IMG/VR virus record: IMGVR_UViG_3300009494_000012
Location: 1 to 33,516 of that record
Direction: 5' to 3' (one strand)
Length of the DNA stretch: 33,516 bases
Origin: a virus
Shown: one piece after another, positions 1 to 33,516 of the stretch
How positions within the stretch are numbered: the stretch's first letter is position 1
How the letters are laid out: each line of letters begins with the position of its first letter
Notes under the pieces: generated by a model
What the model was told of the DNA's origin: nothing
The model's database searches: none
Seen by the model: the letters and a program-made list of their open reading frames with translations, nothing else
Translations under genes and position numbers: made by a program

Positions 1-46
1 AGATTCCTCTACGTCTCGTGGGCTCGGAGATGTGTATAAGAGACAG
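1..46 (+). other. Illumina Nextera adapter contamination
   Basis: This is not phage DNA. Positions 1-4 match the end of the P7 primer, 5-12 (TCCTCTAC) match the i7 index read as N712, 13-27 match the Nextera read-2 overhang, and 28-46 (AGATGTGTATAAGAGACAG) are the exact 19-base Tn5 mosaic end. Translated, it yields the artefact peptide MGSEMCIRDS. The biological sequence begins at about 47. Confidence 0.98.
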
Positions 47-371
47 CAACCCACCCTTCGAGCAGTTCCAATTGACAAACTTAGGCGCTCGGATCCGTGC
101 GACCAAGAAGCGAATTGCCCACCTGGAGGCGCATGTTGGTGACGTGACTAGCGAGAAAAGGCACGGTGAAATCACCCTTCGGGATGACGTCGAAAGCAAC
201 CGTCTCATGCTGTTTTTCCCCTGCCGACCTTTACCTATTGTGATCACTGCTCTCAAGCAACACGGCTTCAACTGGAGCCCATCGAATGAAGCCTGGCAGC
301 GACGTCGCGGTAACAGCGCCAGATATGCTGCTTCGGTTGTACTAGAAATCATTAAAAGGAGAATAACATGA
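47..371 (+). CDS. C-terminal fragment of an unknown phage protein, truncated by adapter
   Basis: The reading frame is open from the adapter to a TGA at 369-371, so only about 107 C-terminal residues are present and the true start is lost. The apparent ATG at 18 lies in the adapter and must not be used. The visible part has a basic helical stretch (RIRATKKRIAHLEAHVG) and ends with an aromatic motif (GFNWSPSNEAWQRRRGN) followed by an alanine-rich helix. This ending resembles, from memory, the tails of long phage accessory proteins, possibly of the DUF3560 type; that is a guess. The gene overlaps the next start by ATGA, so it belongs to the same rightward operon. Confidence 0.75.
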
Positions 372-556
372 AAAAAATAACCGGAAGCAAATATCTAGAA
401 ATGGTCGATTTGTGTATGGGCTTCTGCACGAAGTGTCAGGAGTTCACACGGGATAGAACCGAGCCTGATGCTGAGGAATACGACTGCCCCGTTTGTGAAG
501 AGAACACTGTGATGGGTACCGAGCAGGCATTGTTGCTTGGCAAGATCACAATATGA
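368..556 (+). CDS. Small zinc-ribbon protein
   Basis: This 62-residue protein has two CxxC knuckles (CTKC near residue 20 and CPVC near 41) separated by about 17 residues with an acidic linker, the layout of a zinc ribbon. It starts at an ATG overlapping the upstream stop (ATGA), preceded by AAAAGGAG about 7 bases away. Small CxxC proteins are common in phage early regions and may bind nucleic acid or host proteins, but nothing here shows the partner. Zinc binding is inferred from the spacing of the four cysteines. Confidence 0.8.
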   Translation: MKKITGSKYLEMVDLCMGFCTKCQEFTRDRTEPDAEEYDCPVCEENTVMGTEQALLLGKITI

Positions 557-566
557 GGAGGGTGTA

Positions 567-737
567 ATGAACAAACCAACCAAGAGATTCAACAAGTGGT
601 TCCGCACGTACAGCAAAGGCAGACATGGTGGTGGGTTTACTGCCTCCATGCTTGAGCGGATCTGCTGGCGAGCGTACCAACGCGGCCGACAAGATGGACG
701 GGAAACAGAAATGGCCCGTCGCACAGCACAGAAATGA
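567..737 (+). CDS. Small basic phage protein, unknown function
   Basis: A 56-residue basic protein. The frame is open from 537, but the ATG at 567 is chosen because it follows a strong GAGGAGGG (555-562) and starts after the upstream stop at 554-556. The C-terminal half has a helix (MLERICWRAYQRGRQDGRE) whose W-x-A-Y-x-x-G-x-x-D-G pattern recurs in many small phage proteins. I do not know its function. The arginine and lysine content would fit nucleic acid or ribosome contact, but no domain is recognisable. Confidence 0.75.
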   Translation: MNKPTKRFNKWFRTYSKGRHGGGFTASMLERICWRAYQRGRQDGRETEMARRTAQK

Positions 738-747
738 GGAGGATACT

Positions 748-931
748 GTGACCGTATCATTTCGCACAACAAAGGAAGAAATCGCTCTCATCTCGAAGAT
801 AGCTGCCCGTATTGTTCAACTTTACTGTTGGCAACTTCGGGCACGATGTCTTCGGAATTAGCCGTCACCTGGATCGGGCAACGGGGAAACTCGAACGCTT
901 CCATCCTCGGTGCGCCAAAAAGGAGAAACAA
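748..931 (+). pseudogene. Remnant of a small phage gene, frameshifted and internally deleted
   Basis: A GTG at 748 follows a strong GAGGAGG (737-743) and opens a frame starting TVSFRTTKEEIALISKIAAR, which stops at 859-861 after 37 codons; its last 15 or so residues are odd (Cys, Trp and Arg rich). From about 812 the +1 frame instead reads FNFTVGNFGHDVFGISRHLD and on to RFHPRCAKKEKQ, with no stop before the next gene. From memory, small phage proteins of about 80-90 residues begin with the first motif and end with the second, with a central section missing here. I therefore read it as one gene that lost about 30 codons and its frame. A true 37-residue peptide or an assembly error are the alternatives. 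Confidence 0.5.
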
Positions 932-1096
932 ATGAACGAAGAAGAACGAAAAGAATTCGCAAAACTCTGCGAACCGCTCATGGAGTGGATGGCCGATAAT
1001 TGTCATCCTCATTACACAGCCATCATAAACTACACGCGGGCGGATTTGGTAGAGGGTGTCGTGGGACATCGCACTGAAAAATTCATCAGGGATTAG
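932..1096 (+). CDS. Small conserved phage protein (HPHxTAI type), unknown function
   Basis: This 54-residue protein starts at the ATG at 932, chosen over the longer frame because AAAAAGGAG (917-925) sits at good spacing just before it. It contains CEPLMEWMADNCHPHYTAI near residues 14-32 and ends with a strand and a VEGVVGHRTEKFIRD tail. I recognise this layout from numerous small phage and prophage proteins with the pattern PL-x-W-x(4)-C/Y-HPH-x-x-A-I followed by LVEG. None, to my knowledge, has a proven function. It is acidic, with no membrane segment. Confidence 0.85.
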   Translation: MNEEERKEFAKLCEPLMEWMADNCHPHYTAIINYTRADLVEGVVGHRTEKFIRD

Positions 1097-1107
1097 AAAG
1101 GAACATC

Positions 1108-1749
1108 ATGAACAAGACACGAGAATTCATCGCGGCACAGAAAGAAGCCGAGCAGGAATGTCAGCAAGCCATCGCCACCGTTGCCGGGGTGGAAGAGGTG
1201 CAACTCACCTCGTATCAGGAGGTGGAAGACACCCTGCCCATCATTGCCGAGCTGTGTGAGAAGCGCGAGAAGATCGACGGTGTCCGCAAAAAGTGGACTG
1301 GCGGGTTGAAGGCGGTGATCAACGATATCAACGCCCAGTTCAAGCCGGGGATCGAGGCATACCAGGATGCCGAAAACCACCTCAAGAAAACCGTGGCCAA
1401 CTTCACTCAGAGCCAGTTGGATCGCCGGGACAACTTGTTGAACAGTGTCCAGGCAGCGGCGCCAGCCGAACGCGCAGAAATCATCGCTTCCACCGCAGAT
1501 CTGGTACCACCGAAAATGCCTGGGTTGTCCATCCGTGAAACCTGGAAAGGCAAAATTGCGGACGCCAAGATGCTGCTCCAATGGATCATGAAAAACGAAA
1601 GGTACGAGCTACTGGCCATCAATGAGCAGGCTCTCGGACAACTGACGAAATCAGGGAAGGCCGACCCGGAGATCCCCGGCTGGTTGGCGTGGAGAGAATC
1701 CTCGGCGGTAGTTACCCCCAGCAGGATAAGAAAGGTGGAAGCAAAATGA
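1108..1749 (+). CDS. Coiled-coil phage protein, possibly recombination-associated
   Basis: A 213-residue protein with an ATG at 1108 after GAAAGGA. Residues 1-110 are almost wholly helical and charged (KREKIDGVRKKWTGG, AYQDAENHLKK), suggesting a coiled coil. The C-terminal third contains the pattern GLSIRETWKGKIADAK, then a short helical section and an IPGWLAWRESSAVV strand. That C-terminal arrangement resembles proteins encoded beside phage single-strand annealing proteins and exonucleases (DUF1351 or Gp157-like groups); this link is from memory and not certain. Its stop overlaps the lipoprotein start (ATGA). No catalytic motif is visible. Confidence 0.7.
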   Translation: MNKTREFIAAQKEAEQECQQAIATVAGVEEVQLTSYQEVEDTLPIIAELCEKREKIDGVRKKWTGGLKAVINDINAQFKPGIEAYQDAENHLKKTVANFTQSQLDRRDNLLNSVQAAAPAERAEIIASTADLVPPKMPGLSIRETWKGKIADAKMLLQWIMKNERYELLAINEQALGQLTKSGKADPEIPGWLAWRESSAVVTPSRIRKVEAK

Positions 1750-2240
1750 AAAATGTATTGGTAAGTTTCTTGGTTGCTTTAGCGAGCTGTGCGCCTTTGC
1801 ATGGCATCGATGGCGAAGATGGATGGGAAGGAGGGATCGGCGAAAACGGTTCGGCAGGAGAAGACGGCGAAGACGGCCTGACAGGTGAAAACGGAGAGGA
1901 GGGAACAGCAGGCGAAGGTGGTCCTTCCGGCGAAGACGGCGAGGACGGCGAGGACGGCGAGGACGGCAAGGACGGCGAGGACGGGGAAACCGGTGTCCCG
2001 GGTCCAGGTACGCGCACGGTCATCACTGGAGTTTCCGATTCTGAAGGCCGCGCAACTTTGGTTCTCGACATCGATGTTTCTGACCTTCCAATGATCCAAG
2101 TCTGGGGATACACTCCAGGCGGATTAACAGACATGGTCTACGCTTGGTATCCCTGCCCTATAGCAGTCACTTTTGATGGAGATCTAAAAATCGATACCTT
2201 CGGCAACAACCGTAATTATCAAGTCATCATAGTCCAGTAG
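1746..2240 (+). CDS. Collagen-like lipoprotein
   Basis: A 164-residue protein. The ATG at 1746, overlapping the upstream stop, is preferred to the longer frame because it starts a clean lipoprotein signal: MKN, a hydrophobic stretch, then the lipobox LASC with Cys15 as lipidation site. Mature residue 2 is Ala, which in Gram-negatives favours outer-membrane sorting. Residues 20-88 are 23 unbroken Gly-X-Y triplets, mostly Gly-Glu-Asp, with no interruption, as in bacterial and phage collagen-like proteins. Residues 89-164 form a beta-rich C-terminal domain (YTPGGLTDMVYAWYPC) that could act as trimerisation or binding head. Expected product: a trimeric surface-anchored stalk. Surface modification during infection, blocking of superinfection and a lysis role are all possible and unproven. 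Confidence 0.85.
   Translation: MKNVLVSFLVALASCAPLHGIDGEDGWEGGIGENGSAGEDGEDGLTGENGEEGTAGEGGPSGEDGEDGEDGEDGKDGEDGETGVPGPGTRTVITGVSDSEGRATLVLDIDVSDLPMIQVWGYTPGGLTDMVYAWYPCPIAVTFDGDLKIDTFGNNRNYQVIIVQ
1929..1991 (+). repeat. 9-bp tandem repeat coding for Gly-Glu-Asp
   Basis: Seven consecutive 9-base units close to GGCGAGGAC, the central ones identical or differing by one base, encode the most regular part of the collagen-like stretch (GED GED GED GED GKD GED GET). Such near-identical units can expand or contract in frame by slippage, so repeat number may vary between relatives or be miscounted in a short-read assembly. Confidence 0.9.
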
Positions 2241-2508
2241 CTATCCTTCCGGGAGCCCTATAGGGTTTACCAGATGCCCTCCAGGACCGTCCTTACCTAG
2301 TAACCCTACTACCCCCCTCCTATGTGGCCCAGAAACGGCCTACTAGCCCTATAGAAGTCTTAGACGCATGTAGGTATAGGTAGGCCTATGTAGGTGTATC
2401 TCACGAGGCTCCAGAAGCCTCCTATCTCCATGAGGTTATCTACCCCTGGGTAGGCCTTGGGGCAAGCCAGGTCAGTCAGCAGGAGTGGCATGGTAGGAAG
2501 AGAGGAGG
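2241..2508. other. Non-coding convergent gap rich in CCTA/TAGG words and palindromes
   Basis: No convincing gene lies in these 268 bases between the convergent left-arm and late-operon ends. The words CCTA and TAGG occur together about 16 times, where about two are expected by chance. Short perfect palindromes or hairpins are CCCTATAGGG (2256-2265), TAGGCCTA (2381-2388), GAGGCT-5-AGCCTC (2405-2421), CTACCC-2-GGGTAG (2440-2453) and AGGCTAGCCT (2506-2515, spanning the stop of the late gene). No hairpin is followed by a run of T on either strand, so a classical intrinsic terminator is not shown, though a bidirectional termination role fits the position. Protein-binding sites or a structured RNA are other options. 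Confidence 0.6.
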
Positions 2509-3150
2509 CTAGCCTATGCTGTCACGGATTACAAATAGGACAGGAAATTTTCGAGGAAGAGTAAAAATCTCGGCTCCGATCGTGAATTTGAATTCTCCGG
2601 TATCGATGCCTTCGACTAAACTAGTGGCAATCCAGGTAACTTCGCCGGCCGCACTATCTCCCGTTCCGTCCACGGGAGTACCCCATGTCAGCGCAGACGT
2701 CCCGGCGCCGATCTCTACGCTACTAGACGTACCTTTTGTGTCGCTGGTAATGACCACCTGGCCACCAACCTCGGTCACTGCACACCCGGTAAGTTGGGTG
2801 TCCATGCTGGCCACAATTGCGGCAACAGAAGTATGGACTCCTATGAACGTCACCATCTGTTCGGCACCTCCATCGATAGTGACTTTGACCGTCAACCCAT
2901 CCTGGTCCGCGCATGGGTACCCCGTGGTATCAGTCACGGCGCCGTTGGTCGCGGTAGGCACTACCGGCAAAGAGAACAACGTGCCGTCCGCCCGCTCCAC
3001 GTCAAGGGCAATCGAATCATAATCGCTCAACACCAGCCCGACGAAGCGCACTTCCATTGGCTCGGTGTCGCCTTCAACCAGGTACCAGACAACACGCCGT
3101 GGTATTGTTCCTTCGGAATCGATGCTCATCTCTCGTGTCATGGCGCTCAC
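2509..3150 (-). CDS. BppU-like baseplate/fibre-associated protein with an inserted module
   Basis: A 213-residue protein at the downstream end of the late operon. Residues 20-75 (EGDTEPMEVRFVGLVLSDYD then LDVERADGTLFSLPVV) and 168-213 (GEVTWIATSLVEGIDTGEFK) together resemble the BppU N-terminal beta-sandwich fold of phage baseplate upper proteins. Between them, residues 79-165 are a separate module (CADQDGLTVKVTIDGGAEQ) closely related to one in the decoration protein at 21050-22045. The start is unsure: GTG at 3150 overlaps the upstream stop (GTGA) but lies very near GGAGG, while ATG at 3141 lies 11 bases from it. Position after the fibre suggests a fibre adaptor or accessory. Confidence 0.75.
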   Translation of the reverse strand: MSAMTREMSIDSEGTIPRRVVWYLVEGDTEPMEVRFVGLVLSDYDSIALDVERADGTLFSLPVVPTATNGAVTDTTGYPCADQDGLTVKVTIDGGAEQMVTFIGVHTSVAAIVASMDTQLTGCAVTEVGGQVVITSDTKGTSSSVEIGAGTSALTWGTPVDGTGDSAAGEVTWIATSLVEGIDTGEFKFTIGAEIFTLPRKFPVLFVIRDSIG

Positions 3151-3452
3151 CGCCTCCGTTTTTTGGTTTGTGTCTGAAGTACTTCTGCGAGGGCCGTCTT
3201 TATATTTTTGATTTGTGCTTTGTCTTTTGCCTCTGCGTGTTTCTTATCTTCTTTGACAATCCGCTTTACATCTCGAATATCGATTTTCACCGCGTTCATA
3301 TCTTCCTTGATAGTGGAGATGTTGCCTTTGTATTCGATCACGGCTTTCTTGTTGTTCTCGACCATGTTCTTCGTGTCGTAAAATACAGCGATAGCGCCGG
3401 ACAAAATCACTACCAACCCAACAACCGCGCAGAACAGCTTCATGTTTTTCAT
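3147..3452 (-). CDS. Membrane-anchored coiled-coil protein, spanin/XhlA-like
   Basis: This 101-residue protein has one hydrophobic segment at residues 5-24 (LFCAVVGLVVILSGAIAVFY) and then about 65 highly charged residues predicted as a coiled coil, ending in a basic KKRRR tail. One N-terminal anchor with a long periplasmic helix is the layout of an inner-membrane spanin; XhlA-type proteins have a similar coiled coil but usually a C-terminal anchor. The ATG at 3452 follows GAGGA. It lies between the fibre and BppU-like genes, where lysis genes are often found. No outer-membrane spanin partner overlaps it, so the lysis role is inferred only from topology. Confidence 0.6.
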   Translation of the reverse strand: MKNMKLFCAVVGLVVILSGAIAVFYDTKNMVENNKKAVIEYKGNISTIKEDMNAVKIDIRDVKRIVKEDKKHAEAKDKAQIKNIKTALAEVLQTQTKKRRR

Positions 3453-3468
3453 GTGGTCCTCATCTTCT

Positions 3469-5535
3469 CTATTTGATCGAGAGGCTGTGAAGGTTCACGC
3501 CGCTGTCTCCGCAACAAATCAGCTTCCTGCCGTCGCAGGCAATAGCCTGTAGGTCACTCGTGAAAGAACCCAGACCGATGCTGTCCACCAGCGCCCAAGT
3601 GACCCCGTCGTCATTCGAGACCAAAAGACAAGCCCGCTCTTCAAGACTCGAATCGTACTCCCCGCACACTACCCAGACATCGCCGCCGCAGTAGTACACC
3701 GATGTCAGAAGCGCCTCCAGGCCGAACCCCGCTTCGATGGTCGCGGCAGTCCATGTGCTGCCGAGATCGTTGCTGTACTCGATTACGGCTGCTCCGGCAC
3801 TTGTTTCCCCCACTACGGCAATCATCCCTGTTTCGGGGTTGTATCCGGCGTCCATGAACTTGGATGCGGAAGTCGGCCTACTAATCGCCTCGCCCCACGT
3901 ATCACCATCATCATTGCTCAAGTAGAGCTTACAGTCAGTATTTCCGACTTCTGCAACTACAGCTATCCAGTGTGCACCTTCTCGATGCAGCACACGAAGA
4001 GGCCGGGCATTTACACCCGGTGGGGTGGAGGCAGCGGACCAAGCGGTTCCGATTCCGCCCATGGCCCGGTAGACCGTGCTGTTGGCCCGCAGAACCATGA
4101 TCGCGTTGTCGGTAGGATACCGAGTAGCGACGGAATAGATATATCCTGCTCCGCCGATTGTCGCACTAAGCTCTTGAGACCACGTTGCTCCGTCTGTGCT
4201 GTGCTGGATATTGCCATTGGAATCACCCACGAGAAAACGAGTGGAATCGATGCCGATGGACCTTACTTGGGGAACGGCACTGAACAGACCGCCGGACTCC
4301 CATTCATGTCCCCCCGTACCTATGTATGACCGTAAAATATTTTCACCCGCAACCAACCATTTCTCGATGTCGGGGTGGTAGATGATTGCGGCTAAATTGT
4401 CTGTGGCTTCTCCGCCTGTTACAGCGTGCCATTGATTTGCTTCGCTTTCGACACGTGAAGTCCAGGTAATTCCATCCGGACTCGTCATTACCTGGTTAAT
4501 TCCAGCAGACGCAACCGCAACGAACAGACCATTATAATATGTGACTGATTCCCATGTAGTTGCTTCGGCCTCTACGCGGATAGTCCAGGTGATCCCATCG
4601 GGACTTGTCATCACATATTGGGTTCCTCCTCCACCAAGAGACGAAGCAACAGCAACAAAAATCCCGTTACCAAATGTCACCGACTCCCATGTATTTGTTT
4701 CCGCCTCTACTCGTCCCATCCAAGTAAAACCATTATTACTTGTCATCACATATTGACCAGCAGCAATACCCGACGCAACAGCAACAAAAATACCGTTGCC
4801 GAATGCTACTGACATCCATGTGTTTAAATCGCTTGCGGTCTGCGCCGTCCAAGTAATTCCTTTATCTGTACTAGTCATTACTCTATTTGTGCCATTTTGT
4901 GAAACAGCAACAAACATACCGTTCCCGTACGTCACAGAATTCCATTGGTTCGCTATATTTGCTTTTCTTGATACCCAAGTAATCCCCCCGTCCGTGCTGG
5001 TCATTACTCTGCTCTGACCACTTCCACCAAGAGCAAGCGACACCACGACAAAAACACCATCGCCATAAGCTACGCCATACCATTGATTTGCTTCGGCTTC
5101 AATGCGTGGGGTCCAGGTAATTCCATCCGGACTCGTAACCACATATTGGGTGCCGGTAATAGCATGAGCAACCGCAACGAAAACACCGCCGCCATAAGCT
5201 ACTGCTTCCCATGTGTTTGCCTCAAGGGCCTTTGCTTCCCAAGTGAATCCATCCTCGCTGGTCATTGCCCGATTAGTACCATTGCGAGAAACCGCCACAA
5301 ACAGCGGTGTTCGGATATCCGGATCTTGGAACCAGTTCGCTACGGCCGTCATGCCGATATGAGCCGACCAGCGCGAGAACATGTTCTGTAGCCAGTTCAT
5401 CCACCGCGCCGGAGCTTTGGAATCCACCGGCCAGCCCGTGTCTTTCTGTCCTTCGCCGGGCTCTAGAGTGGTCAGCGCATCAGTCGCCCAACGCGGGTGT
5501 TTCTCCGGAAAATCAAAAGTCTTGTGCATTGACAT
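3469..5535 (-). CDS. Tail fibre/receptor-binding protein with beta-propeller repeats
   Basis: A 688-residue protein directly after the last baseplate gene. Residues 1-65 (HPRWATDALTTLEPGEGQKD, PARWMNWLQNMFSRW) look like a virion-attachment head of phage fibres. Residues 71-370 hold seven regular repeats of about 42 residues, each with W-x-S/A-V-x-Y/F-G-N-G-x-F-V-A-V and an Asp-box-like TSPDGITWT. Residues 375-688 hold about seven diverged versions (for example STDGATWSQ, SNDDGDTWGEA, SNDDGVTWALV). This fits two seven-bladed propellers or one long repeat array. No sialidase catalytic residues are identifiable, so binding rather than cleavage is likelier. Start ATG 5535 follows GAGGT; a second ATG two codons later is possible. 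Confidence 0.85.
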   Translation of the reverse strand: MSMHKTFDFPEKHPRWATDALTTLEPGEGQKDTGWPVDSKAPARWMNWLQNMFSRWSAHIGMTAVANWFQDPDIRTPLFVAVSRNGTNRAMTSEDGFTWEAKALEANTWEAVAYGGGVFVAVAHAITGTQYVVTSPDGITWTPRIEAEANQWYGVAYGDGVFVVVSLALGGSGQSRVMTSTDGGITWVSRKANIANQWNSVTYGNGMFVAVSQNGTNRVMTSTDKGITWTAQTASDLNTWMSVAFGNGIFVAVASGIAAGQYVMTSNNGFTWMGRVEAETNTWESVTFGNGIFVAVASSLGGGGTQYVMTSPDGITWTIRVEAEATTWESVTYYNGLFVAVASAGINQVMTSPDGITWTSRVESEANQWHAVTGGEATDNLAAIIYHPDIEKWLVAGENILRSYIGTGGHEWESGGLFSAVPQVRSIGIDSTRFLVGDSNGNIQHSTDGATWSQELSATIGGAGYIYSVATRYPTDNAIMVLRANSTVYRAMGGIGTAWSAASTPPGVNARPLRVLHREGAHWIAVVAEVGNTDCKLYLSNDDGDTWGEAISRPTSASKFMDAGYNPETGMIAVVGETSAGAAVIEYSNDLGSTWTAATIEAGFGLEALLTSVYYCGGDVWVVCGEYDSSLEERACLLVSNDDGVTWALVDSIGLGSFTSDLQAIACDGRKLICCGDSGVNLHSLSIK
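4426..5325 (-). repeat. About 126-bp coding repeats of the fibre propeller
   Basis: Seven tandem units of roughly 115-135 bases encode the regular propeller blades. Similar DNA blocks recur in each, for example the codons for MTSPDGITWT and GNGIFVAVA. The similarity makes the segment prone to recombination between blades and to collapse in assembly. Confidence 0.8.
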
Positions 5536-5536
5536 T

Positions 5537-6145
5537 TTATACCTCTACTATTTCGGACATGATTCCGCCTGTGATCTGAGCATCGTCCCCGAACCCCTGC
5601 ATTGTGCTCGCTTCCAGGGCGTCCCCGGAGGCGAATGTGAACGTGGCATCATCATCGACGATGGAATATTGAAACCATGCCTTGATACCGGCGCCGTTAA
5701 CATTGTTCAACAACGACACAAAATCCTCAGGGTCGGAGTCTACCCCTGTCACCCAGGCATCCACCAATCGGATGATGAATGCCGCGGGCGGGATCTCGAT
5801 CATTTCGTAGGTCCGGTTGTAGAAATTCACCAGCGCCCGTAGAATATCTTCCGGGGTGGCATCAGAGAAATTGATCTGGATCTGTGCTTTGATGGCCAGC
5901 CGATACGCATCATCGCCGCGACCTTCCCTATCTTCACCAACAATGGATCCCATGCCGTCCAGTTGCACACCGACTGCTGTGTCTATCCACCGATCCAGAT
6001 ACAACTCGAACGACGCTTCTTCTAGATCTTGTATCTGATTGACAAACGCCGTAATGAACGCCGCCATCTTGGGCGAGTTCTTGAATTGCTCTAGCCGGTT
6101 GCCCAGAGCTTCGGTCACATGGTCCGTGGTTTTTGTCAGTGTCAT
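5537..6145 (-). CDS. Baseplate wedge protein, DUF2612/gpI-like
   Basis: A 202-residue protein whose ATG overlaps the stop of the J-like gene (TAATG). The N-terminal helix (NRLEQFKNSPKMAAFITAFV) and the section LYLDRWIDTAVGVQLDGMGS-IVGEDREGR-DDAYRLAIKAQI match what I know of DUF2612 phage proteins, which occupy the gpI place of P2-type baseplates next to gpJ. Its job is to link the wedge ring with the tail fibre, whose gene follows with one base between. The C-terminal part (residues 120-202) is beta-rich and probably the fibre-contact domain. Gene order W-J-I-fibre supports the call. Confidence 0.85.
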   Translation of the reverse strand: MTLTKTTDHVTEALGNRLEQFKNSPKMAAFITAFVNQIQDLEEASFELYLDRWIDTAVGVQLDGMGSIVGEDREGRGDDAYRLAIKAQIQINFSDATPEDILRALVNFYNRTYEMIEIPPAAFIIRLVDAWVTGVDSDPEDFVSLLNNVNGAGIKAWFQYSIVDDDATFTFASGDALEASTMQGFGDDAQITGGIMSEIVEV

Positions 6146-7602
6146 TATGTAACCGTGATGTCCGTCGTGTCCAGGGCGGCCAGTTGCCTGGTGGTTATCG
6201 GAATATTCACGATGCCGACCGGGGGATCGATGATGTCAATATCGAAATCGATCACGTCAATCACCCCAGCGATGTCCAGGGGGATGGCCTTGAACTGGAG
6301 CGCGATGACATCCACCCCGACGCCCAATGTTTGCGCATGAGCCACTACTGCCGCTTTCACCTGATCGTTGCCATTGGCGGGATACAAATCAGCATCCACA
6401 GTCAACTCGTAATTGACATACAGCCGGACTTCCGTCGGCCGGGAGAAACATATGTCGTGATCAAACCCCATTGAATCAGTGATGGTTTCTGTAGTTGTCC
6501 CGTATGTCTTGATGCCCGCAGGTTTCTCGCGCCAGAGAGTCACGGCGACATCAGCTTTCGTGCCACCCAGGACGATCGCCTCGAACGACTTGCCCGGCAA
6601 ATCTCCCACTGGATGGTCTTCCGTGTTCTCCACAACAACCACTTGCTCAACATCATCGATCAGAACTAGTGCCGCATATATCGCTTCTACCGTCGCCGAG
6701 CCGCTGGAACGAAGAGCACTATCTCGTCGTAACCGAAGAGCGGGATCTGTTTCGATGTTGCTCCCCGGGTCCGCATCGTCGGCATTCATCCCTTTGTGCA
6801 AAGCGACGGTCAGACCGAGTGGCGCGTTGGCCGTGCCCGCCAGGATTTCGATAGCGCTGCCCGGGCCTTCCGTGCTGCTCGCAATCCGAAGCATGCCATT
6901 ACCGTCGTCGTACGCCGTGATCCCGGTCGTGCTGGTATTGATCTCCGTTGCCGCATCGGCGGCAGTCCAAGGATCACCTGCGGCGAAAGCGATGTTTTGT
7001 GTGGATCCGTCCTCGTCTACGACGAGGTTCATTTCCAATCCGTCCAGACTGAACGGCTCTACGATTGTGCCGCTCACTGCGGCCGCCGCGCTCCAACCGG
7101 CGATGGCCGTCTGAATGGTGTCTATGGATTCGGCGTATCCTGCTATAGGGCCGTAATCTTCCGATTCAGCAGTGGTCGAGAACGTGGCAATGGCAGATCC
7201 GGGCGGATTGGATACAGCTTCAATGATGACGAATCTCGATCCGGTACTGCCTACGCTAACGATACTTCCTACAGTAACAGTGACACCAGCATTTAGCCAA
7301 AGACGCAAGGTGACTTTGCTTTTCGTAGCAGGTAATCTGACCGCCCCGGTGATGGAAGACACCTGATCAAGAGCCTCGTCGCTGGCCGAGTCCGGATACA
7401 TAGCCCGGTAAACCGCTTCAGCCACATCCCACATCTCGCGCAACTTGTCGCTGAAAACTCCTTCGATCTGGCCGAGGACCGAAGAGTCGAGCAGATCTAG
7501 CTCGGTGCTGATCGCATCACGTAATTCGTCCTGAATTTCCTGCCGGATGACGACCAGGGTCTTCTTGACGAAGCCTGTTGCTGTTACTCCGTAGTCGGTC
7601 AT
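6145..7602 (-). CDS. Baseplate J-like wedge protein with inserted domain
   Basis: A 485-residue protein of the baseplate J family, which forms the ring of wedges that opens on contraction. Residues 10-130 (IRQEIQDELRDAISTELDLL, VYRAMYPDSASDEALDQVSS, G-x-I-x-x-G) and the C-terminal 200 (LRLRRDSALRSSGSATVEAI, VEQVVVVENTEDHPV, GLPGKSFEAIV-like region) are typical of the family. It is longer than the usual 350-400 residues because residues about 184-272 (NLVVDEDGSTQNIAFAAGDP, ASSTEGPGSAIEILAG) form an extra beta-rich module resembling the one in the decoration and BppU-like proteins. It overlaps the gp25-like gene by ATGA. Confidence 0.92.
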   Translation of the reverse strand: MTDYGVTATGFVKKTLVVIRQEIQDELRDAISTELDLLDSSVLGQIEGVFSDKLREMWDVAEAVYRAMYPDSASDEALDQVSSITGAVRLPATKSKVTLRLWLNAGVTVTVGSIVSVGSTGSRFVIIEAVSNPPGSAIATFSTTAESEDYGPIAGYAESIDTIQTAIAGWSAAAAVSGTIVEPFSLDGLEMNLVVDEDGSTQNIAFAAGDPWTAADAATEINTSTTGITAYDDGNGMLRIASSTEGPGSAIEILAGTANAPLGLTVALHKGMNADDADPGSNIETDPALRLRRDSALRSSGSATVEAIYAALVLIDDVEQVVVVENTEDHPVGDLPGKSFEAIVLGGTKADVAVTLWREKPAGIKTYGTTTETITDSMGFDHDICFSRPTEVRLYVNYELTVDADLYPANGNDQVKAAVVAHAQTLGVGVDVIALQFKAIPLDIAGVIDVIDFDIDIIDPPVGIVNIPITTRQLAALDTTDITVT

Positions 7603-7955
7603 ACTATTAACTCCGTTTTGAATTCAAAGCTGCCCGATTCCGATTCTCCAATAAAAGAAATCGAGAGTGTTCGAGTGGCCCCGCTATAGTCCAGTTCAAA
7701 ATTTTTAATGGCTAGTATTCCGTCGGTGAGTAAGATTGCTTTTTGGATTATCTGGCTCACCACGTTCAGCCGAGGTTTCTGACCGAGTATTTTTTGGAAC
7801 CACGGCACTCCAAGGCGCTGGTCGAGGAACCATTCGCCCTGGAAAAACTGCAACCGAACTTTGCAGCTTTGAGCGATGGCGTTTGTGCCCTCGAGTAATG
7901 CGAAATCACCTGCGGTGAAATCGAGGTCGTGAGCGGTGTCGAGCTTCAGATCCAT
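7599..7955 (-). CDS. Baseplate wedge protein, gp25/W-like
   Basis: A 118-residue protein matching the T4 gp25 / P2 W family by size, position beside J and sequence. The family pattern is visible as AIAQSCKVRLQFFQGEWFLD then GVPWFQKILG, followed by a helix and a C-terminal strand pair (LSISFIGESESGSFEFKTEL). In the family this protein sits at the sheath-baseplate junction and bears the handshake-like contact to the first sheath ring. It is translationally coupled to the spike gene (TGATG) and to J (ATGA). Confidence 0.9.
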   Translation of the reverse strand: MDLKLDTAHDLDFTAGDFALLEGTNAIAQSCKVRLQFFQGEWFLDQRLGVPWFQKILGQKPRLNVVSQIIQKAILLTDGILAIKNFELDYSGATRTLSISFIGESESGSFEFKTELIV

Positions 7956-8671
7956 CAGTCAGCCTTCAGATTCTTGGATGCAGTCGAAGAAGGCGGGATC
8001 GGAAATGCTGCTATGAATGCGGCCTTTAGAGCAGCACCACCATCAGTAGGAGCCACGACCCAGGCTGTCGCAATCACTGCATACAATTTGGCCCAGAGAA
8101 CATCCACCAACGTAGACATCGCCACATATCCCCCGACAGATGCCGGCAGACCTTTGGATGTCACTTCCATCGTGGCGCCTTTGGCTCGTAGCTGGGCGTC
8201 GTTCTCCGCGCCGAATATTGCGCCTTGCGTCACGTCACCTTTCAACGCTTTCAGCACCGGGTAGAATCCAGGGATCGCCACGGCGTCCGAGATATCGTTG
8301 GTCCGCAGATCAACGGGGTTGACAGGAGTCGTGCCCGGGCTGCTTTTGTATTTGTCGATGGAGCGGTCGCAGAAAACCAGCAGCACTAGGTCGCCCGGGG
8401 CCAGCGGGAAACTCATGAAATATCCGCCACCTCGAGGAAAAGCCACCGGGACGCCAGGAATGATGGGTAGTTTATCAAGCGATTCCGTGCCGTCGTCGAA
8501 CACCACCGGCCGAGATAGTAACGGCTGCACGTCGGCCATCTGCGTTGCTGCCGTGTAAGTCACAATTTTCGCAGGCATCGCCACAAACATATCACCAACG
8601 GCCTGGCTCACCGCTGCTTGGAGCAGTTCCGCGAGGCTGGGCGTTCTTTCGTTTCCAAGTTTATCATTCAT
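7955..8671 (-). CDS. Membrane-piercing spike protein, gp138-like
   Basis: A 238-residue protein with the gp138 N-terminal OB-fold signature: PAKIVTYTAATQMADVQPLL, then IPGVPVAFPRGGGYFMSFPL, APGDLVLLVFCDRSIDKY, and NDISDAVAIPGFYPV. In contractile phages this trimer forms the central spike below the hub. Residues 160-200 (AQLRAKGATMEVTSKGL) would give a short beta-helix. The last 50 residues are Ala-rich and helical, unlike a typical iron-tipped spike; no HxH iron motif is seen near the end, so a separate tip protein or no tip is possible. It overlaps the hub gene by ATGA. Confidence 0.88.
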   Translation of the reverse strand: MNDKLGNERTPSLAELLQAAVSQAVGDMFVAMPAKIVTYTAATQMADVQPLLSRPVVFDDGTESLDKLPIIPGVPVAFPRGGGYFMSFPLAPGDLVLLVFCDRSIDKYKSSPGTTPVNPVDLRTNDISDAVAIPGFYPVLKALKGDVTQGAIFGAENDAQLRAKGATMEVTSKGLPASVGGYVAMSTLVDVLWAKLYAVIATAWVVAPTDGGAALKAAFIAAFPIPPSSTASKNLKAD

Positions 8672-9570
8672 GCTATCGGTGTCCCTTCGAACTCAGTATA
8701 CCAATCCGCGCCCCATGTGTCGCCAAAGTAACTGCATTTTGTCGCTTTGTACTTACCGTTCAACGCTTTAGAAATTATTGTCACAAGGCGCCCTGGCCGG
8801 ATGGACGGCTGCATGAGACTCCGCGCCTCGATAACCCCCTTCTCACCGCTCTCGGGAGACCCCACAAGGCCCGTCAAGCTGCTCAAGATAGTTATACTGT
8901 CTAGTAGGGTTTCATCCTGCGAAAGCACCTGTAACTGGCCGTCCTGGATACTCCAGTGGTAGCCGGCAGACGTCACGTACTTGTCGAGTAGCTTAGAGAC
9001 TTTCCCGGTCAACGCCACCCCATGATCGAAGTTGAGATATCCACGCTGGGAGCCAAGGGCAAAATGAGCAGCCGAATTACCCAGCCCAACCCCGAGCGCC
9101 GTAGCCAGTGCCGTCAAAACTGTGAGCACCGGTGTGCCCGGCCCGAACGTCAACGGCGGATCGAGCCTGGCCGACCGATAGGATTTACCGCCATCTTCTG
9201 CTTCGATCGTCGTCACCCAGTCAGTGTCACCCAATTTGGAATCTGCACGAACAATATCTCCTGAAAATATCTGAGCACGATTCCCTGCGTACCCCGCCTC
9301 GATAACTAACGGCCAGTCGTAAATCAATCCGGCTTTTCTGGAAGTAGCAGCTAGGTCAGAACCAGCCAACAGCACCTTCCTGTTCGCCTCGCTCAGATTG
9401 TAGATTTCCACTGACGCCAAATTCGGGTCACGGTTGCCGGATTTCTCCACCGCAAAAGCCACCCGCAGGGATGGAGTAATTTGTTTGGTTATAGAATCTA
9501 TCGTCTGGATCGATATTTTCTGTGAACCGACAGTCATCTCGAAATCACGGTTGAACAGATCAGTGATCAT
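8668..9570 (-). CDS. Baseplate hub protein, gpD/gp27-like
   Basis: A 300-residue protein between the plug-like and spike genes. It opens with a beta-rich section (LFNRDFEMTVGSQKISI, LRVAFAVEKSGNRDPNLASV, EIYNLSEANRK) and continues with AGYAGNRAQIFSGDIVRAD, the tail-tube-like fold seen in hub proteins such as gpD of P2 and gp44 of Mu. The last third (GHWSI-like GYHWSIQDGQLQVLSQDE, LMQPSIRPGRLVTII) is the usual second tube-like barrel. The trimer would connect tube and spike. ATGA overlaps at both ends indicate a coupled hub-plug-spike set. Confidence 0.87.
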   Translation of the reverse strand: MITDLFNRDFEMTVGSQKISIQTIDSITKQITPSLRVAFAVEKSGNRDPNLASVEIYNLSEANRKVLLAGSDLAATSRKAGLIYDWPLVIEAGYAGNRAQIFSGDIVRADSKLGDTDWVTTIEAEDGGKSYRSARLDPPLTFGPGTPVLTVLTALATALGVGLGNSAAHFALGSQRGYLNFDHGVALTGKVSKLLDKYVTSAGYHWSIQDGQLQVLSQDETLLDSITILSSLTGLVGSPESGEKGVIEARSLMQPSIRPGRLVTIISKALNGKYKATKCSYFGDTWGADWYTEFEGTPIA

Positions 9571-9911
9571 TCCGCCGCCCCGATTCCCTCTTCGTCGAGG
9601 TATCCGAAGATGGAGGTGACGTTCAAATCCTCAAGGCCAGGATCTGTCGGCGACCATCGGGTATCGTAGCTTATTAGCTCGCCGAGCGGTCGAGTACGTT
9701 CTTTGAAAAGGCGTAACAACGGGTAATTGGATACCACCTTGATCCCACTTCGCAGAACAGTGCCTTCGGCGTTCAACAGATCGAAATACCAAAACTGCTC
9801 CCTGGAATTAAACTGGAAGTTCAACTGAAAATCACTTCCATCCATGTCCACGGAAAATGTAAAGGCACCAAGTTCGGCGGCATCGGTCAATGGGATGGTG
9901 TAAGTAGTCAT
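9567..9911 (-). CDS. Baseplate plug protein, Pam3 gp18-like
   Basis: A 114-residue all-beta protein beginning MTTYTIPLTDAAELGAFTFS, with QFNSREQFWYFDLLNAEGTV and LRSGIKVVSNYPLL. This order and spacing match the small plug family named after gp18 of the minimal myophage Pam3, located at the base of the tube next to the hub. The gene sits between the Dit-like protein and the hub, the same order as in Pam3-like phages. The last 20 residues include a conserved-looking LNVTSIFGYLDE strand. Confidence 0.82.
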   Translation of the reverse strand: MTTYTIPLTDAAELGAFTFSVDMDGSDFQLNFQFNSREQFWYFDLLNAEGTVLRSGIKVVSNYPLLRLFKERTRPLGELISYDTRWSPTDPGLEDLNVTSIFGYLDEEGIGAAE

Positions 9912-9912
9912 A

Positions 9913-10545
9913 TCAACCTAATCCAGTAAAACTGCTCAAGCCAGATCGGGCTTGTTGTGCTGTCTCTGCTTGTTTGGCCGTTGCTGCGTCCTTGGCCAGC
10001 TTCGCCTTGTGGGCGGCTGCTTTGTTCGCCACGTCGTTCGGGATAGGAGAACCTATCGCCAACGATGTCGCAGTAACGACCTCCCGAAGTGATACCGTGC
10101 AGTTGAGCACGTTGCCCGTAGTGGCATCTCGCACTATCACAATGGAAGTGATCGCCATGTCGGTGTATCCCCGCAAGGAAGTCACCACGTCGATCAGCGT
10201 CCCGGAGTTTTTCAATTCGTTTAGTTTGAGATATGCTGCGTTCACCCGGTCGAAGGTCGGAATCGTACTGGGCTGAACAGGAGACTTTGCCAACAGGCTC
10301 GCCAGATACACCAGCGGGGTGTTCGTCACCATGCCGTTGATTTCCACTGTCTCGGGCAGCGCCCGGATGTGGTCGGACATCACCGAGCCGTTTTCTACCG
10401 GGTGATCTGTTACCTCGGCTTCCGCCGAATGCGTCTCGGACAACGAACAGTCGAACTCAATGATTCCGACAGTGGGCAAAAGTATTTTACCAAGCTGCAC
10501 CCGGGTCGGTTCTCCAAATATGAGTTCGGTGATGCCCTTGGCCAT
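9913..10545 (-). CDS. Dit-like tail/baseplate protein
   Basis: A 210-residue protein coupled to the tape measure stop (TAATG). Residues 1-60 (IGIIEFDCSLSETHSAEAEV-type region with TDHPVENGSVMSDHIRALPE) are diagnostic for the Dit-like N-terminal domain of many contractile phages: an E-V-T-x-H-P-V-E-x-G turn. Residues 85-160 hold the second beta domain (LKLNELKNSGTLIDVVTSLR, CTVSLREVVTATS). The last 45 residues are an Ala/Lys-rich helix, perhaps reaching into the tube. In the family it forms the ring between tube end and hub. Confidence 0.83.
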   Translation of the reverse strand: MAKGITELIFGEPTRVQLGKILLPTVGIIEFDCSLSETHSAEAEVTDHPVENGSVMSDHIRALPETVEINGMVTNTPLVYLASLLAKSPVQPSTIPTFDRVNAAYLKLNELKNSGTLIDVVTSLRGYTDMAITSIVIVRDATTGNVLNCTVSLREVVTATSLAIGSPIPNDVANKAAAHKAKLAKDAATAKQAETAQQARSGLSSFTGLG

Positions 10546-12287
10546 TATGCAGGCTCCGAAGTCAGTGCTCGCATGGCCGTCCGTCGTTCCTTTTCATTCG
10601 CTTTCGTTATTTGCGTGACCACCTCACCGCCTACCTTCGCAGGGCTCATCCCCGACCCTCCTTGAAGATTCACTTCAACGGAAGTTTGCGGCGACCAGTT
10701 CATCAACGACTGTGAGGTTCTTCCGGCCATAGTAGGCGCAGCACCAGTGCCTCCGGTCGCGCGGGCGCCTCCCGCAAGTGCGCCTGCTCCTTTGAGTTTG
10801 GGACTTGGCTTCCCCTCCGTCGTCCCCTTGCCGATCTTGAGCCAATCGGGGATCGCATCTTTGATTTGATTTATACCATCCTGGATGTCACCGATGAATT
10901 CCCGCCAGATTTTATTTCCTATCGCTCTTAGTTTTACCATCCATATGACAAAACCTTCAACCATCCCTTTCAGAGAGATGTCAAAATCAATACCCAACGC
11001 GTCAAGGCCCTTTTGAATTTCGGGCAGAAACTTATCCCAGATCAGGAGCATGTGATTGCCAAAATTTTCCCATGCTTTCTCGGTCTCCCCCGCCCAAACA
11101 TCCGAGAAAAAATGGCCAATAGCTCTGAACGTGTGATAGACTCCGTTCGCAATGCCTTCGAAAATCGAACCCACTCCATCAGCAAATAACCCCATGTCAG
11201 ATATCCACTGGTCATAAGTGAGGTCTATCCCGAGGAAGTCCCCGAACTTCTCCATAATAGCGCCGATAGCCGACCGCCCACCCTCTTTCCAAATTTGAAA
11301 ATCCTCGATCAGTAAACCGATAATAGTGATCAGCAGCAAGAATTTACCGATAGGCCCGCCCATCAACAACGCGCCAAGCAAGGTGACGGCGACACCGATA
11401 CCAGCGATTTTTTTCTTCATCGGGGACAACTTACTGATAAACTTCCCGACCGTGCGCGCCAACCCGGCGAAGAACTTTATATTTTTCAGAAGCACCTGTC
11501 CAAACTTGGTGAAGAACACCCCGATACGCTGCCGGATTATCTTGCCGTTGGCCTTCCACCAATTGATAAAACCATTGGTCAACTTATTGATTTGCGGCAA
11601 TAGGTCCTTGGCGATAGAGTTTTTGATGCCCATAATCACGACATTCATCCGTCGCTGGTTGTCGATATAGTCGGCACTGTCCTGAACCATCTCATCGGAC
11701 ATTATGCCGCCGAGATCTTTCATCTCCTGCATCATCTCGCGGATGGCATCAGAGCCTTCATTGAACATAGGTATCAGCTGTGTTCCAGAGCGGCCGAGAA
11801 GACTCATCGCCACAGCAGTTCGTTCTGCATCAGTATCTAAATTTTTAATTCCATCGGCCATCTCGATGAACAGGTCCGTCGTATCTTTCAGATTGCCTTT
11901 CTCATCACGGACAGTGACTCCCATCCGCTTGAACTCGTCCACGTACTCGGACATCCCATCGTCTGCTTCCACCTGGGATTTTTGTAATTTCTTTATCGCT
12001 GTCTCAACAGAGGCGAGCGATGTCCCTGATAATTCAGCAGCATGGTCCAGACCTTGGAGTGTCGCCGCCACCATACCAGATCGCTTCGCCATCTTATCGA
12101 ACTGATCGCCGAGAGCGGCCACCTCTTCAATGACGCCCTTCAACCACTTGACGGTTTTAATTGCAGCAAACGCAGCGACGGCGAGCTTAGCCAGGGCAAC
12201 GACTTTTTTCAGTCCGCCTTCGGCCTTCTTTTGTCCCTTGTCGTCGGTCTTGATACCGAGTCGTGCGACTAGTTCTTTGACGATCAT
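10545..12287 (-). CDS. Tape measure protein
   Basis: A 580-residue protein placed directly after the G/GT chaperones. It starts MIVKELVARLGIKTDDKGQK, then a mixed helical region with MAKRSGMVAATLQGLDHAAE and AVAMSLLGRSGTQLIPMFNE, motifs typical of the TMP N-terminal part. Residues 294-327 are strongly hydrophobic and probably form the membrane-inserted part used in DNA ejection. Residues 490-530 are a Gly/Ala-rich low-complexity stretch. By the usual 0.15 nm per residue rule the tail would be roughly 85-90 nm, an inference. The ATG overlaps the GT stop (ATGA) and follows GAGGT. Confidence 0.93.
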   Translation of the reverse strand: MIVKELVARLGIKTDDKGQKKAEGGLKKVVALAKLAVAAFAAIKTVKWLKGVIEEVAALGDQFDKMAKRSGMVAATLQGLDHAAELSGTSLASVETAIKKLQKSQVEADDGMSEYVDEFKRMGVTVRDEKGNLKDTTDLFIEMADGIKNLDTDAERTAVAMSLLGRSGTQLIPMFNEGSDAIREMMQEMKDLGGIMSDEMVQDSADYIDNQRRMNVVIMGIKNSIAKDLLPQINKLTNGFINWWKANGKIIRQRIGVFFTKFGQVLLKNIKFFAGLARTVGKFISKLSPMKKKIAGIGVAVTLLGALLMGGPIGKFLLLITIIGLLIEDFQIWKEGGRSAIGAIMEKFGDFLGIDLTYDQWISDMGLFADGVGSIFEGIANGVYHTFRAIGHFFSDVWAGETEKAWENFGNHMLLIWDKFLPEIQKGLDALGIDFDISLKGMVEGFVIWMVKLRAIGNKIWREFIGDIQDGINQIKDAIPDWLKIGKGTTEGKPSPKLKGAGALAGGARATGGTGAAPTMAGRTSQSLMNWSPQTSVEVNLQGGSGMSPAKVGGEVVTQITKANEKERRTAMRALTSEPA

Positions 12288-12915
12288 GGTGAAACCTCGT
12301 TTGCTAGTGCCTCAGCTTCATCTTGGAGATCCAGTGCCTCGTTTGCATCAAGGAGATCTACCAAGTCGTAATGGGTTTCAATCTCCTCCAACGTCGCAAT
12401 CTTAGCGACCACTACTCGCCATGTTAGCCAGTCGAGGTGGTCGGGGATTCCAACTGACTTCCCAGACTTGCGAGCCCGCCTTGGCCACCGATGCCGCTGA
12501 CCAAAGCGCTCAAGGACTTTCCCCATTGCACACGCATTCCGAAGAACAGCCACTTGTACATCTCGTCCAGACCTCCTCGGAAAATCACGTCGAATATCTT
12601 GTCCAGCGGTTTGCCGTCGACGTGGGTCACACCCCGGAAGCTCGAGATCACTTTCTCCAACGTCTGCTTGTTGACGTCCTGGAATAGTTTACCCGCCGCC
12701 TTCGTGATGACTTCCGGGCCGACCTCCTGCTCCATCAGGTCGACTTTCTTGTCCGCCGACCGGCCAGATAGCACCCCGCCGATCACGTCCCCGAGCGCAG
12801 GCCCGACCATCTTGACTATGTCCATCAGCAAGTTATGGCTCTGGATCGGTGGCAGCATATACATGGTGTATTCATGCTCGCCGATGGTTTCTGTTGCTTC
12901 CTGTGCTTGGCTCAT
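12284..12915 (-). CDS. Tail assembly chaperone GT (programmed -1 frameshift product)
   Basis: This entry is the fusion product made by -1 slippage of the upstream chaperone frame. Ribosomes read residues 1-133 in the G frame, slip at G GGA AAG (12517-12523) and continue in the frame that ends at 12284, giving about 210 residues with a new 77-residue tail (VLERFGQRHRWPRRARKSGK and on to ALDLQDEAEALANEVSP). The tail region begins basic and ends acidic and helical, with the D-W-L-T-W pattern seen in other T domains. The T frame has no ribosome site of its own near an ATG at the overlap. In lambda-type systems G binds the tape measure and the T part recruits tube protein; the same is expected here. 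Confidence 0.85.
12424..12915 (-). CDS. Tail assembly chaperone G
   Basis: A 163-residue helical protein translated without frameshift. The ATG at 12915 overlaps the tube stop (TGATG) and follows GGAGGT. It has EYTMYMLPPIQSHNLLMDIV near the N-terminus, then several amphipathic helices (VITKAAGKLFQDVNKQTLEK) and a conserved-looking GMRVQWGKSLS just at the slip site; the remaining 30 residues are Gly/Ser-rich and probably flexible. The place between tail tube and tape measure, plus the overlapping -1 frame, identifies it as the G-type chaperone that keeps the tape measure soluble during tail assembly. Confidence 0.88.
   Translation of the reverse strand: MSQAQEATETIGEHEYTMYMLPPIQSHNLLMDIVKMVGPALGDVIGGVLSGRSADKKVDLMEQEVGPEVITKAAGKLFQDVNKQTLEKVISSFRGVTHVDGKPLDKIFDVIFRGGLDEMYKWLFFGMRVQWGKSLSALVSGIGGQGGLASLGSQLESPTTSTG
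12478..12523 (-). promoter_or_regulatory. -1 ribosomal frameshift site with downstream hairpin
   Basis: On the minus strand the heptamer GGGAAAG (12523 down to 12517) lies in the zero frame as G GGA AAG, the same slippery sequence as lambda gpG-GT. Nine bases further, GCTTTGGTC (12507-12499) can pair with GGCCAAGGC (12486-12478): nine base pairs including two G-U pairs, around a 12-base loop. Slippery site, spacing and stem fit a stimulated -1 frameshift. Structure is deduced by eye, without an energy calculation. Confidence 0.85.
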
Positions 12916-13346
12916 CAGGTATTACCTCCAACATATGCGATCATGGCATCCGTTTCCAGAACCCACTCTCGGCTTTCCACTTCCCGACTAAAAGTCGCAG
13001 TCGGCAGCTTCGCTATCCAGCATTTCTCTGCCGCATACAAAGTCCTGCCGCTGTTGTCCTTCATCAAGAACGGCCCAATCCCATCTCCCGAGGGAGTCAG
13101 GATATCGGCGGCATGAACAGCTGAAAGAAGATCGTTCGCCATCGAAGACTGCAACAGCGTCAACGTCATGCGAGCAGACTTGTTGCTGGTCTTGGCGCGG
13201 CAAGCGTCGCCGTCCGTGCCCACAGTCAACGTGAACGAATCTTCGTTGAACTCCACGGAGATGAACGTGCCGTCGGCGTATCCTGTGATCGGAATTCCGA
13301 AGGCTACAATTGCCACGTCGTTGGGATCATAAGTCTTGAGGCTCAT
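12915..13346 (-). CDS. Tail tube protein, DUF3277-like
   Basis: A 143-residue protein that opens MSLKTYDPNDVAIVAFGIPI and continues GYADGTFISVEFNEDSFTLT, with a central ARMTLTLLQSSMANDLLSAV. This is the pattern of DUF3277 tube proteins of contractile phages, which stack as hexamers to form the inner tube. The gene directly follows the sheath, with a strong AAAAGGAG site, as expected for a highly expressed virion protein, and its stop is coupled to the chaperone start. Confidence 0.9.
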   Translation of the reverse strand: MSLKTYDPNDVAIVAFGIPITGYADGTFISVEFNEDSFTLTVGTDGDACRAKTSNKSARMTLTLLQSSMANDLLSAVHAADILTPSGDGIGPFLMKDNSGRTLYAAEKCWIAKLPTATFSREVESREWVLETDAMIAYVGGNT

Positions 13347-13365
13347 TATCGTGCTCCTTTTCTAT

Positions 13366-14676
13366 CTACAGAGAAATCGTTCCACTGATTTCGGTTGCGT
13401 GAATTGCTCCAGCCAAAGTGCCCGTGAAGGTCACATCGGGCAGAATCCTGTTTCCCTTGTCCGAGGTACTGATATCGCTCACCAGCGGCACCGATATCAC
13501 CGGCGCCGGATCTTCGACTAATATCGAGTTACCTATCGCCAGCCTCAACACGGCGTTGACCTCGGCCTCCACGACCGCGATGCCCGCGTTGGTGTACGGA
13601 ATTTTGTCTGCGTTGACCAAGGCACCGAACACGTATTCCTGTAGCCGTGCTCGGATAAAATCCACTCCCCGCGTGATGTCCAGAAATTCGCCGGACGGAG
13701 ACAAGCCCTCTTGGAACATCGAGATACCGGCGATTCGAACGTAGTTATTGCAGTCCTTCGCCGTGATGTATCCCTGCTCTGTCGAGGTGAACGACTCGTA
13801 ATCCACACCCGACACTGTCTTGAACTTCCAGGTGATGCTGCCCGGGTCCAAAGGCAAGCACCGACCTGCCCATGCGGCAGCAGGGTACTGGCTACACGCC
13901 TTCGTGTGATACACCAACCCGGTCCTGGCATAACCCGCTGTCTGGAGTGTCGATGCAATGTCCGCTGCTCCAGCACCATAGATATCCGAATCCGGGCTAG
14001 CCACAAGCAACATCTTGTACACCGTCTCGATGTATACTGCCGCAGCCAAGATGATCGCGTGACTCTGTGCAGCGAGATGACAAGTGTACCAGGTGTCGTT
14101 CTCCACACTGACCGCCGCGATGTCGGCAGCGATTCCGCCACCGCCACCATCAGCAGTATTGTCATTCGTGAGAATCAGAGCCTTGTCACCCGAGTATACC
14201 GAGATCTGATCTGTGATGGCGTTAGCTGCGACATCGATGTCCGTCATGTTGTCTGTCACTGTCAAATTGAGGGCCAACGCATCGATTGCTATTTTCAGTC
14301 CGGTACAGATCTCAGCGATTGTTGCCGTTGCATCCGAAGTGAACGTTGCCGCCACTCCACCGCAATAGACGGTGTAGGCGGTGCTGTCTACAGCTATCGG
14401 AGTGAACTTCACCGTCTTCACCGAACTGGTTTCCATTCGACCGACTAAAATGAAAGCCGGCTTTGGGTTTTGCGCGAACAACGCCGTGGCCACTCTCATC
14501 GCGTCCTCTGTAGTGGAGAAGCCGTCGGTGATCATGCCCGCTATGTCGGTGTAACTGCGGACCCTCTCCACGAAATGCGTATGATAGGCCATCACCAACG
14601 GAATACCGAACCCGATTCGGGTCGGTGCCGCCGTGGCCGTCGTGATCGCGACATCAACAATACTTGCAAGGCTCAT
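13366..14676 (-). CDS. Tail sheath protein, DUF3383-like
   Basis: A 436-residue protein starting MSLASIVDVAITTATAAPTR followed by IGFGIPLVMAYHTHFVERVR, a start I associate with DUF3383 sheath proteins. The middle includes a beta-rich part (SVKTVKFTPIAVDSTAYTVY) and the C-terminal third has GLSPSGEFLDITRGVDFIRA and SILVEDPAPVISVPLVSDIS, the conserved C-terminal sheath arm region. It would contract around the tube to drive the spike. AAAAGGAG precedes the ATG, and the tube gene follows. Confidence 0.92.
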   Translation of the reverse strand: MSLASIVDVAITTATAAPTRIGFGIPLVMAYHTHFVERVRSYTDIAGMITDGFSTTEDAMRVATALFAQNPKPAFILVGRMETSSVKTVKFTPIAVDSTAYTVYCGGVAATFTSDATATIAEICTGLKIAIDALALNLTVTDNMTDIDVAANAITDQISVYSGDKALILTNDNTADGGGGGIAADIAAVSVENDTWYTCHLAAQSHAIILAAAVYIETVYKMLLVASPDSDIYGAGAADIASTLQTAGYARTGLVYHTKACSQYPAAAWAGRCLPLDPGSITWKFKTVSGVDYESFTSTEQGYITAKDCNNYVRIAGISMFQEGLSPSGEFLDITRGVDFIRARLQEYVFGALVNADKIPYTNAGIAVVEAEVNAVLRLAIGNSILVEDPAPVISVPLVSDISTSDKGNRILPDVTFTGTLAGAIHATEISGTISL

Positions 14677-14702
14677 GATTCAGCTCCTTTTCTCTCGGTT
14701 GT

Positions 14703-15284
14703 TCAAATATCCCCAACGGTCATGTCTATACCCAAATTGCTCGGCGCAATCGATTCTACCTGAACTGTTTTGATGTAGCCAATATATTCGTCAAGGCTCA
14801 ATGCGGCATTCAAAGAGACATCCACCCCGGAACGTGACACGAATCCATCGTTGACAATCGCGCTGATATTTGTCACGGGCCCTATCCCCTGCACCGAAAT
14901 GTTGGCTACACGGAATGCGTCTCTCACGGTAATCAAGTTCAATCGGGCTATTGCTCGGGCCACTAATGTCAATGCATACTCGTCAGGATTCCTCATGTCT
15001 TCCCCACTTACATGCGCCTGGCAACCAATAACGAACGAACATGGCACCCGGGTTTCAAACTCCACTTCTGTTCCTGCGGGCCTCGTCAAATCTGTCGTTA
15101 GTTTGTTCTCCCACGCCGACGATGCCGGGATTGGCCCAGAGATGATGTTCAGCACACCATAAGGATACGACGGCCGCGGAGCAGATTGCTGCGCCCAGAT
15201 CGCCTGACATTCGATGGCTTCAGAGAACCACGTCTGTACCGCGTTCTCAAATATCTCCATGTCTATTGGATTACTAAGAGTCAT
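14703..15284 (-). CDS. Tail terminator/neck protein, LIC_12616-like
   Basis: A 193-residue protein. The ATG at 15284 with GAGAGGT before it is chosen over the TTG at 15308. It begins MTLSNPIDMEIFENAVQTWF, then IWAQQSAPRPSYPYGVLNII with a Q-x-x-P-R-P-x-x-P-Y core, and YALTLVARAIARLNLITVRD. That core and the position just before the sheath fit the gp12-like neck terminator family (LIC_12616 type), which caps the tail and joins it to the neck. It overlaps the previous gene by 11 bases. Confidence 0.85.
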   Translation of the reverse strand: MTLSNPIDMEIFENAVQTWFSEAIECQAIWAQQSAPRPSYPYGVLNIISGPIPASSAWENKLTTDLTRPAGTEVEFETRVPCSFVIGCQAHVSGEDMRNPDEYALTLVARAIARLNLITVRDAFRVANISVQGIGPVTNISAIVNDGFVSRSGVDVSLNAALSLDEYIGYIKTVQVESIAPSNLGIDMTVGDI

Positions 15285-15651
15285 GGGCTTGGACCTCTCG
15301 ACGGACAACGATCACTTTGTACCCGCCGCCATGAACCGCCCAATCGGACACGCCTTCGACTGCGTACTTCCGCGAGCCGATAGTCACCATATCAGGCTGA
15401 CTGACGTTGGCCGGCGACACGTTGTACAATTCGGTCAAGGTGTAGAATTTGAAAGCACCAGCGACATGCCGTGCGTCTTCCAAACGTAAAATGTCGTCTG
15501 GTTTCAGCGGCTCGGCCACTCCACGAACCGACAAGGTGCTAGTCACTCCCGATTCCCATCTACCAAGGGCGGAATACGAACCAGGATCAGATCGCGTGAC
15601 CTCGTACATCGAGCTGTCGGCGATGAAGCCTCTTTGGACACAAGTCAACAT
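15274..15651 (-). CDS. Head closure/neck protein, putative
   Basis: A 125-residue beta-rich protein. The ATG at 15651 overlaps the upstream stop (TGATG) and follows GAAGGA. It contains VRGVAEPLKPDDILRLEDAR and FKFYTLTELYNVSPANVSQP, the sort of SH3-like barrel seen in head-closure proteins, and ends YKVIVVRREVQAHDS. The order connector, this gene, HK97 gp10-like, terminator is usual in neck modules. The exact role rests mainly on position, not on a strong motif. Confidence 0.65.
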   Translation of the reverse strand: MLTCVQRGFIADSSMYEVTRSDPGSYSALGRWESGVTSTLSVRGVAEPLKPDDILRLEDARHVAGAFKFYTLTELYNVSPANVSQPDMVTIGSRKYAVEGVSDWAVHGGGYKVIVVRREVQAHDS

Positions 15652-16124
15652 CACTGCTTGTCCTTCAGGTTCACTACCTCGACCGAAAGGGCGTTGATGT
15701 ACTGCCCGGTATTCCAGAGTGGCGGACCTTGTGTTCCGCTGACTCGGGGATGTTTCAACGCCGGGGCGATGCCTCCCTTGATCTTGCGAATGATGTTGCC
15801 TCTAAACTCTTCGCCTATCATCCTCAGTTCGGCCTCGGAAGATTTTCCAGCAAACACTTTGTCCGCAGCCAGCTTCGCTAGTTGCTTCTGGACCTTAGCT
15901 TCCTGCTCCTTGGCTACCGATCTGAAATGAGAGCGTTCTGGAATTCTGCCATCGCTCGAGCCGTACTCATGAACCGCGCCGATAGCTACGTTCGTAAACC
16001 CATCTCCGCGATCTTCACTGGCTGCTGGGCCCTGAATTCCGATAGAAGCCACCTTGCCTTTCGCGTACTTCTTCAACTGCGCAACGATCTTGTTCCAGCC
16101 CCTATCTTTCACCTTGACAGACAT
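15651..16124 (-). CDS. Tail completion/neck protein, HK97 gp10-like
   Basis: A 157-residue protein. The ATG at 16124 (TGATG overlap with the upstream stop) is favoured over a GTG at 16136. It has SIGIQGPAASEDRGDGFTNV then AIGAVHEYGSSDGRIPERSH-FRS, a pattern I know from virion morphogenesis proteins of the gp10/gpG group: A-x-x-H-E-Y/F-G followed by I-P-x-R-S/P. It ends with PPLWNTGQYINALSVEVV, the conserved L-x-x-T-G-x-x-x-x-S/A end. It probably helps attach the tail to the neck. Confidence 0.88.
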   Translation of the reverse strand: MSVKVKDRGWNKIVAQLKKYAKGKVASIGIQGPAASEDRGDGFTNVAIGAVHEYGSSDGRIPERSHFRSVAKEQEAKVQKQLAKLAADKVFAGKSSEAELRMIGEEFRGNIIRKIKGGIAPALKHPRVSGTQGPPLWNTGQYINALSVEVVNLKDKQ

Positions 16125-16567
16125 CAGCTCGTCCACTCATCGTCATCATCGTCCCCGTCGGCGTAGTCGAACATCCCGCGAGAGAAACTGGGCTGGACGG
16201 CGTCAGTTTCACTGTTCAATGTGTCTTTGCCCGAGACGGACAATCCGCCAAACGAAGGCAGCGCCAGAAGGAAAGAAGCAGTAACTCCGGCCGGGTCCAG
16301 CTCCTTGGCGCGGTCGGCAAACGCTTTTGCCATGTCCGAGCAGTTGACCGCCAAGTCGCCGATCTTGCGCGTCACCAGCCTGGAGAATTTATTGGACAGC
16401 GTCCGCAGGCACAAAGCCGCCGCCAAAGTGATGGTGCTCTGGCTTGCGATGGCCCACTCGATCTCTTCATCTTGCAGCAGCTCGTCGTCGGAATCTGTAT
16501 CGCCGATCAGGAACCGGGCCTGGGCCAAGTCGCTGGCGGCGGGATCTCCTGAGTATGTCCATGTCAT
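16124..16567 (-). CDS. Head-tail connector protein, gp6-like
   Basis: A 147-residue protein starting MTWTYSGDPAASDLAQARFL-IGDTDSDDELLQDEEIEWAI. The D-x-V/A-R-F-L-I-G-D-T-D then L-x-D-E-E-I pattern is characteristic of phage connector proteins that form a ring below the portal. The middle is helical (AAALCLRTLSNKFSRLV), and the tail is strongly acidic (DYADGDDDDDEW). It overlaps the small upstream gene by ATGA. Confidence 0.87.
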   Translation of the reverse strand: MTWTYSGDPAASDLAQARFLIGDTDSDDELLQDEEIEWAIASQSTITLAAALCLRTLSNKFSRLVTRKIGDLAVNCSDMAKAFADRAKELDPAGVTASFLLALPSFGGLSVSGKDTLNSETDAVQPSFSRGMFDYADGDDDDDEWTS

Positions 16568-16851
16568 GGTTCCACCACAGTTTCAACTTCGGGGTCATGC
16601 ACATTTCCCGGACCGCCGAAAACGTGACGCGACTTATCGTCGGCTTTCAGATATTTCTTATCGCAAGTGCTGTGCGTTACGAAAGGGGTGGCCGTAAGCT
16701 TAGCGGCGGCATAGACACTCGCCAGAACCAACGCCTCCCAATGACACTCATTTGTTTTCGGATCGTCGATTACGCGCACGGGGTCGGAATAGAATTCCTC
16801 TACCTCTTTTTCCGTGGGCTCTTTGTCGAGAAATATGGTGACGTAGCGCAT
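16564..16851 (-). CDS. Small protein of the head-completion cluster, unknown function
   Basis: A 95-residue protein; ATG 16851 with AAAGGG at good spacing is preferred to the TTG at 16857. The sequence begins MRYVTIFLDKEPTEKEVEEF, followed by a region with ALVLASVYAAAKLTATPFVT and an acidic C-terminus ending EVETVVEP. I do not recognise a family. Tight packing between the LamG-like gene and the connector suggests a virion or assembly role. Confidence 0.75.
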   Translation of the reverse strand: MRYVTIFLDKEPTEKEVEEFYSDPVRVIDDPKTNECHWEALVLASVYAAAKLTATPFVTHSTCDKKYLKADDKSRHVFGGPGNVHDPEVETVVEP

Positions 16852-16853
16852 GG

Positions 16854-18830
16854 TCAACCCTTTGTTGTCGGTTCGTCATAGATTCTGAGATTTGAGATGA
16901 GGCCGCGGGCTTGAACCCCGAGCCCTGTATCCATTCCAATGTCGATGCGATCAAGGTCGTCCGGTATATCCACGGACGTGTCAGGCGTTCCATCGACACC
17001 GTCTCGACTGACAATCAGATTGTCTTCTTCCCATCTCAGGCGAACCTCGTGTTTTGCACCGTCCATCATATCGCCATCCACACCAACGCCACCGGCCGCC
17101 CCGGCCGTTGCAGCGCTATCCACCGCTACCTTATCCGTAGATACCACCGACGTTCGAATTCTATCCGCAGCCGCGCCGCCGTCGCTCAACATCCCCAACC
17201 TCTTGGTAGCAGCGTTATCAAAATCAGGCCACAAGACATCGCAAACAATCGTGCCTCTTTTGTTATTTGTGATATTCCCGTCGTCGCCTTTGAAACGAAG
17301 CTGGTCTTTCAGTCTGGTTGCTGTCGCGCCGTCCGTGATAATCGGACTGGTCATATAATCGTTTGCTTCGACTTGAGCGCCCCACATGCACAGGTAGACG
17401 GATACTCCGTCGCCTGCATAGTCATCGTCACCATCGGCGTGAGCGGAGATGGCCCGCAAGGTATGCGCCGCAGCCGTGCCCATTAATGTAATACCACAAC
17501 AATAGGCATCCTCGGCATCCCCAAGGAATGGACCCCGTGTGTATCCCGTGGCTCCAGCCCCGGAAGAACCGACCGCGCCCGTAGCGAGATTGAAGTAGCA
17601 CCAACAATCTGCAACGGTGGTATCCTCAAGCTTTACCCAATCCTCTTCACCAGGGGAAAAATAGTTTGAGAAGGTATAGGTTGTATTCGTCAACGTCGCA
17701 ACGATGCTGACACCATGTTGCGTGTCAGTCGCGTCGGCAACAATCGAAGCCGCTGCTGTCCGGCCATCCGGGCAGACGGCGGCATCATTTGCAACAACGT
17801 CACCTGCGTTCAGTTTTGTCCAGGCTTCGAAATCTTCTGACTCGGTTATCAGATTTGTAGTCTGCGGCTCTGGCAGATAACCCTTAACGTTGACACCATT
17901 CTTGTCGTTCCAACTTTCTTGGCGTAACCACTCGGAGCCGACTCGGTAGAGTTTGCTGATAGCCCCTTCCCGCTTTTCGAGGTACGCAGGGAACGCGCGG
18001 GTTTTGATTTCAGGGAGCGCCGTACCAACAGCTTTTTGGGGAAATATGCCAGAGAATGGCGCGAAGCGTTCGGCGACTATTGCGGCTATCTCTGCCTGAC
18101 CCGCCGCGCCTGCCTGTAACCAATTGAATTTTTTCCACGCAGCGGCGTAGGCGATGTTGGCGTTGATGGGGTAGGCTCCGCTAAGATACGCTCCGATAGC
18201 AAGAGGCGATCCTGTCAACGTGCCTTGCCTGGTAGAAAAATTTCCTGATCCGCTTAGAACCCCATTGGTGTAAATCTGTGCGCCGTCTGTGCTGTTTTCA
18301 TTACGGTTGACGCCAAACAGTACGTGATACCAGGTGTCGTCCGACAACCCAGGGTCTCTCACATAGACACTCCCACTAACATCCTGGATATGACAAGTCA
18401 GGGCACCCGCAGCAGTAGTATACACGAGCCAACCAATACCGCTAGCTAACGTTCCGATTATACATTTGCTCGCTTCAAACGTCGCCTTGAAAACCAGCTC
18501 GATTACAAAATCCTCGGTGCCTATATCGCCGCCGCCCGTCGCATGTTTGTAATACCCACCAGCGTTGAACTTCACTGAATCGTCATCGACACCAAGCCCC
18601 GGCGCACCGTCGTTAAACGTGGGGACCGTGCCAGCCTGTAGGTCGAGGGTTTCGCCGTACCCCCACGGGGGGAAACCTGCGGCGCTCGCGTCCCCACCTT
18701 TGTAGCGGAAAAACGGGGTTTGGGTGACGCCGTTGATTGTGAGGTTGGGGTTAAGGTTGACTATGCCGCTTGGATTGGCGAATGTTCGAAGCTTTAATCG
18801 ACGATACTTATATGGAACAGCAATGCTCAT
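16854..18830 (-). CDS. LamG/concanavalin-like carbohydrate-binding structural protein
   Basis: A 658-residue protein with three parts. Residues about 60-235 look like a LamG/concanavalin-A-like jelly roll (EDFVIELVFKATFEA, DDTWYHVLFGVNRNENSTDG, GAQIYTNGVLSGSG, IGAYLSGAYPINANIAYAAA). Residues 323-490 resemble the galactose-binding-like modules of phage tail proteins (NLITESEDFEAWTKL then PDGRTAAASIVADATDTQHG). Residues 515-652 are a second LamG-like domain (KHEVRLRWEEDNLIVSRDGV, LISNLRIYDE). Such modules bind glycans. Its place between capsid and connector genes, not with fibres, suggests a capsid fibre or neck whisker. The start ATG 18830 has only a weak ribosome site. Confidence 0.82.
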   Translation of the reverse strand: MSIAVPYKYRRLKLRTFANPSGIVNLNPNLTINGVTQTPFFRYKGGDASAAGFPPWGYGETLDLQAGTVPTFNDGAPGLGVDDDSVKFNAGGYYKHATGGGDIGTEDFVIELVFKATFEASKCIIGTLASGIGWLVYTTAAGALTCHIQDVSGSVYVRDPGLSDDTWYHVLFGVNRNENSTDGAQIYTNGVLSGSGNFSTRQGTLTGSPLAIGAYLSGAYPINANIAYAAAWKKFNWLQAGAAGQAEIAAIVAERFAPFSGIFPQKAVGTALPEIKTRAFPAYLEKREGAISKLYRVGSEWLRQESWNDKNGVNVKGYLPEPQTTNLITESEDFEAWTKLNAGDVVANDAAVCPDGRTAAASIVADATDTQHGVSIVATLTNTTYTFSNYFSPGEEDWVKLEDTTVADCWCYFNLATGAVGSSGAGATGYTRGPFLGDAEDAYCCGITLMGTAAAHTLRAISAHADGDDDYAGDGVSVYLCMWGAQVEANDYMTSPIITDGATATRLKDQLRFKGDDGNITNNKRGTIVCDVLWPDFDNAATKRLGMLSDGGAAADRIRTSVVSTDKVAVDSAATAGAAGGVGVDGDMMDGAKHEVRLRWEEDNLIVSRDGVDGTPDTSVDIPDDLDRIDIGMDTGLGVQARGLISNLRIYDEPTTKG

Positions 18831-18834
18831 GTAA

Positions 18835-19569
18835 TTACTCGATTGGTGTCATGAACAGCACCCCATCCACACTAGCCCGTATAGCTGCAACATAAGTGTC
18901 CGTACCTGGAGTCTTGTAAACTCGCGGTACTCCTGCCGCCAAAAACTTACTATTGACAGTCGCAGTACACGCATTATCGCCGAACACGAAATGACAATCT
19001 TCGGTCGCAACAAACTCGTAAGCAGCGTTTGCCGTCAATCCACTTCCCGTTACAGCACTCACCCCTGTAAAAGCCAGGGGAACAGCCGTGCCGGGAACAC
19101 CCGCTATGGCAGTTTTAATGTCGCTCAGGCTGGCCAAGGTTTCGTCGCTATCGGATTTCTTGATGTTGGTATGCAACAGGGACACCACGTACTGTGCGTT
19201 CCGAGCGAACCCGTACATGATCTTGATGTAGTCCGCCTCGCCGAGCAAATCGTCAGTGATATCAAATTGAACCAACTCATCAGTGTGAGCCGACGCCAGC
19301 GTTTTGGTTACCGTCTTGATGACATTCGAATAGCAGTTGGCGAACAGTTCCAAGACGACCACAGAGCCCGCAGGCATGGTACCAGTCACATGAAAAAGAA
19401 CCGTGATCTGATCTCGGTTCTCGATAAAAATTCCCCGAGCATCTGGAGCGACATTGAATTTCGATTTCTTGTATATGTGCCCCGCCCCAGCAGGAATGAC
19501 TAACGATTCCCCGTCAACCATCTCTTTGAGCTGGGCTTTGTTGTAGTCAATTGTGACGAATCCGGACAT
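18835..19569 (-). CDS. Putative structural protein, unknown family
   Basis: A 244-residue, mostly beta protein with AGAGGA before its ATG. It begins MSGFVTIDYNKAQLKEMVDG and has a jelly-roll-like central region (QITVLFHVTGTMPAGSVVVL, DELVQFDITDDLLGEADYIK) and a compact C-terminal domain (residues about 160-244: TGVSAVTGSGLTANAAYEFV, PRVYKTPGTDTYVAAI). No family is recognised. Next to the LamG-like gene and after the capsid gene, it may be the base that anchors the carbohydrate-binding protein to the virion; that is inference from order only. Confidence 0.75.
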   Translation of the reverse strand: MSGFVTIDYNKAQLKEMVDGESLVIPAGAGHIYKKSKFNVAPDARGIFIENRDQITVLFHVTGTMPAGSVVVLELFANCYSNVIKTVTKTLASAHTDELVQFDITDDLLGEADYIKIMYGFARNAQYVVSLLHTNIKKSDSDETLASLSDIKTAIAGVPGTAVPLAFTGVSAVTGSGLTANAAYEFVATEDCHFVFGDNACTATVNSKFLAAGVPRVYKTPGTDTYVAAIRASVDGVLFMTPIE

Positions 19570-19573
19570 TGGA

Positions 19574-19996
19574 TCATCCTCTCATCGGGGCTCTCTTGCA
19601 TTTGTGTCGTTCGATCTGAAGAAATTCTCTGTCGCAATACGGACAGGTTCCCGGGCCTTTCAACGGCGCCTCAGCTTCAGTGTCCTCGTCGGCGTCCGGG
19701 GCAATGCCGACATCAGCATCCGTGTCGATATCGACGTCCGTGTCGACGTAGGGCTCAGGCTCAGGCGCACGAGGTCGGGCATTTAGCAATTCCAATGCAC
19801 GCTGTCTTGTCTCGGCTACTGTTCCCGATACCGGAGCAGCAACAACTTCACCGCGTCGGATTTTGCGGATGAATCCCTGTCGCTCCCAGGCGTTTCGGTT
19901 AGGCCACGTCTCCGCCTCGGGCACGGGATCGCCAGGGTCAACCCAGACGGTCGTTTTACCACGGAGAATTTTCATTCGCTTGCTGGCGATCCACAT
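19574..19996 (-). CDS. Acidic-linker protein with C-terminal zinc knuckle
   Basis: A 140-residue protein. The frame opens earlier (20047), but ATG 19996 follows GGAAAGGA at good spacing and leaves a normal gap after the capsid gene. Residues 1-60 are basic and resemble small head-cluster proteins (TVWVDPGDPVPEAETWPNRN, AWERQGFIRKIRRGEV). Residues 85-115 are an Asp/Val/Glu-rich repeat (DTDVDIDTDADVGIAPDADE). The end has C-x2-C-x9-H-x-C (CPYCDREFLQIERHKC), a likely zinc knuckle. A nucleic-acid or capsid-associated role is possible; the function is unknown. Confidence 0.75.
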   Translation of the reverse strand: MWIASKRMKILRGKTTVWVDPGDPVPEAETWPNRNAWERQGFIRKIRRGEVVAAPVSGTVAETRQRALELLNARPRAPEPEPYVDTDVDIDTDADVGIAPDADEDTEAEAPLKGPGTCPYCDREFLQIERHKCKRAPMRG

Positions 19997-20056
19997 GCTT
20001 AAGATCCTTTCCGATCCCCGGCAGCGACCACCGTTACCGGAGAGCAACGGCTCGTT

Positions 20057-21022
20057 TTACGAGATAACGCCGTCGAAGTAGCAGCCCAGATCGGAGGCGA
20101 CCAGTTTCTGATCGTACGCCATCTCACCCTCGATGCGGTCTGAGTTGATCTGGTCAAGGCGCATCCTTTTGATCCTGGTACCCTGGCTGCTCGCGCCGAG
20201 ATACCCGGTCCACGAGAACGTGTACCCTGCCGACGGCTGCATCAGGCTCGGACGCGGTGCGGCGTAAACCAGCAAAGCGTCTTTGCTGTAGACCCAGTCC
20301 ATCGCGGCGGTCGCGCCTTCTGCGGCCGTATCTTCGACCACGGATGCGATCAGAACCTCGTCGATGTCCAGCACGGATGCCAGCAACTGCGTGGTCACGA
20401 TCTTGGTGCCCGTGATTGCGATACGGTCGAGGAAATCGGCGTTGTCCTGCAAGATGACCCAGACATCGTCCGACAAGATCAGCTTGTTCGGCCGGAAGCC
20501 GGTCAGCTTTTTCATCGCGGCCATCTCCGTCCGGATGTTGGTGATCGGAACCGAGCCGGCCACATCCCAAAGGACGGCAGGAACGATGTCGGTCAGAGTG
20601 GACGATCCGGTCCAGATCCCGGTGGTGAAGTACTTGGCGGCCCAGTCCTTCTCCCGGCGCAGGGCCAGCCCACGGGTCACGAACTCCGTCGCCTCGGAAT
20701 CGAGGTTGATCGGCTGATCCGAGTTACCTCGCAGCTGATCGTCGATGTCCTTGTGCAGCGCCTGGACCTTGGCGAAGTAGTTCGGAGTGTTGTCGATCTC
20801 GTATCCGGAGCCGGCCGATTCCTGGGACAGACCGCGCACTTGTGCGTCAGTTCGGAACCACTGCTGCTTCAAATATTCGAAGTACCGGTCGCTTTGCTTG
20901 GCGACGGGAATGTTGGGGAAAACCTTATCAGCGATGAAATCATCCATCGACTGAAGGTAGGCCACGCTGATGTTGGTCAGCGGTCTGTTAACATGAACGT
21001 CACTGGGTGTCGGTGAGGGCAT
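20057..21022 (-). CDS. Major capsid protein
   Basis: A 321-residue protein of HK97-fold capsid type. Typical parts are HVNRPLTNISVAYLQSMDDF, IADKVFPNIPVAKQSDRYFE-YLKQQWFR, the RREKDWAAKYFTTGIWTGSS helix, NIRTEMAAMKKLTGFRPNKL-ILSDDVW and the C-terminal GTRIKRMRLDQINSDRIEGE strand pair. These fit Mu-like and related capsid families in size and order. The strong AGGAG site and central position after scaffold and decoration genes support it. There is no long N-terminal delta domain, in line with a separate scaffold gene. Confidence 0.93.
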   Translation of the reverse strand: MPSPTPSDVHVNRPLTNISVAYLQSMDDFIADKVFPNIPVAKQSDRYFEYLKQQWFRTDAQVRGLSQESAGSGYEIDNTPNYFAKVQALHKDIDDQLRGNSDQPINLDSEATEFVTRGLALRREKDWAAKYFTTGIWTGSSTLTDIVPAVLWDVAGSVPITNIRTEMAAMKKLTGFRPNKLILSDDVWVILQDNADFLDRIAITGTKIVTTQLLASVLDIDEVLIASVVEDTAAEGATAAMDWVYSKDALLVYAAPRPSLMQPSAGYTFSWTGYLGASSQGTRIKRMRLDQINSDRIEGEMAYDQKLVASDLGCYFDGVIS

Positions 21023-21049
21023 TTGAATATCTCCTGTTCTCGTCTAAAA

Positions 21050-22045
21050 TTAGACGTTCAGTCCATTGATGAGTAGAACGGAGATCAGATCTCCACTCGC
21101 GCTCGCTGCTTCTAAAGCCTTGCCTGCGAAATGAGTCCCGCTCGCAGCACCTACCAGCACCTCGATACTGAGCCCCAGCTCGGCCAGAGCAGTACCTCCC
21201 GTGAAGTCCAGCTCGGAAGTTGCTCCAGTGGTCGGGCTGTTGATGGTGATCGATCCGTCTGCGTTGAGAACCACCTCGGCCGTAGTGTCAGCTTCGATCA
21301 CTGTCTTGATCTCGGCTGCGGTCACGGCGTTGATGTTGTCCGCGTCTCCGGTACCGACGACCGGGGCATTGGAGGCGGAAGTGAACAAGCTCGTCCCTGT
21401 GGGATTGCTGATCAAAGATCCAGTACCCTGCGTATCGGATTGGATCCGAGGTTGTCCAGCGCCATTATCTACTGCCGATGCTCCCACAAGCTGGGCGTTC
21501 ATCTGCTGCAAGATCGACACGAGAGTTGTGGTAGCTCCGGCGAATGTGATCGTTTGCGAGGCACCACCGTCCACGGTCAAGATGATCGTCAGACCATCCT
21601 GGTCGGCGCAGGCATAAACAGTAGTGGTGTCCTCGACGTAACCAGCGGCTGCGTCCCACGTCGCCGTTGCACCACCGGCATTGTCCACATCGACAACCAC
21701 TGTTTCGGCGGGCGCCAAATCATAGGTACCAATTGCACCGTCCTTGGTCGCAGCAGTCGGTGCGGCAAGAGCCGTGATGGCTAGCCCGTTCGCGTTCGGC
21801 TGTACCCGGGCGCCAGCTGCGATAACCGCTCCGGCTTCCACTTTCGATACTCCCACGAAAGCGAGGGATACCGCGCGGCCGGAGGCGGACGGCTTGTCCT
21901 GGATTACCCCGTCAACGGGCTCGCCCGAGACAGTTGCAATTACCACTCCGCCAGCGGAGATCTTTCCGAATTTGTACTGATCACTGGACAGATCGGCTCC
22001 GGCTGTAAGGCCGGGGACGACTTGAATATTTCCTTCGTATGCCAC
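21050..22045 (-). CDS. Capsid decoration protein (DUF2190-like) with an inserted module
   Basis: A 331-residue protein starting at GTG 22045 after AGGAGG. Residues 1-92 (QYKFGKISAGGVVIATVSGE, DGVIQDKPSASGRAVSLAFV, GVSKVEAGAVIAAGARVQPN) and 300-331 (GTHFAGKALEAASASGDLIS) together make up a normal DUF2190-type cement protein. They are split by about 200 residues. Part of the insert, residues 145-235 (CADQDGLTIILTVDGGASQT), is strongly similar to the module in the protein at 2509-3150; residues 236-299 are a further beta-rich segment (NADGSITINSPTTGATSELD). The core presumably glues capsomers while the insert projects from the surface. Confidence 0.85.
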   Translation of the reverse strand: MAYEGNIQVVPGLTAGADLSSDQYKFGKISAGGVVIATVSGEPVDGVIQDKPSASGRAVSLAFVGVSKVEAGAVIAAGARVQPNANGLAITALAAPTAATKDGAIGTYDLAPAETVVVDVDNAGGATATWDAAAGYVEDTTTVYACADQDGLTIILTVDGGASQTITFAGATTTLVSILQQMNAQLVGASAVDNGAGQPRIQSDTQGTGSLISNPTGTSLFTSASNAPVVGTGDADNINAVTAAEIKTVIEADTTAEVVLNADGSITINSPTTGATSELDFTGGTALAELGLSIEVLVGAASGTHFAGKALEAASASGDLISVLLINGLNV

Positions 22046-22102
22046 TTTCTTCCTCCTGGCTCAACGGCGAGGCCGTTGTATTGTTTCTTTCGTTCTCGTC
22101 CG

Positions 22103-23011
22103 TTACCCGGCGGCCTTCGCTTCTTTATTGTACTGGGCGTAAAGGTCCGCACCGAGCGGGCTCTCCATCACCGTGGCGATTGCTATCTCGCGGCTCATGC
22201 TCAAGTCTTCGGACTTCTCGATGAGGCCGTCGGCCAGTTTCTCGATCTTATCCCAGGCCGAACCGGTGACCTCGTGGACTCGCACGCCTCCGGCGTTTTT
22301 CAGGATCTCGGACTCCTTGAGTGCGTCGGACGCGGCCTTCATCGTGTCGAACTGGGTGTCGGCCATCTTGGGGTCCAGGTCGGCCAAGGATTTGAGCATC
22401 ACGCCCATTTCGTCGATGCTCTTGCCGGGGAAATGGGACAGATCGGCGCGGGCCTTCTCGGTCCATGCGGCCAGCTGACGTGCGTCCGTCTCCACCTGGA
22501 GCTGCTTCTCGACCTTCTCGTTGCGCTCGGTCAACGCGGTGATCTTGTCGTCCGCTGCTTTCTGAATGCCTTGGAAATGCTTCTTGACGTCCTCGGACAG
22601 ACCTTCCGTTTTCTTCCGCTTCATCGCCTCGTCCTCCTCGTCCTCGTCCTCTTCGTCTTCCTTTTTCTTCTCGGCGGCTTTCTTTTCCACGACCGTGGGC
22701 TCGATCCCCACCATCTCGCCGAGCGCCTTCATGAAGTCCGCGGGCATCTCGTCCTTGAAACCAGACACGAGGCGGGCTACTGCCTTGGCAGCGTTTCCGC
22801 CCTTCTCACTGATTCCCATTTTCGTGACCAGCTCCTCGATGGCGTCTTCGCCTTCCAGCTCTGTCTCCAAAACTGCTTTGAGGATTACGTCCCATTTTTC
22901 ATTCGGCATTTTGGTTTTCTCCTGTTTGAATATCGGAAAGCGCTTCTTCTTATTCGCGCCTCTGTCTACAATGGATAATTCCCCAACGTGAAGTTCTTGG
23001 AGTCGTTTCAT
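22103..23011 (-). CDS. Prohead scaffold protein carrying an N-terminal LSIVDRGAN motif
   Basis: A 302-residue helical, highly charged protein. It begins MKRLQELHVGELSIVDRGAN-KKKRF, a motif that normally lies at the C-terminal end of XkdF-type phage proteases. Then follow helices (AIEELVTKMGISEKGGNAAK), a very acidic tract (KKKEDEEDEDEEDEAMKRKK), and a coiled coil (DKITALTERNEKVEKQLQVE). Length, charge and place between protease and capsid genes point to the scaffold. ATGA overlap with the protease gene; GAGAGGA precedes the start. Confidence 0.82.
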   Translation of the reverse strand: MKRLQELHVGELSIVDRGANKKKRFPIFKQEKTKMPNEKWDVILKAVLETELEGEDAIEELVTKMGISEKGGNAAKAVARLVSGFKDEMPADFMKALGEMVGIEPTVVEKKAAEKKKEDEEDEDEEDEAMKRKKTEGLSEDVKKHFQGIQKAADDKITALTERNEKVEKQLQVETDARQLAAWTEKARADLSHFPGKSIDEMGVMLKSLADLDPKMADTQFDTMKAASDALKESEILKNAGGVRVHEVTGSAWDKIEKLADGLIEKSEDLSMSREIAIATVMESPLGADLYAQYNKEAKAAG

Positions 23012-25071
23012 CTGGCGGTCCTCTCCTCCAGATCAACGAAAGTGATTTCCGGCAACTGCGCCCGGGTGACCGGGACTTTGATGCCGAAACCGCCTGGGGA
23101 GAAAGCAGTCAACTGACCGTCCTCGAACATGGCCCATTCTTTCGGGCCGAGGCGGACTCCGACGATCCAAGATCCAGAATGAATGACATCGTCGCCGAAC
23201 TTTCGCCGATAGACTCGATGAGGCTGATCGGACATCGCTGCGAGATAATCTTTTCTACTTGGATATTGCTCAACTGATGTTTCGACCAGCTGGGCGTCGG
23301 CTTTCTTTCCGTGCTGGATACCGATGACGCACGGACCAACTGCGTATTCGTGAGCTGTCTCTTCGACCATCGCTGGCGTCGGCCAATCTCCATGCGCGTC
23401 CTCTTCGGCGCCACTCGCCCCGTAAGGATCGAGCACGACACCGTAAACGATGCGTTTGATTGGATCGGATTTTGCGATGGAAACCGGCTCATTCTTTTTC
23501 TCCGCTTGCTCGGCCAGAACGTCGATGAATCGAGGTTTCTGTCCGGGCGCACCCCACACCAGAAATTCTGCTTTTTGAATTCTCAGCTCGCGTAGAACAT
23601 CTGCGAGGTCGTTTGTTTCGGCGATAGGCGTCTGATTTTTCGGCTTATCTATCAGCCACCGGCGCTTATCTCCAAAAGGTGCCGACAAAAGTAAGTATCG
23701 GCCCGAAAGGTTGTCGCCGTCAAGAAAAATCTCAACCGATTCGTTTTTTACCACTCCGAGCTGAAACGTCCCGGTGTCGTTCAAGAAGAATTTCTCGAAC
23801 TCATTTGCTTCTCCCGGCCCGCTGACGAAAGGCTTCTCGGATCCGACATCGAGCCATTCTTTCGGCGAATTCAGTTTCGGTGACACCTCCAACCTTTTTC
23901 TGACATCCCAATCGATCAAACGATCCTGGTGCTTCAACATCCGGTTGGAATCTGTTTTGCCCAAAGAAACAGCAAAACCGAAAAGATCGTCTTCTCCTTC
24001 GATACGCAGATCACCGTGAACGGCATGCTCCGTCTTCAACATCAGCTGCTCGTCGGTCATACCGATTTCATCTTCCGACAATCCAGACCAGTGATGTTGG
24101 TAGCTGAACCGCCCGGAGCCACTGCGCGGCATCTGCTTGTACCAATCGCCCATGTCCGGGCGAGAGTCGCCTTCGGATTCCGAAAGTTTCGTGGACAAGG
24201 CTTTGAAAATACGCTCCCTCTTTTCGATGAGTTCGCCGATCCGTTTGACCTTCCTAGCTACCTCGCCGGAATCTCCGAACCGCTCCACAGCAGACGGATG
24301 TGGTAAAACGAAATCCGCCCGGTCGCCCAGCTCCTTTGCCACAAGGCGCCCCAAGGCCACCATCACCGTCGGCGCGGCAGCATCCAGAACGCTGCGCTGC
24401 TCGTCACGCCACACTTCCAGCTCGGCATGCCTCGGTTCTCGGCGAGTGCCTTCCATCGATTTCAATACCTGAGGCACCAGCGCCGTCAACAGAACATCTT
24501 CCCGGGCCAGCCCCAGCGGCCGCAGATACTTCTCGACGAAACAGGCGCCGACCGCCCCAACTAAATGCTCGCCTCGAGCCCGCTCCATCGGATCCAAGCT
24601 CGCCTCGATGAACGCTACCTTCGGAGCTTCCGGCCCGGACGCCACTACTTCCGGCACTCCTCGTACAAGGTCGGTGTCGTGCTTTGTCAGAGCTTCGAAT
24701 TCTGCCGTGGCTTCTACTAAAGGCCCGGCCGACACGCCCAGCTTACGCCTGCCCATCTCCTTGCGAGTAACCAGGGCCGCACCAACGATGCTCTCCACGG
24801 GCTTCTTGGACTTCTTCGCGCTGGAGTACCAGCCGCCAAGTTGGCCCCAAACTTCACGGAGGTCGTCATCAGAAGCATCAGTGAGCCCGGCCGAAATCCC
24901 GACCAGGGCGATTTTCTCGACCGCCGATGGCACAAGTTTACGATGTGCCGACCGCCCACCCGACCTGGCCCGGGCAGAGGACATCAGCGAAGAGTACAAC
25001 CATCCCGGCAGATGCTTTTTCGTTTCGATCAGTAGCTCTTCTAAATATTCTCGTGCATTGTCTTTTGGCAT
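23008..25071 (-). CDS. XkdF-type prohead protease fused to UDG-like and LigD phosphoesterase-like domains
   Basis: A 687-residue protein. ATG 25071 is chosen since AGAAGGG lies 8 bases before it and it follows the upstream stop; the frame opens at 25164. Residues 1-130 are helical. Residues 152-279 resemble a family 4/5 uracil-DNA glycosylase fold: VAFIEASLDPMERARGEHLV-GAVG, PTVMVALGRLVAKELG, and LPHPSAVERF with the HPS motif; Fe-S cysteines are absent. Residues 325-477 resemble a LigD 3'-phosphoesterase-type barrel (TEHAVHGDLRIEGEDDLFGF, GDNLSGRYLLLSAPFGDKRR-WLIDKPKN). Residues 539-669 are the XkdF serine protease (RIVYGVVLDPYGASG, IQHGKK with His587, TAFSPGGFGIKV with Ser658). Only the protease role is firmly expected; the others may be structural relics or act on DNA. 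Confidence 0.8.
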   Translation of the reverse strand: MPKDNAREYLEELLIETKKHLPGWLYSSLMSSARARSGGRSAHRKLVPSAVEKIALVGISAGLTDASDDDLREVWGQLGGWYSSAKKSKKPVESIVGAALVTRKEMGRRKLGVSAGPLVEATAEFEALTKHDTDLVRGVPEVVASGPEAPKVAFIEASLDPMERARGEHLVGAVGACFVEKYLRPLGLAREDVLLTALVPQVLKSMEGTRREPRHAELEVWRDEQRSVLDAAAPTVMVALGRLVAKELGDRADFVLPHPSAVERFGDSGEVARKVKRIGELIEKRERIFKALSTKLSESEGDSRPDMGDWYKQMPRSGSGRFSYQHHWSGLSEDEIGMTDEQLMLKTEHAVHGDLRIEGEDDLFGFAVSLGKTDSNRMLKHQDRLIDWDVRKRLEVSPKLNSPKEWLDVGSEKPFVSGPGEANEFEKFFLNDTGTFQLGVVKNESVEIFLDGDNLSGRYLLLSAPFGDKRRWLIDKPKNQTPIAETNDLADVLRELRIQKAEFLVWGAPGQKPRFIDVLAEQAEKKNEPVSIAKSDPIKRIVYGVVLDPYGASGAEEDAHGDWPTPAMVEETAHEYAVGPCVIGIQHGKKADAQLVETSVEQYPSRKDYLAAMSDQPHRVYRRKFGDDVIHSGSWIVGVRLGPKEWAMFEDGQLTAFSPGGFGIKVPVTRAQLPEITFVDLEERTAR

Positions 25072-25087
25072 TTCCATCGCCCTTCTA

Positions 25088-26098
25088 CTACTTCGGTGCT
25101 CGTCCCAAGATCTCAGTACACACGCATCCAGGATGAGCCGGTGGCCCCACAAGAGGTCCGACATCTGAATCGTATGTTCCCTTCAAAGTTGTCTTCATGC
25201 CGTTCAGGTTCAAACAAATCTCGCACGGCGAATTCGGATTTGCGCTGGGAGGCTGCGTAACCCACTCCCGCTCCACCGAAGGCAACCCGCCCGATTCTTC
25301 CGCCACTATCCACGCATCCAGCCGACCCTGTGCCTGCGCCCGTATCGTCTCCGTGCGAGCGATCATCGTCGCCCGTTGCCCCAGCATCTTGGCTTGGTAT
25401 TTGCTGGTCAATGCCACCGCCCGCTCTTCCGCCATCCCAGCGTCCAGGTGTAACTGTTTACGCTTCATCGCCGCGCCCGCCTGGCGATCAGTCAATCCGA
25501 TATTGGACTTGATCTGCGCGATCATGTCCGTCGGCCGAATGCCCTGTTCCATCGCATCGCCGATGATGGCATTGACCATCTTCTTCTGTGTCTTGGTCAT
25601 CTGCTTCGCAAGGTCGAGCCCGTTTTGTTTGACCCATTTTAACGAGTACGGGTTTACCCCAACCGAGACATCGGCACGAGCTTTCTGGATGATGGTCACT
25701 TTCGCATCCGATGGCGGAAGTGCCGAGAATTTCAGCTTTACGCCGAACTGTTTGTTCAAGGCATCAGTGGCCTCGTCCCCTGCGGCCTGGACAACATCCA
25801 AGTACGCCGATTCCAGCTTGTCGTTGAACACCGCGACCGCGCCCTCGGCGGGATCGTCATCGAAATAAGGCAGGGTATTCAGTGCCCTGGACACCGACCC
25901 CGCCCGCCACTCCTTGAGAAATTCCGCCTCGACCTCCGGCGTGATCATGTCCCGGGCCACCTTCATGAACGACCGGATGAATTTCGTTTCATGCTCGGCT
26001 GCGATTTTGTAGCTGTCCTTCAAAGCCGCTTCAGGCAGGTAGACTTTTTGTCGAGCCTTCCAAATTCGGCGGGCCTTGTAGAGCTGGACTAGAGGCAT
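25088..26098 (-). CDS. Minor head protein, Mu F-like
   Basis: A 336-residue protein of the phage Mu F / SPP1 gp7 head morphogenesis family. The family core is in the C-terminal half: ATMIARTETIRAQAQGRLDA (ARTET at 247-251), then SPCEICLNLNG with Cys292 and Cys295, and GPPAHPGCVCTEILG with His322, Cys325 and Cys327. The N-terminal half is helical. The family protein binds the portal and joins the prohead before maturation. The ATG at 26098 has a poor ribosome site, six bases after the holin-like stop. Confidence 0.92.
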   Translation of the reverse strand: MPLVQLYKARRIWKARQKVYLPEAALKDSYKIAAEHETKFIRSFMKVARDMITPEVEAEFLKEWRAGSVSRALNTLPYFDDDPAEGAVAVFNDKLESAYLDVVQAAGDEATDALNKQFGVKLKFSALPPSDAKVTIIQKARADVSVGVNPYSLKWVKQNGLDLAKQMTKTQKKMVNAIIGDAMEQGIRPTDMIAQIKSNIGLTDRQAGAAMKRKQLHLDAGMAEERAVALTSKYQAKMLGQRATMIARTETIRAQAQGRLDAWIVAEESGGLPSVEREWVTQPPSANPNSPCEICLNLNGMKTTLKGTYDSDVGPLVGPPAHPGCVCTEILGRAPK

Positions 26099-26104
26099 GG
26101 TGAT

Positions 26105-26347
26105 TTATCGGTCGCTCGCCCCGTCGATAATGTCCATCACGGCGTCAGCCACTTCGGCTCCATCCTTGATCACGGCTGTTGCCGTCCCATGGTCGGCGAT
26201 ACCCTGGCCGATCAAGTACGTGCCCAAGATGCCCAGCACGGAATAGATGGTTCCATCATCGACCGGATGGCCGAACAGATCGTTGACGATCATGCCCACC
26301 GCCGCGATAGCAGCAAGGATCAGTTTTCTCGATTTCAGCGTTTTCAT
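26105..26347 (-). CDS. Holin-like small membrane protein
   Basis: An 80-residue protein. ATG 26347 is chosen since AAGGGAAG precedes it and it lies just after the upstream stop (TGAGATG). It has a basic start (MKTLKSRK), a first hydrophobic segment (LILAAIAAVGMIVNDLFG), a short loop (HPVDDG) and a second (TIYSVLGILGTYLIGQGIAD), then a soluble helix (GAEVADAVMDIIDGASD). This two-span arrangement with GQGIADHG recurs in small phage proteins annotated as putative holins. Its place between portal and F genes is unusual for lysis, so a head-assembly or membrane role cannot be excluded. Confidence 0.72.
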   Translation of the reverse strand: MKTLKSRKLILAAIAAVGMIVNDLFGHPVDDGTIYSVLGILGTYLIGQGIADHGTATAVIKDGAEVADAVMDIIDGASDR

Positions 26348-26348
26348 C

Positions 26349-26480
26349 TCAGCACTTCCCTTTCTTACCGCCCGTTTTGCTGCCAGTGCCCTTGCCGCCC
26401 TGGTTGCCCTTGCCTCCGCCACGTCCGTCTCTCGGTCCCGTTGATCCCTTGGGCGGACCACTTCCATCTCGCTTTGTCAT
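26349..26480 (-). CDS. Gly/Lys-rich micropeptide
   Basis: A 43-residue peptide, MTKRDGSGPPKGSTGPRDGR then a Gly/Lys run ending GGKKGKC. ATG 26480 has a strong AAAAGGAG and follows the portal stop after one base (TGACATG); its own stop is one base from the holin-like start. About half the residues are Gly or Lys/Arg. The peptide is certainly unstructured alone and could bind DNA or the acidic portal/capsid. Similar short basic peptides occur in phage head clusters, from memory. Function unknown. Confidence 0.72.
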   Translation of the reverse strand: MTKRDGSGPPKGSTGPRDGRGGGKGNQGGKGTGSKTGGKKGKC

Positions 26481-26481
26481 G

Positions 26482-27906
26482 TCATTCTCCTTTTGTTTTC
26501 GGGGTGCTCGTGCCTCGCATGGGCGCCCGGTTCTGTCTATGTGTGCGACCCCCCGCCAGCCTGGCCTTCCGGACACCTTTTGTCGTATCAGGCGGCAGGT
26601 TCATCTCGCCTTCGGTTGGTTCTTCAGGGATCGGCAGACCCGCTATTTCCAGTAGCCGCCGATCTAGCGCTTCATCTTCGGGCAACTTCCCAGCGTTGGC
26701 CAAAGCCGTCACGTACAAGGCCATCTCGGCCAGGGCCGGAGTTTCGATGTCACCCGCCACCAGCTCAGGCCAAAGCTCGGGTGGAATTCCGTTCAGCTGC
26801 ATCAACGACGCCACCCCGAATCGATTAAACGTGGAAGCGATGATACCCAAAATCGCCCCGAGCGCCATCGCAAACAAATCCGTCTGAGAACTAGCCAGGG
26901 CAAACGACCCTACCGAACTCATGCCCAGCTGAACAAACTGCGCCACCATCGACTGCAGAATGCCGATCTTGTAGTACAGCTTCGTGGCGTTCGTATCGAT
27001 CTGCCTGCTGCCTCCAGTAGTCAGCAGCTTCAGCTTGTACCCGGTGGGCTTGGCGTCCTGGTCCAACTCGGCAGGAATCATGGCGAACTCCCGCTCGTCC
27101 CGCTTCAACTTGGATAGCATGTCTTCCAGCTGCGTCCGCAATGCCCGCTGATCGGAGTCCGCCGTTGTCGCAAGTATCTCGATCGGGACCTCCATCGTCA
27201 GAAGCCCAGTCATGTCGCGCTCGATGCCTATCGCCTCGATGTTCGAAATGCGCTTCAAGTAAAACCAATCGGTGACCGCATTCCGCAGTAGGGACCGACC
27301 TTCCGGGTTGTTCTTCGTGACTTCCGTCCGGAACAACACCGCCTTTTCGATAGGGATAAACGCCTCTTTTCCGCTGGCCAGATCCGACTGGTGCATCCCG
27401 GCCAGCCCACCCTCTTCGTCGAACTCCCACCGATCCAAGGTGTCCTGTGCCCGCAACGCAAACTTCCGCCAGCCGATCTTGCCGTCGCTGTACTTGCTCC
27501 GCATCGAGGTGTCCTTCTCGTCTGGGCCACGCCGAATCTTGTAGACCTTTTCGAAGTAGCTCCAACCGTATTGGAGCATGGACAACACTTCGCTGACCGT
27601 GTCTTCCCACGTCGTGCTCATATCCAGCAGGCACTCTTCTAAGAACTGCGCGGCGTCCAACGCGAGCGGTGTCTCGTCTGCCGGCTCGGCGCGCCATTCC
27701 ACCTGCCGCACCAAAGCCTTGATGATGTACAGCACCGCACCAATGGTACTGCTGTTGTCGGCCATCTCGCGGTATGTCTTAACCCCTTCCTGCCCCTTCA
27801 ACCGACGCAGAAATTCCTCGTCCACAGTGCCGTATGATTGTTTCAGTCCGGAAAACCCCGTGACGCTAAGGTCGACTTTGGGCGTGTCATTTTTCTTTTT
27901 AGCCAT
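26482..27906 (-). CDS. Portal protein, DUF935/Mu gp29-like
   Basis: A 474-residue protein following the large terminase (stop TAG directly before ATG). Characteristic stretches are YREMADNSSTIGAVLYIIKA, WRAEPADETPLALDAAQFLE, QYGWSYFEKVYKIRRGPDEK, and the helical stem region DQRALRTQLEDMLSKLKRDE. This is the DUF935 pattern of Mu-like portals, which make the dodecameric DNA channel and dock the terminase. The C-terminal 60 residues are basic (RKARLAGGRTHRQNRAPMRG). Length fits the family. Confidence 0.93.
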   Translation of the reverse strand: MAKKKNDTPKVDLSVTGFSGLKQSYGTVDEEFLRRLKGQEGVKTYREMADNSSTIGAVLYIIKALVRQVEWRAEPADETPLALDAAQFLEECLLDMSTTWEDTVSEVLSMLQYGWSYFEKVYKIRRGPDEKDTSMRSKYSDGKIGWRKFALRAQDTLDRWEFDEEGGLAGMHQSDLASGKEAFIPIEKAVLFRTEVTKNNPEGRSLLRNAVTDWFYLKRISNIEAIGIERDMTGLLTMEVPIEILATTADSDQRALRTQLEDMLSKLKRDEREFAMIPAELDQDAKPTGYKLKLLTTGGSRQIDTNATKLYYKIGILQSMVAQFVQLGMSSVGSFALASSQTDLFAMALGAILGIIASTFNRFGVASLMQLNGIPPELWPELVAGDIETPALAEMALYVTALANAGKLPEDEALDRRLLEIAGLPIPEEPTEGEMNLPPDTTKGVRKARLAGGRTHRQNRAPMRGTSTPKTKGE

Positions 27907-29337
27907 CTAAATACTCCAGGGACTTGGGCGGGCGCCGCTTGTAGGCAGGGCAAATTTGAAATTCTGGGTACGTTTAGACAATCGGGCCAGTGCCATTGTC
28001 ATGGAGTCGACCTGGTCGTCGTTGACTGCGTTCGGGAAGTTGACCGCCTCTTCGATAAAGTCGTTAGCCCACGGCGCCACTGACTGCTCGGGGATCCACA
28101 CATTGCCCGATTCGATGAGGCCCGACACCGCCACAAGTCTGGCTTCCTTGCTGCCCATAGGACGTTGGCCAATGATGCCTGGGATTTTATCCGAGAGCAT
28201 AGAGATCGCGGCGTGTCCATTGGCGGCTTCCTCGACTATCTTGGCGGTGGCGCCCGGCCATTTTTTCGTTAATCGTTCAATTGCTCGTAACGTACTCGGA
28301 AAATCTAACTTATCACGGACCAGGTCCGCAAGGTAAAAATCCGCACCCTTCCGTCCCCACACCTCGCCGACGACGAAAGACGAACCGAGCGCCTTGAACG
28401 TCAGATCCCACGATTGAATCAGCTCATCGAACTGTTCCGGTAGCTCTTTGTACCGCTGGAACCAATTCCGCTTAACGATCCCACCCTCTAACGGCGCGGG
28501 TCTCTGCTGGTAAAGACCGGCGAACATATACGACGACATGGACTTTTTCGTCTGCTTGAGTACCTCGGCCGAGAACCGTTCTGGACAAAGCGCCTCGCCG
28601 AGTTCACGACCAAGCGGATCATTCTCTTCCGCCAGCGCAGGCAAGCTGATCACTTTCCAGTCGTCCTCATGATCAGACATGAGGTACCCGCTCAAATCTC
28701 CTTCGTGCCAGCGAGTTTGGATCACCACAATGGAGGCCCCCGGCTCGCGGCGGCTGTAGAACGTGGCGTTGAACCAGTCAATCGTCTTGCGGCGGAATAC
28801 CGGAGACAAAGCTTCCTCCCAGTCCTTGTGCGGGTCGTCGATGATGAGCAAGTTCCCACCCTCGCCCGTGATACCGGCGCCAACACCAACCGAAATCATG
28901 CCGCCACCATCCGTCATTTGCCAATCTCCCGCCGATCCGTGCTCCTTCGAAATCTGAACACGGGACTCCGGATGCCTGTCCAGATGGTCCCTGACCTTAC
29001 GCCCCCACTTAGTGGCAAACCGACTTCCGTAGCTGCCCAAGATCACGCGCTGCTCAGGAAATAAATCCAAGTACCAGGCCGGCAACCAGAACGAAATGCC
29101 TTCGCTCTTGCCGTGTCTCGGTGGGGCGTTGATAATGATCCGGGCGTTGCCTTGTATGATCCGCTTCCGCACGTACTCCAGGACATAAGCGATCCATTCG
29201 AAGCGAATCCACAACCCGCCGCTCATCCGCGCGCCATAATCGGACGGAGACAGACGCCAGCCTTGAGACCCGATGATTGCCTGCTCTTCGGGGCTAATCT
29301 GAGTCACCTTCGTCCCGCAACGCTTCGGAAATCGCAT
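27907..29337 (-). CDS. terL: Terminase large subunit
   Basis: A 476-residue packaging motor. Walker A is NAPPRHGKS at 70-78, Walker B LLIIDDP at 163-169 with acidic residues following, and QTRWHEGDLSG (207-217) is the coupling region. The RNase H-like nuclease shows QSWDLTFK with Asp311, IVEEAANG with Glu369/Glu370, and NDDQVDSMTMAL with Asp441/Asp444. The annotated ATG 29337 has a weak ribosome site and overlaps terS by 44 bases; a GTG at 29307 after GGGACGAAG would shorten it by 10 residues. It belongs to the terminase_6-type group. Confidence 0.95.
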   Translation of the reverse strand: MRFPKRCGTKVTQISPEEQAIIGSQGWRLSPSDYGARMSGGLWIRFEWIAYVLEYVRKRIIQGNARIIINAPPRHGKSEGISFWLPAWYLDLFPEQRVILGSYGSRFATKWGRKVRDHLDRHPESRVQISKEHGSAGDWQMTDGGGMISVGVGAGITGEGGNLLIIDDPHKDWEEALSPVFRRKTIDWFNATFYSRREPGASIVVIQTRWHEGDLSGYLMSDHEDDWKVISLPALAEENDPLGRELGEALCPERFSAEVLKQTKKSMSSYMFAGLYQQRPAPLEGGIVKRNWFQRYKELPEQFDELIQSWDLTFKALGSSFVVGEVWGRKGADFYLADLVRDKLDFPSTLRAIERLTKKWPGATAKIVEEAANGHAAISMLSDKIPGIIGQRPMGSKEARLVAVSGLIESGNVWIPEQSVAPWANDFIEEAVNFPNAVNDDQVDSMTMALARLSKRTQNFKFALPTSGARPSPWSI

Positions 29338-29923
29338 CTACCAGTTCTGGATTCTCTACCAGCCTCTGAAGTGTAGCTCTTTCTTTCTCGACGTCAAAAA
29401 CGTGATGCTTCTCCTGGATGGTATCAGGCTCGCCCATGTTCAGCCGCTCCAGCTTGGTGCCGCTATCCATGAGCGCAGCAATCTCGCTCGGTTTCAGAAT
29501 CATCGCGCCACCAGCTACCCGGTTCTTCAGCTCGTTGTATAACTGCCTCGCACCCAGCGCACCAATTCCCTGCATGGATTTGGCAAGTTCGATGTGCCGA
29601 CGCTGCATTTCCTCCCGGGCATAAATGCGTTGTTCTCGAACTCGACGGTCCAACACCCGATCCCATGCCTCGACCCGCTTCCGCCATTGGTACCGGGTTG
29701 ATAGCTTCGCGTACCAGTCCCGGAGACTCTTGCCGCCCTTTCCGCCATACGTCTTCTGGTACAGCACAGAGGCGGCCGACTGAGATCGCTTACCCTCCAA
29801 GTTGCGGTAGAATACGAACGCCTGCCACGCCTTGTCTGGTTCTCCTGGCTGGCGATCGAACAACGGGATATCCTCAGCCAGCTCGAACTTCTTAGGTGGG
29901 TTTCTTTTCTTTAGTGTGACCAT
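29294..29923 (-). CDS. terS: Terminase small subunit
   Basis: A 209-residue protein just upstream of terL. N-terminal residues include FDRQPGEPDKAWQAFVFYRN, then a helix-turn-helix-like region (YGGKGGKSLRDWYAKLSTRY, QWRKRVEAWDRVLDRRVREQ), a coiled middle (REEMQRRHIELAKSMQG) and an acidic C-terminus. The E-x-x-x-A-W-x-A-F-x-x-Y-R and W-x-x-R-x-x-A-W-D patterns are frequent in phage small terminase proteins. It would recognise the packaging site. AGGA precedes the ATG, and the upstream stop is only 3 bases away. Confidence 0.85.
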   Translation of the reverse strand: MVTLKKRNPPKKFELAEDIPLFDRQPGEPDKAWQAFVFYRNLEGKRSQSAASVLYQKTYGGKGGKSLRDWYAKLSTRYQWRKRVEAWDRVLDRRVREQRIYAREEMQRRHIELAKSMQGIGALGARQLYNELKNRVAGGAMILKPSEIAALMDSGTKLERLNMGEPDTIQEKHHVFDVEKERATLQRLVENPELVDAISEALRDEGDSD

Positions 29924-29925
29924 GC

Positions 29926-30792
29926 CTATGTCCTGCTAACAATTTTCATCCCATACTCGTTCGGCTCGTCCGGGATTATAACACCATCCCTCCGTATCAG
30001 CCTGTTATTTTTGAACGGCCGGTAGTCAACACGATGGTGCCAGCGACCAAACTTCCAAACGAGCTTTGTTACGTCTGGATGCAAAGCAACCAGCGCCTCC
30101 GATTTTGGATATGTGCCCTCTTTCTCATAAAACTCTTCCGTGTTTCCCCCCTCGACATACTGCGTTGTCATCTTCAGCTGCAAAAAAGCATTGAACTGCG
30201 CTGTGCACCATCCCGCCTTGAGTATCCGAAGCGACAAATCGGTATCTTCGTTGTACCTGCTACGCCACCGAAACGGCACATCGTTTCGGATAAGGTTGCA
30301 AGAATAGACGCGGGTATTGAAAACGACCGGAGGTACCTTGTCTTTCCGCGAGGCAAACATGAAATAGTTCGGGCCCGCCGTTGCTATGTTCTTGTACCGT
30401 AAACAGAAATCCTCCATCACCTTGAACAGCGTGCCATCCTTTACCGGTATTTGCGAATTACGATTGAATCGATGGAATAGCCGAATGTTATCATCCATCA
30501 CCCAATGCCACCTGTGGCCGTTGGCGACAGCATGATCCCAAATAAAGTTTCGCGCCGGCCCTGCTCCCTTACTCTTGGTATCTCCAAGATCATCGCAAGT
30601 GTTATAATCTCGCTGGTATGTTTCATCGAGGACAAGCAGCTTTTTCTCATCCATCACCGCCGCGTAGTCATCGTGTTCCTGGTCTTCAACAACCACCAGG
30701 AACGGCACACCCATCAACTCTAGTACCTTCATAGTCATGCGGCTGTCAGCACGTCCCTTGGAAGGGATGTAGAGCGGGAACTGCGGGTTCAT
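29926..30792 (-). CDS. TET-associated-type glycosyltransferase (TAGT)
   Basis: A 288-residue GT-A-type glycosyltransferase. The N-terminal LYIPSKGRADSRMTMKVLEL followed by GVPFLVVVEDQEHDDYA is the hallmark of the TAGT family described in phages with modified 5-hydroxymethylpyrimidines. VMDDN at 98-102 supplies the metal/nucleotide-sugar Asp pair, and RYNEDTDLSLRI (179-190) gives the acceptor-site acidic pair. GPARNFIWDHA lies between, as in the family. It should add a sugar to an oxidised base in phage DNA. It sits directly between the radical SAM genes and terS, AAAGGA before the ATG. No TET/JBP oxygenase is in the window. Confidence 0.87.
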   Translation of the reverse strand: MNPQFPLYIPSKGRADSRMTMKVLELMGVPFLVVVEDQEHDDYAAVMDEKKLLVLDETYQRDYNTCDDLGDTKSKGAGPARNFIWDHAVANGHRWHWVMDDNIRLFHRFNRNSQIPVKDGTLFKVMEDFCLRYKNIATAGPNYFMFASRKDKVPPVVFNTRVYSCNLIRNDVPFRWRSRYNEDTDLSLRILKAGWCTAQFNAFLQLKMTTQYVEGGNTEEFYEKEGTYPKSEALVALHPDVTKLVWKFGRWHHRVDYRPFKNNRLIRRDGVIIPDEPNEYGMKIVSRT

Positions 30793-30804
30793 TATCGTCC
30801 TTTC

Positions 30805-32184
30805 TTAGCTAAGAAAATTCGAGTGCGGGGAGTCATTGTACATCTGCTCTAAAGTCTTATTTGCCTCCGCCAGTTTGCAATTACTTGGGCACATCCGTAC
30901 AACAACAGCCTGCCCTGTAGCGTGCCTATCTTCATTCACCCAAAGGTCAACAAACCGCCGCTCCTTCGATAACTTCCCGTAAACCCCGATGCCACTCCGA
31001 CTGAAAACATAATCCATCATGTGACAGCAAACAAGCACAGTACCGTCCGCACAGATAGTCGGACAGAACGGATGGCACCAGCACTTTGAGAAAGGCAGGC
31101 CATCCGTTTCAGAAAGAAGAACAGCAACGAACTTGTAACCCGGAGTGTAGATTGCAAAGCCGTCGCGCTCATACGCTCCCAGCATGACGAGTGTATCGAA
31201 AATCCTTCGATCCCAGTAAATCGAATCGATACTCATTCCACGCTCGACAGGCGGAATCTCTAACGGCTTCACCTGAAAGTAGTCGAGCCCTTCGATCTCG
31301 CGGAACTGCAAGACGCTCGTGATGATCTCCAAGTAGTTCCCTGGAGTCATGAGGTACGAAACCCCGAGTGTCGTGTTCGAGCCTACATGCTCCTTCGCGA
31401 TGCCGAGTCGAACAATACCAGCGATGAGCTTCTCGAAGTTCACCGCAGCAACCTGTCCGTGCATCTTCTCGTATCCTTCCTGACTCCCGGCATCGACGCT
31501 GACACGGCACCACGCACAACATTCAACCACAGCCTCAATAACCTCTGCCATCTCTGCAGTATCTTTGTACAGTAGCGACCCATTCGTAACAAGACCGACC
31601 TCGATACCTGCGGCATGAATGCCTCGAATGATTTGCGCCAACTGCGGGTGAAGTAGCGGCTCACCTCCTCCAGAAAGAATAACTCCGCGCACCTTCAGCT
31701 TGACCATGTCCTCCAGTAGTTTGGAGAAAAGGTCCATATCGAACTTCGCCTTCCAGAACTGCCCCTGCTCTCCGTGCTCTTTCGCCCGCTTCGGTATACT
31801 GAATGTGCATCCCGGACAATGATGATTGCAGACGTTCGAAGGATGAAGCTCCACAGTTATCGGGCCGACTTCCTCGGGGCGTTCTGCATCGAGCGCAGAC
31901 ACCTTATCGACATGTCGAAGGATCTTAGACGAGTGGAAAAATCCAGTCGCCCTCGAAGCAGAATGCGTCTTGAACTTATCTAGATTCGCTCTCTCCATCT
32001 CCAGCATAAGATCACGGAGATGTCCAAGAGCACGAGGTGGAAAATTCCGCATATTATCGGCTTGCATAAATGCGTCATAGTCCTCTATCGAAAGAGAAAG
32101 ACGCGAACAGAAATCCTTGAGACCCAACCGAAGGTCACTGCGTACCCGTTCAAGAAGATCCGCCCGAAGCACTCCATTATTCAT
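30805..32184 (-). CDS. Radical SAM/SPASM-type enzyme with helical N-terminal domain
   Basis: A 459-residue protein; ATG 32184 (ATGA overlap, AGAAAGG 7 bases before) is chosen over the upstream start. Residues 1-100 are helical (ADLLERVRSDLRLGLKDFCS) and of no known family. The radical SAM core follows: C119-x3-C123-x2-C126 (CNHHCPGC) for the 4Fe-4S/SAM cluster, ILSGGGEPLLHP (GGEP motif, near 169-180) and GLVTNGSLL. The C-terminal part has extra cysteines at 368, 370, 374, 378, 386, 387, 432 and 436 (CWCHPFC, VCCHMMD, MCPSNC), as in SPASM domains that hold auxiliary clusters. Substrate unknown; neighbours suggest DNA base or sugar modification. Confidence 0.85.
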   Translation of the reverse strand: MNNGVLRADLLERVRSDLRLGLKDFCSRLSLSIEDYDAFMQADNMRNFPPRALGHLRDLMLEMERANLDKFKTHSASRATGFFHSSKILRHVDKVSALDAERPEEVGPITVELHPSNVCNHHCPGCTFSIPKRAKEHGEQGQFWKAKFDMDLFSKLLEDMVKLKVRGVILSGGGEPLLHPQLAQIIRGIHAAGIEVGLVTNGSLLYKDTAEMAEVIEAVVECCAWCRVSVDAGSQEGYEKMHGQVAAVNFEKLIAGIVRLGIAKEHVGSNTTLGVSYLMTPGNYLEIITSVLQFREIEGLDYFQVKPLEIPPVERGMSIDSIYWDRRIFDTLVMLGAYERDGFAIYTPGYKFVAVLLSETDGLPFSKCWCHPFCPTICADGTVLVCCHMMDYVFSRSGIGVYGKLSKERRFVDLWVNEDRHATGQAVVVRMCPSNCKLAEANKTLEQMYNDSPHSNFLS

Positions 32185-33161
32185 GTACTGACCTTTCTCC
32201 ATGCCATGCCATCCCAGTATATACCGACCTCCTCATCTTTCCAATGCCGGAAGTCGCATCGGGAAAAAGTCACATTGCATCGCCGACAGTAGTCCGAAGC
32301 GCCAGCGCGATCTTTCTCCCGCAAGCGTAGCCGGATTTCCTGCATCCGCTTGCTGTACCAGAACGCCTTGAACCCTGAGACACCGTCATGAACAGAGCCG
32401 AAATCCTCTTGTGCCGACTCACCTGTGTTGTCCTGACAACACACAAGATAACGCCCACGCGAATCGACATTCACGTACAGGAACGGCTGGTTGCATCTCC
32501 GAGTAAGCGGTTCCGTAACAGGCTTCAAACCGAACCGAGCGGCTTTCTCCCAGTCCAAATGGTTGAACCACGTGCCGAGCAATCCTGCACGGAATCGGCT
32601 TTTTGGCCAGTTTTCCGGCTGCTCCTGGAGAACGATCAATTTCAAACCCGGGCCGTGGTAGTTCCACGGGGAAGGAGCGCCATCAGGAGCGTCGTAGTAC
32701 TCGTAAAACGGACACCCAGACGCTTTTGCCAGTTCAATGTACTTCTCCTGGGAACCGTACATGTCGGTATAGACGACATTTGCCCCTGCCTGCAATAGCT
32801 GACGATAAGTAAGCTTGCCGTTTCGAATCTGCGTCCCGTTCGTTGTGATCTGTATCTGAGACAACGGAGATATTTTTCGAGCGATGGTTAGAAACTCAGG
32901 CAGATCAGGATGCAACGTCGGCTCCCCACCGAACGCCAGATCCGCCCGCCTTGTGGGAGACACTACCGAGATGATTTTCCACAAAGCCACCCACGTCACC
33001 CTATCCATGAAATGGAAAGTCTTCGGCTTCGGATCCAAAGCACAGCTACAATGACCACAACTTAAATTACATCCATGAGTAGGCTCGATGCACCACACCC
33101 AAGGGCTGGTACTCCCCATCGGGTTGACCTTTTTAGGTGTCTTTACTGGAGGGAAGATCAT
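32181..33161 (-). CDS. Radical SAM/SPASM-type enzyme
   Basis: A 326-residue protein with AGGAGA before its ATG. EPTHGCNLSCGHCSC carries C31-x3-C35-x2-C38, followed by LAFGGEPTLHPDLPEF (GGEP, 78-81), IQITTNGTQI and a partial TIM barrel ending about residue 215. The C-terminal region has RCNQPFLYVNVDSRGRYLVC-CQDN and YCRRCNVTFSRCDF (Cys223, 241, 242, 292, 295, 302), typical of a SPASM-like auxiliary cluster region. It overlaps both neighbours by ATGA, so it is made together with the second radical SAM enzyme. Similar to, but only distantly related with, that neighbour; a sequential pathway is plausible. Confidence 0.87.
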   Translation of the reverse strand: MIFPPVKTPKKVNPMGSTSPWVWCIEPTHGCNLSCGHCSCALDPKPKTFHFMDRVTWVALWKIISVVSPTRRADLAFGGEPTLHPDLPEFLTIARKISPLSQIQITTNGTQIRNGKLTYRQLLQAGANVVYTDMYGSQEKYIELAKASGCPFYEYYDAPDGAPSPWNYHGPGLKLIVLQEQPENWPKSRFRAGLLGTWFNHLDWEKAARFGLKPVTEPLTRRCNQPFLYVNVDSRGRYLVCCQDNTGESAQEDFGSVHDGVSGFKAFWYSKRMQEIRLRLREKDRAGASDYCRRCNVTFSRCDFRHWKDEEVGIYWDGMAWRKVST

Positions 33162-33511
33162 ATCGGCTCTCCTGTGAGCGTGTGTTTTCGCTCGGGTGCC
33201 ACGTCGGGATCATACCCATATGACTCTGCCAGGACTTTTGCTTCCTTCACGATTTTCTTGTTCTGGACTTTGTCCCAAGTGAACGGCTTGCGGGTAAAAC
33301 GTGTTGTTTTCGTCCGCGCCTTATTTTTCACCGACACATCGGTAGGTGGCTCCGCAGGCAAACCGAGCGGAGTAGCTATGCTTAGCCAGTCCTCGGCTAA
33401 GCTCTCCAGGCGGACCCGGGCGGTCGGGTTTTTCTTTGCGATAAGCTTGTTCCACTTGATCCAGAATAGTACCGAGCGAAGCGGCTCCGGTATATCCACC
33501 CCAACTCCCAC
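33158..33511 (-). CDS. Basic protein of unknown function, start at contig edge
   Basis: About 113-117 residues are visible, ending at a TGA that overlaps the radical SAM start. The frame remains open to the contig edge, so the gene may extend further; possible starts are GTG 33511 and GTG 33499, the latter with GGGAG five bases before it. The first part (VLFWIKWNKLIAKKNPTARV) is helical and the middle is basic (KNKARTKTTRFTRKPFTWDK), ending YGYDPDVAPERKHTLTGEPI. No family recognised. Coupling to the radical SAM gene suggests a part in the same module. Confidence 0.65.
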   Translation of the reverse strand: MGVGVDIPEPLRSVLFWIKWNKLIAKKNPTARVRLESLAEDWLSIATPLGLPAEPPTDVSVKNKARTKTTRFTRKPFTWDKVQNKKIVKEAKVLAESYGYDPDVAPERKHTLTGEPI

Positions 33512-33516
33512 ATGCG

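Follow-up and report, generated by a model that had tools for sequence, protein, structure and literature searches.

DNA repair-type domains on a phage prohead protease and their possible role in the phage head

Why should a phage carry, in one chain with its capsid maturation protease, domains that resemble DNA repair enzymes? The question is raised by a gene in a window of 33,516 nucleotides of viral DNA (the whole stretch that was analysed), for which a preliminary description had proposed a 687-residue chain at 23008-25071 combining a UDG-like domain, a LigD phosphoesterase (PE)-like domain and a prohead protease. Profile and fold matches both bear this out, the residue ranges proposed for the three folds are correct, and we confirm that the fusion of the three named domains in one chain is real.

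The fusion gene and its place among head genes

The features of the window that enter the argument are the following.
23008..25071 (-): whole fusion gene, 687 aa, with N-domain, UDG-like domain, PE-like domain and XkdF/S78_2 protease
24715..25068 (-): N-terminal helical domain, conserved in relatives and modelled with six helices (718-codon frame, residues 33-150)
24211..24657 (-): UDG-superfamily domain; H289 and E194 kept; motif 1 EASLD; N80 equivalent Ala
23590..24153 (-): LigD 3'-phosphoesterase-like domain with the equivalents of Q40, H42, H48, D50 and R52 (YQHH...HGDLR) and without those of H84 and Y88
23023..23487 (-): XkdF-type (Peptidase_S78_2) prohead protease domain, His618 and Ser689
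22103..23011 (-): acidic, scaffold-like gene that overlaps the stop of the protease via ATGA
20057..21022 (-): major capsid protein, the query by which relatives were found
25088..26098 (-): MuF-like gene for head morphogenesis, next upstream of the fusion gene (PF04233, 3.2e-8; phrog_3517, 5.5e-21)
26482..27906 (-): portal protein (PF06074, 1.3e-27)
27907..29337 (-): terminase large subunit
29926-30792 (-): TET-associated glycosyltransferase, TAGT (PF20691, 5e-44)

The gene forms the C-terminal portion of a longer open frame (718 codons, 25164 to 23008, minus strand) whose start falls inside the MuF gene. The ATG at 25071, already chosen in the preliminary description, is the best start, since AGAAGG stands 9 nt upstream of it, the MuF stop at 25088 has just been passed, and the N-termini of relatives start at the same point. 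The fusion gene lies between the MuF-like and the scaffold-like gene. Upstream are a terminase small subunit-like gene (phrog_6299) and the terminase large subunit, portal, holin-like and MuF-like genes, and downstream are the scaffold-like gene, a head protein and the major capsid protein. The scaffold-like gene opens with a VDRGANKK motif, which is also N-terminal in ordinary XkdF proteins (P0002 and P0003 were compared). Elsewhere in the window, positions 1689-2240 (+) encode a predicted lipoprotein-like start (ALASC) and a collagen-like Gly-x-y stretch (GEDGEDGEDG...).

The domain assignments were made by profile searches and by comparing an AlphaFold2 model of the fusion protein (27-row alignment, mean pLDDT 83) with the PDB in Foldseek and VIA-align 2. 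The helical N-terminal domain, which spans about 130 residues in the model, was assigned to no known family by Pfam search. The protease domain matches PF14550 (Peptidase_S78_2) at 6.8e-10 over residues 563-693, above the gathering score, and has the catalytic His and Ser of that family. The UDG domain matches PF03167 above the gathering score (1.4e-6, residues 191-296), the UDG alignment of the family finds type-4 UDGs in the PDB at 1.1e-14, and the model superimposes on Thermus UDGa structures with Z 17-18 (for 1ui1, Z 18.0, rmsd 2.6 over 151 residues). For the PE domain the Pfam match to LigD_N (PF13298) is below threshold in the fusion protein (0.036) and in the relatives, where it is the sole Pfam family that members share in the mid-region (12 of 13, best 9e-4, also below threshold); NCBIfam LigD_PE_dom gives the same below-threshold pattern. 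The alignment profile of the family nevertheless retrieves nothing but PE domains from the PDB at E<0.01, and the model matches the archaeal LigD PE structure 3p43 with Z 12.7 and rmsd 2.4 over 121 of 124 residues at 26% identity. Structural matches thus exist for both repair-type folds, and not all of their active-site positions are gone.

Two lines of evidence indicate that the fusion is not an assembly accident. First, the same domain order is found in dozens of independent contigs. Secondly, dN/dS against the nearest relative (L008) is low, namely 0.07 in the UDG tail, 0.11 in the PE and 0.11 in the protease, which implies comparable purifying selection on all three.

Relatives and their additional modules

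When the whole fusion protein was compared with reference phages by tblastn, nothing was found at 1e-5, and at E<=10 the matches were mostly ordinary XkdF proteases together with one stand-alone family-4 UDG. Against viral contigs, neither the full chain alone nor the UDG alone found relatives, and a single-protein PE query found one. The neighbouring major capsid protein led to 69 viral contigs, whose protease genes contain the same domains, often with extra sequence between the N-domain and the UDG, and a scan with the PE alignment gave 80 viral loci and one locus in a prokaryote genome (a Dehalococcoides MAG).

The insert of the relatives is an ATP-dependent DNA ligase (PF01068, 1.7e-24 in L009 by Pfam; 1.5e-20 as a profile against solved DNA ligases). 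Its modelled fold matches solved DNA ligases over about 400 columns, the OB part included, and the catalytic residues are kept, the motif I Lys in 62/63 and the motif IV Glu in 62/63 relatives. The domain that precedes the ligase has a GS...DxD...D pattern like that of Pol-beta-type nucleotidyltransferases (NTases); the first two Asp residues are present in 65/66 and 66/66 members and the third in 57/66. This assignment should be read as a motif-based call, since Pfam support is weak (PF01909 hits 8 of 30 members and reaches 5e-4 at best), the NTase profile has no match in the PDB, and in model md4ef128ab22a the pLDDT of the NTase part is below 50. LigD_Prim-Pol (PF21686) was matched at E<=1 neither by the phage protein nor by nine relatives, and the NTase-like region stands at that place. 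The capsid protease does bear repair-type domains, as the preliminary description saw, and in the chain of the relatives a DNA ligase of the ATP-dependent kind and an NTase-like domain are added to them.

A census with profiles of all six modules yielded 94 non-redundant ORFs from metagenomic virus contigs. The full order N-NTase-ligase-UDG-PE-protease is found in one frame in 29 of them and the full order minus UDG in 11, and most remaining ORFs hold a subset of the six modules. Histidine-repeat regions occur in some other forms (L025, L026, L073) and methyltransferase inserts in L019 and L031, still others miss single modules, and in L067-L069 the NTase-ligase protein has a gene of its own immediately ahead of that for the protease. 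Several relatives are without UDG, PE or ligase, which implies that no single activity is indispensable. Judged by its sequence, the gene of our phage is a shortened form without NTase and ligase. In a quick protease tree of modest support, the phage and other forms devoid of these two modules are nested among those with the full architecture, so that NTase and ligase probably disappeared on more than one occasion.

Programmed frameshifting was considered for three split polyproteins (L123, L144, L150) and rejected; their breaks show short local duplications or a deletion and are likely artefacts. The repeats within the protease polyproteins of L025 (6240-8579), L026, L073 and L030 are of a DGxHxH type, histidine-rich and metal-binding-like. 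The 1325-codon frame of a Dehalococcoides MAG (L153, 2800-6774) encodes what appear from sequence to be two tandem D12-methyltransferase-like units, with NTase, ligase and a PE-like domain.

UDG and ligase were searched for in 32 records, which may be partial, so that absences weigh little. The UDG profile matched 24 of the records once each, and by coordinates and open-frame length 23 of these 24 matches lie in the polyprotein, G020 being the sole exception. The ligase profile matched 21 of the 32; the polyprotein-type enzyme is the only ATP ligase in 19, and a second conventional ligase is present in the other two.

Active sites of the fused domains

The key positions of Thermus UDGa are E41, G42, E47, F54, N80 and H155 (PMC5387724). 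In the phage the catalytic His of motif 2 (HPSA) is H289, which is kept in 54/56 aligned relatives, and the equivalent of E47 is E194, a position with E or D in 53/53. Motif 1, in contrast, reads EASLD in the phage as against GExPG (GE[AG]PG) in family-4 UDGs, and mostly GASP[GS] in the relatives, the E41 position being mostly Ala. The uracil-reading Asn (N80) is replaced by Ala228 in the phage and is Asn in 37/52 relatives; together with G40 and P43 it is gone in the phage while most relatives retain these positions. No Cys occurs at the positions aligned with the four Fe-S cluster cysteines of UDGa, and the KRRIH loop of UdgX with its H109 is absent, the aligned stretch in the phage being GTRREP. 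The UDG domain of the phage is thus, as far as its residues indicate, among the more decayed of the family, and without motif 1 and the Asn that reads uracil it probably has no uracil glycosylase activity. On this point the preliminary description, which had allowed for glycosylase activity in the phage, is not supported.

The positions of note in LigD PE are H42, H48, D50, R52, H84 and Y88, and PaeLigD mutated at H84 or Y88 is inactive (PMC8656161). The Mn ligands H42, H48 and D50 as well as R52 are each found in 79/79 aligned members, the phage included, whereas for H84 and Y88 the matching stretch of the PE alignment (A3) contains no conserved His or Tyr in the whole family. For this reason we name the domain PE-like, not a PE, and, given the inactive PaeLigD mutants, the domains may not perform the known PE chemistry. 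The protease has retained its catalytic His in 77/78 and its Ser in 74/74 aligned members.

From these losses it could be hypothesized that enzyme folds have been reused as core or scaffold, and that they fill the prohead, place the protease and bind DNA with no catalysis. The loss of motif 1 and N80 in the phage UDG, the PE without H84 and Y88 throughout the family, and the frequent loss or swapping of domains would all agree with such reuse. However, a structural role would not need the catalytic residues of ligase, NTase and protease and the metal ligands of the PE to be near invariant over about 60-80 divergent proteins, as they are, nor does it sit well with a PE dN/dS equal to that of the protease. 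We regard purely structural reuse as unlikely, if still worth serious consideration.

A proposed head-targeted polyprotein and its alternatives

Prohead proteases go into the procapsid, where they cut the scaffold and themselves, and the internal proteins of T4 stay in the head. We favor, with moderate confidence, the hypothesis that the family encodes a self-cleaving, head-targeted DNA-processing polyprotein, of which the gene of our phage is a shortened and locally diverged form. The position of the gene amid terminase, portal, MuF, scaffold and capsid genes counts in favor of this hypothesis, as do the domain matches, the recurring module order and the conserved catalytic residues described above. 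Against it count the missing H84 and Y88 of the PE domains, the UDG positions lost in the phage, the motif-based call of the NTase and the absence of single modules from several relatives. Packaging, self-cleavage and enzymatic action we infer as follows. The C-terminal protease would take its N-terminal cargo into the procapsid, and would there cut the scaffold and the linkers of its own chain. The folded domains (15-40 kDa), too big to exit with the peptide debris, may then remain inside the head, in analogy to the T4 internal proteins. In the head, or following ejection with the genome, they would bind and process damaged sites and 3' ends of the phage DNA, and in the relatives ligase and NTase would fill and seal. 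The fuller set of UDG, end-cleaning PE-like domain, NTase and ligase would fit base excision and end joining. In our phage the UDG-like domain would probably bind DNA or damaged sites and not act as a uracil glycosylase, and the PE-like domain would probably work on 3' ends as a metal-dependent enzyme whose site is altered.

A bolder version of this hypothesis holds that the virion contains a complete base-excision and end-joining kit as one polyprotein, freed by its own protease, which mends the incoming genome against damage or against base-removing or nicking host immunity. Brig1, a base-excising defence glycosylase (PMC11078745), is an example of such immunity, and a counter to defences of this type is possible. 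We consider the complete version doubtful.

Alternatively, the enzymes could act on the DNA of the producing cell or at packaging, mending nicks and gaps of the concatemer so that terminase fills the heads, with the protease fusion merely localising them to the prohead. The gene's place among head and packaging genes is compatible with this, as is the polyprotein ligase being the only ATP ligase found in most records; these are often partial, however, and other repair genes may escape detection. Moreover, packaging repair has no obvious need for a glycosylase-fold domain, and a protease inside a closed shell would hold the enzymes away from the DNA outside. We find this explanation rather improbable.

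The window also contains, at 29926-33161 (-), the TAGT gene and then two radical-SAM genes, which together probably form a cluster for the hypermodification of DNA bases. Its proximity is what speaks for the proposal of the preliminary description that the UDG-like domain inspects the hypermodified bases of the phage, but the TAGT family occurs in only 1 of the 32 (partial) records with the fusion or its kin, the phage's own, so that the fusion does not depend on the glycosyltransferase and the proposed link is very improbable.

With a head-targeted polyprotein as the preferred reading, the nearest known theme is that of the polyvalent proteins of phages and conjugative elements (Iyer et al. 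2017, PMC5512222). These likewise combine several enzymatic or effector-type domains in a chain coded among virion genes, and are expected to be packaged and delivered with the DNA; we would expect the same of the fusion. What differs is the XkdF protease as carrier and a DNA repair set as cargo. The main text of PMC5512222 mentions no glycosylase or LigD ('prohead' and 'uracil' occur in its reference list only), and excerpts of a jumbo-phage study (PMC7824862) mention XkdF peptidases and contain no such protease-repair fusion. Nor did searches of open-access literature yield a description of the fusion.

Partial counterparts exist in other systems. XkdF/Peptidase_S78_2-DNA methyltransferase fusions (a PHROG 1530 label, and L029) have the same protease family behind a DNA-acting domain, which there serves methylation, whereas our family has glycosylase, end-processing, NTase and ligase domains; in L029 (3-1370) one frame encodes a D12 adenine methyltransferase, DUF6582 and the S78_2 protease. 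LigD of bacterial NHEJ (Pol-PE-ligase) resembles the chain of the relatives in its PE fold with the Mn triad and its ATP-dependent ligase, but the relatives have a Pol-beta-type NTase-like domain in the place of an AEP primase-polymerase, for which no match was detected, an added UDG and protease, and a PE without H84/Y88. Type-4 UDG (UDGa) and UdgX share the fold (Z 15-18), the motif-2 His and the E47 equivalent with our UDG-like domain, and differ in their Fe-S cysteines, the KRRIH loop of UdgX, and motif 1, which is GASPG in most of our relatives and EASLD in the phage. The archaeal virus ANMV-1 has an NTase-ligase-PE chain adjoining the portal gene, without protease fusion and without UDG. 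That chain is annotated as 'ATP-dependent DNA ligase' (AJP62006; L077, 3200-5797 of KP703175) and corresponds to NTase-ligase-PE-like, and the adjoining gene, annotated as MutT-like hydrolase, is the portal (Phage_portal_3, 3.2e-22 by Pfam). A separate composite, predicted from sequence and annotation, is a 1000-aa protein of Arthrobacter phage Mufasa8 (L004, 1096-4098) with portal-like N-terminus, Nudix-like middle and MuF-like C-terminus, whose gene adjoins the head protease.

In conclusion, if the domains are active, some phages would package a pathway for DNA repair in the form of one self-processing chain on the head protease, and repair would start ahead of any phage gene expression. This would bear on how virion DNA that is nicked, gapped or lacking bases survives entry, and a counter to base-excising defences of the Brig1 type would suggest itself. 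For biochemistry, the fusion should also be useful as a compact natural combination of NTase-like, ligase, UDG-like and PE-like modules.

Follow-up and report, generated by a model that had tools for sequence, protein, structure and literature searches.

The TAGT glycosyltransferase and radical SAM genes studied here constitute a real, mobile cassette that recurs in unrelated phages. Across loci, a radical SAM gene, rSAM1, is joined to TAGT in five gene orders, namely rSAM1-rSAM2-TAGT, rSAM3-rSAM1-FkbM-ParB-TAGT, ParB-TAGT-rSAM1, rSAM1-UDG-ParB-TAGT, and ParB-rSAM1::TAGT, the last with a single reading frame. On a tree of 61 TAGTs, those accompanied by rSAM1 fall in several separate parts, and at least 5 of the 6 changes that the rSAM label requires are forced by well-supported branches. 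The phages L111 and L082 share synteny (TerL 84%, portal 74%), and beside ParB-TAGT the latter has rSAM1-FkbM and the former rSAM2, in the order ParB-rSAM2-TAGT-terminase. The window, that is, the whole stretch of DNA analyzed (33,516 nt), has both rSAM1 and rSAM2, together with a terminase unrelated to that of L111 and L082 (23%). The arrangement ParB-TAGT-rSAM-TerS-TerL is also found in gut Clostridia phages and prophages, where the radical SAM proteins are distant homologs of rSAM2; cultured gut bacteria with cassette prophages are Blautia sp. MSJ-19, Eubacterium sp. An11, and bacterium 1xD42-67. Genes for FkbM, a nucleotide-sugar epimerase, and SDR proteins are present in relatives as well. 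The genes had been regarded as a functional unit in the first-pass annotation, a view upheld by the rSAM1-TAGT linkage through the five orders and by the recurrence of rSAM2 with ParB-TAGT in other phages. In the literature searched, to which key TAGT papers did not belong, TAGT is nowhere reported together with radical SAM or ParB; an earlier report may exist elsewhere.

Operon layout and flanking genes

The window is the entire IMG/VR record IMGVR_UViG_3300009494_000012, and the contig end cuts the upstream side of the cassette; no terminal repeats were found in its 33,516 nt. On the minus strand, a truncated basic ORF is followed by rSAM1, rSAM2, TAGT, terS, and terL. The basic ORF (33158..33514) and rSAM1 (32181..33161), as well as rSAM1 and rSAM2 (30805..32184), are coupled by ATGA overlaps, the gap between rSAM2 and TAGT (29926..30792) is 12 bases, that between TAGT and terS (29294..29923) is 2 bases, and terS and terL (27907..29337) overlap. 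The proposed coupling by ATGA overlaps or short gaps into terS-terL is thus plainly visible, with no gap above 12 bases, and the identities given to TAGT, the two radical SAM genes, terS, and terL are each confirmed by Pfam or PHROG matches and motifs. The terminase small subunit, encoded in the same operon, matches PHROG 6299 (E = 2e-14), and the large subunit matches PHROG 38 (E = 1e-99), PF17289, and PF03237. The basic ORF comprises 118 codons with a pI of 9.8, has no match in Pfam, PHROGs, or NCBIfam, and lacks a counterpart in the other rSAM1 loci. Its description as a small basic protein holds with respect to charge; the small size is uncertain, because the contig stops inside the 5′ end of the ORF, so that a longer protein may be represented by its C-terminal portion alone.

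Radical SAM enzymes

rSAM1 is a radical SAM/SPASM enzyme of 326 aa. The motifs CNLSCGHC at 31 and GGEP at 78, together with the match to PF04055 (4e-11), place it among radical SAM proteins, and a match to PF13186 (5e-6) and invariant C-terminal cysteines place it in the SPASM subgroup. Its best PDB profile match is BtrN (2.9e-11), and its predicted structure is poor (pLDDT 58). Relatives that are 52–75% identical occur in nine other IMG/VR contigs, and the family has been seen solely in phage contigs; a scan of 84,980 prokaryote genomes confirmed none, with short patterns that may miss divergent copies. TAGT lies less than 2 kb from rSAM1 in seven of the nine further contigs and elsewhere on the contig in one; the sole rSAM1 contig without it is a 10.2-kb fragment, and all contigs longer than 10.2 kb have it. 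Three copies of rSAM1, in L083, L085, and L086, sit among replication genes for helicase, clamp, and polymerase. The timing proposed from the placement beside the terminase genes, late and before packaging, follows only weakly, because the same cassette is also found in replication operons.

rSAM2, with PF04055 (4e-13), CNHHCPGC at 119, and GGEP at 173, likewise falls among radical SAM enzymes. Its start is best placed at 32184, the ATGA-coupled position, rather than at the longest-ORF start of 32202, which gives a protein of 459 aa with a helical N-terminal extension of ~85 aa. C-terminal cysteines are conserved at 368, 386, 387, 432, and 436, and there is no Pfam SPASM match. The predicted model (pTM 0.81) matches DesII best among PDB structures (Z 24.4 over 349 residues, 15% identity) and BlsE second (Z 22.7, 299 residues), with the peptide maturases SkfB and SuiB close behind (Z 20–21). 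Scores are below the curated equivalog cutoffs for both DesII (37.6/450 bits) and BlsE (34.3/400 bits). The fold common over most of the chain suggests that rSAM2 may work like DesII and BlsE, and the scores far below cutoff indicate that it would do so without being a member of either family. As a single query, rSAM2 found no relatives in IMG/VR, and a three-sequence alignment as the query found 18 loci. The copy in L111 is 82% identical to that of the window. Distant homologs (~30% identity) are located in polysaccharide-type clusters of marine phages, with such genes in L112 and L114, or adjoin the major capsid gene and glycosyltransferase genes in L125, L127, and MW202801. Occurrence of the cassette genes with polysaccharide pathways had been named beforehand as a finding that would speak against DNA modification; it is seen for these distant homologs alone and not for close relatives.

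TAGT glycosyltransferase and its ParB-domain partner

The TAGT glycosyltransferase (288 aa) scores 151 bits against PF20691 (cutoff 27.5; E = 5e-44) and also matches PHROG 842, "beta-glucosyl-HMC-alpha-glucosyltransferase". Its acidic motif, DDN at residues 100–102, is invariant in nine aligned TAGTs, and a profile search against the PDB found no relative. The TAGT of phages T2 and T6 glucosylates DNA-linked glucose (PMC13216743), and the TAGT of the window may likewise move a sugar onto a DNA-linked acceptor. The usual partner of TAGT is a ParB-domain gene, found next to it at 68 related loci; no such gene is seen in the window, whose end falls shortly upstream of rSAM1. TAGT is common without radical SAM genes; among 40 unselected records with TAGT, 2 had one.

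Enzymes that would prepare the base

A link to oxidized methylcytosine, drawn in the first-pass annotation, was not sustained by the relatives. Among 50 TAGT-bearing records, a single one has TET/JBP, tens of kb from TAGT, a match that shows the search to work; none was found in the nine rSAM1 records or L111 (search scope, 50 + 6 records, many of them fragments). C5-methyltransferase is present in 3 of the 50, none of these with rSAM1, and in two of four further gut/L111 records, which share one related enzyme. A TS-family/dCMP hydroxymethylase appears in 1 of 22 records, as a weak fragment, and in no rSAM record. On the TET/JBP counts, this route was rejected as the general basis of the cassette, and the pathway seems to proceed without the usual base-preparing enzymes, although the relatives' records are mostly fragments in which absent genes prove little. 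C5-methyltransferase was also considered as a steady partner in the gut lineage and rejected, being found in L123 and L124/L129 alone.

Proposed DNA glycosylation with sugar editing and its alternatives

As a tentative best explanation, held with a little less than even confidence, the cassette may form the accessory end of a module in which ParB-TAGT glycosylates phage DNA and radical SAM enzymes edit the sugar. Using a nucleotide-sugar donor, TAGT would glycosylate a base of phage DNA or a group attached to one, and the ParB-domain partner present in relatives would probably recruit the enzyme to DNA. rSAM1 and rSAM2 would edit the sugar, before or after transfer, by 5′-deoxyadenosyl-radical chemistry, for example, dehydration, deamination, decarboxylation, epimerization, or dehydrogenation. 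The resulting sugar would be deoxygenated or altered in some other way, and may protect the phage genome against restriction enzymes, Cas nucleases, and DNA glycosylases. A nucleic-acid target is favored by the ParB neighbors in 68 loci, the ParBc genes that also go with the cytosine modifier CmoX, the rSAM1 copies among replication genes, and the action of T2/T6 TAGT on DNA. Sugar editing is favored by the DesII/BlsE-like predicted model of rSAM2, the first rank of BtrN in the rSAM1 profile search, the FkbM, epimerase, and SDR genes in relatives, and the analogy with BlsE. Of the chemistry beyond glycosylation raised earlier, sugar remodeling accordingly fits the rSAM2 fold, and carbon–carbon bond formation found no support. 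The rarity of radical SAM genes beside TAGT, together with the fact that rSAM1 is never without TAGT on contigs above 10.2 kb, fits an accessory step on the TAGT product or donor. Counterweights are the 15% identity of the fold match, the peptide maturases close behind, the rSAM2 scores far under both the DesII and BlsE cutoffs, the polysaccharide-type and capsid-gene settings of distant rSAM2 homologs, the lack of a visible ParB gene in the window, and the poor rSAM1 model. Moreover, no base-handle enzyme was found, and TAGT may act on something besides DNA.

The lack of TET and hydroxymethylase, and mostly of C5-methyltransferase, in relatives means that something else must supply the acceptor, and one or both radical SAM enzymes might do so by functionalizing the pyrimidine ring or a methyl C–H into the group that TAGT glycosylates. 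The tight rSAM1-TAGT tie suits this order of events, which is nevertheless unlikely, since the 2/40 count indicates that TAGT is generally independent of radical SAM genes and the best structural matches of rSAM2 act on sugars. The usual oxidation route, by contrast, would have 5mC oxidized by TET/JBP from the missing part of the genome and then glycosylated by TAGT, with tailoring by the radical SAM enzymes. TAGT is named for its association with TET (Pfam PF20691) and the contig is cut just upstream of the cassette; even so, counts of 1/50 for TET/JBP, with none in rSAM1 records or L111, and of 3/50 and 2/4 for C5-methyltransferase render this route highly improbable.

A target other than DNA would be a glycan on a capsid or virion protein, or host envelope sugars, with the terminase proximity reflecting a structural operon. 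FkbM and epimerase genes suit glycan building, and rSAM2 homologs do adjoin the major capsid and glycosyltransferase genes (MW202801, L125, L127) or polysaccharide-type genes (L112, L114). However, TAGT accompanies the close rSAM2 relatives and, on contigs of adequate length, every rSAM1 relative, three copies of rSAM1 lie among replication genes, and the characterized T-even TAGT acts on DNA (PMC13216743), which makes such a glycan rather improbable. That the radical SAM genes are independent, serving host metabolism or defense by viperin-like nucleotide chemistry and adjoining TAGT by chance, is very unlikely: viperin models are among the NCBIfam matches below cutoff and the terminase-flanking locus is variable, but both radical SAM proteins score far under the viperin cutoff and rSAM1 stays linked to TAGT in five different orders and across clades of TAGT that lie apart.

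DNA glycosylation with sugar editing would bear on a recognized question, as a 2026 survey lists solitary TAGTs of unknown role in 288 of 753 glycosyltransferase-bearing phage genomes (PMC13216743). The cassette offers a concrete, testable answer, in which ParB-TAGT forms the core and radical SAM enzymes, methyltransferases, and epimerases are optional tailoring partners. Should DNA prove to be the target, the nucleosides so modified are probably chemically new, with consequences for resistance to restriction, Cas, and DNA glycosylases. A wider generalization, conceivable albeit doubtful, is that ParB-TAGT constitutes a self-contained, widespread form of DNA glycosylation without a hydroxymethyl or TET handle, whose radical SAM partners make DNA-linked deoxy-, decarboxylated, or epimerized sugars; if true, these would be the first DNA-borne sugars edited by radical SAM enzymes, a phage parallel to BlsD-BlsE chemistry. 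Because versions reside in prophages of cultured gut bacteria, the question is open to nucleoside mass spectrometry.

Comparison with known systems

TET/JBP-TAGT hypermodification systems, with TAGT in a phage modification operon, are said to have been described by Iyer et al. 2013 and Burke et al. 2021; the cassette relatives differ in that TET and C5-methyltransferase are mostly absent. A radical SAM isomerase reportedly takes part in phage thymidine hypermodification, starting from hydroxymethyl-dU made at the nucleotide level (Lee et al. 2022), and a TAGT-ParB core is not known from that pathway.

The T2/T6 beta-glucosyl-HMC-alpha-glucosyltransferase belongs to the same Pfam/PHROG family as the cassette TAGT and is a phage enzyme acting on a DNA-linked sugar (PMC13216743). 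T-even phages use 5hmC made by a hydroxymethylase and a first glucosyltransferase, whereas cassette relatives are without the TS-family hydroxymethylase and have ParB and radical SAM genes. CmoX/CmoY, a phage cytosine hypermodification system, resembles ParB-TAGT in that a ParBc-domain gene accompanies CmoX, a proven cytosine modifier (PMC12783734). Its chemistry is different, consisting of carboxymethyl transfer and amide ligation, and neither TAGT nor radical SAM turns up in the searched text (PMC12783734). In blasticidin S biosynthesis, the glycosyltransferase BlsD sets a sugar on cytosine and the radical SAM enzyme BlsE then edits it (PMC3715490), although this bacterial route acts on free cytosine in secondary metabolism, and rSAM2 is far below the BlsE family cutoff. 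DesII, a radical SAM enzyme acting on a TDP-amino-deoxyglucose, comes first among the structural matches and aligns with most of the rSAM2 chain, yet at 15% identity and 37.6/450 bits. Radical SAM genes are also present in Campylobacter phages and in the Thermus Cumys/phiMa module (with DUF483), in contexts that differ from the cassette.

Organization of the cassette

The window makes up the whole of its IMG/VR record (33,516 bases), a linear piece of a tailed-phage genome. PHROGs matches to sheath, tape-measure, baseplate, portal and major head proteins assign it to a contractile-tailed phage. As the first-pass annotation described, a TAGT-type glycosyltransferase gene (TAGT) and two radical SAM genes (rSAM1 and rSAM2) lead into terS-terL. 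At the right end, on the minus strand, lie a basic ORF truncated by the contig end (33514-33158), rSAM1 (33161-32181; PF04055, 4e-11; SPASM, PF13186), rSAM2 (32184-30805; PF04055, 4e-13), TAGT (30792-29926; PF20691, 5e-44), TerS (29923-29294) and TerL (29337-27907). The family assignments of TAGT, rSAM1 and rSAM2 are strong. For rSAM2, the best choice of start codon is the one that overlaps rSAM1 in an ATGA; its relative in the related contig L111 starts likewise.

ParB-TAGT forms the core of the cassette, which behaves as a functional unit. In 68 loci TAGT has a ParB-like family as its neighbour, the median separation being one gene (in L082, its PF02195 match of 2e-4 lies under the Pfam cutoff). 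TAGT is flanked mostly by terminase or replication genes, and a Pfam scan of 80 neighbours recovered replication, packaging and small methyltransferase types as the recurrent families.

Relatives of rSAM1 (52-75% identity) occur in nine IMG/VR contigs besides the window; a pattern scan of 84,980 prokaryote genomes confirmed none, and annotated phages yielded nothing beyond one partial match (32%). TAGT lies within 2 kb of rSAM1 in seven of the nine and is present but elsewhere in the 69-kb L086; the sole rSAM1 contig without it, L090, is a fragment of 10.2 kb whose rSAM1 is incomplete. Gene order varies: rSAM3-rSAM1-FkbM-ParB-TAGT-TerL in L082, rSAM1-UDG-ParB-TAGT-epimerase-TerS-TerL in L084, and TAGT-rSAM1 in L083 and L085, with a ParB C-terminal-like ORF upstream and adjoining beta clamp and polymerase genes. 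By eye, the polymerase-type gene of L083/L085 seems to have UDG-like sequence in front of it. Besides the UDG-family (uracil-DNA-glycosylase) gene between rSAM1 and ParB-TAGT in L084, a UDG-like domain occurs in the window, where it occupies residues 191-296 (PF03167, 1.4e-6) of a 718-aa ORF (23008-25164, minus strand) and is oddly fused with a prohead protease of phage type (PF14550). Three contigs, L087-L089, share one frame (e.g., L089 3874-5223) in which the radical SAM core of rSAM1, its first ~209 residues, is fused to TAGT from about residue 45, with the SPASM part and the first ~44 residues of TAGT lost; this is likely a deletion product and may be a decayed form.

Apparent exchange of radical SAM genes

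Pairwise, rSAM1 proteins are 60-74% identical, and in many of these pairs identity drops to 42-48% for the TAGTs that accompany them. Mapped onto a 61-TAGT tree, the rSAM label changes state six times, with well-supported branches requiring five of the changes; the count is approximate, as short contigs may conceal some rSAM genes. Close relatives of rSAM2 are confined to L111, ordered rSAM3-ParB-rSAM2 (82%)-TAGT (57%)-terminase. L111 is syntenic with L082 (TerL 84%, portal 74%, rSAM3 69%, ParB 68%), yet the former carries rSAM2 and the latter rSAM1-FkbM; the window holds rSAM1 and rSAM2 together with an unrelated terminase (23%). The radical SAM genes thus behave like interchangeable add-ons to a single cassette. 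The third radical SAM protein, rSAM3, is B12-domain-like and comes first in the cassettes of L082 (8760-9926) and L111 (3685-4779).

With distant rSAM2 homologues, the order ParB-TAGT-rSAM-TerS-TerL recurs in gut Clostridia phages and prophages (MT835491, L122-L124, L129-L131, L133-L135 and L137), including bacterium 1xD42-67 (L129), Blautia sp. MSJ-19 (L133) and Eubacterium sp. An11 (L134). Tandem diverged TAGT genes lie between ParB and rSAM in L130, L131 and L133 (about 5500-8000), and tandem TAGTs also occur in L040 (9258-10858), which suggests two successive sugar additions.

Target and proposed chemistry

DNA is probably the target of the cassette, given the ParB partner beside TAGT, the setting of three rSAM1 loci among replication genes and the activity of the T2/T6 TAGT on DNA (PMC13216743); a ParB-type gene also lies beside the proven modifier CmoX (PMC12783734). 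Against DNA stand distant rSAM2 homologues, which sit in polysaccharide-type clusters of the marine-type phages L112 and L114 (~30%; by eye, among sugar kinase, nucleotidyltransferase, UDP-galactopyranose-mutase-like and glycosyltransferase genes) and close to major capsid genes, followed by a GT-like gene, in L125 (4410-5369), L127 (2773-3738) and MW202801 (L091; 7989-9053), the last arrangement being a possible capsid glycosylation module.

DNA hypermodification involving radical SAM enzymes is plausible as a general idea, but its TET-based premise in the first-pass annotation is unsupported: TET/JBP was found in one of 50 TAGT records (L066 record, G035; 28128-28589, tens of kb from TAGT) and in none of six further ones. 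C5-methyltransferases occur in 3/50 and in two of four further records, these two having one related enzyme in common, and a TS/hydroxymethylase match, a fragment, in 1/22. Records are often incomplete, so that any one absence is weak and the joint pattern weightier; this scarcity indicates that known handle-making enzymes are not generally part of the system. The proposed timing of modification, before or at packaging, is weakly founded.

TAGT is commonly without rSAM (present in 2/40 unselected TAGT records), and rSAM1 without TAGT was not seen in contigs above 10.2 kb; enzymes acting on the TAGT product or donor fit this one-way dependence better than acceptor makers. The rSAM2 structure model (pTM 0.81, built with 16 sequences) matches DesII best (Z 24.4, 349 residues), then BlsE (Z 22.7) and the peptide maturases SkfB and SuiB, a fold likeness that is no proof of function. 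Searching PDB sequences by profile likewise points to DesII for rSAM2 (3e-13) and ranks BtrN first for rSAM1 (3e-11); both proteins score far under curated family cutoffs. The substrates of DesII, BlsE and BtrN are sugars or aminocyclitols. Nucleotide-sugar genes in relatives include epimerases in L084 and L111, the L082 record encodes an SDR resembling, by eye, UDP-glucuronate decarboxylase, and the FkbM of L082 could methylate a sugar. BlsE decarboxylates a cytosine-attached sugar (PMC3715490). If DNA is the target, the radical enzymes would, in our judgement, rather likely edit the sugar. The cassette is provisionally regarded as a new form of phage DNA glycosylation.

Other features of the window

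Positions 13-46, at the record start, read GTCTCGTGGGCTCGGAGATGTGTATAAGAGACAG, which we take to be the Nextera transposase adapter; this adapter-like sequence is an assembly artefact of the contig end. A collagen-like repeat protein is encoded at 1689-2240, and a BNR-repeat protein gene (3469-5535) contains internal direct repeats of 72-88% identity at 4429-5136.
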